Positions 1 to 56,293 of a stretch of 56,293 nucleotides of DNA are shown in pieces (position 1 is the first letter of the stretch; the number at the start of each line of letters is the position of its first letter). The position numbers were made by a program, and so were the translations under genes. This DNA is from a virus. The stretch spans positions 1 through 56,293 of the IMG/VR virus record IMGVR_UViG_3300037517_000147. The stretch is one strand, 5' to 3'. The notes under the pieces are model-generated. The model was not told where the DNA came from. It searched no databases and worked only from the letters and a program-made list of their open reading frames with translations.

Positions 1-1
1 G

Positions 2-472
2 CAGGCGATGGGTCAGATGCTGCCCCCGTACAACGAGGAGCAGGACGAGGTCGAGATGTCTCCAGAGATGGAGGTGCGTGTCTCTCAGATGGCGGCGCAG
101 GCTGCACAACAGCTTCTCCAGCGCAACATGCAGGAAGCCCAGCAGCAGAAGAACCAGCAGATGGCACAAGACCCGCTCATCCAGTTACAGCAGCAAGAGT
201 TGCAAATCAAGATGCAAGACCTCCAGCGCAAGGCGGCAAAAGACCAGACAGATGCTCAACTCAAGCAAGAGCAGATCAACGTCGAGAAAGCTCGTATTGA
301 GGCACAGCAGCAGTCTGAGGGCGCGAAGCTTATGGCGAAAACATACGCTGACCGCGACAAGACTCAAGCCCAACAACAGTCAGAAGGCTTCCGCGTCATG
401 TCGGAAGTCCACAAAACCAAAATGCAGCTTGCTGCACAACAGAGATCACAACCAAAAAAGAAGGGTGATTGA
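2..472 (+). CDS. Portal protein, C-terminal fragment (partial, open at left edge)
   Basis: The frame is already open at the first base, so these 156 residues are the end of a longer protein; an internal Met at position 8 is unlikely to be the true start. The sequence is very rich in Gln, Glu, Ala and Lys in helix-forming order (for example QQLLQRNMQEAQQQ) and ends in a basic KKKGD tail. Long Gln-rich helical tails are known at the C-terminus of P22-type portal proteins, where they form the barrel inside the head. The position directly before the co-chaperonin, scaffold and capsid genes fits a portal. The portal call is inference from composition and gene order, since the core is not in the window. 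A separate head protein is the alternative. Confidence 0.6.
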   Translation, partial: QAMGQMLPPYNEEQDEVEMSPEMEVRVSQMAAQAAQQLLQRNMQEAQQQKNQQMAQDPLIQLQQQELQIKMQDLQRKAAKDQTDAQLKQEQINVEKARIEAQQQSEGAKLMAKTYADRDKTQAQQQSEGFRVMSEVHKTKMQLAAQQRSQPKKKGD

Positions 473-672
473 TGTACGAAATCCTGAAGGCCACTTCGGT
501 GGTCGTCAACAACATTGACGAGAAAGTCAAACAACTCGAAGAACACTTGGGCGCGAAAGGGGCCAAGACGTACGACGAGTACTGCGAGATGTGTGGGGAA
601 ATTAAAGGTCTGCTCATCGCTCGCAAATTCATCACAGACCTTACAAAAAACATGGAGCAACTCGATGAGTGA
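472..672 (+). CDS. Small conserved phage protein, unknown function
   Basis: Sixty-six residues, mainly helical, with DEKVKQLEEHLGAKGAKTYDEY followed by a Cys pair (EMCGE and a preceding YC). The ATG overlaps the stop of the portal fragment (TGATG), so the two are translationally coupled; a TTG three bases upstream is a poorer choice. Its own stop overlaps the next gene by 8 nt. It therefore sits in a tight portal / small protein / co-chaperonin group and is probably a head-assembly accessory. I do not recognise the family and assign no function. Confidence 0.75.
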   Translation: MYEILKATSVVVNNIDEKVKQLEEHLGAKGAKTYDEYCEMCGEIKGLLIARKFITDLTKNMEQLDE

Positions 673-1075
673 TCTCGATCTAAGTAGTGCTGTAGACCTG
701 TCTGCGGTGCTGCACAAGAGAGCAGAAGAGAAAGCGAAACAGTTACCAAAGCCAAGCGGCTACAAGATTCTTTGTGCGATTCCCGAGGCAGAGAAAGAGT
801 TTGAAGACAGCGAAGTCGGACTTATCAAGTCTGACATCACCATGCGTAACGAAGAGGTACTGACCACAGTCCTATTCGTGGTTGATCTTGGTCCAGATTG
901 CTATGTGGACAAGGCCAAGTTCCCTACGGGTCCTTGGTGCAAGAAGGGTGACTTTGTGCTGGTACGCCCCAACAGCGGTACCCGCCTGATCATCCACGGC
1001 AGGGAGTTCCGCATCATCAACGATGACACTGTCGAAGGTGTTGTTGAAGACCCACGCGGCATCAAACGCAAATAA
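665..1075 (+). CDS. GroES-like co-chaperonin
   Basis: The 136-residue product has a Cpn10 (GroES) fold signature from about residue 30: PSGYKILCAIPEAE, then a loop, then VVDLGPDCY, KFPTGPWCKKGDFVLV and IHGREFRIINDDTVEGVVED. These match the beta-strand order of GroES. Residues 1-28 are an extra N-terminal extension. The GroES mobile loop would fall at about residues 44-56 (EFEDSEVGLIKSD), where the hydrophobic tripeptide that docks on GroEL is present only in altered form (GLI/LIK). By analogy with T4 gp31 it would cap the host GroEL for capsid folding; the gene lies just before scaffold and capsid genes. No GroEL gene is in the window. The start at 665 is supported by the 8-nt overlap with the previous gene. 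Confidence 0.85.
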   Translation: MSDLDLSSAVDLSAVLHKRAEEKAKQLPKPSGYKILCAIPEAEKEFEDSEVGLIKSDITMRNEEVLTTVLFVVDLGPDCYVDKAKFPTGPWCKKGDFVLVRPNSGTRLIIHGREFRIINDDTVEGVVEDPRGIKRK

Positions 1076-1086
1076 GGAGCGACACG

Positions 1087-2070
1087 ATGGCAAAAGACGA
1101 TGACGATTTCAAGTTCCCCGACGAGGTCAAGGACTCTAAGGGTAAACCCGAAGACGATATTGATGTCTCGTTTGAGGAAGATTCAGACGAAGTAAAGGTC
1201 GAGGTCAAGGACGACACCCCTGCCGAAGACCGCTACGTCGCCCCTCTTTCTGACGAAGTCAAGGAAGAGCTAGAGAAAGTTGACGAGTCGAAAGACTACT
1301 CGCACAACGTCAAGACGAAGTTCAAGCAATATAAGAAGGCTTGGCACGACGAGCGGCGTGCGAAAGAGGCTGCATATCGAGAGCAGCAAGAGGCGCTACA
1401 GATCGCTCAAAACATTCTTGAGGAAAACAAGAAGCTCAAGAGCATGCTGCACAGCGGCGAGAAGGAGCTTATCTCCACGTATCAGACTTCGGCTGAAATG
1501 GAGTTGGAGCAGGCCAAACGGAACTTCAAAGATGCCTACGACTCTGGGGAAGCAGACAGACTGCTAGACGCCCAGCAGGAGATGATGCGGGCGCAGTTGA
1601 AGCTTGATAAGGCCAAAAACTTCAAGCCGACTGTACAAACTGTAGAAAATGATGTACAAACCACACAAAAGCCGCCTGCCCAGCAGCAGATGGACCCGAA
1701 AGTGGCAGCTTGGGTGTCGAAGAACGAATGGTTCGTAGACCCCAATAAGCGCGGAATGCGCCGATTTGCCGAAGGTGTCCATGAAGACTTGGCAGAACGC
1801 TACGGAAGAGCCTTCATCGGCACCAACGAATACTATGAAAGTATCGACAAAGAGGTTCGCAAACGCTTCCCTGAAGAGTTTGGGTCGAACCAATCAAACG
1901 ATGAGGACGAACCACCTCAACGTACTAGACCAAGCACGGTGGTGGCACCCGCGAAGAGAAGTACGGCTCCCAAAAAGGTCGTTCTTACCAAGACGCAGGT
2001 TGGCTTGGCAAAGAAATTTGGACTCACCCCCGAGCAGTATGCTCGTGAACTTATGAAATTGGAGGCTTGA
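1087..2070 (+). CDS. Capsid scaffolding protein
   Basis: A 327-residue, highly charged protein. Residues 1-70 are very acidic (DDDDFKFPDEVKD, FEEDSDEVKVEV). Residues about 75-200 form a long predicted coiled coil (KAAYREQQEALQIAQNILEE, MRAQLKLDKAKNF). The C-terminus is basic with KKFGLTPEQYARELMKLE. An acidic N-terminus, coiled coil and short basic C-terminal capsid-binding helix are the usual layout of podovirus scaffolds, and the gene sits before the capsid gene. AAGGAG at 1074-1079 gives a clear ribosome site. No protease motif is seen, so it is unlikely to be a protease-scaffold fusion. Function is inferred from composition and position. Confidence 0.82.
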   Translation: MAKDDDDFKFPDEVKDSKGKPEDDIDVSFEEDSDEVKVEVKDDTPAEDRYVAPLSDEVKEELEKVDESKDYSHNVKTKFKQYKKAWHDERRAKEAAYREQQEALQIAQNILEENKKLKSMLHSGEKELISTYQTSAEMELEQAKRNFKDAYDSGEADRLLDAQQEMMRAQLKLDKAKNFKPTVQTVENDVQTTQKPPAQQQMDPKVAAWVSKNEWFVDPNKRGMRRFAEGVHEDLAERYGRAFIGTNEYYESIDKEVRKRFPEEFGSNQSNDEDEPPQRTRPSTVVAPAKRSTAPKKVVLTKTQVGLAKKFGLTPEQYARELMKLEA

Positions 2071-2072
2071 AA

Positions 2073-2522
2073 ATGGCCGAGAACAGACTCAAACGCGAGA
2101 TGGAAGTAAGGACAACTACGGAGCGCCCCAAGCAGTGGATGCCAGCCGAACTGTTGCCTGAACCCGACAAGGAACCCGGTTTCGCGTACCGCTGGATTCG
2201 TGTTGCTACTTTGAATGTCAACGACCCTCGTAATCTTTCCGGCAAATTGCGCGAAGGTTGGGAGCCAGTCGCCGTTGAAGAGCAACCCAAGTTCAAACTG
2301 CTAGTCGATCCCAACAGCCGGTTCGCCGGAAATATTGAGATTGGCGGGTTGTTGCTCTGCAAAACTCCGACCGAGTTCGTCGAACAGCGTAATGCTTCTT
2401 TCGCGGCTAAATCGGATGCCCAGACAAAGGCTGTAGACAACACTCTTATGCGTCAGAGTGACCCGAGGATGCCGCTTTTCAACGAGCGCAAATCCACGAC
2501 AAGCTTTGGCAAAGGTTCTTAA
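2073..2522 (+). CDS. Conserved virion-associated protein of unknown function
   Basis: The 149-residue product contains the pattern FAYRWIRVATLNVNDPRN followed by LREGWEPVAVEE and a GGLLLCKTPTEF segment, with a basic N-terminus and a disordered C-terminus (RKSTTSFGKGS). The W-R plus REGWEPV pattern is familiar from phage proteins encoded between scaffold and capsid genes, but I know no established function. GGAGG at 2061-2065 supports the ATG at 2073 over a TTG at 2067. It is probably a minor head protein or assembly factor, judged from position only. Confidence 0.75.
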   Translation: MAENRLKREMEVRTTTERPKQWMPAELLPEPDKEPGFAYRWIRVATLNVNDPRNLSGKLREGWEPVAVEEQPKFKLLVDPNSRFAGNIEIGGLLLCKTPTEFVEQRNASFAAKSDAQTKAVDNTLMRQSDPRMPLFNERKSTTSFGKGS

Positions 2523-2540
2523 ATCTTTTGGAGATAGACC

Positions 2541-3149
2541 ATGTCTGCTTTCCCTTCTGTTAGCAAGACGTATGGCTTTCAACCCATCCAGCGACTGGAT
2601 GGTCTGCCCTACGCCGGAGCGATCCGTCAAATCCCGATTGCGGCTGGCTACGCCACCGCTATTCTCAACGGCGACACCGTTGTAATCAACACCACCGGAT
2701 TCTTGGTGGCAAAGACTACGACCACGTCTGGTGACAGCGTTGGCGTGCTGGTTGGCTGTCAGTATGTCAACTCGGCTAGCCAAACTGTCCAAGGTCAGTA
2801 CTACCCCGCCGCGCAATCGACCACTGCCAATCTGGCTTATGCCTATGTGGTTGATGATCCGAACGCAACCTTCAAGGTTGTGGCAACCAATGGCAATACC
2901 ACGGTTCCCACCGGCTACACCCGTGCGCTGGTTGGCTCTAACGTGGCTATCGTGGCTCAAGTCGGTTCGACCGCTACTGGCAATTCGGCCTATGGCATCG
3001 ACGGTGCTTCGTCTACGACTGCTGCCTTCCCGATCCGTGTGATCGACGTTGTGCCCGGCACTTCCTATATCTCTAGTGGTGACACGTACTACTACGAGTT
3101 TATTGTGAAGATCAACCTTCACCAGTACAACAACACCACTGGTGTTTAA
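2541..3149 (+). CDS. Putative capsid decoration or minor head protein
   Basis: The 202-residue product begins with YGFQPIQRLDGLPYAGAIRQ and continues with predicted beta-strands rich in Thr, Ser, Val and Gly (IAAGYATAILNGDTVVI, VGVLVGCQYVN, AYAYVVDDPNATFKVVA). This layout is common in small proteins encoded next to the capsid gene of Mu gpT-like phages and suggests a head decoration or cement role. It has a good ribosome site upstream and lies 10 nt before the capsid gene. No enzyme motif is visible. The role is inference from position and composition. Confidence 0.72.
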   Translation: MSAFPSVSKTYGFQPIQRLDGLPYAGAIRQIPIAAGYATAILNGDTVVINTTGFLVAKTTTTSGDSVGVLVGCQYVNSASQTVQGQYYPAAQSTTANLAYAYVVDDPNATFKVVATNGNTTVPTGYTRALVGSNVAIVAQVGSTATGNSAYGIDGASSTTAAFPIRVIDVVPGTSYISSGDTYYYEFIVKINLHQYNNTTGV

Positions 3150-3159
3150 GGAGTAAATC

Positions 3160-4068
3160 ATGGCTATTTCACGCGCACAACTGCTCAAGGAACTGCTTCC
3201 TGGCTTGAACGCTCTGTTCGGTCTTTCCTATGCGACTTATCAAGAAGAGCACAAGGAAATCTACGAGACCGAGACTTCCGAGCGTTCGTTTGAAGAGGAA
3301 ACCAAGCTGTCTGGCTTCTCCGCCGCTCCGGTGAAGAACGAGGGCAGTGCGATTGCCTATGACAACGGTCAAGAAGCCTGGACCGCCCGATACAACCACG
3401 AGACCATTGCTCAAGGTTTCTCGCTGACCGAAGAGGCCATCGAAGACAACCTGTATGACAGCCTCGCTGCTCGTTATACCAAGGCTCTGGCACGCTCGAT
3501 GGCTTACACCAAACAAGTCAAGGCTGCTGCTGTTCTGAACAACGGCTTCACCTCTGGCTACAACGGTGGCGACGGCGTTCCTCTGTTCTCTGCTTCGCAC
3601 CCGCTGGTTTCTGGCGGCACCAACAGCAACGTTCCATCTACCCCTGCTGACTTGAACGAGACTTCTCTGGAAGCCGCCGTTATTCAGATCAGCCTGTGGA
3701 CTGACGAGCGTGACCTGCTGATTGCAGCCAAGCCCAAGAAGCTGATTGTTCCGCCTGCTTTGCAGTTCGTTGCAACTCGTCTGTTGGAAACCGAACTCCG
3801 CGTCGGCACCAACGACAACGATATCAACGCCTTGAAGAGCAACGGTTCGGTCTCCGAGGGTTACACCATTAACCACTTCTTGACCGACACCAATGCTTGG
3901 TTCCTGACCACTGACGTGCCTAACGGTATGAAGCACTTTGTGCGCGTGCCGCTGAGCCAGTCGATGGACGGCGACTTTGATACCGGCAACGTCCGTTACA
4001 AGGCCCGTGAGCGTTATTCGTTCGGCTGGTCTGACCCGCTGGGCATGTACGGCTCTCAGGGCGCGTAA
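3160..4068 (+). CDS. Major capsid protein (Mu gpT-like, HK97 fold)
   Basis: The 302-residue product matches the Mu gpT-like capsid family: LLPGLNALFGLSYATY at the start, YETETSERSFEEE, then GFSLTEEAIEDNLYD, the loop DGVPLFSASHPL, and the C-terminal domain segment RYKARERYSFGWSDPLGMYG. The length is typical and there is no cleaved delta domain, in agreement with a separate scaffold gene upstream. The gene is preceded by AAGGAG and followed by a strong double hairpin terminator region, as expected for the most highly expressed structural gene. This is one of the most secure calls in the window. Confidence 0.95.
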   Translation: MAISRAQLLKELLPGLNALFGLSYATYQEEHKEIYETETSERSFEEETKLSGFSAAPVKNEGSAIAYDNGQEAWTARYNHETIAQGFSLTEEAIEDNLYDSLAARYTKALARSMAYTKQVKAAAVLNNGFTSGYNGGDGVPLFSASHPLVSGGTNSNVPSTPADLNETSLEAAVIQISLWTDERDLLIAAKPKKLIVPPALQFVATRLLETELRVGTNDNDINALKSNGSVSEGYTINHFLTDTNAWFLTTDVPNGMKHFVRVPLSQSMDGDFDTGNVRYKARERYSFGWSDPLGMYGSQGA

Positions 4069-4076
4069 CAGGGATG

Positions 4077-4097
4077 TTAATGGCTTACAGCCATTAA
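4077..4097 (+). other. Inverted repeat just after the capsid gene
   Basis: A perfect 8-bp inverted repeat, TTAATGGC at 4077-4084 and GCCATTAA at 4090-4097, with a 5-base loop. It starts 8 nt after the capsid stop codon and lies 5 nt before a second, GC-rich hairpin. It may protect the 3' end of the capsid mRNA or help termination. Confidence 0.6.
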
Positions 4098-4101
4098 TTT
4101 G

Positions 4102-4129
4102 ACGGGGGCCTTGTGCCCCCGTTTCTTTT
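4102..4129 (+). terminator. Rho-independent terminator after the capsid gene
   Basis: Perfect 8-bp stem ACGGGGGC (4102-4109) and GCCCCCGT (4115-4122), loop CTTGT, followed directly by the T-rich tail TTCTTTT (4123-4129). It ends the block of portal, scaffold and capsid genes. Because more late genes follow on the same strand, it probably works as a partial terminator that sets capsid above tail expression, or is followed by a new promoter. Confidence 0.85.
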
Positions 4130-4229
4130 GGTGTATATTGACTAAAACCGGGGTTCCCGGTGTGTCAGATCGACCCGGCGAATGCGTACACAACTGACAC
4201 GCTGATCTTTGTACGAAGGACAATTTAAA
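4130..4229 (+). promoter_or_regulatory. Structured leader of the next late block
   Basis: The 100 bases between the terminator and the next ATG hold no gene. They contain ACCGGG/CCCGGT (4147-4152, 4156-4161) and the longer-range pair GTGTCAG/CTGACAC (4162-4168, 4194-4200), which enclose ATCGACCCGGCG. A TATATT at 4134-4139, 17 bases after a poor TTGTGC, could be a weak -10 box. GAAGGA at 4215-4220 is the ribosome site. Two nested stems suggest an RNA leader element; promoter activity is uncertain. Confidence 0.45.
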
Positions 4230-4730
4230 ATGGCTGTTTCTACCACCCAAAGTATTTGGCGTTCCGGTGGCGGCGACCAGACCCGTACTGCGTATTGCGG
4301 TTCCGGTGTCATGGCTGCTCAATTCTATTTTGACCCGACTGCGGTTAACACCACCACTGCCAAAGTTTCTTCCGCTACTGGCGCCCCTCCTGTAATCCTG
4401 CCCGCTGGAGCAGTCATTACGGCGATTCAGTTCAACGCTCTTGCCACGGGCGGCACCACTCCTACTATGGACATGGGCTTTACCCTGTACAGCACGGGTA
4501 CGGCAAGCCCGACGGCCTTGATTGACAACTACGCTGCTGATGCTGGCAAAAAGCAAGTTGTCTGGGGTGATAGTGGCGCGGGCACGTCGCTGGGCACTGC
4601 AATGTCCACCTCCCAGATGGTCTACATTACCGGCGGCGCAAATACGGGCGATGCTGCTACTGGCGGTACCGTCGCTGGCACTATTCTGTACTACGTCACT
4701 GATCCGTACCTCGGCCAGCAGAACGTCTGA
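4230..4730 (+). CDS. Putative virion structural protein
   Basis: A 166-residue protein low in charge and rich in Thr, Ala, Gly and Ser with alternating hydrophobic strands (AVITAIQFNALATGGTTP, MDMGFTLYSTGTASP, SQMVYITGGANTGDAA). This is typical of a beta-rich head or tail surface protein. The ATG at 4230 has GAAGGA nine bases upstream; an in-frame TTG at 4209 would place the ribosome site inside the gene. It follows the structured leader and is the first gene of a new late block. The family is not recognised. Confidence 0.75.
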   Translation: MAVSTTQSIWRSGGGDQTRTAYCGSGVMAAQFYFDPTAVNTTTAKVSSATGAPPVILPAGAVITAIQFNALATGGTTPTMDMGFTLYSTGTASPTALIDNYAADAGKKQVVWGDSGAGTSLGTAMSTSQMVYITGGANTGDAATGGTVAGTILYYVTDPYLGQQNV

Positions 4731-4742
4731 TAGGAGGTCGTC

Positions 4743-5018
4743 ATGGCTATCCAATTCGACGTAAAGAGCTTAGAACGAACCACCAGCGGCACTGTGTTCG
4801 CTGGCCCTGCGCGGGTCAAGGGGGTCACGATCTCCCACGCCTCTGGTGGCACCGTCGTCATCAAGGACGGAGGGGCAAGCGGCACAACTGTTTGGTCCTT
4901 CACGGCCCCGGCAGCGGCAGGCTCTACCAACATTCCCATGCCCGGTGACGGGATCAGGTGCAACACAGACATCTATGTCGTTCTCACGAGCGCAACAGCA
5001 ACGGTGGTGTATGGCTGA
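4743..5018 (+). CDS. Small beta-rich virion protein
   Basis: Ninety-one residues with strand-forming runs VKGVTISHASGGTVVIKDGG and TTVWSFTAPAAAGSTNIPMP, ending TDIYVVLTSATATVVYG. It looks like a small surface or decoration protein with a jelly-roll-like pattern. It has an AGGAGG ribosome site and its end overlaps the glycosyltransferase start by 8 nt, so the two genes are co-translated. No known family is assigned. Confidence 0.72.
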   Translation: MAIQFDVKSLERTTSGTVFAGPARVKGVTISHASGGTVVIKDGGASGTTVWSFTAPAAAGSTNIPMPGDGIRCNTDIYVVLTSATATVVYG

Positions 5019-5748
5019 GCAAAAACGAGTTGATCTAACTGGGCGCAAGCTGTTCGTGGGTATCCCGGCATATGACGGGAAGCTCAATATCAAAACGGCG
5101 TTTTCGTTGGCTCAACTCATGCCTATGGCGATGCAGTTGGGGGTCGGGGTGTATCTCTCTGACCTATCCAATTGCTCGATCATCACTATGGCGCGAAATG
5201 CTCTGGTGGCGGAGTTCCTCAAGACCGATGCCACCGAGCTTCTCTTCATTGATGCGGACGTGGTCGTCAAACCTGACGACATTCTGCGGTTGATGGCGCA
5301 AAGTGGCGGCAAAGACATCACTGCCGGGGCGTACCCACGTCGGCTGAAAGAGAAGAAATTTTTCACTGACGTGTACTGGACCGAAGATGGCGGGGTTGAG
5401 ATGGACGGCTCCCTGCTTCGCGTCGAGCGTGTGGGTACAGGATTCATGATGATTCAGCGGCATGTCATCGAGAAGATGATTGCTGCACACCCCGAGTGGG
5501 AGTACGAAGACAAGAAAGGGCCAGCGTATGCCCTTTTTGACTTTGAGTTGAAGGACAAGTACTACATGGGCGAGGACTATCTGTTCTGTGACCGCGCCCG
5601 CGAGATGGGGTTCAAGATTTATCTTGACGCCGAAATCAGTCTGCCGCATATCGGCTCAATGGAATTCACCAGCGACTTTGCCGAAGAGGCGCTCAAGCCG
5701 CTGCTCGAAAGCATCCACAAGGCCAAACTGAAAGTCGTAAATGGCTAA
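5011..5748 (+). CDS. Phage glycosyltransferase, GT-A type
   Basis: The 245-residue product has the N-terminal nucleotide-sugar fold (GRKLFVGIPAYDGKLNIKTA), the helix ARNALVAEFLKTDATE and the metal-binding DxD motif in LLFIDADVVVKP (Asp81, Asp83). A second half follows with GAYPRR, GTGFMMIQRHVIEKM and GEDYLFCDRAREMGFKIYLD. Similar proteins are common in aquatic phages beside structural genes, where they may glycosylate virion proteins or alter host surface sugars; the substrate is unknown. The ATG at 5011 overlaps the preceding gene by 8 nt. The long frame extending further upstream is not needed and lacks a ribosome site. Confidence 0.85.
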   Translation: MAEQKRVDLTGRKLFVGIPAYDGKLNIKTAFSLAQLMPMAMQLGVGVYLSDLSNCSIITMARNALVAEFLKTDATELLFIDADVVVKPDDILRLMAQSGGKDITAGAYPRRLKEKKFFTDVYWTEDGGVEMDGSLLRVERVGTGFMMIQRHVIEKMIAAHPEWEYEDKKGPAYALFDFELKDKYYMGEDYLFCDRAREMGFKIYLDAEISLPHIGSMEFTSDFAEEALKPLLESIHKAKLKVVNG

Positions 5749-5995
5749 GACACCAGCATGGCAACGCAAGGAAGGCAAGTCCGAGAAGGGCGGTTTGAAC
5801 GCCAAGGGGCGAGCCTCTTACAACAAGGCCAATCCGGGCAAGCCCGGACTCAAGCCCCCGCAGCCAGAGGGCGGCTCACGCCGAGACTCTTTTTGTGCCA
5901 GGATGTCTGGAATGAAAGCCAAGCTGACCGGCGAGAAGGCCAAGAAAGACCCGAACAGTCGCATCAACAAGAGCCTGCGGGCGTGGAACTGCTAA
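5741..5995 (+). CDS. Small basic protein, DUF6321-like
   Basis: Eighty-four residues, very basic, with the family pattern TPAWQRKEGKSEKGGLNAKG, then RASYNKANPGKPGLKPPQP, SFCARMSGMKAKLTGEKAK and the ending DPNSRINKSLRAWNC. It resembles the DUF6321 family of small phage proteins of unknown function. Two Cys residues, one at the C-terminus, may be structural. It overlaps the glycosyltransferase by 8 nt. It may bind DNA or the capsid, but that is only suggested by charge. Confidence 0.8.
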   Translation: MAKTPAWQRKEGKSEKGGLNAKGRASYNKANPGKPGLKPPQPEGGSRRDSFCARMSGMKAKLTGEKAKKDPNSRINKSLRAWNC

Positions 5996-6006
5996 GGTGA
6001 CTGATC

Positions 6007-6255
6007 GTGGACATGCTGGTATGGAACATCATTTTGTCGTTTGTGTCTGGCGTTGGTTTGTGGCTGCTCAAGTCACATGCTGATGAAGTCAAACGGCTTG
6101 GTATTTTGTTGAGTAAGACACGAGAAGAAAGCGCTGATAAGTTTGTGACCAAGCAAGACATGCATAACGATGTGAATCGGGTGTTAGCTCGGCTTGATCG
6201 GATGGAAGAGAAGCTTGACTCGTTTATGAAAGAGCAACGCAGTGCCCTCAACTAG
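6007..6255 (+). CDS. Small membrane-anchored coiled-coil protein
   Basis: The 82-residue protein has one N-terminal membrane segment (MLVWNIILSFVSGVGLWLL) followed by a charged coiled coil (RVLARLDRMEEKLDSFMKEQ). This shape resembles XhlA-type lysis accessory proteins, but the gene lies far from the holin/lysozyme pair. A GTG start at 6007 has AAGGTG at the right spacing; an ATG at 6013 is possible. It overlaps the next gene by 14 nt. The function is open: holin accessory or an inner-membrane virion protein. Confidence 0.7.
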   Translation: MDMLVWNIILSFVSGVGLWLLKSHADEVKRLGILLSKTREESADKFVTKQDMHNDVNRVLARLDRMEEKLDSFMKEQRSALN

Positions 6256-6604
6256 CAAGCGTCAACACAATTTCATGGCAGCGGTGGCCAACAACCCAGC
6301 GTTTGCCAAGAAAGCAGGGGTGCCTACTTCGGTCGGCAAAGAATTCGTAAAAGCGGACAAGGGCCGCAAATTTTCAGAAGGTGGTGACATGAAAGAATCG
6401 AAACAGATGATGAAGAAGGAAGTCGGCTTTATGAAGAAGGCTGGCGCTCCCAAGTCCATGATCAAGCATGAAATGAAAGAAGCTGGCATGAAGAAGATGG
6501 CTGGCGGCGGTCTGACTGCTGGTCACAAATCCGCTGACGGGATTACCTCCAAAGGCAAGACCAAAGGCAAACATATCGCCATGAAGCGTGGCGGCAAGTG
6601 CTAA
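6242..6604 (+). CDS. Small basic Gly-Gly protein with SADGITSKGKTKGK C-terminus
   Basis: A 120-residue Lys- and Met-rich protein starting STSKRQHNFMAAVANNPAFA and continuing with AGVPTSVGKEFVKADKGRKF, repeated KSMIKHEMKEAGMKK helices, AGGG, and a C-terminal tag SADGITSKGKTKGKHIAMKR ending GGKC. Relatives of the N-terminal segment are widespread in environmental phages without known function. The start is GTG, overlapping the upstream gene. The tag is related to those of the genes at 6617 and 7112, which suggests a shared binding partner, perhaps in the virion. Confidence 0.75.
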   Translation: MPSTSKRQHNFMAAVANNPAFAKKAGVPTSVGKEFVKADKGRKFSEGGDMKESKQMMKKEVGFMKKAGAPKSMIKHEMKEAGMKKMAGGGLTAGHKSADGITSKGKTKGKHIAMKRGGKC

Positions 6605-6616
6605 TAGGAGCCAATC

Positions 6617-6829
6617 ATGATGGACGACATGCTTGAGAAAAAGAAGCAGCCCAGGGGTATCCGGGGCGGCATCTATACCGAAGATTCGGGTCTGCCTCCT
6701 CCGCAAGATGTTGATGGTGGCTCTGCGCCTCCCCCCAAGAAGCCAAAGAAGATGGCCAAAGGTGGGACCGCTTCTTCCCGTGCTGACGGTTGCGCTGTTC
6801 GCGGTAAGACCCGAGGAAAGATGGTGTAA
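6617..6829 (+). CDS. Small protein with RADGCAVRGKTRGKMV C-terminal tag
   Basis: Seventy residues: a charged start (MLEKKKQPRGIRGGIYTE), a proline-rich linker (GLPPPQDVDG, APPPKKPKK), MAKGG, and the C-terminal tag RADGCAVRGKTRGKMV. A good AGGAG ribosome site precedes two adjacent ATG codons. The protein looks almost unfolded apart from the tag, so the tag is likely its functional part. It is one of a run of tiny late genes between the glycosyltransferase and the neck proteins. Confidence 0.72.
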   Translation: MMDDMLEKKKQPRGIRGGIYTEDSGLPPPQDVDGGSAPPPKKPKKMAKGGTASSRADGCAVRGKTRGKMV

Positions 6830-6831
6830 CC

Positions 6832-7119
6832 ATGATGACCAGCCGTGGCATGGGCGCTATTCGCCCATCTAAAATGCCCAAGGGCGTGACCAAGCCACGT
6901 CGGGATGACACGGACTTCACTCAATACGCCGAGGGCGGCAAAGTCAAGTCCAAGGTCAACGAGGCTGGCAACTACACCAAGCCGGGCATGCGCAAGTCGC
7001 TGTTCGAGTCGATCAAGTCTCGGGCAGTGCAGGGTACGGGTGCAGGCCAATGGTCGGCCCGCAAGGCCCAGCTTCTGGCCAAGCAGTACAAGGCGAAAGG
7101 CGGTGGTTATCGTGGCTGA
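6832..7119 (+). CDS. Small conserved phage protein (KVNEAGNYTKPGMRKSLF type)
   Basis: The 95-residue product has a basic N-terminus (KMPKGVTKPRRDDTD), the motif YAEGGKVKSKVNEAGNYTKP, then MRKSLFESIKSR, GTGAGQWSARKAQLLAKQYK and a Gly-rich end. This pattern is widespread among small virion-region proteins of aquatic phages; no function is known. It begins 2 nt after the preceding stop and overlaps the next gene by 8 nt. The basic, Gly-Gly-containing character matches its neighbours. Confidence 0.78.
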   Translation: MMTSRGMGAIRPSKMPKGVTKPRRDDTDFTQYAEGGKVKSKVNEAGNYTKPGMRKSLFESIKSRAVQGTGAGQWSARKAQLLAKQYKAKGGGYRG

Positions 7120-7585
7120 TAGAGAATACATCAGCGTTCTTGAGCGCGACATGAGTAACCCCGCGTACCGCAAACAGCTTGAAAGGCAACAGGGGTTGCA
7201 AGGGGTATACCCAGAAGCGTTGTTGGCTGGTGTTGGCCGCACTGCACTATCTGGTGTACGAAGCATAAAAAAACCCGACCCCCAAGTGCGGCCGGTAAAA
7301 ATTGGCGAAAAAATTGATGAAGACTTGGTGTGGAAAAGTCTTTCGCCAAAAGAACGTTTAGATGCCTTACGAAAACAAGAAAAATTAGATGAATTTCATA
7401 GCATGATGAGAGCACAGGGTAATGCTGTAAAAGAAAGCGGTAAACGTATGCTTAGAGAAGCTGCGGCACAACCAATGTTTCCTTCAAAAGAAAATAATTC
7501 GTACAAAAAAGGCGGGGTCGTGTCTGCGTCCAAACGCGCAGATGGCTGCTGCCAACGTGGTAAAACACGAGGCAAAATGGTATGA
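7112..7585 (+). CDS. Helical protein with RADGCCQRGKTRGKMV C-terminal tag
   Basis: A 157-residue protein with a mostly helical body (ISVLERDMSNPAYRKQLERQ, SLSPKERLDALRKQEKLDEF) and the same C-terminal tag as the gene at 6617 (RADGCCQRGKTRGKMV), preceded by KKGG. The GTG start at 7112 overlaps the upstream stop region by 8 nt; a longer upstream frame has no suitable start. Bases about 7255-7510 are clearly richer in A and T than the flanks (many AAA and GAA codons), which suggests a recently acquired body joined to a resident tag. Function unknown. Confidence 0.72.
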   Translation: MADREYISVLERDMSNPAYRKQLERQQGLQGVYPEALLAGVGRTALSGVRSIKKPDPQVRPVKIGEKIDEDLVWKSLSPKERLDALRKQEKLDEFHSMMRAQGNAVKESGKRMLREAAAQPMFPSKENNSYKKGGVVSASKRADGCCQRGKTRGKMV

Positions 7586-7815
7586 AAGACCCGCAGCAGT
7601 CGCTCAAGGATTGGAGTGCGCAGAAGTGGCGCACCAAGTCTGGCAAACCGTCTTCTAAGACGGGGGAGCGATATCTGCCTGAAAAAGCCATCAAGGCATT
7701 GACTCCTGCTGAGTATGCCGCCACAACCCGTGCCAAGCGGGCTGGCAAAAAGGTTGGAAAACAATTTGTTAAGCAACCACCCAAGGTGGCGGCGAAAACG
7801 GCAAGGTATAGGTAA
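7582..7815 (+). CDS. DUF5872-like small basic protein
   Basis: Seventy-seven residues: SLKDWSAQKWRTKSGKPSSK, TGERYLPEKAIKALTPAEYA, TTRAKRAGKKVGKQFVKQ and a basic end. This matches the DUF5872 pattern, found in phage and in eukaryotic and viral contexts, with unknown function. It overlaps the previous gene by 4 nt (ATGA), and its stop shares a base with the next ATG (TAATG). The high Lys/Arg content is compatible with DNA binding inside the capsid. Confidence 0.8.
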   Translation: MKDPQQSLKDWSAQKWRTKSGKPSSKTGERYLPEKAIKALTPAEYAATTRAKRAGKKVGKQFVKQPPKVAAKTARYR

Positions 7816-8738
7816 TGGCCACCACATCGGGTACCTCAGCGTTTAACCTTGATCTCAATGAGATCATGGAAGAAGCCTACGAGCGGGCTGGCTTAGAGAT
7901 TCGTACTGGCTACGAGTTTCGCACTGCACGCCGTAGCCTGAACATGCTTACGATTGAGTGGGCCAATCGGGGCATCAACCTGTGGACGGTTGAGCAGGGC
8001 CAGATCGTCATGAACACTGGGCAGGCCACGTACGCCATCCCGACCGATACGATTGACCTGCTTGACCAAGTGATCCGTACTCAGGCTAACGGGCTGAATC
8101 AGACTGACATCAACATCAGCCGCATCTCTGAGCCGACGTATTCGACGATTCCCAACAAACTAGCTCAAGGGCGTCCAATTCAGGTCTGGATCAACCGCCA
8201 GACTGGCGCGTCGTACTCAACGAATGTCACGCTGGTTGGAAGTATCAATGCGTCTGCCACGACCATAAACGTGAGCAACGCCGCAAACCTGCCTGCGGCG
8301 GGGTTCATCAACATCGGTAGCGAAACCATCGTCTATCAGAACGTCGATGGCAACCAGCTTCTGAATTGCTTCCGTGGGCAGAACTACACGACCGCCGCTT
8401 CTCATTCCAGCGGCGCAGCGATCAGTGTAACGAACCTGCCGTCTATCAATGTCTGGCCTACCCCCAACGCTCCCGGTGACCAATACATCTTTGTCTATTG
8501 GCGGCTGCGCCGTATGCAGGATGCGGGCAGCGGCATAACGATTCAGGACATCCCCTTCCGCTTGATTCCCTGTCTGGTTGCAGGTTTGGCGTTCTATGTC
8601 GCATCCAAGCGGCCAGAAATACCGCCTGATCGTGTGGGTATGCTCAAGCAAGAGTACGAGCAGCAGTGGTTGCTTGCTTCACAGGAAGACCGGGAGAAGG
8701 CTCCTGAGCGGTTTGTGCCTAGGCAGATGTTCTACTGA
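7815..8738 (+). CDS. Head-tail connector / P22 gp4-like protein with inserted domain
   Basis: A 307-residue protein. Residues 10-75 (NLDLNEIMEEAYERAGLEIR, RRSLNMLTIEWANRGINLW) and residues about 215-305 (WPTPNAPGDQYIFVYWRLRR, IPFRLIPCLVAGLAFYVASK, LKQEYEQQWLLASQEDREKA) match the P22 gp4-like tail accessory fold that closes the portal after packaging. Residues about 136-202 look inserted: NASATTINVSNAANLPAAGF, IGSETIVYQNVDG and a Ser/Thr-rich end, a beta-rich module also seen in fibre-like proteins. The insertion may form an extra appendage or fibre contact. The start codon shares a base with the previous stop. Confidence 0.82.
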   Translation: MATTSGTSAFNLDLNEIMEEAYERAGLEIRTGYEFRTARRSLNMLTIEWANRGINLWTVEQGQIVMNTGQATYAIPTDTIDLLDQVIRTQANGLNQTDINISRISEPTYSTIPNKLAQGRPIQVWINRQTGASYSTNVTLVGSINASATTINVSNAANLPAAGFINIGSETIVYQNVDGNQLLNCFRGQNYTTAASHSSGAAISVTNLPSINVWPTPNAPGDQYIFVYWRLRRMQDAGSGITIQDIPFRLIPCLVAGLAFYVASKRPEIPPDRVGMLKQEYEQQWLLASQEDREKAPERFVPRQMFY

Positions 8739-8746
8739 GGTGACTT

Positions 8747-9175
8747 GTGCCGAATCGGTTTGCTTCTGGTAAGTATGCAATCGCGGAGTGTGATCGCTGC
8801 GCGGGGCGATACATGCTCAAGGAGCTTAAGAAGCAAGTCCTTAAGACGAAGCTGTACAACATCAAGGTTTGTCCGTCCTGCTGGGACCCGGATCAGCCGC
8901 AGTTGCAGCTTGGCATGTACCCGGTTGACGACCCGCAGGCTGTGCGTGAGCCGCGTCCAGATGTCAGCTATCAGGTCTCTGGGACAAGTGGATTGCAACT
9001 CGACCTCACAGGCAATACCACGCCAGACGGTTACGGTTACTCAGAAGGCGGTAGCCGTATCATCCAGTGGGGTTGGGCACCTGTGGGGGGTTCAAAGTTT
9101 TTCGATGCCGCTTTGACGCCAAACAACTTGGTTTTGACCGTCAATTTAGGCACAATATCGGTAGCAACGACGTAA
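8747..9175 (+). CDS. Zinc-ribbon virion-region protein
   Basis: A 142-residue protein with two Cys pairs in AECDRCAGRYMLKELKKQ and KVCPSCWDPDQPQL, forming a probable zinc ribbon (residues about 14-48), followed by NDPQAxREP-like DDPQAVREPRPD and a beta-rich Gly/Ser tail (YGYSEGGSRIIQWGWAPVGG). The Cys part is well conserved in related phages; the tail is variable and could be surface exposed. The start is GTG with GAGGTG upstream. Its position between the gp4-like and adaptor proteins suggests a neck or tail role, unproven. Confidence 0.8.
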   Translation: MPNRFASGKYAIAECDRCAGRYMLKELKKQVLKTKLYNIKVCPSCWDPDQPQLQLGMYPVDDPQAVREPRPDVSYQVSGTSGLQLDLTGNTTPDGYGYSEGGSRIIQWGWAPVGGSKFFDAALTPNNLVLTVNLGTISVATT

Positions 9176-9185
9176 GGAGTCAATT

Positions 9186-9341
9186 ATGGACAAGATGAAA
9201 CAGGTCGCTAAGGCAGAAGTGAAGGCGCATGAAAAGCGCATGCACAAGGCCAAAGCCATGCGTAAAGGCGGCGTGACCGGCGAAGCGATGCGCAAGTTCG
9301 GTCGTAATCTTGCTCGTGCCAAGAACCAAAGCGGGGGCTGA
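9186..9341 (+). CDS. 51-residue basic Met/Lys/Ala helical protein
   Basis: A short gene with AAGGAG at 9174-9179 seven bases before its ATG. The product begins MDKMKQVAKAEVKAHEKRMH and ends with a Gly-Gly turn (RKGGVTGEAMRKFGRNLARA). It is a strongly basic amphipathic helix pair. It lies 10 nt after the zinc-ribbon gene and 2 nt before the next, so both ends fit the operon spacing exactly. Function unknown; it may bind DNA or the portal vertex. Confidence 0.7.
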   Translation: MDKMKQVAKAEVKAHEKRMHKAKAMRKGGVTGEAMRKFGRNLARAKNQSGG

Positions 9342-9343
9342 TC

Positions 9344-9607
9344 ATGGCCAAATTTAGTGACAAAAGAATGGGCAAGGAAGTTGGCCAAGCCAGCGTCTAT
9401 GCTCAGCCGCATACGATGTCCGGTTCGGCAGTTGACGTGACCAACGCCATTCCAGTTGTGTCCGGTGCCAAACTCATGAACGACATGAACGTGGGCGTAG
9501 GCGCAATCAGCAAAGGCAACTACAAGCCGATCAAGACTGACGGTATTGTGATGCGTGGCGCTGGCGCAGCTACCAAGGGCATCAAGTCTCGGGGTCCGAT
9601 GGCATGA
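9344..9607 (+). CDS. Small conserved phage protein ending in MRGAGAATKGIKSRGPMA
   Basis: An 87-residue product with a basic N-terminus (KFSDKRMGKEVGQASVYAQP), a middle part SGAKLMNDMNVGVGAISKGN and a well conserved C-terminal segment KTDGIVMRGAGAATKGIKSR ending GPMA. That C-terminal pattern recurs in many aquatic phage genomes beside neck genes. It overlaps the following adaptor gene by 4 nt (ATGA). It is likely a minor virion component; no function is known. Confidence 0.78.
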   Translation: MAKFSDKRMGKEVGQASVYAQPHTMSGSAVDVTNAIPVVSGAKLMNDMNVGVGAISKGNYKPIKTDGIVMRGAGAATKGIKSRGPMA

Positions 9608-10296
9608 ACTACGCTGCGCTGTCTGCTGCAATTCAGGACTACACCCAGAACTACGAAACGGAGTTCGTGGCGAATATCCCTGTCTTCGTTCAACAGACAG
9701 AGCAGCGTATCTACAACACGGTCCAGTTTCCGTCGCTGCGCAAGAACGTCACCGGCTCTGTATCTGCTAGCAACAAGTACTTGTCGTGCCCCAATGATTT
9801 CCTGTCAGTCTATTCGATGGCCATCATCACGGACGTGACAGGTGGCAACCTTAACACCGGAACGTACGAGTACCTGCTCAACAAGGATGTGAACTTCATC
9901 CGGCAAGCGTACCCGTCGCCAAACGACACCGGGACGCCCAAGTACTACGCGCTGTTTGGCCCGACAGTTTCTGGCGCAACCATCTCTGACGAGTTAAGTT
10001 TCATCCTTGGGCCGACACCTGATGCGGCCTATGATGTCGAGTTGCATTACTACTATTACCCTGAGTCGATCACGGTTGCCGCTGATGGCCAGACTTGGCT
10101 GGGCGATAACTTTGACACGGTGTTGTTGTACGGCTCTCTGGTTGAGGCTTACACGTTCATGAAGGGCGAGGCCGACTTGATGGCCTTGTACGACGGTAAG
10201 TACAAAGAGGCCCTTGCTCTGGCTAAACGTCTGGGCGATGGACTGGAGCGGCAGGATGCCTACAGGAGTGGGCAGTACAGACAGGCGGTGACCTGA
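9604..10296 (+). CDS. Phage adaptor (head-tail adaptor) protein, SU10-adaptor-like
   Basis: The 230-residue product has LSAAIQDYTQNYETEFVANI, PVFVQQTEQRIYNTVQFPSL, LSCPNDFLSVYSMAIITDV, the segment LLNKDVNFIRQAYPSPNDTG, TPKYYALFGP and ELHYYYYPESIT. This is the layout of adaptor proteins of short-tailed phages (SU10 adaptor family) that bind the portal ring. The length is normal and the C-terminus helical (LALAKRLGDGLERQDAYRSG). It is bracketed by 4-nt and 1-nt overlaps with its neighbours, so it is co-translated with them. Confidence 0.85.
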   Translation: MNYAALSAAIQDYTQNYETEFVANIPVFVQQTEQRIYNTVQFPSLRKNVTGSVSASNKYLSCPNDFLSVYSMAIITDVTGGNLNTGTYEYLLNKDVNFIRQAYPSPNDTGTPKYYALFGPTVSGATISDELSFILGPTPDAAYDVELHYYYYPESITVAADGQTWLGDNFDTVLLYGSLVEAYTFMKGEADLMALYDGKYKEALALAKRLGDGLERQDAYRSGQYRQAVT

Positions 10297-10718
10297 TGGC
10301 GTTCACCGGAAATTTCTCTTGCAACACGCTGCGGTCGGGGCTTGCCAACGGCACGATCAACTTTGCCTCAGATACGTTCTATCTGGCGCTGTACACCAAC
10401 TCAGCCACGCTGGATCAGACCACCACGGCGTACACAGCGATTGGTGAGGCTTCTGGTGGCAACTATGTCGCCGGGGGGCTGGTTGTGACCGCCACCATCG
10501 CAAGCCAGGACACAGCCAGCGGCAGCATCACGTATGTCAACTTCTCCTCTCCAGCATGGACGGGAGCGATTACAGCGCGTGGTGCATTGATCTACACGCC
10601 GGGTGACAACGGCGCTGTGTGCGTGTTGGACTTTGGGTCTGACAAAACCTCAACCACCACTTTCACCGTGCAGATGCCCGCCAACACGAGCACCTCTGCC
10701 CTAATCAGACTTGTTTAA
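10296..10718 (+). CDS. Small beta-rich virion structural protein
   Basis: A 140-residue protein with the pattern FASDTFYLALYTNSATLDQ, AYTAIGEASGGNYVAGGLVV, TYVNFSSPAWTGAITARGAL and a final strand pair. This D-x-F-x-LALYT plus G-x-Y-x-AGG signature is frequent in minor structural proteins next to tail fibres. The ATG follows the adaptor stop within 1 nt. It is probably a tail or head surface protein; the function is not established. Confidence 0.78.
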   Translation: MAFTGNFSCNTLRSGLANGTINFASDTFYLALYTNSATLDQTTTAYTAIGEASGGNYVAGGLVVTATIASQDTASGSITYVNFSSPAWTGAITARGALIYTPGDNGAVCVLDFGSDKTSTTTFTVQMPANTSTSALIRLV

Positions 10719-10727
10719 GGAGTCATC

Positions 10728-11333
10728 ATGCAAAAAGAATTTTCCAACTTCGGTGACCACGCTGAAGTGGCCATGCAGTCAAATGTGGCTGGGTCCGAAA
10801 CCGTTGGTATTGAAGGCCACTACCATGTGGTTTGCCGCGATGCCGATGGCAACATCAAGTGGGAAGATCAGTTCCCCAATCTGGTCAATGCAATTGGCAA
10901 AGAACTTATGCTCGACACCCTGCTGTCTGGCTCTTCTTACACCACGGTTGGCCCGTTCCTGGGTTTGATTTCTGGTGCAAGCCCGACGTTTTCTGCTTCA
11001 GATACGATGGCATCGCACGGAGGTTGGACTGAGTTCACCAACTACACCGTTGGCGGTTCGGCTGTGCGAGGTACTGCATCGTTTAGTGCTGCCACCTCGA
11101 CTGGCTCTACGCCCACCAACGTGACGACCAAGACCGCATCGGCAATTACCTACACCATCACGGGTGGCGGCGGCACGGTCGGTGGCTGCTTCTTGGTGAC
11201 CGGCTCTGGCGCGTCTTCGACTCAAGGCAATACTTCCGGTACGCTGTACAGCGCAGGCGCATTTGGAACGGCCAAAGTCACGACGGCAGGCGACACGGTT
11301 TCGGTTACCTACTCGACCACCGCGACGAGTTAA
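10728..11333 (+). CDS. Putative virion structural protein
   Basis: A 201-residue protein. The first 60 residues are conserved-looking (HAEVAMQSNVAGSETVGIEG, HYHVVCRDADGNIKWEDQFP, NLVNAIGKELMLDTLLSGSS). The remainder is Gly-, Ser- and Thr-rich beta sequence with GPFLGLISGASPTFSASDTM and TGGGGTVGGCFLVTGSG. A split into a conserved N-terminal attachment part and a low-complexity distal part is typical of tail-associated proteins. AAGGAG precedes the ATG. It is followed by the first tail fibre gene. Confidence 0.75.
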   Translation: MQKEFSNFGDHAEVAMQSNVAGSETVGIEGHYHVVCRDADGNIKWEDQFPNLVNAIGKELMLDTLLSGSSYTTVGPFLGLISGASPTFSASDTMASHGGWTEFTNYTVGGSAVRGTASFSAATSTGSTPTNVTTKTASAITYTITGGGGTVGGCFLVTGSGASSTQGNTSGTLYSAGAFGTAKVTTAGDTVSVTYSTTATS

Positions 11334-11345
11334 TAGGGGGTTTAG

Positions 11346-13040
11346 ATGCCTCTGGTCCTTGCAAACCGTGTCCAAGAGTCGGCCACGGCGAATACGACTG
11401 TAAGCTTCACGCTTACGGGGGCGATTGCTGGCTTTCAGACGTTCGCCGTCATTGGCAATACCAACACAACCTATTACTCCGCCACTGACGGTTCGGGTAA
11501 TTGGGAGGTGGGCCTTGGCACGTATTCGACCACAGGACCCACGCTGACGCGCACGACGATCTATGCGTCCAGTAACACCGGAAGCGCCGTCACCTTCTCT
11601 GGGGTAGTTAGCGTCTTTGTGACCTACCCGTCTGGGCGGTCGGTCAATCTCGATGGAAGCGGCAACGTCTCGGCCCTGGGGACTGTAGCCTCTGGCACAT
11701 GGCAGGGATCAACTATTGCTGTGGCGTACGGCGGCACGGGGGTCACATCCTCCTCCGGGGCCAACTCAGTGGTGCTTCGGGATGCCAACTCCAACATCAC
11801 GGTCAACCGGGTCAATCAGGCCAACACCAACACAACCGCAGCAGGTGGAACTACAACCCTGACGGCGGCTTCAAGCTACATCCAAACCCTTGTTGGGACG
11901 GGTGGGCAGACGTATGCACTGCCTGACGCCACTACTCTGACAACGGGTGTGGCGTTTGTGTTCAACAACCTCGCCACGAGCACCCTGACCATCACGGACT
12001 ACGCCACTGCCACGATTAGCACCATCCCTTCGGGCGGTGCAGGCGCGGTGTTTTTGACGAACAACGGCACGACGGGTGGCACTTGGGACCTTCATGCCTA
12101 TCTGCCGGAGGGCGTGACGTTTGGCACGAACGCCTTCAATCTTGGCTCGGCGGTCATCTCCGGTGGCACTTGGCAAGGTGGCACCATTCAGCCAGCCTAC
12201 GGCGGCACGGGGCTGACCACTTTCACCGGAGCCAATAACGCGCTGTATTCCACGGGAGCATCGACCCTGACGGCGGGGACTTTGCCTATTGTGGCGGGCG
12301 GTACTGGCGCGACAACCGCAGGCGGTGCTTTGACGAGTCTGGGTGCTGTCAATAAAGCTGGCGATACGATGACTGGCAAGTTAAATCTGCCCGCATCGAC
12401 CGCGACAACGGCTGGACTCAATATTAGCAACGGGTCTGCCCCCTCAACCCCGGTTAGCGGCGATATTTGGGGCACGACAACGGCTTTGCTTTTTAGAGGA
12501 TCAAGCGCCTCCTATAACGTTGCTTTTACCAACATTAACAACGCTTTTACATCAACACAAACATTTAGTAGCACAATAACAGCTACTAGTAGCATTTCTC
12601 TTACGGGTAGTTCTGGTACTACTACCAGCCTCGGTACTAGTGCAACCTCTGGTACATTAACTCTTGGCGGTACATCGCAGACCGGCACGATGACAATCGG
12701 CCGCTCTACAGCAACCCAAACAACAGACATTCAGGCGGGCGCAACTACCAGCGGGAACACCAAGACCGTAAATTTTGGCACGGGTGGTTTGAGTGGTTCA
12801 ACGACCACCATGAACATCGGCTCTGCCGTTTCGGGTTCGACAACCACCGTAGCAGCCAACGGCACTTGGACCTTTTCTACCCCTCTGGTGGCCAGCAACG
12901 GTATTGTGCTCAACAGCACCACAGTCTCGGCTAGCTACACTATCGCCACTGGCACAAACGGGCAATCTGTCGGTCCAATCACTGTGAACAGCGGCGTCAC
13001 AGTTACAGTTGCATCTGGTCAAAGATGGCTGGTTGTGTAA
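11346..13040 (+). CDS. Tail fibre protein 1
   Basis: A 564-residue, nearly charge-free Thr/Ser/Gly-rich protein. The N-terminus MPLVLANRVQESATANTTVS is a known virion-attachment type in aquatic podovirus fibres. GTVASGTWQGSTIAVAYGGTG recurs as SGGTWQGGTIQPAYGGTGL, a repeated fibre shaft unit. The end, SYTIATGTNGQSVGPITVNS with GQRWLVV, is nearly the same as the end of the next gene. Bases about 12490-12730 are A/T-rich compared with their flanks and suggest an exchanged shaft segment. It probably contacts host receptors or branches to the following fibre proteins. Confidence 0.82.
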   Translation: MPLVLANRVQESATANTTVSFTLTGAIAGFQTFAVIGNTNTTYYSATDGSGNWEVGLGTYSTTGPTLTRTTIYASSNTGSAVTFSGVVSVFVTYPSGRSVNLDGSGNVSALGTVASGTWQGSTIAVAYGGTGVTSSSGANSVVLRDANSNITVNRVNQANTNTTAAGGTTTLTAASSYIQTLVGTGGQTYALPDATTLTTGVAFVFNNLATSTLTITDYATATISTIPSGGAGAVFLTNNGTTGGTWDLHAYLPEGVTFGTNAFNLGSAVISGGTWQGGTIQPAYGGTGLTTFTGANNALYSTGASTLTAGTLPIVAGGTGATTAGGALTSLGAVNKAGDTMTGKLNLPASTATTAGLNISNGSAPSTPVSGDIWGTTTALLFRGSSASYNVAFTNINNAFTSTQTFSSTITATSSISLTGSSGTTTSLGTSATSGTLTLGGTSQTGTMTIGRSTATQTTDIQAGATTSGNTKTVNFGTGGLSGSTTTMNIGSAVSGSTTTVAANGTWTFSTPLVASNGIVLNSTTVSASYTIATGTNGQSVGPITVNSGVTVTVASGQRWLVV

Positions 13041-13063
13041 TCATATGATTTGAGGAAAACGCC

Positions 13064-14041
13064 ATGCCATCCACCTTTTCATCCAACCTAAAAATAGAAC
13101 TCATCGGCACGGGTGAGCAGGTTGGCACCTGGGGCACGACGACCAACACCAACTTTGGTACGGCGCTGGAGCAGGCCATTGTTGGCCGGGTAACAGTTAC
13201 GTTTGCCAGCGATGCCAACAAGACCCTGACGCTGACGGATACAAACGCGGCGCAGGATGCCAGGGCGCTGTTCTTGAACGTCACATCGGGCGTCAGCCTG
13301 ACGGCTACGCGGGACCTGATTGTCCCGGCCATCAACAAGACGTACATCGTCAAGAACGCCACCACTGGAGGCCAGAGCATCCGGGTCATCGTGGCCGGGG
13401 TTGGCGTGACCATCCCAAATGGCAAGACGGCACTAGTCTACAACGACGGCACGGACGTTGGGTATCAGTTGGATCACCTGGGCGCTTTAAACCTGTCGGG
13501 AGCATTGACGGGAACCAGTGGTGCTTTTTCCGGTGCGGTGTCCGGCACCACCGGTACGTTCTCTGGGGCTGTATCGGGGACTACCGGTACGTTCTCTGGG
13601 GCCGTGTCGGGGACTACCGGTACGTTCTCTGGGGCTGTATCGGGCACCACGGGCACCTTTACCGGCGCTGTGTCCGGCACCACTGGCACGTTTTCTGGAG
13701 CCGTATCCGGGACTACTGGCACCTTTACCGGCGACGGCACTTTCAGCGGCACGGGTCAGGTCAAGCTGCCCGCAGGGACAACAGGCCAGCGCAGCGGGAC
13801 ACCGGCAAACGGCATGATCCGCTACAACACCAGCCTGGGTTCGTTTGAGGGCTACGCTGCGGGTCAGTGGGGCGGGATTGGTGGAGCGCAGGCTGGCGGC
13901 GCGATCATGACCAACAAATCGACTGCATCGGCGAGTTACACCATTGCCAGCGGCGAAAACGGCTTGAGCGTGGGTCCGATCACTATCGACTCAGGTGTGA
14001 CAATCACGGTTGAAACCGATCAGCGTTGGCTGATCCTGTAA
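13064..14041 (+). CDS. Tail fibre protein 2 with 11-residue repeats
   Basis: A 325-residue protein. Residues 1-140 form an N-terminal domain common in phage fibres (LKIELIGTGEQVGTWGTTTN, FASDANKTLTLTDTNAAQDA, KTYIVKNATTGGQSIRV). Residues about 156-221 are six tandem copies of the 11-mer SGAVSGTTGTF, a probable beta-helix or triple-stranded shaft. A distal domain follows (GMIRYNTSLGSFEGYAAGQW) and a C-terminus SYTIASGENGLSVGPITIDS shared with fibre 1. The shared ends suggest a common trimerisation or assembly signal. Confidence 0.82.
   Translation: MPSTFSSNLKIELIGTGEQVGTWGTTTNTNFGTALEQAIVGRVTVTFASDANKTLTLTDTNAAQDARALFLNVTSGVSLTATRDLIVPAINKTYIVKNATTGGQSIRVIVAGVGVTIPNGKTALVYNDGTDVGYQLDHLGALNLSGALTGTSGAFSGAVSGTTGTFSGAVSGTTGTFSGAVSGTTGTFSGAVSGTTGTFTGAVSGTTGTFSGAVSGTTGTFTGDGTFSGTGQVKLPAGTTGQRSGTPANGMIRYNTSLGSFEGYAAGQWGGIGGAQAGGAIMTNKSTASASYTIASGENGLSVGPITIDSGVTITVETDQRWLIL
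13529..13726 (+). repeat. Six tandem 33-bp repeats in tail fibre 2
   Basis: Six in-frame 33-bp units, each encoding SGAVSGTTGTF with Thr replacing Ser at the start of one unit. The units differ mainly at third codon positions (GGGACTACC, GGCACCACG and so on). Length change by whole units would keep the frame and alter shaft length. It is a protein-coding repeat and not a CRISPR array, as there are no spacers. Confidence 0.95.
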
Positions 14042-14050
14042 GGAGCAAAA

Positions 14051-14656
14051 ATGAGCAAGATCGCTATTGAAGGCAACGCAAGTGGGACGGGCACGTTCAC
14101 CATTGCATCTCCAAACTCAAACTCCAGCCGAACCCTGTCTTTGCCTGATGGAACTGGCACCTTTGTTGTCAACGGCATCAACAGCGCGATTGTCTCGGGC
14201 ACTTCACAGGCATCGACGTCTGGTACTTCGATTGACTTCACCGGCATCCCATCGTGGGTGAAGCGTATTACGGTGATGTTCAACGGGGTGAGCACGAGCG
14301 GGACTAGTTCAATTCAACTTCAAATTGGTACTAGTTCTGGGGTTGTTTCTACTGGATATCTTTCACATTCTGGTTTCATACAATCAAGCGCAGTTGGCTC
14401 AAGCGTAGCTACAACTGGCTATGTAATTGTTAATGGACTTGCAAGCGATGTGCTTTACGGCCCATTTGTTATCACAACAACCGGGTCAAATGCATGGAAC
14501 GCTTCAGGCTCATTTTTTAGAGACGCCAGCACTGACTACAGCATTATTTCCACGGGGACGATCACCCTCGGTGGCACCCTCGACCGCGTCCGCATCACAA
14601 CCGTCAACGGCACTGACACCTTCGACGCCGGATCAATCAACATTCTTTATGAGTGA
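14051..14656 (+). CDS. Tail fibre-associated protein
   Basis: A 201-residue protein with the phage fibre N-terminal motif IEGNASGTGTFTIASPNSNS and RTLSLPDGTGTFVV, followed by a domain with DFTGIPSWVKRITVMFNGV and ending RVRITTVNGTDTFDAGSINI. That second domain (FTGIPSWVKRI) is common in distal fibre proteins. Bases about 14300-14520 are A/T-rich against GC-richer ends, so the central part may have been exchanged. It lies 9 nt after fibre 2 and is followed by the duplicated cassette. Confidence 0.78.
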   Translation: MSKIAIEGNASGTGTFTIASPNSNSSRTLSLPDGTGTFVVNGINSAIVSGTSQASTSGTSIDFTGIPSWVKRITVMFNGVSTSGTSSIQLQIGTSSGVVSTGYLSHSGFIQSSAVGSSVATTGYVIVNGLASDVLYGPFVITTTGSNAWNASGSFFRDASTDYSIISTGTITLGGTLDRVRITTVNGTDTFDAGSINILYE

Positions 14657-14666
14657 GGAGTAACAC

Positions 14667-15185
14667 ATGACACTAATTTTGTCTGGCACCGACGGCCTGT
14701 CTGACATCGACGGTTCTGCTGCTACTCCCGCCATCAGGGGGACTGACGCCAACACTGGTATTTACTTTCCGGGAGCCGACAGGATTGGCTTTGCAGAGGG
14801 CGGTGTACAGGTTGGTGAGTTTGATGCCTCTGGCAACTTCCTGATGAATTCAGGCTACGGCTCCGCTGCTGTGGCTTACGGTTGCCGTGCATGGGTCAAC
14901 TTCAACGGCACCGGCACTGTAGCGATTCGTGCGTCTGGCAACGTGACGAGCATCACGGATGGGGGTGTTGGCACTTATACGGTAAACCTTACGACTGCAA
15001 TGCCTGATGCAAATTATGCAGTCACAGGAACACGAGTGGGTGTTGGAAGTACTGCTGATGCAAGTATTTCAACAAGCATTACATCAACATCAGCAGTTTC
15101 CGTAATTACTGGCTATAACGGTACAACAGGTAACACCTATACGCTTGAAGACACAAGCCAAGTATTTATTGCCATCTTCCGTTAA
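14667..15185 (+). CDS. Tail fibre tip protein, cassette copy 1
   Basis: A 172-residue protein. N-terminal segment: SGTDGLSDIDGSAATPAIRG, TDANTGIYFPGADRIGFAEG. Central hinge: SGYGSAAVAYGCRAWVNFNG and VAIRASGNVTSITD, ending TTAMPDANYA. A C-terminal domain of about 55 residues differs from the second copy but ends alike (FIAIFR versus YVAVFR). The distal part uses more A/T-rich codons than the hinge. A conserved hinge with a variable tip suggests an interchangeable receptor-binding domain. AGGAG precedes the ATG. Confidence 0.82.
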   Translation: MTLILSGTDGLSDIDGSAATPAIRGTDANTGIYFPGADRIGFAEGGVQVGEFDASGNFLMNSGYGSAAVAYGCRAWVNFNGTGTVAIRASGNVTSITDGGVGTYTVNLTTAMPDANYAVTGTRVGVGSTADASISTSITSTSAVSVITGYNGTTGNTYTLEDTSQVFIAIFR

Positions 15186-15194
15186 GGACCAACC

Positions 15195-15386
15195 ATGAAC
15201 CAACGCATCATCTACCCCAACGACGAAGGCGGCGTGTCCGTCATCGTGCCTGCGCCCGAATGCGGTTTGAGCGTCGAAGAAATAGCAGCCAAAGACGTTC
15301 CGGCAGGCAAACCGTACAAAATCGTGGATGTGGCAGATATTCCGTCTGACCGCACATTCCGTGCAGCTTGGGAGTATGCGGCATGA
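15195..15386 (+). CDS. Small conserved protein (MNQRIIYPND type), cassette copy 1
   Basis: A 63-residue acidic protein: MNQRIIYPNDEGGVSVIVPA, PECGLSVEEIAAKDVPAGKP, then VDVADIPSDRTFRAAWEY. Proteins of this type lie between fibre genes and small chaperone-like genes in many phages and may help fibre folding. It is translationally coupled to the next gene by an ATGA overlap. A near-identical copy is at 16124. No enzymatic motif is visible. Confidence 0.82.
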   Translation: MNQRIIYPNDEGGVSVIVPAPECGLSVEEIAAKDVPAGKPYKIVDVADIPSDRTFRAAWEYAA

Positions 15387-15616
15387 TTATCATCAACATC
15401 GACAAAGCCAAGGCCATCGCGCATGACAAGCGCCGTGCTGCTCGTTCCGCTGAGTTTGAGCCGTTCGACAACGCCATTGCCAAACAAATTCCCGGTCAGG
15501 TAGACGGTGCAGAAGCCGAGCGCCAGAAGATTCGTGACAAGTACACGGCCATCCAAGCTCAGATGGACGCAGCCCAGACACCCGAGCAACTCAAAGCCTT
15601 GATGCCCAAGGAGTAA
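15383..15616 (+). CDS. Putative tail fibre assembly chaperone, cassette copy 1
   Basis: A 77-residue helical protein: NIDKAKAIAHDKRRAARSAE, FEPFDNAIAKQIPG, KIRDKYTAIQAQMDAAQTPE and LKALMPKE. The K-A-x-x-I-x-H-x-x-R-R-x-x-R pattern near the start and AAQTPEQLKAL at the end are typical of small XkdW/Tfa-like tail fibre assembly proteins. The ATG at 15383 overlaps the preceding stop (ATGA). The chaperone role is inference from pattern and position. Confidence 0.8.
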   Translation: MIIINIDKAKAIAHDKRRAARSAEFEPFDNAIAKQIPGQVDGAEAERQKIRDKYTAIQAQMDAAQTPEQLKALMPKE

Positions 15617-15619
15617 AAA

Positions 15620-16111
15620 ATGCCCGCAATTATTAACAGCGACGATGGTGTTGTATCCGGTTCAGCAGGTTTGAAGACTTCTGGGGCCAATGATGGCATC
15701 ACCAACTTCCAACAAAACGGCACTACACAGGCAAGCATCACTGCTGCTGGCTTGTTCCAGTTCAACTCTGGTTACGGTTCTGTTGCCACTGCCTACGGTT
15801 GTCGCGCATGGGTCAACTTCAACGGTACAGGTACAGTGGCGATCCGTGCCAGTGGTAACGTGACTTCGATCACCGACAATGCGTCTGGAAATTACACAGT
15901 GAACTTCACTACCGCGATGCCAGACGCAAACTACGCCGCATTTACAACAACAATTAGGAAAGAGGCAACGTATTCAGTTGGATACGGTGTTTTTGCGAGT
16001 GATACCAGCACAACTGCGTATCGTCCGGCCACAACAAAAGTAACTGTCTTTGCGACGCTGGGTGATTCGTCAACAGACACAGCAGATGTTTACGTGGCAG
16101 TCTTCCGTTAA
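15620..16111 (+). CDS. Tail fibre tip protein, cassette copy 2
   Basis: A 163-residue protein with N-terminal SGSAGLKTSGANDGITNFQQ and NGTTQASITAAGLFQFNSGY, then the shared hinge YGCRAWVNFNGTGTVAIRAS and ITDNASGNYTVNFTTAMPDA, and a distal domain unlike copy 1 except for the final VYVAVFR. AAGGAG at 15608-15613 gives a good ribosome site. The distal A/T-rich codons again contrast with the hinge. It probably provides a second receptor specificity or a heteromeric tip. Confidence 0.82.
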   Translation: MPAIINSDDGVVSGSAGLKTSGANDGITNFQQNGTTQASITAAGLFQFNSGYGSVATAYGCRAWVNFNGTGTVAIRASGNVTSITDNASGNYTVNFTTAMPDANYAAFTTTIRKEATYSVGYGVFASDTSTTAYRPATTKVTVFATLGDSSTDTADVYVAVFR

Positions 16112-16123
16112 CAAGGAGCCATC

Positions 16124-16312
16124 ATGAACCAACGCATCATTTACCCCAACGACGATGGCGGCGTGTCCGTCATCGTGCCTGCTGCCGAGTGCGGCCTGAC
16201 GATTGATGAGATCGCGGCCAAGGATGTTCCGGCAGGCAAACCCTTCCAGATCGTGGATGTCGCTGACATTCCGTCTGATCGCACGTTTCGCAACGCCTGG
16301 GAGTACGCATGA
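16124..16312 (+). CDS. Small conserved protein (MNQRIIYPND type), cassette copy 2
   Basis: A 62-residue protein, MNQRIIYPNDDGGVSVIVPA then AECGLTIDEIAAKDVPAGKP and VDVADIPSDRTFRNAWEYA. Most differences from copy 1 are conservative (SVEE to TIDE, YKIV to FQIV). AAGGAG lies upstream, and the stop overlaps the next start by 4 nt as in copy 1. Retention of a full, conserved copy implies function, perhaps tied to its own fibre. Confidence 0.82.
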   Translation: MNQRIIYPNDDGGVSVIVPAAECGLTIDEIAAKDVPAGKPFQIVDVADIPSDRTFRNAWEYA

Positions 16313-16539
16313 TCCAGATCAATATGACAAAAGCGAAGGCTATCGCCCACGATGCCCGTCGTGCTGCTCGTTCCGCTGAGTTTGAGCCGCATGACGCAAT
16401 CATCATGAAGCAGATTCCTGGCGCTAACTCCACAGCAGCAGAAGCCGCTCGTCAAGCCATTCGTGACAAGTACTATGCTCTCCAGGCTCAGATGGATGCA
16501 GCGCAGACTCCTGAGCAACTCAAGGCGCTGATGCCTTAA
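16309..16539 (+). CDS. Putative tail fibre assembly chaperone, cassette copy 2
   Basis: A 76-residue homologue of the gene at 15383: NMTKAKAIAHDARRAARSAE, FEPHDAIIMKQIPG, then a diverged middle, and RDKYYALQAQMDAAQTPEQL at the end. The middle (NSTAAEAARQA) is the main difference and may reflect pairing with a different fibre tip. It starts in an ATGA overlap with the previous gene. Confidence 0.8.
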   Translation: MIQINMTKAKAIAHDARRAARSAEFEPHDAIIMKQIPGANSTAAEAARQAIRDKYYALQAQMDAAQTPEQLKALMP

Positions 16540-16544
16540 TCTCG

Positions 16545-17456
16545 ATGTTCGGGATTGCCAGTTTTGCTCAGACACCCTTTGCTTCACTGGCAGGGCGGGT
16601 TTTTGTTGACTCAGTGACGGAAAATATCACGCTTGCTGACGCCAGCACCCAGGTGTCCGCCTTCCTGCAATCCATCACTGAGCCGATCACCGAGAGCGAC
16701 ATTGAGATCACGGGCAACGCGCTGTTTATTGCCACCATCAATGAACCGTTCACAGCCGCTGACGCCAGCGCCCAAGCCTCGACGTTCTTGCAATCCATCA
16801 GTGAGAACTCCAACCCGGCAGATGCCATAGCCATCTCTGCTCAGTTTGCCCAGGCGGTATCTGAGAACGCAAACCTTGCCGACGCCCAGAACGTCTTCTT
16901 TGCCTTTGGCCAGACCCGCACGGAAAACATTTTGGAGGTGGCTGACGCCAGCACTCAGCAGTCGGCATTTGTGCAGGCCATCACAGAACCCAGCACCCTA
17001 AACGACACCCCAACAATCACCGCTCAGTTTGCCGAGTCTGTCTCTGAGGCTGTGACGATGGATGACTTCCAGGCAATCGCCGCGCAGTTTGCCCAAGCTG
17101 TGACGGAAGGGATGACGGCTGCGGACATTGTCACAATCGCTAATGCGTTTTTTGACACCGTCATTGAGAATTTTGGGGTCGAGTCGGTTGAGGCTTTCAC
17201 TGTCAGCTTCTTGGGCAGCGTGGTTGAGAATCTCAACAGCAACGACATCCAAACCGTGGCGGCAGCGTTTAATGTGGCCGTTGTTGAGAACGCCGTCCTG
17301 GCCGAAAGCTTTAGGGTGGGCGGCTGGGTGACGATTGTCAACGAACAAAACGCCGATTGGGTCAACATCATCAGCAGCCAGAACCCTGGGTGGGCCGGGA
17401 TAGATGACAGCCAGAACTCCAACTGGCAAAATATCAACAATGAGCAGCCCCCGTAA
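16545..17456 (+). CDS. Repeat-containing tail protein
   Basis: A 303-residue protein starting MFGIASFAQTPFASLAG, a start pattern known in phage tail proteins. Residues about 22-265 are some nine imperfect repeats of about 27 residues built on SITEPITxxD / AFLQSI or AQFAQAVSENANLADAQ, acidic and Ala/Phe-rich, suggesting a beta-solenoid or helical rod. The last 45 residues hold a different repeat with Trp every 11-12 residues (GGWVTIVNEQNADWVNI, NPGWAGIDDSQNSNWQNI). No ribosome site is obvious; it begins 5 nt after the preceding stop and may depend on coupling. It is probably a rod-like fibre or tail spike component. Confidence 0.78.
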   Translation: MFGIASFAQTPFASLAGRVFVDSVTENITLADASTQVSAFLQSITEPITESDIEITGNALFIATINEPFTAADASAQASTFLQSISENSNPADAIAISAQFAQAVSENANLADAQNVFFAFGQTRTENILEVADASTQQSAFVQAITEPSTLNDTPTITAQFAESVSEAVTMDDFQAIAAQFAQAVTEGMTAADIVTIANAFFDTVIENFGVESVEAFTVSFLGSVVENLNSNDIQTVAAAFNVAVVENAVLAESFRVGGWVTIVNEQNADWVNIISSQNPGWAGIDDSQNSNWQNINNEQPP

Positions 17457-17476
17457 AACACACTCCAGCATGAATC

Positions 17477-17956
17477 ATGATCGACCCGATCACCGCCCTT
17501 GCTGCTATATCGTCAGCGGTCGAACTTGTTAAAAAAGTTGCCGCAACGGTTGATGATGTCACTTCGCTCGGGCCGGTGCTGGGTAAATATTTTGATGCCA
17601 AAGCCGACGCCATCGAGGTTGTCCAGAAGTCGCAAGAGGGTGGTTTTAAGGGGTCCGCGTTAGGTAAGGCGCTTGAACTGGAAATGGCCATTGAGCAGGC
17701 CAAGCAGTTTGAGGAACAGATCAAGATGCTGTTTTTCCAGGCAAACAAGATGGATGTCTGGATGCGGATTGCGGCTCGGGCGCAGCGGATGGAAGCAGAC
17801 GCAGCCCATGCAGCGAGGCGTAAGAAAGAAGCCGCGAAGAAACGGCAGCAGGAGTTGGACGAGTTGTTCATTATTTTGATCGGCGCGTTGGTTGTGCTCG
17901 TCGTGATCGGCGCAACTGTTTGGTTTATCGTGGAAGCCACGGCACAAGGAAAATAG
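17477..17956 (+). CDS. Membrane protein with coiled coil, upstream of holin
   Basis: A 159-residue protein. Residues 1-35 are a hydrophobic amphipathic start (DPITALAAISSAVELVKKVA). Residues 60-125 form a basic coiled coil (KALELEMAIEQAKQFEEQIK, ARRKKEAAKKRQQELDEL). Residues about 130-152 are a strong membrane segment (FIILIGALVVLVVIGATVWF). It lies 1 nt before the holin gene, so a lysis accessory or inner-membrane virion role is possible. I do not recognise a defined family. Confidence 0.72.
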   Translation: MIDPITALAAISSAVELVKKVAATVDDVTSLGPVLGKYFDAKADAIEVVQKSQEGGFKGSALGKALELEMAIEQAKQFEEQIKMLFFQANKMDVWMRIAARAQRMEADAAHAARRKKEAAKKRQQELDELFIILIGALVVLVVIGATVWFIVEATAQGK

Positions 17957-17957
17957 T

Positions 17958-18461
17958 ATGTTGTCACTTATCTCCACACTCGGCGGCTTGCTGATTTCCG
18001 GCCTGCCAAAACTGCTTGAGTATTTCCAAAACAAGGCCGACCAAAAGCACGAGTTGGCTTTGGCCCGGATGCAAAACGAGCGCGAGTTGGCTCTGGCGGC
18101 TCAAGGGTACGCCGCGCAGCAGCGCATTGAGGAAATCCGCACTGATCAGATCATGATGCAGACCGAGGCGCAGATGACCGAGGCCGCGCTGCAACACGAC
18201 GAGAAGGTGCTCGACAGGGCGCACAAGTGGGTTGCCTCCTACGTCGGCACTGTGCGCCCGACGGTGACGTACATCTTCGTGATTGAACTGGTGCTGATCA
18301 ACTTGTTCCTGTGCTACTACCTGTACACAAACCCAGGGATGATTAAAAGCATGGACGATGTGCTGCGGTACTCGGACATTATTTTTAGTCCCGACGAAAT
18401 GGCCATGTTGGGTGGGATTATTGGATTTTGGTTTGGTACCCGCACCTGGGGCAAGAAGTGA
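17958..18461 (+). CDS. Putative holin (three membrane segments, GTA-holin-like)
   Basis: A 167-residue protein: N-terminal hydrophobic segment STLGGLLISGLPKLLEYF, a charged coiled coil (residues about 28-90, HELALARMQNERELALAAQG), then two membrane segments (TVTYIFVIELVLINLFLCYY and MLGGIIGFWFGTRTWGKK). This order matches the 3TM holin family found before lysozyme genes. The last codons overlap the lysozyme start (GTGA), which supports a lysis cassette. It would make inner-membrane holes that release the endolysin. The length is typical. Confidence 0.82.
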   Translation: MLSLISTLGGLLISGLPKLLEYFQNKADQKHELALARMQNERELALAAQGYAAQQRIEEIRTDQIMMQTEAQMTEAALQHDEKVLDRAHKWVASYVGTVRPTVTYIFVIELVLINLFLCYYLYTNPGMIKSMDDVLRYSDIIFSPDEMAMLGGIIGFWFGTRTWGKK

Positions 18462-18961
18462 AACTGAGCAAGGTCGGCGCTGACTTGATGCACAAGTACG
18501 AGGGGTACAAAAACCGACCGTACCTGTGTCCGGCGCACATCTGGACAATTGGTTATGGCCATGTGCTGTACCAAGAACAGATTCGCCTGCCTATGATGCG
18601 AACCAAAGACGACACCCCCATGATCCGCAGGGAGTACCCATTGAAACCGGAGGACAACCGTGTCTGGTCCAAGCAGGAAATTAATGATCTCTTCGACTCG
18701 GATGTCGCAAGTTTTGAACGTGGTGTTCTTCGACTTGTGCCCGGCAGTGTTGGCAGTCAAGGCCGCTTTGACGCTCTGGTCAGTATTTCCTTTAATTTCG
18801 GGCTAGGCAACCTCCAGCGCAGCAGCATCCGCATGAAAGCAAACCGGGGCGATTGGGAAGGCGCAGCAGACGCTTTCTTGCTTTGGAACAAGGGTGGGGG
18901 TAAAGTGCTGGCAGGGCTGGATAAGCGCCGCAAAGACGAACGCGCCCTCTTTTTGTCGTAG
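18458..18961 (+). CDS. Endolysin, GH24 lysozyme (T4/P22 type)
   Basis: A 167-residue muramidase. The GH24 catalytic pattern E-x8-(D/C)-x5-T is present as Glu15, Cys24 and Thr30 in MHKYEGYKNRPYLCP and WTIGYGH. Further family segments are FDALVSISFNFGLGNLQRSS and GGGKVLAGLDKRRKDERALF. The Cys in place of Asp is a known variant. There is no signal peptide, so export depends on the holin. The GTG start at 18458 overlaps the holin stop by 4 nt; the longer open frame upstream lies inside the holin gene. It cleaves the MurNAc-GlcNAc bond of peptidoglycan. Confidence 0.92.
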   Translation: MKLSKVGADLMHKYEGYKNRPYLCPAHIWTIGYGHVLYQEQIRLPMMRTKDDTPMIRREYPLKPEDNRVWSKQEINDLFDSDVASFERGVLRLVPGSVGSQGRFDALVSISFNFGLGNLQRSSIRMKANRGDWEGAADAFLLWNKGGGKVLAGLDKRRKDERALFLS

Positions 18962-18968
18962 GACGACC

Positions 18969-20900
18969 ATGCCACTTCAGAAACTGCAACTACGCCCAGG
19001 CGTCAATCGAGAGTCAACCACCCTTGCCAATGAGGGCACTTGGTTTGAGATGGACAAGGTGCGGTTTCGCTCGGGCTACCCTGAGAAGCTTGGTGGGTGG
19101 GAGCGCGACAATGGAGCGCAATCGAGCGGCTTGATGCCGCCCACTGGTTCTTTCTGGGGCGTCTGCCGTTCGCTGTGGAACTGGATCACCCTGTCTGGCT
19201 ACAACCTGCTTGGTCTGGGGACCAACCTCAAATACTATATTCAAAACGGTGTTGATGGGGCGTTTCACGACATCACACCGCTGCGCGATACCGTCACCAT
19301 CGCGTCCAACGCCTTCACCACAACCAACGGCTTGACGACCGTCGTCATCAACGACACGGCCCACGGTGCAGTCACAAACGACTTCGTGACTATCTCTGGG
19401 GTATCGGGTCCAGTAAACGGCATCCCGGCAGCGGACTTGAACAAAGAGTTCCGCATCACATACCTGACAGTTGACACCTACAGCATCACAGTTGCCACCG
19501 CCGCTACTTCTTCTGGTACCACAGGCGCGGCCACCTTTGCCTATCAAATCGATCCTGGCGAAGAGATCGACACAGTAGTTGTTGGTTGGGGCGCTGGTGG
19601 CTGGGGCGGCATTACGCCAGGGTATGCTTCAACGGGCTGGGGGCAGTCTGCTGCATTGGCACAGCTTCGTCTCTGGAGCCAGTCTAACTACGGCCAAGAC
19701 CTCATCATCAACCCGCGTGGCGGGGCACTGTATTTGTGGAAAGTCAACGCCAGCCCACTGGTATACGACCGCGCAGTCCTGCTGTCGCCGACCAGCCCAC
19801 CACCTTACACGACGGATTCCGGTTGCCCGACTGTTTCCAACATGGTCGCGGTGTCTGATGCTTCTCGGTTTGTAATTGCCTTCGGGTGCAATGACTACGG
19901 TTCGGCGACGCAAGACCCGCTGCTAATCCGTTGGTCTGACCAAGAAGACTACGCCACATGGACCCCCGCCGCAACCAATCAGGCGGGCAGCTATCGCCTG
20001 TCCACGGGGTCGAGCATCGTGGCGCACCAACAGACCCGGCAGGAGATTCTGGTCTGGACTGACGCGGCCATTTACTCTATGCAGTACCTTGGCCCCCCGT
20101 ACATCTGGGGCTTTCAGGTTCTGGGCTACAACATCTCAATCGCTGGCCCCAACGCCACAGCCACCGCAGCCAACATCACGTACTGGATGGGGCTGGATAA
20201 GTTCTACATGTACTCTGGTCGAGTCGAGACCTTGTACTGCCCATTGCGGCAATACATCTTTGGAAACATCAATCTGTCTCAGCAGTATCAGTTTTTTGCC
20301 AGCACCAACGAGGGCTACAACGAGGTCTGGTGGTTCTACTGCTCGGCCAATTCAACGGTGATTGACAGGTACGTCATCTACAACCACTTGGAGCGCATCT
20401 GGTCGTACGGCAATCTGTCGCGCACCGCATGGCTGGATACGCCATTGAGAAATCATCCGACCGCCACAGGCTACAACGGCCAGTTGGTCTATCACGAAAG
20501 TGGTGTGGATGACGGCAGCACTAACCCGCCGAGCGCAATTGAGTCCTACATCCAGTCTGCTGACTTCAACATTGGTGATGGCCACAACTACGGTTTTGCT
20601 TGGCGCATGATTCCTGACATTACGTTTGATGGGTCGTACGTCAACAACCCGCAGGTTACGTTTACCCTGCGTCCACGGCAGAACCCTGGTGCCAACTACA
20701 GCGCCGCAGGTACGCCCACTGTGACCAGCACGCAGAACTATCAGGGCCAGCGAAACTACACGGTGCAGCAGTTCACCCAGATTGTTTACACGCGCATCCG
20801 TGGCAGGCAGATGGCGTTCAAGGTCAGTTCAGATGGCCTTGGGGTCAACTGGCAGTTGGGTGTCCCGTCACTCGACGTACGTCCTGACGGAAGGCGTTAA
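18969..20900 (+). CDS. P22 gp10-like tail (packaged-DNA stabilisation / tail tubular B-like) protein
   Basis: A 643-residue protein. The N-terminus MPLQKLQLRPGVNRESTTLA with WFEMDKVRFRSGYPEKLGGW is diagnostic of the gp10-like family. Residues about 110-210 are an inserted beta-rich module (VTIASNAFTTTNGLTTVVIN). Propeller-type segments follow: QDLIINPRGGALYLWKVNAS, LIRWSDQEDYATWTPAATNQ, QTRQEILVWTDAAIYSMQYL and YWMGLDKFYMYSGRVETLYC. It forms the tail tube below the gp4-like ring. Its separation from the gp4-like gene by fibre and lysis genes is unlike P22 but common in environmental phages. Confidence 0.87.
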   Translation: MPLQKLQLRPGVNRESTTLANEGTWFEMDKVRFRSGYPEKLGGWERDNGAQSSGLMPPTGSFWGVCRSLWNWITLSGYNLLGLGTNLKYYIQNGVDGAFHDITPLRDTVTIASNAFTTTNGLTTVVINDTAHGAVTNDFVTISGVSGPVNGIPAADLNKEFRITYLTVDTYSITVATAATSSGTTGAATFAYQIDPGEEIDTVVVGWGAGGWGGITPGYASTGWGQSAALAQLRLWSQSNYGQDLIINPRGGALYLWKVNASPLVYDRAVLLSPTSPPPYTTDSGCPTVSNMVAVSDASRFVIAFGCNDYGSATQDPLLIRWSDQEDYATWTPAATNQAGSYRLSTGSSIVAHQQTRQEILVWTDAAIYSMQYLGPPYIWGFQVLGYNISIAGPNATATAANITYWMGLDKFYMYSGRVETLYCPLRQYIFGNINLSQQYQFFASTNEGYNEVWWFYCSANSTVIDRYVIYNHLERIWSYGNLSRTAWLDTPLRNHPTATGYNGQLVYHESGVDDGSTNPPSAIESYIQSADFNIGDGHNYGFAWRMIPDITFDGSYVNNPQVTFTLRPRQNPGANYSAAGTPTVTSTQNYQGQRNYTVQQFTQIVYTRIRGRQMAFKVSSDGLGVNWQLGVPSLDVRPDGRR

Positions 20901-22286
20901 ATGACCCTGATCGTCACATCAGAGTTTGAACTAAACCGAGTCGTTGCGCCTCGTCTGCCGACCGCGCCTGTTGAATACGAGAAGCGGTATCACGATCAGT
21001 TTGCTGACGTTTTGCGTCTGTACTTCAACCGACTCGACAACATCCTGGGTCAATTGGTGGCTTCTATGGAAACAATCCCGGTATCAATTGGCGGCACCAA
21101 CACGGATGCTTTTGGGCGGCTACGGGTCAGCAATCCTCTGACGCTGTTTGACTCATCTCACCGATACGCGGACAACACCCTGTGGGTCAACAGCATCACC
21201 GGCACCGCAGCGGCAACCTTTAACGCAAATGAGGGGTTGGTAGACCTGACGGTTGGCTCGGCCAGTGGGGATCAGATCATCCGCGAGACCATCAAAGTCT
21301 TTTCGTACCAGCCGGGCAAGAGCCTGTTGGTGATGAATACGTTCATTTTTGGCACGGCTAAGGCCAACCTGCGTCAACGTGCTGGCTATTACGGTGCAGC
21401 CAACGGTATTTACTTTGAGCGTGAAGGCTCCATCAACTACATGGTCGAGCGCAGCAGTGTGACGGGGTCGGTGGTCAATACCCGTGTGGCTCAGGCAGAC
21501 TGGAACCAAGACCCGATGGACGGCACTGGCCCTTCTGGCCTGACGCTGGACTCCTCCAAGGCGCAGATTCTGTACATGGACATCGAATGGCTTGGCCTTG
21601 GCACTGTTCGCACGGGGTTCATCATCAACGGGGCATTTGTCCCGTGCCACAACTTCAACCATGCCAACCTGATCAACACCACCTACATCACCACCGCCTC
21701 ACTCCCGCTGCGGTACGAGATGACCAACGCAGCCGCAACGACCGGGGCCAGCACCCTTAAACAGGTTTGCTCGACGGTGATCTCTGAGGGTGGATATGAA
21801 CTACGCGGTGCGCAGTTGTCGGCAGGAACCCCCATCACAACCCCGAAAACGCTGACCACTGCCGGTACGTTTTACCCTGTTGTATCCCTTCGCCTGAAGA
21901 CGACCCGCCTGGATGCAATCGCTATTCTGACAGCAGTGTCAATCTTGGGCATCACCAACAACGCCAATTACAAATGGGAAGTTGTGGCGTCTGGCACCAC
22001 GACCGGGGGCACCTGGGTAAGCGCCGGAACGAACTCAGGGGTTGAGTACAACATTACTGGCACGGCGTTTACTGTCGGCACCGGACGCATCTTGGCAACG
22101 GGCTTTTTCCAAGGCTCCAACCAAGGGTCAAACAGCGTGGACATTCTTAAAGAGGCGTTGTTCACAACCCAGCTTGAGCGTGACCCCTTTACTCCGACCG
22201 CTTATGAGTTGACGCTGGCCTGTACGGCTGCATCCAACGGTGATCAGGTTCTCGGTTCTGTGGACTGGGAAGAGATCAGCCGCTGA
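20901..22286 (+). CDS. Virion structural protein with FGRLRVSNPLTLFDS motif
   Basis: A 461-residue protein beginning one base after the gp10-like stop. Residues 25-60 (EKRYHDQFADVLRLYFNRLD, NILGQLVASMET) are an attachment helix. DAFGRLRVSNPLTLFDSSHR is a motif shared by structural proteins of many marine phages. Long beta-rich parts follow (FIFGTAKANLRQRAGYYGAA, GIYFEREGSINYMVERSS, LYMDIEWLGLGTVRTGFIIN). It probably forms a tail or receptor-contact structure. No enzyme residues are recognisable. Confidence 0.8.
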   Translation: MTLIVTSEFELNRVVAPRLPTAPVEYEKRYHDQFADVLRLYFNRLDNILGQLVASMETIPVSIGGTNTDAFGRLRVSNPLTLFDSSHRYADNTLWVNSITGTAAATFNANEGLVDLTVGSASGDQIIRETIKVFSYQPGKSLLVMNTFIFGTAKANLRQRAGYYGAANGIYFEREGSINYMVERSSVTGSVVNTRVAQADWNQDPMDGTGPSGLTLDSSKAQILYMDIEWLGLGTVRTGFIINGAFVPCHNFNHANLINTTYITTASLPLRYEMTNAAATTGASTLKQVCSTVISEGGYELRGAQLSAGTPITTPKTLTTAGTFYPVVSLRLKTTRLDAIAILTAVSILGITNNANYKWEVVASGTTTGGTWVSAGTNSGVEYNITGTAFTVGTGRILATGFFQGSNQGSNSVDILKEALFTTQLERDPFTPTAYELTLACTAASNGDQVLGSVDWEEISR

Positions 22287-22342
22287 TTGCCTCTTAGAAC
22301 CCCCCATGATAGACTTGACCAAACCTTTTCTGTGAGGCACGC

Positions 22343-22693
22343 ATGGAGCTTGCAGCCGTTAGGGAAAACCCTGCGTATAAAGAAGTTCAGCTTAACTACA
22401 TCGAGTTTGCTGAAGTTGATGACATCTGGGTGCGGGCCTACTCCATCGAGAAGGCTAAGACTGTCATAGTTCAGCACGTCCACTCGCACGATCACATGAC
22501 GCTTGTTTCACGTGGAACAGTCGAAGCTTGGCAGGACGGCGAGCTTCTTGGCGAGTACAAAGCCCCCGCCATCGTCAAAATCCCCGCTGGTAAAAAGCAC
22601 GCTTTCATAGCCGTTACTGATGATGTGGTGCTGTGCTGCCTGCACAACCTTCGCGGCACCGGCCTAGAGTCGCCCGAAATCAAGGAGTTATAA
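22343..22693 (+). CDS. Small cupin-domain protein
   Basis: A 116-residue single cupin. Metal-binding motif 1 is in VQHVHSHDHMTLVSRGTVEA (His45, His47 and His49 or His51, with Glu61), and motif 2 in VKIPAGKKHAFIAV (His86). Cupins include isomerases, dioxygenases and sugar-modifying enzymes; a phage cupin among tail genes may act on capsular or nucleotide sugars, but the substrate is unknown. It lies next to a GNAT gene two genes on and downstream of receptor-contact proteins. The 56-base gap before it holds no other feature. Confidence 0.85.
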   Translation: MELAAVRENPAYKEVQLNYIEFAEVDDIWVRAYSIEKAKTVIVQHVHSHDHMTLVSRGTVEAWQDGELLGEYKAPAIVKIPAGKKHAFIAVTDDVVLCCLHNLRGTGLESPEIKEL

Positions 22694-22694
22694 G

Positions 22695-24302
22695 ATGCCG
22701 TTCATTGCCGCGTTTACCGCTGCCGAAGCCGCTCTTGCCGCCGAAGCCGCTATTGCCGCCGAAGCTGCTCTCGCCGCTGAAGCCGCTGCCGCTGCTAGTA
22801 CTGCCGCCGCTGGAACCCAAACTGCCGCTCAAGCCGCCGCCGCTGCTCAAGCCGCTCAAGCTGCCCAAGCTGCCCAAGCCGGTATTATGGGTGCGCAAAC
22901 TGCTGGAGCCGGAGCTACTGGGGCAGGTATCATGGCTGAAGCGGCTCCGGCAATTGAAGCTGCTACGGCTATCGGTGGGCAGGGCGCTGGTTCGGCTGCA
23001 ACTCAATCAGCGATGCAATCAGCGATGCAAACTGCTGGTACTGCGCCGGGGGGCATCACCGCAGTGCCCCAACCTGCTGGCGTTACGCCGCTGACCCCTG
23101 CTGGTACTACGCCGCTGACCCCCGCTGGTGATTTGAGCATGCAGCTACCCCAAGGATTTGGACAGCAACTCCAAAATGTACAGGGCTTAACCCAAGGTCC
23201 TGGCGTCCAAGTCGCTTCGGCAAGCCCCGGCGCGGGGCTTGAAACTATTGCTTCCCGTGCCCCTGGAACCAGCCCGGCTCTTACAAGTTTTGACGCCTTT
23301 GGGACCCCTGCTCCAGCGGGTAGCCCTGCGGCAACGATGGCCGATCCTACGGGTTTAGCTCAAGCGCAACTTGATGCAACTGCTGCCACTGCGCCTAAGC
23401 CGTCTGGCTTCGATAAATTCACTGCGTTTGCTGATAAGCATCCGTTCATGACTGGCGCGGCGTTGTACACAGGCGCGTACAACCTGGGACTGCTTGACCA
23501 AGGAGGCGCAGAGATGCCTCAAAGAAAATCATATGGTCCTCAGTACCGGATGTCTGAAAACTTTCAGGCGATGGACCCCGACCCGAATGTGTACGTCCCC
23601 AGGTACGCTGCCGAAGGCGGTGTCATGTCGATTGATGGCCCAGAAGACCAGACGCCTACCACTCGGATGGAAGATGGCGACGCGCCCGGCTACGCCAAAG
23701 GCGGCTCTATGTCTGAGATGCTCAATTTCTATACTCGTTTGGCAGAGGGTGAACGTGGTCGGGGCGCGAGCGCCCCTAAGAGCGGGGATGTGGGCATTTA
23801 CTACGACCTTGACCCCGACACCCGCTACCAAGACGCTCTGACGGCCGCGCAGATTCGTCAAGCCAAACTCAATAAACGCTCAAATCTGCGCATGCCCAAC
23901 AAGGGCGTTATGCGCAGGCCAACACCGATGGGTCAAATCAATCTGGCTCCGCCCGGTGCCAAAGATCAGGGCGAAGCAACGGAAGCAGCAAGGGGCGGCA
24001 TCATGCAAGCCTCGGATTCATCGCTTGGCGGCTATGCTTCTGGCGGCAGTCCTCGTCTGCTCAAAGGCCCCGGTGACGGCATGAGTGACAACATCCCAGC
24101 CATGATTGGTAGAAAGCAGCCTGCCCGTCTGGCCGATGGCGAGTTTGTCATCCCTGCCGATGTAGTGTCGCACCTTGGCAATGGTTCCACCGAGGCTGGG
24201 GCCAAGCGTTTGCATGAGATGATGAACAAAGTGCGCAAGGCGCGTACTGGCAATCCGAAGCAAGGCAAGCAGATCAATCCTAAGAAGTACATGCCAGCAT
24301 GA
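22695..24302 (+). CDS. Ala-rich internal virion protein
   Basis: A 535-residue protein. Residues 1-100 are Ala-rich repeats (AAEAALAAEAAIAAEAALAA), a long helix of low complexity. Residues 230-260 have KFTAFADKHPFMTGAALYTG. Several Gly-Gly motifs follow (YAAEGGVMSIDG, YAKGGSMSEML, ARGGIMQ, YASGG). The conserved C-terminus has RLADGEFVIPADVVSHLGNG and STEAGAKRLHEMMNKVRKAR, a pattern widespread in aquatic phage virion proteins. It overlaps the GNAT gene by 4 nt. An ejection or core role is inferred from its place before the two giant virion proteins. Confidence 0.8.
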   Translation: MPFIAAFTAAEAALAAEAAIAAEAALAAEAAAAASTAAAGTQTAAQAAAAAQAAQAAQAAQAGIMGAQTAGAGATGAGIMAEAAPAIEAATAIGGQGAGSAATQSAMQSAMQTAGTAPGGITAVPQPAGVTPLTPAGTTPLTPAGDLSMQLPQGFGQQLQNVQGLTQGPGVQVASASPGAGLETIASRAPGTSPALTSFDAFGTPAPAGSPAATMADPTGLAQAQLDATAATAPKPSGFDKFTAFADKHPFMTGAALYTGAYNLGLLDQGGAEMPQRKSYGPQYRMSENFQAMDPDPNVYVPRYAAEGGVMSIDGPEDQTPTTRMEDGDAPGYAKGGSMSEMLNFYTRLAEGERGRGASAPKSGDVGIYYDLDPDTRYQDALTAAQIRQAKLNKRSNLRMPNKGVMRRPTPMGQINLAPPGAKDQGEATEAARGGIMQASDSSLGGYASGGSPRLLKGPGDGMSDNIPAMIGRKQPARLADGEFVIPADVVSHLGNGSTEAGAKRLHEMMNKVRKARTGNPKQGKQINPKKYMPA

Positions 24303-24730
24303 TCCAAGTCTCTATGGTTCCTTCCCAGTACATTGACACGTGCTGGAAACAGGTCGAACCATATCTGGACCGTGCGGCAGACTACACGTTTGGGCGATAC
24401 ACCGTAGACGATATTTACGACTCGGTCAAAGACTATGACTACCACTTGTGGGTTGCGTTTGAAGACGAGAAAATCGTGGGCGCAGTAGTCACCAACTTTG
24501 TTGTTTATCCCAAACGCAAAGTCCTTTGCATGTCGTTTTGCGGCGGTGAAAAATTGAAAGAATGGAAAGACCCGATGCTTAAGCTGTTGCAGCGTTTTGC
24601 ATGGGACATGGGTTGTGATGGCATCGAGGCTACGGCACGTCGTGGATGGGCCAAGGTTTTTCAAAATGACGGGTATAAAAGTAACTGGGTGACTTTTGAG
24701 TTGCCGGTTGAAGGAGCGCATCATGGGTAA
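24299..24730 (+). CDS. GNAT-like acetyltransferase
   Basis: A 143-residue protein with a GNAT-like order: N-terminal helix QYIDTCWKQVEPYLDRAADY, strands HLWVAFEDEKIVGAVVTNFV and KVLCMSFCGGEKLKEWKDPM, helix LLQRFAWDMGCDGIEATARR, then GWAKVFQNDGYKSNWVTFEL. The R-x-G-W-A-K-V-F-x-x-D-G-Y end is typical of acyl-CoA N-acyltransferases that recur beside phage internal virion genes. Target unknown: a virion protein or a host protein. It is coupled to both neighbours by 4-nt and 8-nt overlaps. Confidence 0.82.
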   Translation: MIQVSMVPSQYIDTCWKQVEPYLDRAADYTFGRYTVDDIYDSVKDYDYHLWVAFEDEKIVGAVVTNFVVYPKRKVLCMSFCGGEKLKEWKDPMLKLLQRFAWDMGCDGIEATARRGWAKVFQNDGYKSNWVTFELPVEGAHHG

Positions 24731-27700
24731 AGGCGGCGGCGGCGGAACTACGCAAAGCACTGGAACGACATACACCACAAACGTTCCCGAATACGCGGAA
24801 CCGTATGTCCATACGATGCTGGGCGCGACCCAGAAGCAGTTGTTTGATATGCGGACAACGCAGGATAGGTACGACCCCGATACAGGCGTACTCACTCCTG
24901 GGACAACTGAAATCACTGGTTTCAAGCCGTATAAGCCTTACAGCACTGACCCGTCGGCGTACGTGGCCCCTTTCTCGCCCACGCAGCAGCAGGCGTTTGA
25001 GGGCATCAGGCAACTAGGCCCGTCTCAACTTGGTCAGGTTGGCGGTCAACTTGCTGGCGCAGCCACGATGGGTGCTTTGGGTACCGGCTACGACCCCTAT
25101 CGCATGGGTCAGTTCACCTCGGAACGCGCCGCGCAGTACATGAACCCGTTCCTTGAGACGGCTATGGAGCCGCAGCTTCGTGAGGCGCAGCGGGCTTCTG
25201 AGGTACAACGCACGATAGATCAGGCGCAAGCCACCCGTGCCGGTGCGTTTGGAGGTGGCCGTCAGGCTATCGTAGAGGCTGAGCGCCAGCGCAACCTGGG
25301 CACTCAAATGGGTGATATCCGTGCCCGTGGGTACCAGACTGCGTTTGATCAAGCGCAGCAGAACTTTGCCCGTGAACAGCAGATGCGTGAGCAGTCTCGC
25401 CAGTATGGTGCAGGTCTGGGCATGCAGGGTCTTCAGACCGCGCTTCAGGGCGCAGGTCAGATGGGTACTCTAGGCCAGCAAGAGTTTGGCCAGCGGCAAG
25501 CCGCTCTCGGCATGCAGCAGCAAGTCGGCTCAATGCAGCAGTCGCTGGAACAGCAAAAGATCAATCAGGCGATTCAAGATTTCGCCAACGCACAGCAGTA
25601 CCCGCTCATGCAGTTGGGCACGATGTCCAATATGTTGCGGGGTCTGCCAATGCAGGCCCAAACTACCAACCAGTACGTCGCGGCTCCGAACCCGATCACT
25701 CAAGGTATTGGTGTGGCTGGCGCTGGTGCGTCTATCTACAACGCGCTGAAGGCTGAAGGCGGCGTCATCAAAGAGATGGCTGAAGGAGGCATCGCCTCGG
25801 TCCCCCGCTACGATGTTGGTGGCGAGGTCTATTCAGACCTGACGGACATGAGTGTTGACCAGCTAAGGAATGTCATCAGGGAGTCCTCAAGCCAGCGCAT
25901 CAAAGAAATGGCCAAGGGAATCTTGGCTGAGAAAGCCGCCCAGCGTATGTACGGCGGCGGCATCGTTGCGTTTCAGCGTGGTGGTGTTCCCTCTGCTGGT
26001 TCAGTCGAGCCTTTCGAGAGTCAAGCTGATCTTTTACAAGAGTATAGGGCCTTTAATAATTTGCTTAATAGCCCTGCGGATTTTAAAAGGTTCGCAGATT
26101 CCGCTAGAAAAGAAAGTGGCCGTACAGACAAAGATGAAGGTTATAGAGATTCTGATATCAGAAGAATGGTGTCGTACTCTAGGGACAGAAGAGGTGCGCT
26201 GATAAATACTGCGGGACCGAGTGACGAGATGAGTGCCGGGGAAGCAGAGGCTCGCCTCACTCCTCCTACTGTTCCTCTTGAGCCTGTCAATTTGGGTATC
26301 GCAGGGGCAACGGGACCACAAGCTGCTCCTCCCACAGCGTCTCGATCTCTTGCGCCTGCACAAGCGGCGGCTGAAGCACCGCTTGTGGGTGGGATGTTCA
26401 CGCCCCCGACCAAAAACGCAGACGATCCCAGAATTGGGCAGATCGTTGAATACTACAAAAACAACCTCGCTGTAGCCTCCGGCTTGCCGCTTAATGCTGG
26501 CAAGCATTTTTCGCGTGAAGTGGTTGATCGGGCGCAAGAAGAAGCTGATGCGACTCTGAGGAGATTGGAGGAAAACTTCGGCATGAGGCTGGCTTCGGCG
26601 CGACCTCCTCGTGCCCAGACTGCACCACCTGTTGTACCACAAGCCGAACCTGCGCCCGCCGCAATTACGGCGGCTGCTCAACCCGCTCCTGTGGTGGCCC
26701 CTGCGGCTGCGCCCGCTGGAATTATGGAGGCTGCTCAACCCGCTCCTGTGGAGGTCCCTGCGGGCGGTGCGGCTACGGCTGATGATCGGGCTGGTGAAGC
26801 TGAAGCACAAGGCGCTGGGATTACTTCCGTTGCTCCTCCCCCTGCGGCGGCTCCTGTAGCCCCTTCGGGAGCTACTCCTTCGGCTGAGAGGGTTGCTGGT
26901 GAAGCCGAAGCACGGGCTGGCACCGCTCCTGTTACCGCAGAACCCACATTCACTGGCACACTGGCTGATGCGCAGCGTGCTGAATACGAGGCGCGTACAA
27001 GGGCGAATCGTCCGGTGTCGGCCTTTTTAGAGGATATTGAAACTGGCAAGCCTGAGAACACTGCTGTTGCAGAGTACCGCAAGCAGGTCATGGCTGAGCG
27101 TGCCAACGCCAAAGATGAAGCTGAGCGTCAACGCCACATGCGCCTTGCGCAGTTCTTCGCTAAGTGGGGTTCGACTCCCGGCCCCACTCTGGCTGCTGGT
27201 CTGAACGCGCTTGAGAAAACCATTCCTGATTTGATTTCTGACGAAAAAGAGCAGAAGAAAATAAAGCGCGAACTTGACAAGGTCATGTATGACATCGACA
27301 ACTCCATCCGGTTGGAGAAGCTTGGCGACATGAAAGAGGCACGCGCCCTCAAGGAGAAGGCTGCCGACCGCGCTATGAATCTGCAAGAACGTCTGATGCA
27401 GGTTCAGCAGAGCGAAGAAGCGTCTAAGCGCAATTTGGAGGGCACTAAGTTCTCGGCTAATGCACAGGTACGCGCTGCGGAAATTCGCGCGAAAGACGAA
27501 TCTGCTAACCGCGCTCAACGTAGTGGAGAGATTGCGGACGCCAAAAGGTTTAGCCAGTATCAGGTTGCTAGCGAACAAGAGCGCCGTACGTTGGAGCGTA
27601 TTGCGTTTGAAGAAAATGGCGACCAACACAAGGCCGATCTAAAGACCGCAGCGTTGAGAAACGAAAAAGGCGAGATACCAGCGGGCATGGAGAAAAAAGT

Positions 27701-28166
27701 CGCTGAGGCACAAGGACGTATTAATGAACGCCAAAAAGGGTGGACCGCTAGGGCGCAAGCCGCCAGAAGTAACACTGACATGGCCTATGGCCGTCTCGGC
27801 CTTCAAACTTCTGGTTCCCCTGCCGGGGCCGGTGCGGCAGCATCTTCAGCCCCAACCGCAGATCGTGTGGCAGGGGCGGCAGCTAGTCTTGGTCTAAGTA
27901 ACGCCCCGCCGCCTTCAGGGGGCACTGCACCGCCTTCAGGAGCCGCTGCGCCATCTCCGGGAGCCACTGCGCCGAAACCGCAACCTGCTGCGTCAGACGC
28001 TGCAAATTTACCAAACGTAGCGCGAGTTGAGCTTGCAAGGCAAGAGTTGGCACAAGCCCAACAATTTCTCGTAGCGGCTACAAATTCAAAAGATACGAAG
28101 GCAATTGAGCGTTATGCTGCCGATGTTGCAAGACTTCAGCAAAAGCTCAACGCATTGACGAGGTAA
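24723..28166 (+). CDS. Large internal virion (ejection) protein, 1147 residues
   Basis: The protein starts GKGGGGGTTQSTGTTYTTNV and PEYAEPYVHTMLGATQKQLF, a start known from internal virion proteins of environmental podoviruses. Residues 110-310 are Gln-rich helices (REAQRASEVQRTIDQAQATR, AFGGGRQAIVEAERQRNLGT). Residues 340-430 carry Gly-Gly motifs (AEGGVIKEMAEGGIASVPRY, MYGGGIVAFQRGG). Residues 500-740 are a Pro/Ala-rich linker with AGEAEA repeated three times. Residues 770-1000 are a charged coiled coil. Bases about 26025-26230 are A/T-rich. It is probably ejected or held around the DNA. The ATG at 24723 has GAAGGAG upstream; an earlier in-frame ATG lies inside the GNAT gene. Confidence 0.8.
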   Translation: MGKGGGGGTTQSTGTTYTTNVPEYAEPYVHTMLGATQKQLFDMRTTQDRYDPDTGVLTPGTTEITGFKPYKPYSTDPSAYVAPFSPTQQQAFEGIRQLGPSQLGQVGGQLAGAATMGALGTGYDPYRMGQFTSERAAQYMNPFLETAMEPQLREAQRASEVQRTIDQAQATRAGAFGGGRQAIVEAERQRNLGTQMGDIRARGYQTAFDQAQQNFAREQQMREQSRQYGAGLGMQGLQTALQGAGQMGTLGQQEFGQRQAALGMQQQVGSMQQSLEQQKINQAIQDFANAQQYPLMQLGTMSNMLRGLPMQAQTTNQYVAAPNPITQGIGVAGAGASIYNALKAEGGVIKEMAEGGIASVPRYDVGGEVYSDLTDMSVDQLRNVIRESSSQRIKEMAKGILAEKAAQRMYGGGIVAFQRGGVPSAGSVEPFESQADLLQEYRAFNNLLNSPADFKRFADSARKESGRTDKDEGYRDSDIRRMVSYSRDRRGALINTAGPSDEMSAGEAEARLTPPTVPLEPVNLGIAGATGPQAAPPTASRSLAPAQAAAEAPLVGGMFTPPTKNADDPRIGQIVEYYKNNLAVASGLPLNAGKHFSREVVDRAQEEADATLRRLEENFGMRLASARPPRAQTAPPVVPQAEPAPAAITAAAQPAPVVAPAAAPAGIMEAAQPAPVEVPAGGAATADDRAGEAEAQGAGITSVAPPPAAAPVAPSGATPSAERVAGEAEARAGTAPVTAEPTFTGTLADAQRAEYEARTRANRPVSAFLEDIETGKPENTAVAEYRKQVMAERANAKDEAERQRHMRLAQFFAKWGSTPGPTLAAGLNALEKTIPDLISDEKEQKKIKRELDKVMYDIDNSIRLEKLGDMKEARALKEKAADRAMNLQERLMQVQQSEEASKRNLEGTKFSANAQVRAAEIRAKDESANRAQRSGEIADAKRFSQYQVASEQERRTLERIAFEENGDQHKADLKTAALRNEKGEIPAGMEKKVAEAQGRINERQKGWTARAQAARSNTDMAYGRLGLQTSGSPAGAGAAASSAPTADRVAGAAASLGLSNAPPPSGGTAPPSGAAAPSPGATAPKPQPAASDAANLPNVARVELARQELAQAQQFLVAATNSKDTKAIERYAADVARLQQKLNALTR

Positions 28167-28169
28167 GAC

Positions 28170-31100
28170 ATGAACTTTAACGTCGAGAATGCTCGTAAGG
28201 ACGGGTTCACCGACGCAGAGATTGCGGCTGCGCTCGGCCAAAAGTTTAATCTCGACATTCAGAAAGCGTTAAAAGACGGCTTTACGCACAGAGAAATTGT
28301 TGAAGCCATAGCGACTCGGTACACCGGGGGCACTGCTCCCCCCACAGTCACAGCAGGGCAAGCTGCTCCTCCCACAGTCACACCGGGGCAAGCTGCTCCT
28401 GTGGCAAGTCAGCCTGAGCCAAGGCCGGAAGACCAAAGCGTTTTTCGTCAGTTTGCAGATGTGCCGCTCAAGCTGGCAGGGGGCGTCACTACCGGCATCC
28501 GCTTGATCTCTGACGCCTTCGGAGCAGACACGGCGTTGTCCAAGAGTTTGCGCGGCGCAGAAGACTGGATTGCTGAACTCTACAGCGCCCAGTCCAAACA
28601 GGACAGCAAGCGCATGGCGCAGATCATGAAGGAGGCTGAGGACAAGGGTGTCCTTGACCAAGTCATGGCTGGCGTGAAAGCGTTTCAGGTTGCCCCTGTT
28701 GACCTAGTTGTCAACGCGCTTGGTACGTCTGCTCCTGCTATCTTGGCCTCTGTCGGTGCGTTTGTTCTTGGTGCTCCCGCCGCTGCAACTGCTGCCGCTA
28801 CGCTTGGTACTGGCGCGGTCATGGGTGCGGGCACGATTAAGAGCGCGGTCTACGACGCTACGAAAGAGATTCTCACCGGCCAGAAAGAACTCAGTCTGAC
28901 GCCCGAACAGATCGAAAAAATCGCCGTTGATGCACAGGCGTACGGCGGCAAGAACCTCGACTCTATCCTGCTAGGCTCCATCATTGGCGCAGTCGGTGCA
29001 AAGACAGGCGCTGAACCCATCATCGCGCGGGCGTTGGCAAAACAAATTGCTGGCAAAGCCGTAGAGAAGGGCGCGACCGAGACGGCGCTGAAGACCGCAT
29101 CAAGGGAAGCCGCTGAACTGGCGGCTAAGCGCGGCATCACCAAGCAAGCAGCAATAACCGGCGGCAAAGAGTTCGGCACTGAGTTTATTCAGGGTGGCCA
29201 AGAGCAGTTGGCTCAGAACATCGCTCAGCAGCGCGAAGGCTTTGATGTGCCCACCATGCGCGGTGTGGTTGGGCAAGGTACGCTTGAGGGCCTTGCTGGT
29301 CTTGGTATGGGCGCAACCGCTGGCGGGCGTGAAGCGTACACAGGCAAGCGTGAGTTTTTCCGCGACCAGCCCACTACTAAGGCTGCTGACGACGCTCTTA
29401 GGGAGACGGTCTTTACAACAGCGGGCGAGAACAAACAGTTCAAACCACCCGCGCCCGGCTCTGATGACTTGAATCTGCTGGTGCCTGCCACGGACGCTGC
29501 TGGCAAGCCTCTGGTTGGAGCCGCCCCTGAAACTACAGCGGGCAAGACCAGGGCCGACACCGAGGCCGCAGCCGCCAAACTCCGTCTTGATGAGGCCACC
29601 ACAAAAGCCACCGAGTACCTTGCAGGGATTGATGCTGGCGGCACAATTAAACAGCCTGAGTATCGTAAAGTCGCTCAAGCGCTTGGTCTCAAAATTCCAG
29701 TCGGCACGAGCAATCTTGCCGGAATCGAACTTATCCGTGCCCATCTCGGACAGCAAGGAGCGCCAAGTGTCTCAACTACAGGAAATGTCGATCAAGCAGG
29801 TGGAGCAGGCGTTGGCATGGCTGGACAGTCCGGTGCAATCGACACCGCCGGAGGAACTACAGCAGCTAAACCCGGTGGAGTGGATGTTGCTGGAGCAGCT
29901 ACTACAACAACTGCTGCTGGAAAAGGAGCAAAGCCGGGTGCAGTAACTCCCACCACTTCCGCAGGATTACAGGAGCAATTTTTTGTTGGCTTTTCCGACG
30001 ATCTAGTTGCTCGTGTTGCTAATGACCCAAAACTTAGCGCCGATCTACGCAAAGACGCCGCTGAAGAACTAGAGCGCCGTAAAGCCGCCGCTACTAAGCC
30101 AAAGAGCGCTGCGCAGACTGACGAGGACTTGCTCAATGATCTTCTTGGCGGAGACTCATCTCTGTCTGCTAGACGCACTGGCGCTGAGATGTCTCGTGAT
30201 GAGCAGTTGGACAAGCTTGGTCGTCGGTATGGTCTGAGCAGAAGTGCAGATGAGTCGGCACAGCAGTTCGGTGCGCGTATCAAAGAAGCCATTGCTTTTG
30301 AAAAGGCGCGGGAAGGCAGACCTATGTCTGATATTCCCGCCACCGAACTTGCTGGCCAGACTTTGCGCGAAGAAACTTCATACGTACCACCTGATCTTCA
30401 GATCGAGGCATACGAGGCTGAGCGGCAAAAGTTCAACCAGACCATCGAAGACGAGTCCGAACAACTACCCGCCTACGACAAGCTGACCAACGATGAGCGG
30501 CGCGTCTACTTCCAAGAGGGCATTGCACGTCCCGGTGCTGGCACCGCCCAAGAACACGCCCGTGCGGCACGCAGGCTGTCTGACTACAGGCTGGGCAAAA
30601 GGGAAGAGACCATCGAAGGAGAGACGAAAGGCAGAGAGGACTACAACCGCGAGCGTGATTCGTTTGGGCGTAAGACTGGACTGTCGTATTCGTTCCCGGC
30701 GTGGAACTCTTTGTCGGACGAGAGCAAGCGGCTCTTTACTGCAATCAATAAAACGAACAGTGCGATTGAGCAGTACTCTGCCTTCCAAGCCGTCAAAGCG
30801 CAGATTCAGAAAGAAAAGACTGACGAAGCTTCAAGAGAGGCGCTGGCCCAAGCCGAAACGGATGCAACGCGCCAGATGCTCGATGCAGCGGAGCGCGCCC
30901 GCAAGTCTCAGCCCGCAGGCAAGGGAGACATCCTGCCTGACAACATCATCGAGGCGCTTGCCAAAGGTGACATAAAGACCGTACTGAACTACATCAGCGA
31001 GAAAGGCAACGGGCTAAAGCTCAAGAAGGTAAGCGACTTCTTTCTGGCTGGTGTTCAGCGCGGCAAAACTGGAAGCCTTAAGCCACGTTTTGCGCGGCGT

Positions 31101-34100
31101 CCGGTCAACATTCGTAATTCGGTTGCCATGCAGGTCTTTCGTGGGCTTGCAAGCACGCTGAACAACATCGAGGGCTTCAAGGTCAACGTTGTGTACGACG
31201 AGAACATGGTCTATGACCAGATTGCTCGTTACGATGCCAACACCAACACACTGTATGTCGGCCCGAACGGGCTGGATGAAGCCACCATTCTTCATGAATT
31301 GGTGCATGCCGCTACGGTCAAGATCATCCATCAGTTCTACATCGACCCGTCTGTGTTGACGGAGCGTTCTCGCAAAGCAGTTGAGCAACTTATCAGGGTT
31401 GCGGCAGCGGCCAAATCGCGCCTTGGCAGCAAGTACCCGAATGCGTTTGAGAACCTCTACGAGTTCGTCGCTTACTCCCAGACGGACATGGACTTTCAGT
31501 ATGACTTGGCGCAGCAGCAAGTTGGCAAGTTGGCTGAAGCCACTGCAAAGACTGAAGAACAAGCGCAGGATATCCAGCTTGAGCGCGAAGCAAAAGGGGG
31601 CGAGTCCCGCTATGACTCGTTCATGGACAACTTGTGGGGTGCGTACACCGGCACGCTAGCGTATCTCTACAAGCTGTTTACGCCCGGCGCTAAGAACACC
31701 AAGGTGTTGATGCCGACTGAGAAGTCGCGGACCACTAAAGCCAAGACAGCCAAACAAGAAAAAGCTGCTGAGACCAAAGCAGAGATTGAAGCCCGGCGTA
31801 TTGCTGCGGATGAGCGTGTTGAAGAACGAGAACTGTCATTGGCAGAGCGCGAAGCTCTTACGCCTGAGTCGTTGTTTGATGATCCAGACAAGGAGATGAA
31901 GGAAGCCAAGATCGAGCCTTTGCGCAGCGAGATGGTTATCCAGAACGGCGTAGCAAACCTCAAGCGCGAAATCTTGCGTGAACCCGGCTACAAAGGCAAT
32001 CTGCTGCTGGAAGCCTCAGAGATGGTTCAACTCATTCTTGCTGCACCCGAAGGCGGTATCACGCAGTTGGCTGGCAAGGAAGGCATCGGCGCGGAGCTTT
32101 ATGCCAAGATACCAAGGCTGCCCGCGCCGCCCCCGCTATTCAAAAAATCGAAGAAGGGTGCGGCTGCTGCTCCTGCCGCTGCCCCTGCTGCACAGCCTAC
32201 TGAGGGAGAAGAAAAAGAAACACGGGCTGGTGGTGTTAATAATACCCAGACACGCGAGTTCTACAAGCCCGGCGTCAAGGAAAAGATTGACTCGACGCCC
32301 GGAAAAATCTGGCGGTCTCTTACTACGGCTGCTGGGTGGAGAGAAACCGTCCGTCGGTTCCAAGACAAGAGCATTCAATCTCGTAGCCTGCACCGCAAGC
32401 TTGACTTGTCGGGTCTTATTAACCGGGACATGGACGGCGCGTTTAACAACTTCGACGAACAGCGCGATCTGGCGGCGGGCGAAGCACGTAACTTTGTGAA
32501 TCGGTACCTTCGCGTACCGATGGACAACATCAAGCAGTCAATCAGCGACTACGTCAAGATGACTGGGCAAAAGCTCGATGACGTGTTGATTGATCTGCAC
32601 ATGTTCTCAGAGATGTTTCACGAGCCTGAGCGCCGCAACGTAAAGTGGGTTACCTCTGTGCCGCTCAGCACAACAAAAAACATAAAACACAACGGACAGA
32701 TGGTTAGTGCGGCTCAGCGTCGCCTTGATATTCTTGGTGACCCTAGGTCTAATAAATCAGGTCTCAAAGATCGTATTGAGTTGACCGAAGCTCAGCAGCG
32801 GCAGCTTTGGGATGAACTGACTCACCTAGCCAACAATTATGCAGACCCTGCTGGTGACAGTATTCGGCCCGGCATAAAAGACATCAATAAAGACTCTTCT
32901 GACTACAACGTGCTGGGTATCAACCAAGACGAAGTTGACTTGCGTATGCAAGAGTACCAAGCACTTCCTGACGAGCAGAGACAGTTGCTGGATAAAATTT
33001 TTGCTGAAGCCCGAGAGATCACCAAGGTCACGGCTGATCTGAACAAGATCGGCAACTACTGGTCGTTCCCCGTGTCCAATCTGGTCGGCATGTACAACTA
33101 TCAGCACTACATGCCGTTCAAGGGCGTGTCAAAACATTCTGTGGCGGATGAATTCACTTCCTTTGATAACAAGGCAACGGGTAAAGAACTACAAGAGATT
33201 ATCTATTCTGCGGACGGCCGTTTTAGTACTTCTGATAACCCATTCTTGCAGATGATGAGCGATGCCTTCCGGTCTGCTGGTCGGGCTGGCCGTCGCAACT
33301 ACATGCAGTCAATCAAAAATGCGGTCAAGCCAAACAAGTACAACCCAACTGGCACAGGCGTCATTGAGGATGGTGAAGTTGTTGCCCATATCGAATTTGC
33401 GGAACGCAACACTGTTGATCTGACTGAGTTCAAGGGCGACAGCAACATCTTTGTCTACAACCCAGATGGGTCGATAGACATTGTCAAAATCAGAGACCCC
33501 AAACTTATAGACGCGCTGCGTTATTCGTTCCGTGATGCAGCGCCTACGCTCGACATGCTGAACTCCGTGACGGGCTTTTTTGGTGCCATGCACACGCGGT
33601 ACAACTACAACTTTGCGCCGCTTAACTTTGTGCGTGACTCATTGACCAACGCATGGACTATGGGTGCAGAGCTTGGACCGATGAAGTCCGCGCAGTACAT
33701 CAAGACCATCAGTGCAATGGTGGTCAAGAACGGTCTTGGCAAGGCTATGGAAGTGGCTATCTTGCATGAGAAGGGCGATCCAGTAAGTGCGCGAATGCTG
33801 GCTGATCTTGCCAGCAAAGACCCCTTCGTGCGTGACATGGTTGAGTACCTGCGCCGTGGCGGCAAGACCACTTACTTGGAGAGTTTCTCCCTCAAGTCCA
33901 GCCTGCATGACCTCAACACCGGTCTTGGCAAACGTCGAATCTTAGACAACGTTGAGAAATTCAATAAGTTCGTCGATGTGTGGAACGACATGTTTGAATT
34001 CACAAGCCGCACCGCTGCCTTTGCGCTGCGCAAAGAAGAGCTTGTTAAGAAGAACATCGCCAAGGGAATGACAGAGGAAGCGGCCAACCGAGCCGCAGGA

Positions 34101-35429
34101 ACTGAAGCTGCCGCGTGGACCAAGAACCTTGCCAACTTTGAAAAGGCTGGTGAGTATGCACGAGGAATGGGTGCGGCCTATATGTTCATTCGTGCTTCTG
34201 CGACAGGCGCTATGCGTGCGGCTGAGGCAACTTTGCCTGCTTTCCGTACGCTGGATATGGCGGTGAATGACCTGCCAAGCAACATTCGACCTGACAAAGA
34301 CGGCGTATCTAAAAACCCAAAAGCTTTGGAAGAGTTCAAAACCAACTACGCTAAACAGCGACAGAACGCACAAATTATGATCGGCGCTCTTATGAGCGCG
34401 GGCTTTGCGCTTTTCTACATGTCGTCAATGATGGCACCTGATGATGAGTGGAAGCGTAACACCGTCAAGAACGACAACATGGGACAGTGGACTCGCTTTG
34501 TTCGTTTCCATATTCCAAATGAAGTGTCGGAGAAAGCGGGTATCGGGCGTGACGTTGTGTTCCAGATACCTTGGGGCTTCGGTCTTGGTGCGTTCGCAGC
34601 TATTGGTGCTCAGTTTGCCGGGTTTGCTGCCGGAGCATCTTCAGCAAAAGAAATGCTTGGCAACATATTCACATCGTTTGCTGACTCGTTCTTGCCTTTG
34701 CCGTTGTCTAAGATTCCGCTGACTGAGTCACCTGAGTCCGCTGGAAAATGGGTGGTTGACACGCTTGCACCTACCGCACTTCGTCCTCTATTTGAGTTTG
34801 CGATGAACACCAACGGTATCGGACAGGCAATCAACAGCGCAGCGACTCGCCGCATGGGTGATGCCTTTACTGGTGGGGATCGAATTCCTGAGATTTACAA
34901 GGACGCCGCTGAGTACTTCTTCAATGCATCGCTTGGGTCGGTTGATGTTTCTCCAAATTCGCTCTACTTCTTTGCCAACAGCTATCTGGATGGTCTGGCA
35001 AAAGTCGGTGAAGTTCTCTACTCGTGGGTCAATCTCGACCGAGGCGAAAAGACGTTCAACATCAAGACCGATGTGCCGCTGATTGGCAGCTTCTTTGGTG
35101 CCAAAACCAACGTGGACTCCCGCGAATACGGCGAGATAGAAAAGCGCATTCTTGAGATCGACAAGCGCATGAACACGCTGGACCAGCGCGACCCTGCGCG
35201 GCTGGCCCAGTACGAGGCAAAGAATCCTCTGCACGGAATGCTGGTTGATGCATACCGTAGCCGTCAAGGCGAACTCAATCGGCTTCGTGCAGAGGCAAGG
35301 GAAATCCGCACCATGCCCGGCCTCTCGCCAAAGACCCGAGACGAACTGCTGCGCATCTCGACCATGCAGCAGAACGTGCTCAAGTACCAGATGGTTCAGG
35401 ACTTCAAAGCCCTGGGCATGGAGCGTTAA
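28170..35429 (+). CDS. Giant polyvalent virion protein with zinc metallopeptidase motif, 2419 residues
   Basis: Residues 1-50 hold two short repeats (ARKDGFTDAEIAAALGQKF, ALKDGFTHREIVEAIA) seen at the N-terminus of large phage polyvalent proteins. A Pro/Ala repeat follows (55-80), then hydrophobic segments at about 180-222 (APAILASVGAFVLGAPAAAT). HELVHAA at residues 1042-1048, after NTLYVGPNGLDEATIL, is a zinc-protease HExxH motif. The C-terminal part (about 1790-2100) includes NFAPLNFVRDSLTNAWTMGA, like the LPD38 domain of polyvalent proteins, and ends with membrane-like helices (IMIGALMSAGFALFYMSSMM, about 2069). No T7/N4-type RNA polymerase motif is visible. It is likely injected with the DNA and may cut peptidoglycan-linked or host proteins. 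Confidence 0.82.
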   Translation: MNFNVENARKDGFTDAEIAAALGQKFNLDIQKALKDGFTHREIVEAIATRYTGGTAPPTVTAGQAAPPTVTPGQAAPVASQPEPRPEDQSVFRQFADVPLKLAGGVTTGIRLISDAFGADTALSKSLRGAEDWIAELYSAQSKQDSKRMAQIMKEAEDKGVLDQVMAGVKAFQVAPVDLVVNALGTSAPAILASVGAFVLGAPAAATAAATLGTGAVMGAGTIKSAVYDATKEILTGQKELSLTPEQIEKIAVDAQAYGGKNLDSILLGSIIGAVGAKTGAEPIIARALAKQIAGKAVEKGATETALKTASREAAELAAKRGITKQAAITGGKEFGTEFIQGGQEQLAQNIAQQREGFDVPTMRGVVGQGTLEGLAGLGMGATAGGREAYTGKREFFRDQPTTKAADDALRETVFTTAGENKQFKPPAPGSDDLNLLVPATDAAGKPLVGAAPETTAGKTRADTEAAAAKLRLDEATTKATEYLAGIDAGGTIKQPEYRKVAQALGLKIPVGTSNLAGIELIRAHLGQQGAPSVSTTGNVDQAGGAGVGMAGQSGAIDTAGGTTAAKPGGVDVAGAATTTTAAGKGAKPGAVTPTTSAGLQEQFFVGFSDDLVARVANDPKLSADLRKDAAEELERRKAAATKPKSAAQTDEDLLNDLLGGDSSLSARRTGAEMSRDEQLDKLGRRYGLSRSADESAQQFGARIKEAIAFEKAREGRPMSDIPATELAGQTLREETSYVPPDLQIEAYEAERQKFNQTIEDESEQLPAYDKLTNDERRVYFQEGIARPGAGTAQEHARAARRLSDYRLGKREETIEGETKGREDYNRERDSFGRKTGLSYSFPAWNSLSDESKRLFTAINKTNSAIEQYSAFQAVKAQIQKEKTDEASREALAQAETDATRQMLDAAERARKSQPAGKGDILPDNIIEALAKGDIKTVLNYISEKGNGLKLKKVSDFFLAGVQRGKTGSLKPRFARRPVNIRNSVAMQVFRGLASTLNNIEGFKVNVVYDENMVYDQIARYDANTNTLYVGPNGLDEATILHELVHAATVKIIHQFYIDPSVLTERSRKAVEQLIRVAAAAKSRLGSKYPNAFENLYEFVAYSQTDMDFQYDLAQQQVGKLAEATAKTEEQAQDIQLEREAKGGESRYDSFMDNLWGAYTGTLAYLYKLFTPGAKNTKVLMPTEKSRTTKAKTAKQEKAAETKAEIEARRIAADERVEERELSLAEREALTPESLFDDPDKEMKEAKIEPLRSEMVIQNGVANLKREILREPGYKGNLLLEASEMVQLILAAPEGGITQLAGKEGIGAELYAKIPRLPAPPPLFKKSKKGAAAAPAAAPAAQPTEGEEKETRAGGVNNTQTREFYKPGVKEKIDSTPGKIWRSLTTAAGWRETVRRFQDKSIQSRSLHRKLDLSGLINRDMDGAFNNFDEQRDLAAGEARNFVNRYLRVPMDNIKQSISDYVKMTGQKLDDVLIDLHMFSEMFHEPERRNVKWVTSVPLSTTKNIKHNGQMVSAAQRRLDILGDPRSNKSGLKDRIELTEAQQRQLWDELTHLANNYADPAGDSIRPGIKDINKDSSDYNVLGINQDEVDLRMQEYQALPDEQRQLLDKIFAEAREITKVTADLNKIGNYWSFPVSNLVGMYNYQHYMPFKGVSKHSVADEFTSFDNKATGKELQEIIYSADGRFSTSDNPFLQMMSDAFRSAGRAGRRNYMQSIKNAVKPNKYNPTGTGVIEDGEVVAHIEFAERNTVDLTEFKGDSNIFVYNPDGSIDIVKIRDPKLIDALRYSFRDAAPTLDMLNSVTGFFGAMHTRYNYNFAPLNFVRDSLTNAWTMGAELGPMKSAQYIKTISAMVVKNGLGKAMEVAILHEKGDPVSARMLADLASKDPFVRDMVEYLRRGGKTTYLESFSLKSSLHDLNTGLGKRRILDNVEKFNKFVDVWNDMFEFTSRTAAFALRKEELVKKNIAKGMTEEAANRAAGTEAAAWTKNLANFEKAGEYARGMGAAYMFIRASATGAMRAAEATLPAFRTLDMAVNDLPSNIRPDKDGVSKNPKALEEFKTNYAKQRQNAQIMIGALMSAGFALFYMSSMMAPDDEWKRNTVKNDNMGQWTRFVRFHIPNEVSEKAGIGRDVVFQIPWGFGLGAFAAIGAQFAGFAAGASSAKEMLGNIFTSFADSFLPLPLSKIPLTESPESAGKWVVDTLAPTALRPLFEFAMNTNGIGQAINSAATRRMGDAFTGGDRIPEIYKDAAEYFFNASLGSVDVSPNSLYFFANSYLDGLAKVGEVLYSWVNLDRGEKTFNIKTDVPLIGSFFGAKTNVDSREYGEIEKRILEIDKRMNTLDQRDPARLAQYEAKNPLHGMLVDAYRSRQGELNRLRAEAREIRTMPGLSPKTRDELLRISTMQQNVLKYQMVQDFKALGMER
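28335..28394 (+). repeat. Two tandem 30-bp repeats in the giant gene
   Basis: Two in-frame 30-bp units encoding APPTVTAGQA and APPTVTPGQA, followed by the start of a third (APV). The 19-base string CAAGCTGCTCCTCCCACAG occurs here at 28359-28377 and also in the preceding gene at 26319-26337. The repeat forms a disordered linker. Confidence 0.85.
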
Positions 35430-35644
35430 GCGGTACGCCAAGCTCTTACGCCAATGTGGTCATCCTTCGTTGTGATGTAGCACTTGACTTTGATCTTGGC
35501 GCGTTTGGCTCCGCTGTCGATGGCGTAGATCATTTCAGCTAGGCGTAGAGTGGGGACGAAAAAGCTGTCCCCCACCTCCATGCCTGTAAACGGGAAGACC
35601 CACTCCGGTTCAGTTATTTGAGTCGGTGTTAGCAAAGAAATCAT
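35426..35644 (-). CDS. Small conserved phage protein, end of early operon
   Basis: A 72-residue protein: TGMEVGDSFFVPTLRLAEMI, YAIDSGAKRAKIKVKCYITT, and GVRAWRTA at the end. The pattern G-x-S-F-x-V-P then R-x-x-V-x-x-Y-x-T-x-x-x-x-x-G-V-R-x-W recurs in small phage proteins encoded next to replication genes; no function is known. Its start overlaps the end of the primase-helicase by 35 nt. Its stop codon overlaps the stop of the giant virion gene on the other strand by 4 nt. Confidence 0.78.
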   Translation of the reverse strand: MISLLTPTQITEPEWVFPFTGMEVGDSFFVPTLRLAEMIYAIDSGAKRAKIKVKCYITTKDDHIGVRAWRTA

Positions 35645-38453
35645 CTGGCAACTCGGTTCTGAACCAGTACAAATACGCTGGGTCTACGTGTACGGCTGAC
35701 TTCCATCCGGTAGTCAGACGGCCCTTCTTGTCGTCGATCAGCAGGTTCTTCTCCCGCATCTCAAACTCAAACTCACGAGAACTGATCTGCCGCTCTGCAA
35801 GGTACTTCTTGAAGTCGGTCTTGGAGATTTGCATGAGGTTCTCATCGCTGACAATGCGCCCTACGATCTGGCCGCGCGGCTCCATAGCCACCTTGTTGTC
35901 CTTGATGACCAAGATGTTGCCCAAGTTCTTGTTGACGTAGTCGCCCAAGACAGACGGATAGTCGGTGCGGTTGACCTTGACCACCTTGTCGCGGATGGTA
36001 ATCATCTCCAGCATCGCTTCGTTGAACACCCGGTTCACATCCAGATTGATGATGTTCTCGTTGTGCGCCATCTCACCGACCATGCCAACCACGCTCATCA
36101 GGTTCTGATAGAAGCGGTAGGTCACGTCCTCCCCAAAGCCCTTGACGAAGTGTTCGTCCCAGTACTGGATGCGCTCCCTGATGTAGTTGTCGCCAAGGCG
36201 CAGTCCTGCCTGAATCAAGCGCGGGCCAGCATGCCCGAAGTTCAGACGGAAGGCATCGAAGATGTGCCGTCCAAGGCCCGTGCCGCCATCTCCCTCCAAC
36301 AGCGCGGGGCGCTTGACCAGCATCTCGATCAAACGCGCTGCCTCTCCGTCTGGGTTGGCCTTGACGATCTCCAGCTTCCCGTATGCGGATTGGTTGGTGG
36401 TCATCAGTGCGATCAAGGACGCGCTCATCTCGTATTCGCGCTCAGCGTTCACTGACGCTTGCATCTTGATCTTGGCTTTGCCGGTGGAGATTTTGTGGAT
36501 CAGTTGGGCTAGAATCTTCGGGTCCTTGTTCGATATTTCATCGACGCCCAGCGGGATGTTGTGCAGCCCGAGGAAGCGACCCACCATGCCGTTGTCCGTG
36601 GACTCAAGGATGCTCAGGTCTTTTGGATGCCCCCAGACGCTCAAACCTGCGTACATTGCTCCGGTCTTGGCTGTGCCTGACTTGCCAAGCAAGCAAACTG
36701 TGACCCCGGAAGTTGACGTATAGGTCATGTACGGAGAGGCCATACCGCACAGCATGGCGAACGCATGGAGTTCAAAGCCCGGCTTGTCCAAGTAGTCTGC
36801 TGACTCACGCCATCTTTCGTACGTGCCGTTGGGGACGAGGAACTTGGCGATGCCGCGCACAAAGGGTGACGCCGGTGCGTCAACTATCTCTCCTGTGTGC
36901 AACACTTCTTTCTTGCCAATCACGAAGCTGCGCTTGTCCCACTCTGGATCGGTGATGTCCTCGGTCCAGCCCATCTGCATCCGCATAATCTCGGCCTTGT
37001 CGGTCAGTTGCATGTACTGACCCCACTTGATCACATAGTTCATAAGGTGCGGTAGTTTCTCTGCTGAGGCGAATACGCCGTTGGACGACATGAGGGCCTT
37101 GAAGCTGTCCAGAGCGTATACGTGTTTCATGGGAACGAGGATGTCCCGGACGGGGTCTCGCGGCAGTTGCAAGCGCATCAGCAGGCACTCGCCATCATGT
37201 TTGCTGAACATCCTGCGCACCGGAAAGAACTCATGCGGCAGCACAAGGATGGGGTCCTGCTCGATCTTCTCGCCTTGCTTGTTGTACTTGGTCGGGGGCT
37301 GGTAGTAGATGCCGCCTTTCTGCCCTCTCATGAAGGGGAAAAGAAACTCCGGGAAATCTGGAATAGCTTGGGAACCCTCCTGCGCCCGAATTGATTCCTC
37401 TTTATTTGTCGAGGCGGCTGGCTTGAACTCTTTGGCAAGGACGATGGGGGTTGTGATCTTTCCCTTGTGCTGGCATCCCTCGCAGTGGCTAGGGTAGTTG
37501 CTGAGGAACCACTCGCATGTCCTCGGAGCAGGAAAGCGACTTGCTTTTTCTTCTGTGTCGTCATGGTTGTACTCGGGGTGGTCTTCAGACATCTTGTGGA
37601 TGGCGGTGGCTCCATCGTCACAGAACTTTGCTATCGACAGCCCCGCCCACCACAGGGGTTCCTCAAGTGTTGCTGCATTGACCAAGATGTTGGCGATCTG
37701 GTTGCAGCCCGTCCCGTCCAAACTTTTCTGGGCCAGCACATCGAATGTCTTGGCGAAGTTGTCCAGCTTGAGCATCGCCTTGGTGTCATCGTCCAAGCCC
37801 TTCGATACTGTTGCCAGCACGTCCTCTACTTCGCCTTCAGGTTCCCCAAGGAACTCTTTGAACATGCCGAAGTCGTACTCATACACCTCGTCATCCAAGA
37901 ACTTGGTGTCCGAGGACGGCTCGTATCTGTAGTTCTTTGAATCCGCCCAGCGCATGACTTGCGCTAGGTTGGCCGGGGTAGCCAGCGGGTCAATCGTGAA
38001 GTTCTTCAGGCACAGCTTCTTCCACAGCTTGGCGTATGGCAGAAACTCTTTGGCTGATATGTCTTCACCAAACAGCCAGTACGCATGGATGCCGTTACCG
38101 GAGTCAACACGGTTGGGTGGTGGAAGCTCTTGCTCAGTTACGAACTTGTCCAGCGCGCTGAGTGCATGCTCTTTGGTGGCGTAAGGCTTGCCCTCTCCTA
38201 CGTCCAAATCTATGAACAGCGAACTGAAATAGACACACTCTTTTGCTTGACGGCTGAAGCCGTTAAATGTCCCCATCGCAACGTACACATCATGGTGTCT
38301 TGCTTTGACGGCATCGACTTTGTCGAACACCTCGTCAAGTGTGCGGGCGAAATGATTTCTCCAGTCTTCGCCTTTTGGCTTGGTTCGATCAAGTTCACCG
38401 ACACAATAGACACCCTGACTTGGTAATGCTTTCTCGTAGAATTGTTTTAACAT
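35610..38453 (-). CDS. Primase-helicase (AEP-type primase plus DUF927-like helicase)
   Basis: A 947-residue protein. Residues 1-230 look like an archaeo-eukaryotic-type primase: FSSLFIDLDVGEGKPY has the metal-binding Asp82-x-Asp84, and RVDSGNGIHAYWLF has the S-G-N-G-x-H nucleotide loop (His123). A Cys cluster follows (CEWFLSNYPSHCEGCQH). The C-terminal half is a superfamily 3/DUF927-like helicase with Walker A LLGKSGTAKT (about residue 585) and Walker B IPLGVDEISN (about 636), then ALMTTNQSAY as sensor 1. It should prime and unwind DNA at the phage fork. Only a weak ribosome site is present; two hairpins lie just upstream. Confidence 0.88.
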   Translation of the reverse strand: MLKQFYEKALPSQGVYCVGELDRTKPKGEDWRNHFARTLDEVFDKVDAVKARHHDVYVAMGTFNGFSRQAKECVYFSSLFIDLDVGEGKPYATKEHALSALDKFVTEQELPPPNRVDSGNGIHAYWLFGEDISAKEFLPYAKLWKKLCLKNFTIDPLATPANLAQVMRWADSKNYRYEPSSDTKFLDDEVYEYDFGMFKEFLGEPEGEVEDVLATVSKGLDDDTKAMLKLDNFAKTFDVLAQKSLDGTGCNQIANILVNAATLEEPLWWAGLSIAKFCDDGATAIHKMSEDHPEYNHDDTEEKASRFPAPRTCEWFLSNYPSHCEGCQHKGKITTPIVLAKEFKPAASTNKEESIRAQEGSQAIPDFPEFLFPFMRGQKGGIYYQPPTKYNKQGEKIEQDPILVLPHEFFPVRRMFSKHDGECLLMRLQLPRDPVRDILVPMKHVYALDSFKALMSSNGVFASAEKLPHLMNYVIKWGQYMQLTDKAEIMRMQMGWTEDITDPEWDKRSFVIGKKEVLHTGEIVDAPASPFVRGIAKFLVPNGTYERWRESADYLDKPGFELHAFAMLCGMASPYMTYTSTSGVTVCLLGKSGTAKTGAMYAGLSVWGHPKDLSILESTDNGMVGRFLGLHNIPLGVDEISNKDPKILAQLIHKISTGKAKIKMQASVNAEREYEMSASLIALMTTNQSAYGKLEIVKANPDGEAARLIEMLVKRPALLEGDGGTGLGRHIFDAFRLNFGHAGPRLIQAGLRLGDNYIRERIQYWDEHFVKGFGEDVTYRFYQNLMSVVGMVGEMAHNENIINLDVNRVFNEAMLEMITIRDKVVKVNRTDYPSVLGDYVNKNLGNILVIKDNKVAMEPRGQIVGRIVSDENLMQISKTDFKKYLAERQISSREFEFEMREKNLLIDDKKGRLTTGWKSAVHVDPAYLYWFRTELPDDFFANTDSNN

Positions 38454-38468
38454 GTCTCGTCAGAGTTG

Positions 38469-38492
38469 AAAAGAGCGGGACGATGCCCGCTC
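38469..38492 (-). terminator. Hairpin with T-run, second of a tandem pair
   Basis: On the - strand GAGCGGG / CCCGCTC (38486-38492 and 38473-38479) with a 6-base loop is followed by TTTT (38472-38469). The shape is rho-independent, but it lies only 19 nt before the primase-helicase ATG, so it may be an attenuator or a leader hairpin. Confidence 0.65.
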
Positions 38493-38494
38493 AG

Positions 38495-38521
38495 AAAAGG
38501 GGGACCAGCCTCCGCTGGCCC
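38495..38521 (-). terminator. Hairpin with T-run, first of a tandem pair
   Basis: On the - strand GGGCCAGC pairs with GCTGGTCCC (one bulged base; 38514-38521 with 38501-38509), loop GGAG, followed by CC and TTTT (38498-38495). It starts 2 nt after the stop codon of the HTH gene. Confidence 0.65.
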
Positions 38522-38523
38522 GG

Positions 38524-38835
38524 TTAAATTTTGCGTCCGATCATCTCCTCTATGTAGGCTCTTGCTGCCGCAGTGTTCTTGGCTGGCAAGATGCCTTTTG
38601 CGGTGTCGCTTTCCACCAGATCAGTGAAGGTTTCGATCTTCAGCAGGTTATTGTGACGGATGGGTTTGCCACGAAACCAACTGAAGACGGTCATCCGAGT
38701 CACCTCAAGCGCTTCGGCCACGTACTTTGCCGGAAGGTTTGCATTCACGCAAGCAAGCGCCAGCGCAATGCCAGCCTTGTTGGGATTGGCTTTGTGCAAC
38801 TCAATCAAAAAGGCTTCGCTGTATGGTCGTGACAT
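38524..38835 (-). CDS. Helix-turn-helix DNA-binding protein, candidate early regulator
   Basis: A 103-residue protein. Residues 16-60 (AGIALALACVNANLPAKYVA and EALEVTRMTVFSWFRGKPIR) form a clear helix-turn-helix, with LEVTRMTVFSWF as the recognition part. The C-terminus is helical (AAARAYIEEMIGRKI) and may dimerise. It is placed late in the early operon, just before two terminator-like hairpins, as expected for a feedback regulator. The CTTGAC-N6-GTCAAG palindromes at both early promoters are a natural candidate target, which is inference only. The start is supported by AAGGA upstream. Confidence 0.82.
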   Translation of the reverse strand: MSRPYSEAFLIELHKANPNKAGIALALACVNANLPAKYVAEALEVTRMTVFSWFRGKPIRHNNLLKIETFTDLVESDTAKGILPAKNTAAARAYIEEMIGRKI

Positions 38836-38844
38836 TCCCTATCC

Positions 38845-39702
38845 TTACTTCTTAGACCACTTCTTGACCACGTCAGAGATGTTCTTCTCATCCGCTGCGG
38901 CTTTGGTGGATTCACGCTTGATCGGCTCAGGCATGTCACCGACTTCTTCCCGTGCGTTTTGCTGCGGTGCAACTTCTGCTTCGCTGTTATCAGCCTGATA
39001 CACGTTCATCTTGATCGCGCTCTCAGCCGCTGCGCTCTTGGCCTGTTGAGCGATGATCGGCAGGTCTTCATCTGCCACCTTGCCCGCAGGGCTGAACAAC
39101 ACCTTGGGCGTCGGAGACTTGGTGTCAAACGCCATGCGAGTGATAACGCGCCCAGCAGAGACGTTGTGGGACGCCAGATGCTGGATGTACGGACGGAAGG
39201 GCCAACGACCGTTGTCTTCTTTGCCGAAGGAAGAAGTTGCAGGCAGCACCAACTGCATCACGTCCCCAGCGGGGTCATTGGGGAGAACCACCGCAGTGCG
39301 CCATGACAGACGGCATGCAGTGCCCGTGCCTTGAGCGCCAGAGCCTTTGACAGACTTGGGGCAGTCACCGCACGAAGCAGCGCAGGGTGACTTCACATCG
39401 GCATCGGGCCTTTCAGAGTCGGTTGACCAGCACACAGGGCTGACCTTCTGGCCTTCTTGATACGCGCCCTCGTAGTACATACGGGATGCCTTGTGTGCCA
39501 TCTTCACAAAGATGACGTTCATGTGCCGATCTTCGATGGCACCAATTTCTTTCCCGCCAGCGTACTTGCGGAACACACCGCCTTTGATAGAGATGCGTTT
39601 GTTTTGACGCGCACCACCTGCGACTGCAAGGGTGTCTTCATCAAGCCCTTCGATGGGGGCCATAACTGCGCCGCTGAACAGGGTTGCGAGATCATTGCTC
39701 AT
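38845..39702 (-). CDS. Candidate ssDNA-binding / replication accessory protein with Cys cluster
   Basis: A 285-residue protein. N-terminal SNDLATLFSGAVMAPIEGLD and GGARQNKRISIKGGVFRKYA, then a Cys-rich segment PVCWSTDSERPDADVKSPC with CGDCPKSVKG and CRLSWRTAVVLPND, which may bind zinc. A beta-rich segment follows (MQLVLPATSSF, YIQHLASHNVSAGRVITRM) and a charged disordered C-terminus ends VVKKWSKK. A Cys cluster before a beta core, high abundance signals (AAGGAAA ribosome site) and position between helicase and primase genes fit a DNA-binding protein, but no OB-fold signature is certain. The family is well conserved in related phages as I recall it. Confidence 0.7.
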   Translation of the reverse strand: MSNDLATLFSGAVMAPIEGLDEDTLAVAGGARQNKRISIKGGVFRKYAGGKEIGAIEDRHMNVIFVKMAHKASRMYYEGAYQEGQKVSPVCWSTDSERPDADVKSPCAASCGDCPKSVKGSGAQGTGTACRLSWRTAVVLPNDPAGDVMQLVLPATSSFGKEDNGRWPFRPYIQHLASHNVSAGRVITRMAFDTKSPTPKVLFSPAGKVADEDLPIIAQQAKSAAAESAIKMNVYQADNSEAEVAPQQNAREEVGDMPEPIKRESTKAAADEKNISDVVKKWSKK

Positions 39703-39730
39703 TTAAATTTCCTTGGTTGACTGAACTTAC

Positions 39731-40147
39731 TTAATTGGAGGGCTTGCGCACAACGATGCTGAATTCCCTCATCACATTCACACCGGGCGGCAGACCATCG
39801 TCTTTCCTCTCAGCGATGAATTCTTTGAAGTTGGTCTGAGCGATGCGCTGCTCAAACAACTCCGGTACTCCGTTTTCCATGACGAACCGACGAAAGGCAT
39901 CACCGTCAGCAACTGTGTATCGCTCATTGAGACGCCGCATGACTGTGCCGCTTGCTGTCCTGATGCTGCTGGCGTTGTTGTCATTGCATGCAACGAGCAT
40001 CTGACTCTCTAGTGCTTGCATGTCGGTCTGAAGCTCTTTGTCGATGACCTTCCATTCGGCCTCTATCTTCTCTCGTTCGTTCCTGATTGTCAAGTATGTC
40101 TTGACCAATTCTTCAAGATTCACTGTTTCAACTGTGGTGTCACTCAT
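39731..40147 (-). CDS. Conserved phage protein of the replication block, unknown function
   Basis: A 138-residue protein with a coiled-coil first half (LEELVKTYLTIRNEREKIEA, EWKVIDKELQTDMQALESQM) and a second half with NNASSIRTASGTVMRRLNER, DGDAFRRFVMENGVPELFEQ, and the ending PPGVNVMREFSIVVRKPS. This GT-x-x-R then FxxF/PPGV layout is frequent near recombination or ssDNA-binding genes in phages. Its start overlaps the SNF2 helicase stop (ATGA). Confidence 0.76.
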   Translation of the reverse strand: MSDTTVETVNLEELVKTYLTIRNEREKIEAEWKVIDKELQTDMQALESQMLVACNDNNASSIRTASGTVMRRLNERYTVADGDAFRRFVMENGVPELFEQRIAQTNFKEFIAERKDDGLPPGVNVMREFSIVVRKPSN

Positions 40148-41700
40148 ATTCCTAACTCCTGCTTGTACAGATCAACCAGACTCTCGTGCATATCGACCTT
40201 GTTCTGAAGCATCTGATAGATTTTTCGCTCGGCCTCTGACCCTTGCAGATGCACAACGGTCATGCTGTTCTTCTGCCCGACGCGATCAATACGTGCGATG
40301 CATTGCAGATAAGTCTCTACAGACATGACAGGCGACCAGAACACAACGGTGTTTGCAGCGGTCAACGTCACGCCGTGCGATGCAGCTTGCGGCTGGATGA
40401 TTAAAACTCTTGGACTGTCTTGCGTCTGGAACCTGTTGATGATGTCCGAACGCGCTGATGCTGAGACTGCTCCGTTGATTACTTCATTGGTGACTCCTTG
40501 TGCGGTGAGGAACTTGGACACGATCTCAATCGTGTGGGTGTAGGGCACGAAGACGATGACCTTGTGTTCTGTCTCGTCCAGCACTTCCATGAGCGCGTTG
40601 AACCGTGGCGATGCGTCGAACTCCACCACCTCTTTGGTGTCGGTATAGATTGCTCCACCCGACAACTGCAACAACTTGGACATCATGGCAGCGGCGTTGA
40701 CCGCGCTGATCTCTTCCCCGGCTGCGCTGATGAGCATCTCTTTCTTGAGCAGCTTGTAGTATTTCTCCACCTGTGCAGACAGCGGCACTTCACGGGTCTG
40801 ATACACCACTTCAGGCAGGTCTAGGCAGTCGGCCTTCTCGAAGCGGATCGCTGGCTGGAGCGCCTCAAACACGGTGGACTTTGCGGTCTTGCGCGGTGCC
40901 CACTGAAAGCGCGAGATGGAGTGCATGACCTTGTCGCGCCACGCACCAAAGAACTTGGGCACACCCTCGGGGTTGACCAGCTTGGCAAGGCCATAGGCGT
41001 CCAGCGGAGACTGCGATGCGGGCGTACCCGTGAGCATCCAAAGACGGGTCGAGGGGGTGATGAGCTTTGCCAAGGTCTTCCAGCGTTTCGTCGAAACCGT
41101 TTTATATGCATTGGCCTCGTCAACCACAATTAGGTCAAACCCTGCTTTACCTATCTCATCGGCTACAGTCCCCACCCCGTCGAAGTTGATGATGACGAAC
41201 TCGTAGCCACCCTTGATGATCTTGATGCGCTTGCTTGTCTCGCCGTGCGCCACGCCGACTGTGCGGTGCATGGCTGTTTTGAAGATGTCGGCCTGCCATG
41301 CGGAGTACATGATCGACAGCGGGCAGATGACCAGCACCCGTTTGACCAGCCCTTGGTTCATCAGATAGTCTGCCGCCCAGATGACAGACGATGTCTTGCC
41401 TGTGCCTGCCTCGTTGAAACAGAACGCACGGTTGCGCAGCGCCAAGTATGAAGCGGTGATCCTTTGGTGGGCAAATGGCGCGTACAGGCCGGGCCACTCG
41501 TACTCTTTGTCCATCGGGCTTGGTGCGTCACCGTAAAGACGCACGAGACGTTGCATCTCTTGTAGGCCCCAGTACACGACGACATCTGCCATGTTGCCGT
41601 CATCCTTGATGACCTCGACCCGATCAATGTGTCCGACAAGAAACTTCAGGTCGGTGGATGGCACTTGCATGTGGACAACTGTGTCCTCTACTACGTTCAT
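40144..41700 (-). CDS. SNF2/DEAD-type DNA helicase (ATPase)
   Basis: A 518-residue superfamily 2 helicase. Motif I is NEAGTGKTSS (about residues 96-105), motif Ia KRVLVICPLSIMYSAWQ, motif II LIVVDEANAYK (Asp194, Glu195; DEAN instead of DEAH), motif III LTGTPASQSPLDAY. The C-terminal half has HKVIVFVPYTHTIEI, DSPRVLIIQPQAASHGVTLT and the motif VI region QCIARIDRVGQKNSMTV (the Q-x-x-x-R-x-x-R-x-G-Q of SNF2 proteins). The ATG at 41700 has GAAGGA upstream; a GTG 15 bases earlier is less good. It probably remodels DNA or unwinds recombination or replication intermediates. Confidence 0.88.
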   Translation of the reverse strand: MNVVEDTVVHMQVPSTDLKFLVGHIDRVEVIKDDGNMADVVVYWGLQEMQRLVRLYGDAPSPMDKEYEWPGLYAPFAHQRITASYLALRNRAFCFNEAGTGKTSSVIWAADYLMNQGLVKRVLVICPLSIMYSAWQADIFKTAMHRTVGVAHGETSKRIKIIKGGYEFVIINFDGVGTVADEIGKAGFDLIVVDEANAYKTVSTKRWKTLAKLITPSTRLWMLTGTPASQSPLDAYGLAKLVNPEGVPKFFGAWRDKVMHSISRFQWAPRKTAKSTVFEALQPAIRFEKADCLDLPEVVYQTREVPLSAQVEKYYKLLKKEMLISAAGEEISAVNAAAMMSKLLQLSGGAIYTDTKEVVEFDASPRFNALMEVLDETEHKVIVFVPYTHTIEIVSKFLTAQGVTNEVINGAVSASARSDIINRFQTQDSPRVLIIQPQAASHGVTLTAANTVVFWSPVMSVETYLQCIARIDRVGQKNSMTVVHLQGSEAERKIYQMLQNKVDMHESLVDLYKQELGI

Positions 41701-41870
41701 CGAACTGTCCTTCACTGTGTTTTAACGAAGACCCCTTACGGGGGTCAGTCGGTCAAGCCTGTCACGCCAGAAAGGAGGAATTGCATAGCGCCGCTTGACT
41801 GACACGGTTAATCCGGGTGGCTCCTGCAAATGTCCCGGTCTTGCCCACTCGTGCCTTACGGCAAAAACAA
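41701..41870 (-). other. Non-coding leader before the SNF2 helicase gene
   Basis: This 170-base stretch holds no convincing gene. GACCCC (41730-41735) and GGGGTC (41741-41746) form a hairpin with a 5-base loop, 29 nt upstream of the helicase ATG. That is the same spacing as the early leader hairpins elsewhere, though the sequence differs. The - strand transcript also carries CCTCCTTTCT (41780-41771 region), the complement of a ribosome binding site, which could be chance. Confidence 0.5.
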
Positions 41871-42182
41871 TTACTTCTTGCGTTCTCGTTTGCTTGTCTC
41901 AGACACGAGGTTGCTTTTCGAGTCGCGTTTGAACGAGCGGTTCTTAGATGGCGACACGATACGCAGACCATCCTTGTTCAAGCCGCCCTTGTCCAGCGCC
42001 TTGACGTGTGCGACATCCTTGCCTTCGCGTCGATCTGCCTTGCCGTTGCCGTTGGCATCAGTACCGTTCTTGTCAATCGACCTGCGGGCGCGTTGGCGCT
42101 CCATGCGGCGTTCATGCTCCTTGCGGGACAACTGCTGCTGGTATTCCTTCTCATACGGTCTGGGTTTGTTTACGTAGGGCAT
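41871..42182 (-). CDS. Small HNH-like protein (possibly degenerate)
   Basis: A 103-residue, very basic protein. Residues 1-35 are a charged helix (RPYEKEYQQQLSRKEHERRM). The second half has DANGNGKADRREGKDVAHVK, ALDKGGLNKDGLRIVSPSKN and RSFKRDSKSNL. This follows the pattern of small phage HNH nucleases (D-V-D-H-x-x-x-L-x-x-G-G-x-N then N-x-R-S-x), but the key Asp-His is Ala-His here, so catalysis is doubtful. GAAGGAG precedes the ATG. It overlaps the upstream gene by 32 nt. Confidence 0.7.
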   Translation of the reverse strand: MPYVNKPRPYEKEYQQQLSRKEHERRMERQRARRSIDKNGTDANGNGKADRREGKDVAHVKALDKGGLNKDGLRIVSPSKNRSFKRDSKSNLVSETSKRERKK

Positions 42183-42363
42183 CGTGCTGCTCCTTCATGT
42201 GTTTGACAGAAGTGATAGTGATCCTAGTCTCTGTCGCAGCCACAAGCAACTGCTCAATGGCTTCGTTGAAATCCTTGCGCAACAGGCAATTATGCGCGTC
42301 CTTCAGCGCTTTTTCAGCCATCATCATGGGATAGGCGTAATCAATCACAACCTCTGTGCTCAT
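42151..42363 (-). CDS. Small helical phage protein, unknown function
   Basis: A 70-residue helical protein: STEVVIDYAYPMMMAEKALK, DAHNCLLRKDFNEAIEQLLV and AATETRITITSVKHMKEQHD. The ATG at 42363 lies in an ATGA overlap with the RecB-like nuclease stop and has AAGGAAAG upstream; a longer in-frame extension is inside the nuclease gene. The FNEAIEQLLVAATETRI segment resembles a single helical-repeat hairpin. No family is assigned. Confidence 0.74.
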   Translation of the reverse strand: MSTEVVIDYAYPMMMAEKALKDAHNCLLRKDFNEAIEQLLVAATETRITITSVKHMKEQHDALRKQTQTV

Positions 42364-43019
42364 CGTCTTTCCTTGTAGTACTCGCATGTTTTGACAGGAC
42401 ACCAGCCGCAAAGCGGTGTCGGATTCGGATTCCAAACGCCCGATACGTGTGACGCATCGAGCCTGATAAGGTCAGGATGAAATTGATCCCAAAGCTCATC
42501 GATCTGGTCTCGGGTGTACGACTCATCGACAAAACTGTTATGCACGATGAACAGCAGCCCGGCCTTGATCTTCTGCAACTGCGGGAAGTGGGCAAACGCC
42601 ATCAACGCCATCAGTTTTAATTGTTTTGGATCAGGGTACTTGCTGCTACCGGTCTTGTAGTCCACGATGTACCCTTGGTCATTATCGACAATCAACAAAT
42701 CAACTATCCCGCGCACCCAGCGGTCTGACGCACCAAAGCTGCATGGCTTTCCTTCAGCATCAAGGGCCATCTTGTACTCGGGGTATCGAGTGCCGGGGAT
42801 TGCCAGAAGTTCATCCAGCACGGGCTTGAAGTGTTCGTAGTTCTTGGGTAAGGGTTTACCCTCGCCAACGTAGTCCTCGCAATACTTATGAACCTCAGTG
42901 CCGAACGTCATCTCCTGAGTCACCCGCTTGGTGAAGTTCTTGAGAACCTTGACCTCGTGGTACTGCCGTGGGCAGTTGATGTATTCCTTCAGGGACGAGT
43001 ACGACCAAGTGTTGTTCAT
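42360..43019 (-). CDS. RecB/Cas4-like PD-(D/E)XK exonuclease
   Basis: A 219-residue nuclease. N-terminal WSYSSLKEYINCPRQYHEVK and GTEVHKYCEDY (His44), then RGIVDLLIVDNDQGYIVDYK with Asp107, Asp120 and Lys122 forming the PD-(D/E)XK core (DYKTG). Cys16, Cys204, Cys207 and Cys212 (LCGWCPVKTC) are placed as in Cas4/AddB-type proteins and probably hold a 4Fe-4S cluster. The length matches single-domain phage relatives. It likely processes DNA ends in recombination, or degrades host DNA, and sits between DNA polymerase and helicase genes. Start and stop are in 4-nt overlaps. Confidence 0.9.
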   Translation of the reverse strand: MNNTWSYSSLKEYINCPRQYHEVKVLKNFTKRVTQEMTFGTEVHKYCEDYVGEGKPLPKNYEHFKPVLDELLAIPGTRYPEYKMALDAEGKPCSFGASDRWVRGIVDLLIVDNDQGYIVDYKTGSSKYPDPKQLKLMALMAFAHFPQLQKIKAGLLFIVHNSFVDESYTRDQIDELWDQFHPDLIRLDASHVSGVWNPNPTPLCGWCPVKTCEYYKERR

Positions 43020-43228
43020 TGTGTGCCTTCATACAGTTTGATGTGGCTCTTCAGTCGCTCAACGCGGGCAGTGTTGTACTCGACCATGCAGCGGGCGTAC
43101 TCTAGTGCGGACTCTGCCCGCAACAAATCCCTTGCTGCTTCTTGCAGTTCTTTTTCCATGAGGTACAACAGGTCCGGCTTGGACAAAAGCTCTTTGATCC
43201 AGCCAAATATTACTTGTTTGAGTGGCAT
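43016..43228 (-). CDS. Small coiled-coil phage protein
   Basis: A 70-residue protein: MPLKQVIFGWIKELLSKPDL, LYLMEKELQEAARDLLRAES, LEYARCMVEYNTARVERLKS and HIKLYEGTQ. The body is a helical coiled coil with a short hydrophobic start. An upstream ATG at 43279 would overlap the polymerase by 26 nt and has no ribosome site, so 43228 is preferred. It overlaps the nuclease start by 4 nt. Similar small proteins lie beside replication genes in other phages; function unknown. Confidence 0.72.
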   Translation of the reverse strand: MPLKQVIFGWIKELLSKPDLLYLMEKELQEAARDLLRAESALEYARCMVEYNTARVERLKSHIKLYEGTQ

Positions 43229-43253
43229 ATTGTCAATCCCAATTTGACTAATT

Positions 43254-45125
43254 TCAGCACTCTCCGTAGGAGGATGCAAACTTTGCTTCGCAGGCTACGG
43301 GTAAACCCTTGGCCCACTCAGGTGGCTCGGACATGCACTCGATGATGTACTCAAGCGCCTCGTCCTTTTGCGCCTCTGGAGCCACGATGACGGCAGCATC
43401 ATGGACGGTCAGCTTGACCGGATACCGCTTCTTGATCTGGAGCATCTGCTGCCCAACGACGACCCGCGCCAAGCCCTGCACCACGTTCTCAACCAGCGAT
43501 CCACCCCACAGTGGCACGGGACCTTTGCGGCTGGAGTACACGTACTTGCTCTTGGCCTCCGACGTGTCAAGCTTCAAGCCGGGGTATCGGATGTACAACC
43601 CGTTGGGGAGCCGGATGCCTTCCTTGTCCACCACTAGGCACTTGTTCAGCCCGTAGTAGAAGGGCTTGGTGTTGCCCCAATCAGCCATAGTCCTGATGAC
43701 CTCATCGCCTTCGCGCCACAGGTCGATCACCGCATGGTTCTTGTCCCGGTACACGCCCACGATGCGCTTGGCCTCTTCCTCATCGACGATAGCTCCCGGC
43801 GGCGTAGTCTTGAGCGTGTGCTGAAGTTTTAACGCCCCAGTCCCGTAGCCCAGACCCAAGATGCAGGTCTTGCCCACGAAACGTTCCACAGGGTTGGCCT
43901 TGGAGATAGGGCGGTTGTAGATGTCCGTGGCAAAGATGGAGTACACGTCCTCACCCTTGCGGAACTGCTCAACCACATCATGCTGTCCCGCCAGCCAGAC
44001 AAGGATACGCGCCTCGATCTGGGAGGAGTCGCAGTTGATGACGATGTGCCCGTCCGGTGCTAACACTGCGTTCTTGAGCGCCTTCTTTTTCTTGTCGCGG
44101 CTCGGCAGGTTCTGGAAGTTCACCTTGTCCATGCCAGCCCAGCGTCCGGTGTGAGCGCCGTAGTACTTCAAGGGGATGGGCAGCTTGCCCTCGTTGCGTT
44201 TGCCAACGTCGATGAACCGTTTGATGCGAGACTCTTCAATGGTTGACTTCGTGCCCAGACGTATCGCGCACAGTTGCTGTATGAACGGGTCCTCGTGTTC
44301 CGTCAGCGCCAAGAACCCCTCATCGTTCTTCGCCAGTGCAAACGTATCCTTGCCCGTGGTCTTGCTCACCTTCATCGGCGGCGTGACGTTGTTTTCTTCA
44401 AGCAGCATGGCAAACTGTTTGTTGCTTGCCAGCTTCTTGCGCACAGCTTCTTCTGTGGGGCATCCAAGTTTTTCCATCAGGCCCCTGAGCAGGTCGCTCT
44501 TTTCCTGCTGCACTTCAGCAAGGCGATTTTGTAGGAGCGCATCATCGACCTCAAAGACCGGCTCAGTGAACATGCGCAGCGTCATGTCAATCAGTTCAAA
44601 CTCGTCATCCGGGGTCGCGCTCGCGAGAATTTGGAAGAGCCTAAACGTCAGGTCCACATCGTTCTTGCAGTATTCGCCATAGCGACGCAGTTCTTCGGGG
44701 CTGAAGTCTTCGCGCCGCTTGCCTTCGGCAGCTACCACCTCATCACCTTTGACGCCTAGCTTGTACCGCTCTGCCAACTTAGCCAGCGAACCACCAGCAT
44801 CCACGCCGTGAATCGCCCGCGCCATGCTTAACGTGTCGAGAAAGAATGCGGGCTTGATGCCATAGTGCCAGCTAAGAATGCAACCGTCGAACAGAGTGTT
44901 ATGACACAATACGGCAGCCGTATCAAGTTCAAGCGACAGCAAGAACTTTTTCATTTCGTCGTGTGTGCCCGAGACCCAAGTACATTCGCCGTCGTCAACC
45001 TTAACAACGACGCCTATGACTTCAAACTTTGAGTCACGCACATACTCTTCGGTCGTCTGGTGCTTGAAACCCAGCTTGATCTTGTTGTCGTAGAACGTCT
45101 CAAAGTCAAGAGTTACCAATCTCAT
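43254..45125 (-). CDS. DNA polymerase, family A, with 3'-5' exonuclease
   Basis: A 623-residue polymerase. Exonuclease motifs: LDFETF (Asp7, Glu9), HNTLFDG (about 75-81) and YCKNDVD (about 152-158). Polymerase motif A is NCDSSQIEARI (Asp366, Glu371). Motif B is RFVGKTCILGLGYG (Arg415, Lys419, Leu423, Tyr427). Motif C is LTVHDAAV (His575, Asp576). Leu423 aligns with E. coli Pol I Phe762, and Ala replaces the Glu after the motif C Asp. There is no 5'-3' exonuclease domain. The start at 45125 is set by CGGAGG nine bases upstream; the ATG at 45134 touches that site. It is the phage replicase. Confidence 0.95.
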   Translation of the reverse strand: MRLVTLDFETFYDNKIKLGFKHQTTEEYVRDSKFEVIGVVVKVDDGECTWVSGTHDEMKKFLLSLELDTAAVLCHNTLFDGCILSWHYGIKPAFFLDTLSMARAIHGVDAGGSLAKLAERYKLGVKGDEVVAAEGKRREDFSPEELRRYGEYCKNDVDLTFRLFQILASATPDDEFELIDMTLRMFTEPVFEVDDALLQNRLAEVQQEKSDLLRGLMEKLGCPTEEAVRKKLASNKQFAMLLEENNVTPPMKVSKTTGKDTFALAKNDEGFLALTEHEDPFIQQLCAIRLGTKSTIEESRIKRFIDVGKRNEGKLPIPLKYYGAHTGRWAGMDKVNFQNLPSRDKKKKALKNAVLAPDGHIVINCDSSQIEARILVWLAGQHDVVEQFRKGEDVYSIFATDIYNRPISKANPVERFVGKTCILGLGYGTGALKLQHTLKTTPPGAIVDEEEAKRIVGVYRDKNHAVIDLWREGDEVIRTMADWGNTKPFYYGLNKCLVVDKEGIRLPNGLYIRYPGLKLDTSEAKSKYVYSSRKGPVPLWGGSLVENVVQGLARVVVGQQMLQIKKRYPVKLTVHDAAVIVAPEAQKDEALEYIIECMSEPPEWAKGLPVACEAKFASSYGEC

Positions 45126-45322
45126 TTCTTCCATCCTCCGGGCCAGTCGTCGAACAAAGGCATGGGGTCCACGGCGAACTCTTTGCGGATCAGATCAGCG
45201 GCTTGGTACGGCTCGGCTTGATCGGCAATCTCAGCGCAACGTTTGGCAGTTGCCTCGCGCTCGGCTTTCACCGCCGCCTCAAGCTCTGAGCGGTAGCACA
45301 GGGTGTCGTCGTCATCTTTCAT
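45122..45322 (-). CDS. Small acidic helical phage protein
   Basis: A 66-residue protein: MKDDDDTLCYRSELEAAVKA, EREATAKRCAEIADQAEPYQ and ADLIRKEFAVDPMPLFDDWP, ending GGWKK. The AEPYQAADLIRKEF pattern is seen in small phage proteins near replication genes. AAGGAG lies upstream, and both ends form 4-nt overlaps with neighbours, including the polymerase. Function unknown. Confidence 0.78.
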   Translation of the reverse strand: MKDDDDTLCYRSELEAAVKAEREATAKRCAEIADQAEPYQAADLIRKEFAVDPMPLFDDWPGGWKK

Positions 45323-45456
45323 GTGTTCTTCTCCTTGAGTTGTTTAACTGCCTCTTCAATTCGATCCAGCCACCATGATGCGGGCTTGTCCTTTACCGCT
45401 TCTGCTGCTGGGCGCATCTCTTTGATGACCTGTAAGACCTTGTCGTAGTCATCCAT
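45319..45456 (-). CDS. 45-residue phage protein
   Basis: A short gene with AGGAG upstream of its ATG and a stop that overlaps the next ATG (ATGA). The product reads MDDYDKVLQVIKEMRPAAEA then VKDKPASWWLDRIEEAVKQL and KEKNT. It is a pair of helices around a Trp-Trp pair. Correct ribosome site and coupling at both ends make it very likely real. No family is recognised. Confidence 0.7.
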   Translation of the reverse strand: MDDYDKVLQVIKEMRPAAEAVKDKPASWWLDRIEEAVKQLKEKNT

Positions 45457-45466
45457 CGTTCTTCTC

Positions 45467-45676
45467 CTAAAAAGGTGCTGGTTCAGCAGTCTCATAGACA
45501 GAGGGCTGCTTCGGAAAGCGACGAGGGTCCAAGCGTGTGAAGGGCCACCATGCCTTAAGTTCCTCTTGGCTCAGAACCCTTTTGCTTTCGTTTGGGTTTT
45601 GGTTGCGTGATCGCTTGCTCTTTGGTGAGGAAGGTGTGGTCGTTGAAGCAATGGCGTCTTCTGATGGGTAATCCAT
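45467..45676 (-). CDS. Possible small protein overlapping the zinc-ribbon gene (uncertain)
   Basis: A 69-residue frame starting inside the gene at 45555-45734 in another phase. Its first 35 residues are low-complexity Ser/Thr/Pro/Lys and look like a shadow. Its last part (EELKAWWPFTRLDPRRFPKQ, ending TAEPAPF) lies beyond the zinc-ribbon stop and looks protein-like. Possible readings are a short separate gene with an unusual start, a frameshift extension of the zinc-ribbon protein, or chance. Confidence 0.3.
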   Translation of the reverse strand: MDYPSEDAIASTTTPSSPKSKRSRNQNPNESKRVLSQEELKAWWPFTRLDPRRFPKQPSVYETAEPAPF

Positions 45677-45734
45677 CCTCGTCCTTCAGTGTGCTTTGAA
45701 CTTCTGTGGGGGCGTTGCAGAGGGGGCACTTCAT
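45555..45734 (-). CDS. NrdR-like zinc-ribbon small protein
   Basis: A 59-residue protein: MKCPLCNAPTEVQSTLKDED, GLPIRRRHCFNDHTFLTKEQ, then a basic disordered tail (QPKPKRKQKG). The CPLC and RRRHCFNDHTF elements follow the NrdR zinc-ribbon pattern (C-P-x-C then R-R-R-x-C-x-x-x-H-x-F), but with His/Asp-His changes in the second pair. The ATP-cone domain of NrdR is absent. Small NrdR-like ribbons occur in phages and may act on host transcription or ribonucleotide reductase control, which is only a suggestion. The ATG overlaps the upstream stop by 4 nt, which fixes the start. Confidence 0.8.
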   Translation of the reverse strand: MKCPLCNAPTEVQSTLKDEDGLPIRRRHCFNDHTFLTKEQAITQPKPKRKQKGSEPRGT

Positions 45735-46207
45735 GATTTTGCAAAGTGTGAGTTCATGACTTCTTGGTAGTCAAAGTGGGTGTTAAAGCATTGATCTATG
45801 GACACGGTCTCGGTGCTTTGTGCTTCGACTTGGTCGTTGTACGTGAACACTTTCTTCGGGACGCGCACGGCTGACCTAACAAAGTCGTAACCTAGGTCGG
45901 TTGACCTCCACAGCCCCGAGTGCTTGATCTTGGCTTTCTCGTCAGCAGGGCATCGCTCTACGAGACCCCACCACTTGAGCGTGGGAAGCTGATTAGAACG
46001 CACCAGCCAGCGCGGCCCCTTGAGCGGGACATCGACCCAGCCATTCTCTAGCGGTGTGGACACGAGCCAGATCAGCGAGCGGGCCATTGTCTCGTTGAGC
46101 GAGCGCCCGTAAATCTTCCCCCAACGGGCACACACGGGGCAGTAGCCGCCCTCGTCCTCAATGGTGTGCCGCCATGCGTCACGGTACGGTTGCAACTGCT
46201 CGATCAT
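45731..46207 (-). CDS. Conserved phage protein with CPVC motif
   Basis: A 158-residue protein: YRDAWRHTIEDEGGYCPVCA, RWGKIYGRSLNETMARSLIW, LPTLKWWGLVERCPADEKAK and LWRSTDLGYDFVRSAVRVPK. One Cys pair plus a later Cys and His may bind metal. The GGYCPVCxRWGK motif and the winged-helix-like middle (LPTLKWWGLVE, WRSTDLGYDFV) suggest a nucleic-acid-binding protein. It is coupled to both neighbours by 4-nt overlaps. It is a conserved phage type without known function. Confidence 0.8.
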   Translation of the reverse strand: MIEQLQPYRDAWRHTIEDEGGYCPVCARWGKIYGRSLNETMARSLIWLVSTPLENGWVDVPLKGPRWLVRSNQLPTLKWWGLVERCPADEKAKIKHSGLWRSTDLGYDFVRSAVRVPKKVFTYNDQVEAQSTETVSIDQCFNTHFDYQEVMNSHFAKS

Positions 46208-46635
46208 GATTCCCCCGATGAATACGTTGACACGGGCACAGCACCGAACGCGCTAGGCTGGAGAAGAATATCAGCGGCTGATGTACCGTTTGCTCCGGTG
46301 ATGACTGACCCTGGAGTGATGTTGTTCAAAGCCTGTTGGGCAGCATGCATTTGCCGTGGGTCGTTCCAGCCTGTCACGTATCTCCCTTTTGATGTGATTG
46401 TCAGGGTCCCTTCGTCTTGCTCTACCTCACCCGCTAGAGTCCTGAGCACCAACTCATTAAATTGATCAATATGCATGCGGGCTTGGGCTTGTCTGAGTGC
46501 GTGTTTGTCTTCCTCGGGCAAACAGACGTTCGCCATGTTCAACACTCTGTGCCACTTGCCGGTGTACACATCATCAAAGAATTCCTCGGGGTTTGTCTTC
46601 ATGCGTTCGATCAGAATCGCAGTTCCTGTTTCCAT
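46204..46635 (-). CDS. Conserved phage protein, unknown function
   Basis: A 143-residue protein: METGTAILIERMKTNPEEFF, DDVYTGKWHRVLNMANVCLP, LRQAQARMHIDQFNELVLRT, a short beta segment (GTLTITSKGRYVTGW), then NDPRQMHAAQQALNNITPGS and a Ser/Ala-rich end. It is the first gene after the longest early leader hairpin (46664-46705) and has TTTTGGAG upstream. NPEEFFDDVYTGKWxxVL is a pattern met in early regions of related phages. Confidence 0.78.
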   Translation of the reverse strand: METGTAILIERMKTNPEEFFDDVYTGKWHRVLNMANVCLPEEDKHALRQAQARMHIDQFNELVLRTLAGEVEQDEGTLTITSKGRYVTGWNDPRQMHAAQQALNNITPGSVITGANGTSAADILLQPSAFGAVPVSTYSSGES

Positions 46636-46663
46636 CGTTAATCTCCAAAATTAGAGAACTGGC

Positions 46664-46705
46664 ATCAACCTAGCGTTCCACGTGGACATGGAATGCTAGG
46701 TTGAT
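46664..46705 (-). promoter_or_regulatory. Leader hairpin, CCAYG-N4-CGTGG family (19-bp arms)
   Basis: Arms 46664-46682 and 46687-46705, loop TGGA on the + strand; 17 of 19 pairs match and the other two can form G-U pairs in one strand. It contains the family core and the flank CTAGCRTTCCA. It ends 28 nt before the ATG of the gene at 46204-46635, in the gap between that gene and the DUF3310 gene. Confidence 0.85.
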
Positions 46706-46712
46706 TCGGGGG

Positions 46713-47147
46713 TCAGTGGGCTGCTGCGTTCTCGATTTCTCGTTTGAGATACCACTCAGCCTTCTTCAGATTCTCAAGGCGCGAACCCTTGTGGTCTGCT
46801 CGGGTGATGTACTTGACGACATTGCCCAAGTGGTAATTGAGTTGCTTCGCCTCAATAAAGTCGATAGTCTCAATGCCGCCCACCTTGTAGTGCGATGGAT
46901 GATTGACGACATCCTCGCGTGGAGTCTCGTCCACAAGAACCACAGGCAACTCGATCTGCTGAACTGGCGCAGGTGGTACGACTGGCACTTTTTCTATGCC
47001 AAGTTCACGCATCTGCCGCCGGGCCATCGACATCAAGTTGTATGCGTACTGCTTCTTGACGTTGAACTTCTTCATCACTTGCGATGCAGTGATGGTGCGG
47101 TCCTTCATCATCAGACGGACTGTTTCACTAATTCTGTCTTTACTCAC
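46713..47147 (-). CDS. HTH plus DUF3310 fusion protein
   Basis: A 144-residue protein. Residues 1-45 (SKDRISETVRLMMKDRTITA, SQVMKKFNVKKQYAYNLMSM) form a probable helix-turn-helix. Residues 79-140 are DUF3310: DVVNHPSHYKVGGIETIDFI, EAKQLNYHLGNVVKYITRAD and ENLKKAEWYLKREIE. DUF3310 occurs in T7 gp1.7-like proteins linked to nucleotide metabolism. The fusion with an HTH is notable. The GTG at 47147 has AAGGAG eight bases upstream and overlaps the previous stop by 8 nt; an upstream ATG lies deep in the neighbouring gene. Confidence 0.85.
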   Translation of the reverse strand: MSKDRISETVRLMMKDRTITASQVMKKFNVKKQYAYNLMSMARRQMRELGIEKVPVVPPAPVQQIELPVVLVDETPREDVVNHPSHYKVGGIETIDFIEAKQLNYHLGNVVKYITRADHKGSRLENLKKAEWYLKREIENAAAH

Positions 47148-47343
47148 TTGCCTTCTCCTTCTTGGTTTGGCGTTTGATAGACACAATCCCAGCCCCATGC
47201 TGAGTTCGTGCTGATTGCATGTCATCGGCGTACATGTACGCCAGCGTTGGTATGTTCTGCGGCTCTTCTCCTTTCATAATCAATCCAAGCATGGCGAACC
47301 CTGCATGCAGGTCTCGCAAGTTACTTCGGTCTTCGTCAGTCAT
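47140..47343 (-). CDS. Small phage protein, unknown function
   Basis: A 67-residue protein: TDEDRSNLRDLHAGFAMLGL, IMKGEEPQNIPTLAYMYADD and a basic end (SIKRQTKKEKASE). The helix-rich start and an ALGLIMKG-type middle give no known family. Starts in an ATGA overlap with the VRR-NUC gene and ends 8 nt inside the next gene, so it is part of a translationally coupled chain. Confidence 0.75.
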   Translation of the reverse strand: MTDEDRSNLRDLHAGFAMLGLIMKGEEPQNIPTLAYMYADDMQSARTQHGAGIVSIKRQTKKEKASE

Positions 47344-47651
47344 TGTTTCTTTCCAGTCATTTGTTTCAGTAGTTCCTCCAGCGTTGCAAACCCGTGTTCG
47401 TCGATGACAACCGCTTCGCCACCACGCACAAGAATCTCATCAATGTTCTTGTCTTGGAGTGCGGTCGTCTTGCCCCCGTTGGCCTTGGCCTCGATAGCTA
47501 AGAATCCACCCCGAGGTGGGACGCAACATATGAAGTCAGGCACACCCGCATTGCCGTAGCCTGTGCCAATCGGCATCACGTGATAGACGCCATATCGCTT
47601 AAGAATCACCTTGATCTTGTCCTTGACTTTGCCCTCGGGTGTCTGTGCCAC
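47340..47651 (-). CDS. VRR-NUC domain nuclease
   Basis: A 103-residue stand-alone VRR-NUC (PD-(D/E)XK) nuclease: TPEGKVKDKIKVILKRYGVY with Glu6, GTGYGNAGVPDFICCV with Asp39, GGFLAIEAKANGGKTTALQD with Glu54, Lys56 and Gln66. All core residues are present. Phage relatives act on branched or flap DNA, such as Holliday junctions. The GTG start has AAAGGAGG six bases upstream, one of the strongest ribosome sites in the window. It overlaps the preceding gene by about 53 nt. Confidence 0.92.
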   Translation of the reverse strand: MAQTPEGKVKDKIKVILKRYGVYHVMPIGTGYGNAGVPDFICCVPPRGGFLAIEAKANGGKTTALQDKNIDEILVRGGEAVVIDEHGFATLEELLKQMTGKKQ

Positions 47652-47997
47652 TTGTTCCTCCTTTCAATGATTCCAATGTTTCTCTATCCAGCACCAAGCA
47701 GAAGTACGTCTCGCTCACGCGCCAGCCAATGTCATCAAAGTCTGCCGACATGGGGTTGACGTAGACAGACAGTTTTTGCAGTCGCGCCTCGTGTTCAAGC
47801 AATTGGTTGGACGCCGCGAGGATCATTGCCATCTTCGTTTTGAGCGGGTCAGGCAATGTGTCCTCGTCGTAGTACCGCACCAAGCCATCAGCCACATAGA
47901 CGATGTATCGGTCCTCGATTCTGCGCAGAGGGACCCGTATGAGGTCCCACTTCCTTGGGTGAACAACAGGGCTTAGGTGTCCAATCAAGTGGAGCAT
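47599..47997 (-). CDS. Conserved phage protein, unknown function
   Basis: A 132-residue protein: LIGHLSPVVHPRKWDLIRVP, LRRIEDRYIVYVADGLVRYY, DPLKTKMAMILAASNQLLEH, and IGWRVSETYFCLVLDRETLE, with a Gly/Gln/Ser-rich end. The start may be the ATG at 47997 or a GTG at 48012; neither has a strong ribosome site and both overlap the upstream gene. It appears to be a small alpha/beta protein. The disordered C-terminal 25 residues are also the region that overlaps the VRR-NUC gene. Confidence 0.72.
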   Translation of the reverse strand: MLHLIGHLSPVVHPRKWDLIRVPLRRIEDRYIVYVADGLVRYYDEDTLPDPLKTKMAMILAASNQLLEHEARLQKLSVYVNPMSADFDDIGWRVSETYFCLVLDRETLESLKGGTSGTDTRGQSQGQDQGDS

Positions 47998-48899
47998 GGG
48001 GTAACCATCCACACATGGTCGTAGTGGGTTGGAGACGTGTTGTAGAAGAACACCGAGTCGAGCGATGCGTCATAGGCATCTGTGGTGGGCAAGACACCGC
48101 AATTGCGCCCGTGGTTCTCGTACGCGACTTTCACCATAGTCATCAGCGGGATGAGTTCTGGCACTTGCTCATACGAGCGATAGCGACTGAAACTTTGCAT
48201 TGCGTGACATCCTACGACTCCATCAACTGATTTGGTTAACTTGTACTTGCCGATCAGGTAGTCGCCAAACTCGTCCACACCGATCATCCAGTACGGGTTG
48301 AAGAACATGCGGTCAGCTTCTTCAACCTTGACCTTCCTTACTCTATCAGCTTCTTCGTATTTGTCAAGAACTGATTGACATTTATTTTGGTCTACTTTCA
48401 CCCACTCACTATTAGGATTTCTACCTAGAGCCATCAACAAAAGGGCGTGTGTCTCATCGGCGGTGAACTCGCTTATCTTCCTGCTCTCGCCCAATGATTT
48501 CTTAAGAATCTCTTGGGCAGTGCCTACTTGCTTGGCCTTCCTCGTCTCCATATCAATCGCGGCGGGGATGATCTTGCACCGGGACAGCGTAGCAACCAGC
48601 GATGAGATTTTCCCGCTACGGATAGTCTCTTTGTCCTCTCGGCTATTGCCACGCTCCTTGGAGTAGAACGGTGAGCGGAAGCAGTACGTAGGCTTGTCGT
48701 CGATTGTCTTGATAAACACTTTGCCGACAGCGATGCCGTTGCTGTGACCGAGCAGCCACGCACCAGCGACATTGCGGATGACCTTCAGGCCGAACTTGAA
48801 TTGGAGTTCACGCACCAATGGAAACAAAGGTGAGTTGTACAGTTCTTGGTACATTGCCTCATCACGAAAGTGCTCAATAAAAAATCTTTCTGCTGTCAT
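47985..48899 (-). CDS. Conserved early phage protein, 304 residues, unknown function
   Basis: The protein starts TAERFFIEHFRDEAMYQELY and has LKVIRNVAGAWLLGHSNGIA, VGKVFIKTIDDKPTYCFRSP, FYSKERGNSREDKETIRSGK, and later YWMIGVDEFGDYLIGKYKLT and SFSRYRSYEQVPELIPLM. It looks like a mixed alpha/beta globular protein with no clear enzyme motif. Upstream and downstream genes overlap it by 4 and 13 nt. Together with the 338-residue gene at 49093 it is one of two mid-sized unknown proteins inside the early operon. Confidence 0.78.
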   Translation of the reverse strand: MTAERFFIEHFRDEAMYQELYNSPLFPLVRELQFKFGLKVIRNVAGAWLLGHSNGIAVGKVFIKTIDDKPTYCFRSPFYSKERGNSREDKETIRSGKISSLVATLSRCKIIPAAIDMETRKAKQVGTAQEILKKSLGESRKISEFTADETHALLLMALGRNPNSEWVKVDQNKCQSVLDKYEEADRVRKVKVEEADRMFFNPYWMIGVDEFGDYLIGKYKLTKSVDGVVGCHAMQSFSRYRSYEQVPELIPLMTMVKVAYENHGRNCGVLPTTDAYDASLDSVFFYNTSPTHYDHVWMVTPCST

Positions 48900-49096
48900 T
48901 TCATCTCTCCTTCAATAAACTCAACGGGACGCTGCAAGGTCTTGACCTTGTAGCCTAGCTGCATGATTCGTCTGATGTTCTGCTCAGTCAAAGTCGTCGT
49001 ACCCGCAATGCTGGCAAACACCTTTGCGCCCTCGCAGTACGGATAGAACTTCGTCTGCCCATAGACATCCCGAATCTCGACTGTGATTTCTCTCAT
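48896..49096 (-). CDS. Small early phage protein
   Basis: A 66-residue protein: MREITVEIRDVYGQTKFYPY, CEGAKVFASIAGTTTLTEQN and IRRIMQLGYKVKTLQRPVEF. The layout YGxxKFYPxCExAxxFAxIAGTxTLT is familiar from short phage and plasmid proteins of unknown role. The ATG at 49096 lies in an ATGA overlap with the preceding stop, which fixes the start over a longer upstream frame. Confidence 0.8.
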   Translation of the reverse strand: MREITVEIRDVYGQTKFYPYCEGAKVFASIAGTTTLTEQNIRRIMQLGYKVKTLQRPVEFIEGEMK

Positions 49097-50109
49097 GTGT
49101 ACTGCTCCACTTCTTTGCCATCGACGATGACCTTCATACCCCAATCGCCCCCCGGTATGTCGTCACCCATTCGATATGTGATCTCCTTGAAGATTTCTGG
49201 GTTTTGCACGTAGATGTCTTTGACGAGCCTGCGCTTGACCGGCATGAACAGTTCGTCATAGGCAGAGTACTCATCGTTAGACCTTGGCCCAAGCGAACGC
49301 CCAACAGCGCGGTACAGAATCCGACCGACCCCGTAGCCAAGCGTGAACCAGACGAACGCATCAAGCGGCGCGTCGTTTATGCGTTTCTCGCCTTCAAGGA
49401 AGCACGAGTCCTGAAAGACGTCGCCGTAGTGGTCAGGGGCTTTCTTCTCCTCTAAAAGCTGCTGTGCCATATCTATCACTTGCGCAATGCTCATCGCCTT
49501 GAGCATCACCTCCGAGACCTTGAAGAAGTGCGCGTACTCGGCTATGGCGAACTTCGATTTCTTGCGGTCCACTTGGCTGACAACAATCTCATACGGCTTG
49601 ATGGGCCGCATGGTCAGCGCGTTGACGCGCATCCCACGATAGACCGGATAGGTTCTGTGCCCACCATCCATCCTGCTTCTAAATATCATTCCACCCTTGC
49701 GTGAATTCGTAGAGAACCATCCCCCACGAAACCTGTCTGATAAGAACATCCTGTCACCCTGACCGTACCCATTGGCGTTGAACTCAAACTCGCCCTCGGG
49801 TGTCTCGCCCGGATACACCGTACCCACGATGCGCGGTCGCGCCACGTATGTGTAGTACCCATCCGCAGCTTGTCCAATCGACGCATTTTTGTTCGCCTTC
49901 TTCATGGCATCGGCTTGCTCCTCCGTCAGCTTCTGCGTGTGCCAATCCTGTCCGTACACGATGTCAAAGACCTTCTTGCCGTCTTCCTCTCGCACAAGAA
50001 AGTATTTCCTGTTCTGCCGTCTAGTCAACAGGGGGAACCTGTTTGTCGATCCACGGTACGGTGCATTTGAAAGTGTGGCCCTCGTGAGCCGGTCATAACT
50101 CAGGTTCAT
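49093..50109 (-). CDS. Conserved early phage protein, 338 residues, unknown function
   Basis: The N-terminus is basic (RLTRATLSNAPYRGSTNRFP, LLTRRQNRKYFLVREEDGKK), followed by FEFNANGYGQGDRMFLSDRF, RGGWFSTNSRKGGMIFRSRM and DGGHRTYPVYRGMRVNALTM, then a helical C-terminal half (FFKVSEVMLKAMSIAQVIDM). The Arg/Gly-rich middle could bind nucleic acid. No family can be assigned. It follows the VWA protein block and overlaps its neighbours. Confidence 0.78.
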   Translation of the reverse strand: MNLSYDRLTRATLSNAPYRGSTNRFPLLTRRQNRKYFLVREEDGKKVFDIVYGQDWHTQKLTEEQADAMKKANKNASIGQAADGYYTYVARPRIVGTVYPGETPEGEFEFNANGYGQGDRMFLSDRFRGGWFSTNSRKGGMIFRSRMDGGHRTYPVYRGMRVNALTMRPIKPYEIVVSQVDRKKSKFAIAEYAHFFKVSEVMLKAMSIAQVIDMAQQLLEEKKAPDHYGDVFQDSCFLEGEKRINDAPLDAFVWFTLGYGVGRILYRAVGRSLGPRSNDEYSAYDELFMPVKRRLVKDIYVQNPEIFKEITYRMGDDIPGGDWGMKVIVDGKEVEQYT

Positions 50110-50398
50110 TTCGCTCTCCTTCTTTCGTTAGATCGTCCATCCATGACAGCACATCGCGCCACATGTCTCTGGACATGGTTTCAGCCTCTAGTTCCTTCAG
50201 CGCGTGGAAGTGCGCAGCGGGGCCGTAGGCATCGATGAGAAACTCAGCAATTTGCTTCGTTATGCGTGCCCTGCGCGGGTCAGTAGCGTTGGGGTCATCC
50301 ATGTGTATCTTCCTGCCTTTCTCAACAGCGTTCAGGTACGCAAGATGCTCGTACATTCGCGCTATGAGGGCCTCGACTGAGTCAGTCATCTCTGACAT
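50093..50398 (-). CDS. Small helical early protein
   Basis: A 101-residue helical protein: SEMTDSVEALIARMYEHLAY, LNAVEKGRKIHMDDPNATDP, RARITKQIAEFLIDAYGPAA and RDMWRDVLSWMDDLTKEGER. Starts are ambiguous: ATG at 50398 or 50389, both inside the end of the VWA gene, and neither with a strong ribosome site. It lies directly after the VWA/metallopeptidase gene and may belong to that group. Confidence 0.68.
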   Translation of the reverse strand: MSEMTDSVEALIARMYEHLAYLNAVEKGRKIHMDDPNATDPRRARITKQIAEFLIDAYGPAAHFHALKELEAETMSRDMWRDVLSWMDDLTKEGERNEPEL

Positions 50399-51692
50399 GG
50401 ACAACTTTCGATCCACTTGGGGGTGAGAAGCTAAAGTTCTGCGTCACCATCCACAGGGTTGGGCTGCTGATGTTCCACTTGACGTTGTCCTCGACGTAGC
50501 CGTCAGTGAACATGATGACGCACTCAGCTTGCAGCTTTTCCTTGTTGATGTAGTCAGCCACGCACCCAGCGTGAGTACCACCACCGCCTTGCGGCTTGAG
50601 CAGACCCGCGATGTTCTGGTAGTTGTCTTTGAAGACTTGCTCACCATGCACAGCCGTGTCCCACCACAACACCCGAACCTTCTCGGGCGCACAAAGGTCG
50701 CAGATAGATACCAGTTCTGAGGCGAACTCAGTAAGCTGCTGCAAACCAATCGAGCCTGATGTGTCGATGGCGATGATGACCTCACCGATAGTCTCGTTCT
50801 CCACGCTTGGCAGATAAATGTCGTTAGCCATCTGCCGCTTATTGAGACGGCGCCAGGTGAACTCGTCCTTGCCCTTCATGGATGAAGACACAAAGTCACG
50901 CAGGGCCTCGCGCCAATCGACCTTCGGCTTGAGCAACTCTGAGATGACACGGGGCACTTTCGCACCCATGCGCCCAGCCAGCATTCCACCCTCACGCAGA
51001 GCCTTGTCTATCGCATCGTTGATCTCTTTGACTTCCTCGTGACTCATGCCGTCAAGCATCTTGTCAAAGTCATGCTCGTCTTGCTGAGAGATGTCATAGG
51101 TCTTGCCGTTGACTGTGACGGTGTCCCACTCGTCGCCATTGCCTTGACCTCCACCCTCCGGTGGATCGCTACCTTGGTCGTCGCCTTCACCCTTCTGGCC
51201 CTTCTGACCCTTCTGGCCTTTCGGTGGTTTGGGGCACGGCTTGGCGTGTTGCTTGAGATAGTTGTAGACCTCGCGCATCGACCAGTTGTGAAACATATCA
51301 TCATGCACAGCACCATCAGGCAGGCGCACGATAGGCTCGGATGAACCACCGATTGTTCCTTTGATGTTCTCAATGATGTCGTTGACAACAAAGTCGGCCG
51401 CAAGGTTCGCCATCTTCGCGTTCTCTTTGAACATGCCCCGACCATAGGGAACCTGCTTGAGCGCCACGTGCAGGTTCTCGTGCAGGATCAGACCTCGACA
51501 CTTGGCCTCGTCGGTGATCGTCTCCAAGAACGTCCTGCTGTAGCGTTTGTTTATGCCATCGGTGTATGCGGTGAACGCCGCATCGACCACCTCGCTCGTG
51601 CCCATGAGCATCACGCCCGAGTACAGCGCCGTCTCTGGATGCTTCATCAGCGCAACGTGTGCGCGTTTGACTCGTGTCTCTTGCTTCGACAT
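50382..51692 (-). CDS. VWA-like metallopeptidase-domain protein (DUF2201/CobT-like), MoxR partner
   Basis: A 436-residue protein. N-terminal DUF2201-type domain with an HExxH-like ILHENLHVAL (His71, Glu72, His75). A Lys/Gly/Gln-rich linker follows (KPPKGQKGQKGQKGEGDD, about 155-185). The C-terminal VWA-like domain has the MIDAS pattern AIDTSGSIG (Asp310 to Ser314), a Thr in GGGGTHAG and MFTDGYVED. Proteins of this type act as partners of MoxR/CbbQ AAA+ ATPases in metal insertion or protein remodelling. The ATG at 51692 has AAGGAGGT seven bases upstream, a near-perfect ribosome site. Confidence 0.88.
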   Translation of the reverse strand: MSKQETRVKRAHVALMKHPETALYSGVMLMGTSEVVDAAFTAYTDGINKRYSRTFLETITDEAKCRGLILHENLHVALKQVPYGRGMFKENAKMANLAADFVVNDIIENIKGTIGGSSEPIVRLPDGAVHDDMFHNWSMREVYNYLKQHAKPCPKPPKGQKGQKGQKGEGDDQGSDPPEGGGQGNGDEWDTVTVNGKTYDISQQDEHDFDKMLDGMSHEEVKEINDAIDKALREGGMLAGRMGAKVPRVISELLKPKVDWREALRDFVSSSMKGKDEFTWRRLNKRQMANDIYLPSVENETIGEVIIAIDTSGSIGLQQLTEFASELVSICDLCAPEKVRVLWWDTAVHGEQVFKDNYQNIAGLLKPQGGGGTHAGCVADYINKEKLQAECVIMFTDGYVEDNVKWNISSPTLWMVTQNFSFSPPSGSKVVHVRDD

Positions 51693-51693
51693 A

Positions 51694-51879
51694 TCAGACC
51701 TCCTTGAACTCAAATGAATCTTCCGACTCGATTACTTTCATCTTGCCCTTGGCAATGCGATGGAGCAGTTCAGCAGTCAAGAACTTGTGCATTCTTAGAT
51801 CATGCTTGGACTGCTGCCATGCTGCCGTTGCTGCAATTGCCCAAATGAAAAGGGCGATCTCTGTCATGGTGACTTCCAT
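51694..51879 (-). CDS. Small membrane protein between MoxR and VWA genes
   Basis: A 61-residue protein with one N-terminal membrane segment (TEIALFIWAIAATAAWQQ) and a charged cytoplasmic-type tail (RMHKFLTAELLHRIAKGKMK, ESEDSFEFKEV). It starts 27 nt after a leader hairpin, with GGAAGGAAG upstream, and ends 1 nt before the VWA start region. Its place suggests that it could anchor the AAA+/VWA complex at the membrane, which is inference. Confidence 0.72.
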   Translation of the reverse strand: MEVTMTEIALFIWAIAATAAWQQSKHDLRMHKFLTAELLHRIAKGKMKVIESEDSFEFKEV

Positions 51880-51906
51880 GTCACTTCCTTCCTTCGTTGA
51901 TTAGGA

Positions 51907-51924
51907 CCCCACGTGACCGTGGGG
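51907..51924 (-). promoter_or_regulatory. Leader hairpin, CCAYG-N4-CGTGG family
   Basis: Arms CCCCACG (51907-51913) and CGTGGGG (51918-51924), 7 bp perfect, loop TGAC on the + strand (GTCA on the transcript). It begins 6 nt after the end of the MoxR gene and ends 27 nt before the ATG of the membrane protein gene. Confidence 0.85.
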
Positions 51925-51930
51925 CGATAC

Positions 51931-53064
51931 TCAGAACATCTCGTGGTTGTTCTTGGCCCACTCAGCAATCTTCTGGTTGTTCCGCGCCAAGCGCAGCGCC
52001 TTGGGCGAGCGCATCATCATGGTGAAGAACACAGCCTGAACCTCGTGAGAGGGAATACGCTCGACGAACAGCATGAACTTGGTCAACTCGTCCTGTGTCG
52101 TCAGCACATCTACTGCCTGAAACATAATCATCAACTGCGCGCTGACGTCCTTGGGAATCTCAATAGACTCCGGCGTCTTGATGATGTCCTTCACATCAGT
52201 CAGAGACTTCTCAAGCGAGAGGAACGCCGCCATGTCCCCGGCTGCTGCCGCACCGATAGTGCCAGCCAGCGCCACCTTCGTAGCGTTCTCGCCCAGCGTG
52301 TCACGGTTACGGACGATGACGTCTGCCTTCGCCAACGAGCGGGGAGAGACAAACGAGAGACTCGTCATTGACGGCTTGAAGATGTACGGGTTGTCCTTCT
52401 GCTCATCGCCTTCGACATACGATGCCAAGCAACGGGGGAACATAGAGACCCACGCACGGATGACACGAGAGATACCGTTCTCCGATGCCCATGCCAACCA
52501 CTCGTCAGGCGTAGGCTTTGCCATGCGCACGATGCACACGCGATTGCCCGCATGAGCCAGCATGTTGTCGCCCACGCCGTCCGATGCGTTGTTAGATGTT
52601 GCAAAGACCATAGACTTCCTGCCGTCAGCACCCACAGGCAGAGGCACATCGCCAGCCATACGCTCAAGCATCAGTCGGGTGAAGATGACCTGAAGCAGCT
52701 TGGGTGACTTCATGAACTCGTCGAGCAGGATGACCTTGGGCTTGGGGTCAGACAGATTGAACAGTGTCGAGACGTAGTACTCCAACTGCTTGGTGGCATG
52801 GTTGGGAATAGTCATACCAATGTCCGACATGTCCTTGACGGGGCAGTCGACGTAGATGTAGTCGTACTTGTCACCCTCGATGCTCGTGCCATCGGCAGGG
52901 GAGCGCCACTTGTCGCCATTGTCAGCGGCGATCATCGCCAAGAGGGATGTCTTGCCACAGCCCGGCTCGGACTGAATGACCGGAGTTAGCTCTCCACTGA
53001 TAAGTGGAATCAGAGTACGCAACTCTTTGATGGTGACGGTGTTGACGAATTGAACTTTAGACAT
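51931..53064 (-). CDS. MoxR/CbbQ-like AAA+ ATPase
   Basis: A 377-residue ATPase. Walker A is SEPGCGKTS (Gly35 to Thr39), Walker B VILLDEFMKS (Asp115, Glu116), and sensor 1 is in SMVFATSNNASDGVGDNM. The second half is helical with FKPSMTSLSFVSPRSLAKAD, where SPRSL is the sensor 2-type Arg. MoxR proteins remodel partner proteins and usually pair with VWA proteins; the VWA gene is two genes downstream. It is preceded by the DUF3150-like gene, giving a three-gene set known from other mobile elements. Confidence 0.9.
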   Translation of the reverse strand: MSKVQFVNTVTIKELRTLIPLISGELTPVIQSEPGCGKTSLLAMIAADNGDKWRSPADGTSIEGDKYDYIYVDCPVKDMSDIGMTIPNHATKQLEYYVSTLFNLSDPKPKVILLDEFMKSPKLLQVIFTRLMLERMAGDVPLPVGADGRKSMVFATSNNASDGVGDNMLAHAGNRVCIVRMAKPTPDEWLAWASENGISRVIRAWVSMFPRCLASYVEGDEQKDNPYIFKPSMTSLSFVSPRSLAKADVIVRNRDTLGENATKVALAGTIGAAAAGDMAAFLSLEKSLTDVKDIIKTPESIEIPKDVSAQLMIMFQAVDVLTTQDELTKFMLFVERIPSHEVQAVFFTMMMRSPKALRLARNNQKIAEWAKNNHEMF

Positions 53065-53117
53065 GATGAAAAACTTTCTTGACTGAGGTTGAACTTAGAA
53101 CAACGAAAATCGCCTAT

Positions 53118-54047
53118 TCAGACGCATTGAAACGAACCGAACTTGGACAGGATACTGTCCACATCCTCCTTGACTGCCGAGCGCACAGCGTCCGACTCGC
53201 GGATCGTCTCTGCATCAATGCCAGACAAGGCTTTCTCCAATGACGCACGTGCTTCCTCCAGGGCAGGGTCGTCGGTCAGGTTGAACTCTTTGAATGACTC
53301 GCACATCTCTTTGGCTTTCTGGATGGTCGTGTCGTAAATCTTGCGCTTCTTGATCTTGGTCTCGCCCGTGTTGTCGTCGATACCAAGCTCGTCGTAGCCA
53401 CAGCAATGGCTAATGGATTTCATAACATCGATGAACCTTGATTGCTGCTCCATCATCACGTGGGACACTATTTCCTCAGCTTGAGACTTGTAGGTCTCGA
53501 ACAAATCGTCAGCAATGTCCTGCGCGATGGTGCATCGGAAATCGTTCATGGGGACTTCGCTCACGAAAAGGCGCAGGCCGAACTTAGATGCCAGTGCCGC
53601 ACGGCTAGGGTAGTCGTTGCGGTCGAACATGTCGCCAAGCCCAGCAGCCTTGAACGCCATGTCGCTGACGATGTTGTCGTAGTCGTTGAGGAAGCTGACC
53701 AGCAGGGATTGAAATGTCTGCTCGTGGCTGTTGTACTCACGCTTGAACCGCTCAAGGTTGACTGAGGGCAGATAGTCTTGGCTATTGTTCCACCGATACG
53801 TGGACCGCTTAACCCAGTTGTAGATGGTCTGCCGATAGTTCACCAGCGCCTTGTGCTTGGGATGGTCAGCCAGCAGGTTTTTGGTGTACTTGCCCGCGTT
53901 CTGGTTGGCGTTCTTTGCACCGGCAATTTCATTGCTGATGCCACGGTCTTGCTTCGTTGCAGACCACACATTCACGTCCACGCTCACGAGGACACCCGAG
54001 GTTGCCAAGCTGATGATGTGCTTGGGCTTTTGCAGTTCCATGTTCAT
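53118..54047 (-). CDS. DUF3150-like protein of the MoxR/VWA group
   Basis: A 309-residue protein: ISLATSGVLVSVDVNVWSAT, NANQNAGKYTKNLLADHPKH, YNWVKRSTYRWNNSQDYLPS, FQSLLVSFLNDYDNIVSDMA, FKAAGLGDMFDRNDYPSRAA and FGLRLFVSEVPMNDFR. This order resembles DUF3150 proteins, which are encoded next to AAA and CobT/VWA genes in plasmids and integrative elements. It is the first gene after the promoter at 54132-54160 and a leader hairpin. The ribosome site is GGAG six bases before the ATG. The biochemical role is unknown. Confidence 0.8.
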   Translation of the reverse strand: MNMELQKPKHIISLATSGVLVSVDVNVWSATKQDRGISNEIAGAKNANQNAGKYTKNLLADHPKHKALVNYRQTIYNWVKRSTYRWNNSQDYLPSVNLERFKREYNSHEQTFQSLLVSFLNDYDNIVSDMAFKAAGLGDMFDRNDYPSRAALASKFGLRLFVSEVPMNDFRCTIAQDIADDLFETYKSQAEEIVSHVMMEQQSRFIDVMKSISHCCGYDELGIDDNTGETKIKKRKIYDTTIQKAKEMCESFKEFNLTDDPALEEARASLEKALSGIDAETIRESDAVRSAVKEDVDSILSKFGSFQCV

Positions 54048-54071
54048 GGTTTTCTCCAGTTGGTTTCAAAT

Positions 54072-54087
54072 TCCACGTCACCGTGGA
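54072..54087 (-). promoter_or_regulatory. Leader hairpin, CCAYG-N4-CGTGG family
   Basis: Arms TCCACG (54072-54077) and CGTGGA (54082-54087), transcript loop GTGA, which is a GNRA tetraloop. It lies about 38 nt after the predicted start of transcription and ends 24 nt before the ATG of the DUF3150-like gene. Confidence 0.85.
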
Positions 54088-54131
54088 CAGCTAACTAAGG
54101 CTGTTGATAGGTCGCCTTCCCACCAGCCATT

Positions 54132-54161
54132 AGTATAACACTACTTGACATTTGAGTCAAG
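54132..54161 (-). promoter_or_regulatory. Early promoter 2 with operator palindrome
   Basis: On the - strand: -35 TTGACT (54160-54155), 17-base spacer, -10 TATACT (54137-54132) with a TG one base upstream (extended -10). The start would be near 54125. The -35 box lies within CTTGAC-ATTTGA-GTCAAG (54144-54161), an inverted repeat shared with the other early promoter. This should be a strong sigma70-type promoter under repressor or activator control. Confidence 0.88.
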
Positions 54162-54178
54162 CGATTCACTCAGGTTTT

Positions 54179-54280
54179 TTAGCCAGCCCTCCAGAAGAAA
54201 ACATCCAGCAGGATGACGATGAGTGCCAGCAAGAGTACAAGGAACAAAACGCGCTCGACGATCTCAGCATTAGTCTTCAT
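54179..54280 (-). CDS. 33-residue single-pass membrane protein
   Basis: A tiny gene with GGGAGG seven bases before its ATG, which overlaps the stop of the preceding gene (ATGA). The product is MKTNAEIVERVLFLVLLALI then VILLDVFFWRAG: a short polar head, one strong membrane helix and a basic end. It closes the operon of the first early promoter and lies just upstream of promoter 2. Tiny early membrane proteins are often used against host functions or for superinfection exclusion; here that is only a suggestion. Confidence 0.72.
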   Translation of the reverse strand: MKTNAEIVERVLFLVLLLALIVILLDVFFWRAG

Positions 54281-54603
54281 TCCCATGCCTCCCTTCTCAC
54301 TTGCAAATGCGCGTTGAGCACCATGTGGATGTCATACGCGCCACTGTTACGCCCGAACCCCTGCGCATCGGCATACGCACGGGCCTCTACCTCTGAGTCA
54401 AAGAACCCATAGACCTGAGTCGGTGAATTGGGGAAGTAGTCAACGATGACCCACTTGCCTGTTTCTTCATCCGTGGTGTTGTTGTCCATCATGGCGTCAT
54501 ACTCTCGCCACGCCTTGCATGTGGGGCAGTCGGGGTCGTGGTCGGGGCAGCGTTCGCCCCAATAGGACTCCACGGCTTCGTGGATTGCACTTTTATCGGT
54601 CAC
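54277..54603 (-). CDS. Early protein with putative zinc motif, unknown function
   Basis: A 108-residue protein: AIHEAVESYWGERCPDHDPD, CPTCKAWREYDAMMDNNTTD (a Cys/His cluster C-x2-H-x3-C-x2-C), ETGKWVIVDYFPNSPTQVYG and FFDSEVEARAYADAQGFGRN. The second half looks like a small alpha/beta domain. The start is GTG in a GTGA overlap with the NinX-like gene. Small zinc proteins cluster in this operon. Confidence 0.75.
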   Translation of the reverse strand: MTDKSAIHEAVESYWGERCPDHDPDCPTCKAWREYDAMMDNNTTDEETGKWVIVDYFPNSPTQVYGFFDSEVEARAYADAQGFGRNSGAYDIHMVLNAHLQVRREAWE

Positions 54604-54947
54604 TTCAGTTCCTCCGGTATCTCAATCTCATCGCCCAGCTTGCTTGCCACGTAGCAGCGCATCGCTGCGATCAGTGGCGTGGGGCCGTACTCATAGGCTA
54701 TGGAGACACCTTTTAGATCAAACATCTCGGCCCTCCACAACGTGTCCGTTTCATTAGGGCGGTCAAACGTAAGCTCGACCTCCTCCCGCTCAATGACCGG
54801 GCCACCGTGTGCCCAGTCGGTTGCTGGTGAAAAGCCGGGGCCGTATTCCCCAGCATCCAGATCGCCCTGCTCCCAGACGATGCCCTCACACTTTGCCGCC
54901 AGCCAGTTAAGCTGGCGCGGTGTTGCTTCACTTGTCTTGATCATCAT
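54600..54947 (-). CDS. NinX/DUF2591-like protein
   Basis: A 115-residue protein: KTSEATPRQLNWLAAKCEGI, YGPGFSPATDWAHGGPVIER, WRAEMFDLKGVSIAYEYGPT and PLIAAMRCYVASKLGDEIEI, ending PEEL. This is the DUF2591 (NinX) pattern: L-x-W-x-A-A, YxPxxDWxxGGPxIE, GPTPLxAAMRCxVxxxxGxExxVP. NinX belongs to the nin region of lambdoid phages and its function is unknown. GGAG lies nine bases before the first of two adjacent ATG codons. Confidence 0.87.
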   Translation of the reverse strand: MMIKTSEATPRQLNWLAAKCEGIVWEQGDLDAGEYGPGFSPATDWAHGGPVIEREEVELTFDRPNETDTLWRAEMFDLKGVSIAYEYGPTPLIAAMRCYVASKLGDEIEIPEELK

Positions 54948-55113
54948 TTGCTTTCTCCTCAACGAATTCAATATCCCATGCGGCGTCCTCGTACTTGTAG
55001 TCGCCATGCTCGATCTCCTCCCATGCCTTGTCCTTGGCTTGGTCGGCATCTTCCGCTTCGATGGTCAGCACGATGTAACTCGTGCGGCGCAGTTCAACTT
55101 CAAAAGTTTTCAT
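54928..55113 (-). CDS. Small acidic early protein
   Basis: A 61-residue protein: MKTFEVELRRTSYIVLTIEA, EDADQAKDKAWEEIEHGDYK and YEDAAWDIEFVEEKANDDQD. It has a beta-alpha-beta layout with a very acidic C-terminus. This F-x-V-x-x-x-R-x-x-Y-x-x-x-x-V-E-A-x-D-x-x-x-A pattern is common in small phage proteins of unknown role. It overlaps its neighbours by 20 and 4 nt. Acidic early proteins sometimes mimic DNA, which is speculation here. Confidence 0.78.
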   Translation of the reverse strand: MKTFEVELRRTSYIVLTIEAEDADQAKDKAWEEIEHGDYKYEDAAWDIEFVEEKANDDQDK

Positions 55114-55328
55114 CGCACCAGCCCTCCCTTGTTGTTGATGCCCTTGAGGTCATCGAGGTTTGTGCAGAGGAAGTAATTGCTCTTGTGCATCGGGACGATG
55201 GTTCGCACCACGTTACGGGCAATGGTCTCGCCGCAGTCTTTGCACCACTTGTAGCCAAGCATCCACCTGCCGGTGGGGAACTCGTCGCCGCAGACGCGGC
55301 ACTCAGGGGTGTGGTCAATATCAGTCAT
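55110..55328 (-). CDS. Zinc-finger-like small early protein
   Basis: A 72-residue protein with two Cys pairs: ECRVCGDEFPTGRWMLGYKW and CKDCGETIARNVVRTIVPMH, then KSNYFLCTNLDDLKGINNKG. The paired CxxC motifs 17 residues apart form a classic zinc ribbon. The ATG at 55328 has TTGGAG seven bases upstream, the same leader string (TTGGAGAATC) as the gene at 55383. A longer upstream frame would need a TTG. A regulatory or nucleic-acid-binding role is likely but unproven. Confidence 0.82.
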   Translation of the reverse strand: MTDIDHTPECRVCGDEFPTGRWMLGYKWCKDCGETIARNVVRTIVPMHKSNYFLCTNLDDLKGINNKGGLVR

Positions 55329-55382
55329 GGGATTCTCCAATGAGGTTAAGGTCTATGTTTTGGTCTTATGTATCGGTCAAAG

Positions 55383-55598
55383 TCAAATTTCAGCGGGGGC
55401 AGGGGTCCTTCCTTCGTTGAGTTCAAAGTACGTGTCCATGTTGACCGGCATGCGCTGGACCCAGAACGGCATGGGGTCAGGCGAGAACTTCTCGGCCTCG
55501 TTGCACAGCCAGCAGTCGTGGTGTGCGAGTTCTTCATCGGCATAGGCCTCGATGGGTGTGCCGCCGTCCATCAGGATGTAAACGATGTACTGGTTCAT
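55383..55598 (-). CDS. Small early protein, unknown function
   Basis: A 71-residue protein: MNQYIVYILMDGGTPIEAYA, DEELAHHDCWLCNEAEKFSP, DPMPFWVQRMPVNMDTYFEL and NEGRTPAPAEI. It has a single CWLC pair with a preceding His-His. The ATG at 55598 has TTTTTGGAG upstream and follows a leader hairpin by 25 nt. It resembles small phage proteins with a Y-x-V-Y-x-x-x-x-x-G-x-P-x-x-A-Y start; no role is known. Confidence 0.77.
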   Translation of the reverse strand: MNQYIVYILMDGGTPIEAYADEELAHHDCWLCNEAEKFSPDPMPFWVQRMPVNMDTYFELNEGRTPAPAEI

Positions 55599-55623
55599 GA
55601 GATTCTCCAAAAAGGTTATGGGT

Positions 55624-55647
55624 GCGTCCCACGGGGTCGTGGAACGC
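55624..55647 (-). promoter_or_regulatory. Leader hairpin, CCAYG-N4-CGTGG family
   Basis: Arms 55624-55633 and 55638-55647 (GCGT-C-CCACG with CGTGG-A-ACGC), nine of ten pairs, transcript loop ACCC. It lies in the short gap between the first and second genes of the rightmost operon and ends 25 nt before the ATG at 55598. Confidence 0.85.
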
Positions 55648-55660
55648 TGTTTTGCTGTGG

Positions 55661-55984
55661 TCAGAGGATGTCGTAGCCGGTGCAGAACTTGAACATCTGC
55701 ACCTCGTCCATCGGCTCGGTGATGGTCAGCCCATCGAACTCGTTGTCGATGTCACCGAACTCGTCGTGCCCGTAGTCAGGGTCGATGGTGAGCAGGTTTT
55801 GATTGTGGTATGCGTCAGCACGGAACTCCGTGCGCATGTAGTCGTCCACGCCTTGGTGGGTTTGTGGTTTGGCCTTTGCAGATGAAAGGCGCAAGGTCTT
55901 GCGCACTGCGCGGGGGTAGCACTTGTGATGTTCTGTTGCGTCAACAGATGATGTTTTAACTGAAGGTACGAAGCCAAGGATCAT
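55661..55984 (-). CDS. First early protein, unknown function
   Basis: A 107-residue protein, the first gene of the rightmost early operon. The N-terminus is basic (KCYPRAVRKTLRLSSAKAKP) and the C-terminus acidic (DPDYGHDEFGDIDNEFDGLT, TEPMDEVQMFKFCTGYDIL). GGAGG lies six bases before the ATG. The strong promoter and ribosome site imply high early expression, as for host-takeover proteins. No similarity is recognised. Confidence 0.75.
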   Translation of the reverse strand: MILGFVPSVKTSSVDATEHHKCYPRAVRKTLRLSSAKAKPQTHQGVDDYMRTEFRADAYHNQNLLTIDPDYGHDEFGDIDNEFDGLTITEPMDEVQMFKFCTGYDIL

Positions 55985-56018
55985 GATTTCCTCCGTGATT
56001 GCAATGGTGGTGAATGAA

Positions 56019-56036
56019 TTCCACGTGGTCGTGGAA
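56019..56036 (-). promoter_or_regulatory. Leader hairpin, CCAYG-N4-CGTGG family
   Basis: Arms TTCCACG (56019-56025) and CGTGGAA (56030-56036), 7 bp perfect, transcript loop ACCA, preceded on the transcript by CTAGCG as in the copy at 46664. It lies about 37 nt after the predicted transcription start and ends 34 nt before the ATG of the first early gene. Confidence 0.85.
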
Positions 56037-56079
56037 CGCTAGATAAGCCGGTTCAATGGGTCTTTCCCGACTTGCTTCT

Positions 56080-56109
56080 ATTGTAACCTAACTTGACTTA
56101 TAAGTCAAG
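56080..56109 (-). promoter_or_regulatory. Early promoter 1 with operator palindrome
   Basis: On the - strand: -35 TTGACT (56108-56103), 17-base spacer, -10 TACAAT (56085-56080). The -35 box lies inside CTTGACTTATAAGTCAAG (56092-56109), a perfect 18-bp palindrome. An AAACCTG lies upstream of the -35 box here and at promoter 2. It drives the rightmost operon, leftward. Confidence 0.88.
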
Positions 56110-56159
56110 GGCTTGCGCAGGTTTCTTTGGCAGGGGTGCTGTGGAGGTGGGGGAGTCTT

Positions 56160-56186
56160 GTTCTACATGTTCTACGTGTTCTAATT
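56160..56186. repeat. Three tandem 9-bp GTTCTA repeats
   Basis: GTTCTACAT (56160-56168), GTTCTACGT (56169-56177) and GTTCTAATT (56178-56186), followed by TAGAAC in inverse orientation at about 56193-56198. The spacing of 9 bp is near one helical turn. The repeats border a very A/T-rich stretch, an arrangement seen at iteron-type origins and at multi-site operators. Confidence 0.7.
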
Positions 56187-56293
56187 TACATATAGAACCG
56201 AGAAATGGGCTGAAATGTAGGTCGAAGGTTTAGGTTTTGGTGTGTTTTGATATAGATATATATAAATAAATTAAATATTATTATGTATATGTT

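What the first reader, a model, noticed from the sequence alone, without database searches (positions are those of the whole stretch)
6242..7585. Shared C-terminal tag ADG-x3-(R/K)GKT(R/K)GK on three small late proteins
RADGCAVRGKTRGKMV (6617 gene), RADGCCQRGKTRGKMV (7112 gene) and SADGITSKGKTKGKHIAM (6242 gene) end otherwise unrelated proteins. One of these bodies lies in an A/T-rich, possibly acquired stretch, yet keeps the tag. A common tag on different bodies suggests a sorting, capsid-targeting or partner-binding signal, a feature I do not know to be described.
Basis: seen in the sequence. Interest (0 to 1): 0.6.

Follow-up and report, generated by a model that had tools for sequence, protein, structure and literature searches.

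The report
Shared C-terminal tag on phage proteins
A large, mostly uncultured group of water-dwelling phages attaches the same short tail-end tag to about a hundred apparently unrelated small proteins made next to the capsid genes; this looks like an undescribed address label, most likely for getting variable proteins into the virus particle.

Summary
ADGxxx(R/K)GKT(R/K)G occurs exactly three times in six frames of the window, always at or near the C-terminus of genes 6242, 6617 and 7112; BLASTP between the three aligns only the tag. In 194 IMG/VR loci plus the window, 385 distinct tagged proteins fall into 104 body clusters; consensus KKGGxVSSASKRADG(I/C)AQ(R/K)GKT(R/K)G(K/R)M(V/C)-stop. DUF6321 is found both with (14) and without (114) the tag, so the tag is a module, not paralogy. 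Codons differ while residues persist, so selection acts on the peptide. The genes lie between major capsid protein (MCP) and portal adaptor: 59/59 MCP loci with enough downstream sequence carry a tag, and 20/20 motif loci with enough upstream sequence have this MCP. Phages with 90-95% identical MCPs share only about 6% of accessory tagged bodies. Anatomically this resembles T4 internal proteins (constant targeting peptide, interchangeable bodies, hotspot), but C-terminal. Best explanation: a prohead/virion-targeting tag for variable internal proteins (about 0.5). Virion presence, partner and injection are untested. Not found in Pfam, PHROGs, PADLOC or the papers searched.

The parts
6242..6604 (+). 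Tagged protein 1 (120 aa). N-terminal ~43-aa three-helix domain shared with jumbo-phage proteins, then low-confidence helices, tag, and conserved MKxGGKxC end
   Evidence: phrog_16759 E=2.4e-20; AlphaFold2 pLDDT 81-95 for residues 1-40 and about 50 over the tag; cluster 0 with 107 members
6533..6568 (+). Tag ADGITSKGKTKG, 11 aa before the stop
6617..6829 (+). Tagged protein 2 (70 aa), body family containing PPPQDVDGGSA (cluster 3)
   Evidence: no Pfam or PHROG hit
6779..6826 (+). Exact C-terminal tag RADGCAVRGKTRGKMV
7112..7585 (+). Tagged protein 3 (157 aa), body in the A/T-rich stretch (cluster 10)
   Evidence: no Pfam or PHROG hit
7535..7582 (+). Exact C-terminal tag RADGCCQRGKTRGKMV
   Evidence: only 3 of 13 comparable codons match those of the 6617 tag
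5741..5995 (+). DUF6321 protein, untagged here; the same body carries the tag in some relatives (e.g. L006, L025, L065)
   Evidence: Pfam PF19846 E=1e-18; 14 tagged, 114 untagged relatives
3160..4068 (+). Major capsid protein of the lineage to which the tag is linked
   Evidence: phrog_371 major head protein; linkage
1087..2070 (+). Probable scaffolding protein (acidic, hydrophilic); candidate partner of the basic tag
   Evidence: sequence, position before the MCP and counterparts in relatives; inference
6832..7119 (+). Core small protein between tagged genes, never tagged in relatives (0 of 133)
   Evidence: phrog_17747
7582..7815 (+). Core small protein after the last tagged gene, never tagged (0 of 90)
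   Evidence: phrog_14910
7815..8738 (+). SU10-type portal adaptor; right boundary of the tagged-gene locus
   Evidence: PF24175 E=2.3e-7; position statistics

Best explanation
The tag is a short, disordered docking peptide, normally at the very C-terminus, that brings many different small and mostly disordered accessory proteins to one shared partner in the assembling head, so that they are built into the virion as internal (possibly ejected) proteins. The locus between the capsid/cement genes and the portal adaptor is a slot in which bodies are exchanged quickly while the tag is kept. Shown: the constant tag, unrelated and exchangeable bodies, selection on the peptide, position, and linkage to one MCP lineage. 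Inferred: that the partner is the prohead (the scaffold or the inner face of the MCP), that products enter the virion, and that bodies act inside the particle or the newly infected host.
For: Constant tag on 104 body clusters, with tag identity across clusters 0.72 against within-cluster body identity 0.41. DUF6321 with and without an appended tag. No body-to-body profile similarity above 46% probability. Different synonymous codons for the same residues. Tag genes sit between MCP and portal adaptor: 20/20 and 59/59 linkage, and the RGRTKGR variant set also lies in phages of this MCP and adaptor family. Rapid body turnover: 6% of non-cluster-0 bodies shared at 90-95% MCP identity. The tag region of 6242 is predicted disordered, as for a peptide ligand. 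The N-terminal domain of the 6242 body also begins CBB gene 322, and CBB_322 was found in virions with 30 unique peptides (PMC5259590). Precedents: T4 Ip1-3 share only a capsid-directing leader (PMC12373910), and a ~10-aa capsid targeting sequence can encapsidate almost any protein (PMC7697877).
Against: No virion proteomics of any tagged protein was found. Two defining T4 features are absent or unknown: the tag is C-terminal, and cleavage is untested. A minority class carries the motif at the N-terminus of a ~64-aa protein beyond the adaptor, so the signal is not strictly C-terminal. 67 of 82 bodies look disordered by composition, which fits enzyme-like or inhibitor cargo poorly. Linkage to the MCP is also linkage to every other core gene of the same phage lineage, so it does not identify the partner. 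The virion evidence for CBB_322 concerns the N-terminal domain of 6242, not the tag.
Confidence: 0.5

Rival explanations
1. The tag is a docking motif for a phage or host partner other than the prohead (for example a chaperone, an assembly factor at the portal/adaptor vertex, a membrane or a nucleoid site); the proteins act in the infected cell or on the neck rather than inside the head.
For: Nothing shows virion location. The genes abut the portal-adaptor gene and the phage carries its own GroES-like gene upstream. The minority N-terminal class lies beyond the adaptor.
Against: Strict confinement to the head-gene region, and the likeness of one body's N-terminal domain to a virion protein of CBB.
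Confidence: 0.25
2. The tagged proteins are basic, disordered DNA-condensing or space-filling internal proteins; the tag is a basic nucleic-acid-binding tail rather than a specific targeting peptide.
For: Tag median net charge +4, bodies median +5; most bodies disordered by composition.
Against: Much more than charge is conserved: D, G, G, K, T, G at fixed positions, a fixed end three residues after the core, and mostly hydrophobic last two residues. The 6617 body has zero net charge.
Confidence: 0.15
3. Simple paralogy: one gene family that duplicated and diverged so fast that only the C-terminus is still recognisable.
For: Many bodies are low-complexity and fast-evolving, so some of the 104 clusters are probably remote relatives of one another.
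Against: DUF6321 and the phrog_16759 domain are separate families known with and without the tag. Profile comparisons of 16 clusters show no shared body. BLASTP of the window trio aligns only the tag.
Confidence: 0.08
4. The conserved element acts as DNA or RNA (recombination site, regulatory or translational-coupling element) and the peptide is a by-product.
For: The tag often ends at a gene junction and would be a convenient crossover point for body exchange (inference).
Against: Several synonymous codons are used at every invariant residue; the window pair shares 3 of 13 codons; within-genome synonymous identity is 47% against 42% between genomes and 37% expected. Tags were not detected as DNA repeats.
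Confidence: 0.02

Closest known systems
T4 internal proteins (IPI, IPII, IPIII) with the capsid targeting sequence (CTS)
   Same: Short terminal signal shared by otherwise unrelated small proteins, several per phage, in a variable hotspot (PMC12373910, PMC7697877).
   Different: CTS is N-terminal, about 10 aa and removed by a head maturation protease; this tag is C-terminal, about 16-27 aa, with no evidence of cleavage and no known virion presence.
Encapsulin cargo-loading peptides (from general knowledge)
   Same: Short, usually C-terminal peptides on diverse proteins that dock on the inside of an HK97-fold shell.
   Different: Different system and sequence; there is no evidence yet that this tag binds a shell.
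Scaffolding-protein C-termini (P22, 80alpha) that contact the MCP N-arm (PMC12749128)
   Same: A terminal peptide docking on the procapsid interior is an established mode of binding.
   Different: Those belong to the scaffold itself, not to interchangeable accessory proteins.
DUF6321 (PF19846) and phrog_16759
   Same: Two of the bodies belong to these families.
   Different: Members of both are found without the tag (DUF6321 in the window itself; phiKZ 165.1 for the other), so the tag is not part of the family.

Membership tests
T4-type internal proteins with a capsid targeting sequence | One short terminal signal shared by proteins with otherwise unrelated bodies | tested here: met
   104 body clusters, one tag
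T4-type internal proteins with a capsid targeting sequence | Signal at the N-terminus | tested here: not met
   Of 242 motif matches 151 end exactly 3 aa before the stop; proteins with fewer than 25 aa before the tag are a minority (45 of 385)
T4-type internal proteins with a capsid targeting sequence | Variable hotspot with turnover among close relatives | tested here: met
T4-type internal proteins with a capsid targeting sequence | Products present in the virion and injected | not testable with these tools
   No proteomics of a tag-bearing phage was found
T4-type internal proteins with a capsid targeting sequence | Signal removed by a head maturation protease | not tested
   Needs mass spectrometry; no protease gene was sought systematically
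Encapsulin cargo-loading peptides | Peptide binds the inner face of an HK97-fold shell | not testable with these tools
   No complex prediction available; the tag had no credible PDB match (one repeat protein, no stretch significant on its own)
Paralogous gene family | Homology over the whole protein | tested here: not met
phrog_16759 (N-terminal domain of 6242) | Match to the family profile | tested here: met
   E=2.4e-20, residues 1-46
Described tag or motif family in Pfam, PHROGs or PADLOC | Any family model matched by many tagged proteins | tested here: not met
   Of 98 cluster representatives no family is matched by more than one member; the only strong hits are DUF6321 and its PHROG equivalents, two further Pfam hits are marginal, none in PADLOC

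The most novel reading that the evidence does not exclude
A large lineage of tailed phages uses a universal C-terminal cargo tag to load a fast-evolving repertoire of accessory proteins into its capsid for delivery with the genome, an independently evolved C-terminal counterpart of the T4 capsid targeting sequence that could mark hundreds of uncharacterised injected proteins by sequence alone.
Probability: 0.3. Interest if true: 0.85.

Novelty: new variant of a known kind. Interest (0 to 1): 0.62.

Why it matters
If the tag is a loading signal, it gives a sequence handle for collecting virion-internal and possibly injected proteins from hundreds of uncultured phage genomes, where nearly all of the 98 cluster representatives matched no PHROG family. 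It would also supply a new short peptide for loading foreign proteins into a phage capsid. Even if the partner is something else, one peptide kept on about 100 unrelated bodies in a locus that turns over at 90-95% capsid identity is a strong and testable case of modular protein evolution.

Tried and rejected
Paralogy and a DNA-level element were tested and rejected. The PDB hit to a designed pentatricopeptide protein is a sum of insignificant repeats. The tblastn of a bare 28-aa tag against cultured phages found nothing, although a cultured phage does carry a variant, so that negative is not informative (low-complexity filtering is a likely cause). Most of the 74 hits in bacterial genome contigs are chance matches inside unrelated ORFs; real tags are on five contigs (L131, L134, L138, L173, L177), probably phage contigs in the bins. 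Two other conserved ends nearby (GR[NG]LA[KR] and RGxGAAxKGxxxRGPM) were checked as possible further tags: each occurs about once per locus and looks like one family rather than a multi-body tag. Fold searches with the 6242 model gave no useful PDB match, only other phage proteins, mostly uncharacterised, with the same N-terminal domain. The T4-like effector reading was tempered because most bodies look disordered and none matches PADLOC.

Full report
WHAT WAS CHECKED. The genes are 6242-6604, 6617-6829 and 7112-7585. Shuffled ORFs never produce the motif. BLASTP between the three proteins aligns the tag region only. The DNA of the tags was not reported as a repeat, and the 6617 and 7112 tags share only 3 of 13 comparable codons, so the likeness is kept at the protein level. 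The A/T-rich dip in the 7112 body is real (36.5% G+C at 7300-7499); acquisition is plausible but not shown.

THE TAG IS WIDESPREAD. To avoid selecting on the motif alone, relatives of the window's major capsid protein (MCP) were fetched separately. In the joint set (194 loci plus the window) there are 177 distinct exact tags with the consensus KKGGxVSSASKRADG(I/C)AQ(R/K)GKT(R/K)G(K/R)M(V/C)-stop. A profile of the last 22 residues finds 399 ORFs, 385 distinct proteins, in 162 of 195 sequences, one to five per locus. There are three classes: A, exact C-terminal; B, the 6242 type, with a further conserved MKxGGKxC end; C, the motif at the N-terminus of a ~64-aa protein beyond the adaptor. A variant RGRTKGR form, found by separate scans, behaves the same: in those loci 79 of 88 matches end three residues before the stop.

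THE BODIES ARE DIFFERENT. The 340 proteins with a usable body form 104 BLASTP clusters; the window's three are in clusters 0, 3 and 10. Profile-profile comparison of the 16 clusters with three or more members gives no pair above 46% probability, and that over 20 columns only. Within clusters the bodies are 41% identical on average and tags 78%; between clusters tags are still 72% identical. The cleanest evidence for modularity is DUF6321: 114 relatives lack the tag, ending at RAWNC or RAWKC like the window protein in those inspected, and 14 carry the tag appended after that end. Likewise the N-terminal domain of 6242 stands almost alone in phiKZ gene 165.1 and begins larger proteins in jumbo phages. 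Three core small genes of the same interval are never tagged: 0 of 133, 0 of 90 and 0 of 66. Some small clusters are surely diverged relatives of one another, so 104 is an upper estimate of independent bodies.

WHERE THE GENES ARE. All 20 motif loci with at least 6 kb upstream of the first tag gene have the window-type MCP upstream on the same strand, and all 59 MCP loci with at least 5 kb downstream carry a tag. The first tag gene starts a median of 1.86 kb after the MCP. In 49 of 67 loci with both markers all tagged genes lie between MCP and portal adaptor; in the remaining 18 a copy lies beyond the adaptor, in the examples inspected the class C gene. In long contigs the tags found are confined to this region; 14 of 16 such contigs encode the MCP, and in the two that do not the tags lie near a contig end (within about 5 kb). 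Among phages with 90-95% identical MCPs only 6% of the non-cluster-0 tagged bodies are shared (150 pairs). The nearest cultured relatives are the Pag-Yong1, Pra-JY27 and MinM2 records (MCP 72% identical). Pag-Yong1 and MinM2, the two whose DNA was read, carry one tag variant, RDGCAKRGRTKGRFI, on a 308-aa protein in the same interval. The fetched regions of DSL-LC04, HTVC023P, CRP-902 and an Alcaligenes phage show no tag.

WHAT IT PROBABLY DOES. A constant terminal peptide on exchangeable bodies is what a docking or address tag looks like. AlphaFold2 gives a confident helical N-terminal domain for 6242 and a low-confidence, unstructured tag, as expected of a peptide that folds on a partner. The position in the head operon and the likeness to T4 internal proteins, which share only a capsid-directing leader (PMC12373910) and whose ~10-aa CTS can encapsidate almost any protein (PMC7697877), make virion loading the leading idea. 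Indirect support: the N-terminal domain of 6242 also begins CBB gene 322, and CBB_322 was identified in virions with 30 unique peptides (PMC5259590); this assumes that the GenBank gp322 and the paper's CBB_322 are the same gene. That is evidence about the body domain, not about the tag. Candidate partners are the acidic probable scaffold 1087-2070 and the inner face of the MCP, where scaffold termini dock in other phages (PMC12749128); this is inference.

LIMITS. No tool here could predict complexes, and no virion proteomics of a tag-bearing phage was found. The tag is linked to one phage lineage, so linkage to the MCP does not single out the MCP as partner. Most bodies look disordered by composition (67 of 82), so the cargo may be structural or DNA-associated rather than effectors. 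Literature searches cover open-access papers only; no description of the tag was found in them.

Noticed in passing
window 9344-9607: Protein ending TDGIVMRGAGAATKGIKSRGPMA. The RGxGAAxKG end, always 8 aa before the stop, occurs once per locus in 85 loci: a conserved C-terminus of what looks like one family here. HTVC023P has a similar-looking end, GGGAAVRGMGFKGVF, on another protein (L126 15698-16081).
   Followed up: partly
window 9186-9341; L011, L019, L028, L032: Window protein ending MRKFGRNLARAKNQSGG. In relatives a similar end follows an N-terminal copy of the ADGxxxxGKTKG motif in a ~64-aa protein, so the motif can also sit at an N-terminus.
   Followed up: partly
window 6242-6370: The ~43-aa domain MPSxSKxQHNFMAAVAxNPxFAKKxGVPxSVGKEF is 74% identical to most of a 58-aa protein of phiKZ (165.1) and begins proteins annotated as structural in 121Q, GAP32 and CBB; function unknown.
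   Followed up: partly
window 5011-5748: Glycosyltransferase-like gene between the head genes and the tagged genes (phrog_1574 and phrog_12406).
   Followed up: no
window 515-1075: GroES-like co-chaperonin gene upstream of the scaffold and MCP, also annotated in the cultured relatives whose upstream region was fetched.
   Followed up: no
window 50382-51713, - strand: Putative metallopeptidase plus VWA-like domain protein (DUF2201_N and DUF2201) in the half of the genome with minus-strand genes.
   Followed up: no
L177 162-2003: A contig binned as Patulibacter carries a tag at the end of a 613-aa open frame, longer than the tagged proteins seen elsewhere; true start unknown.
   Followed up: no
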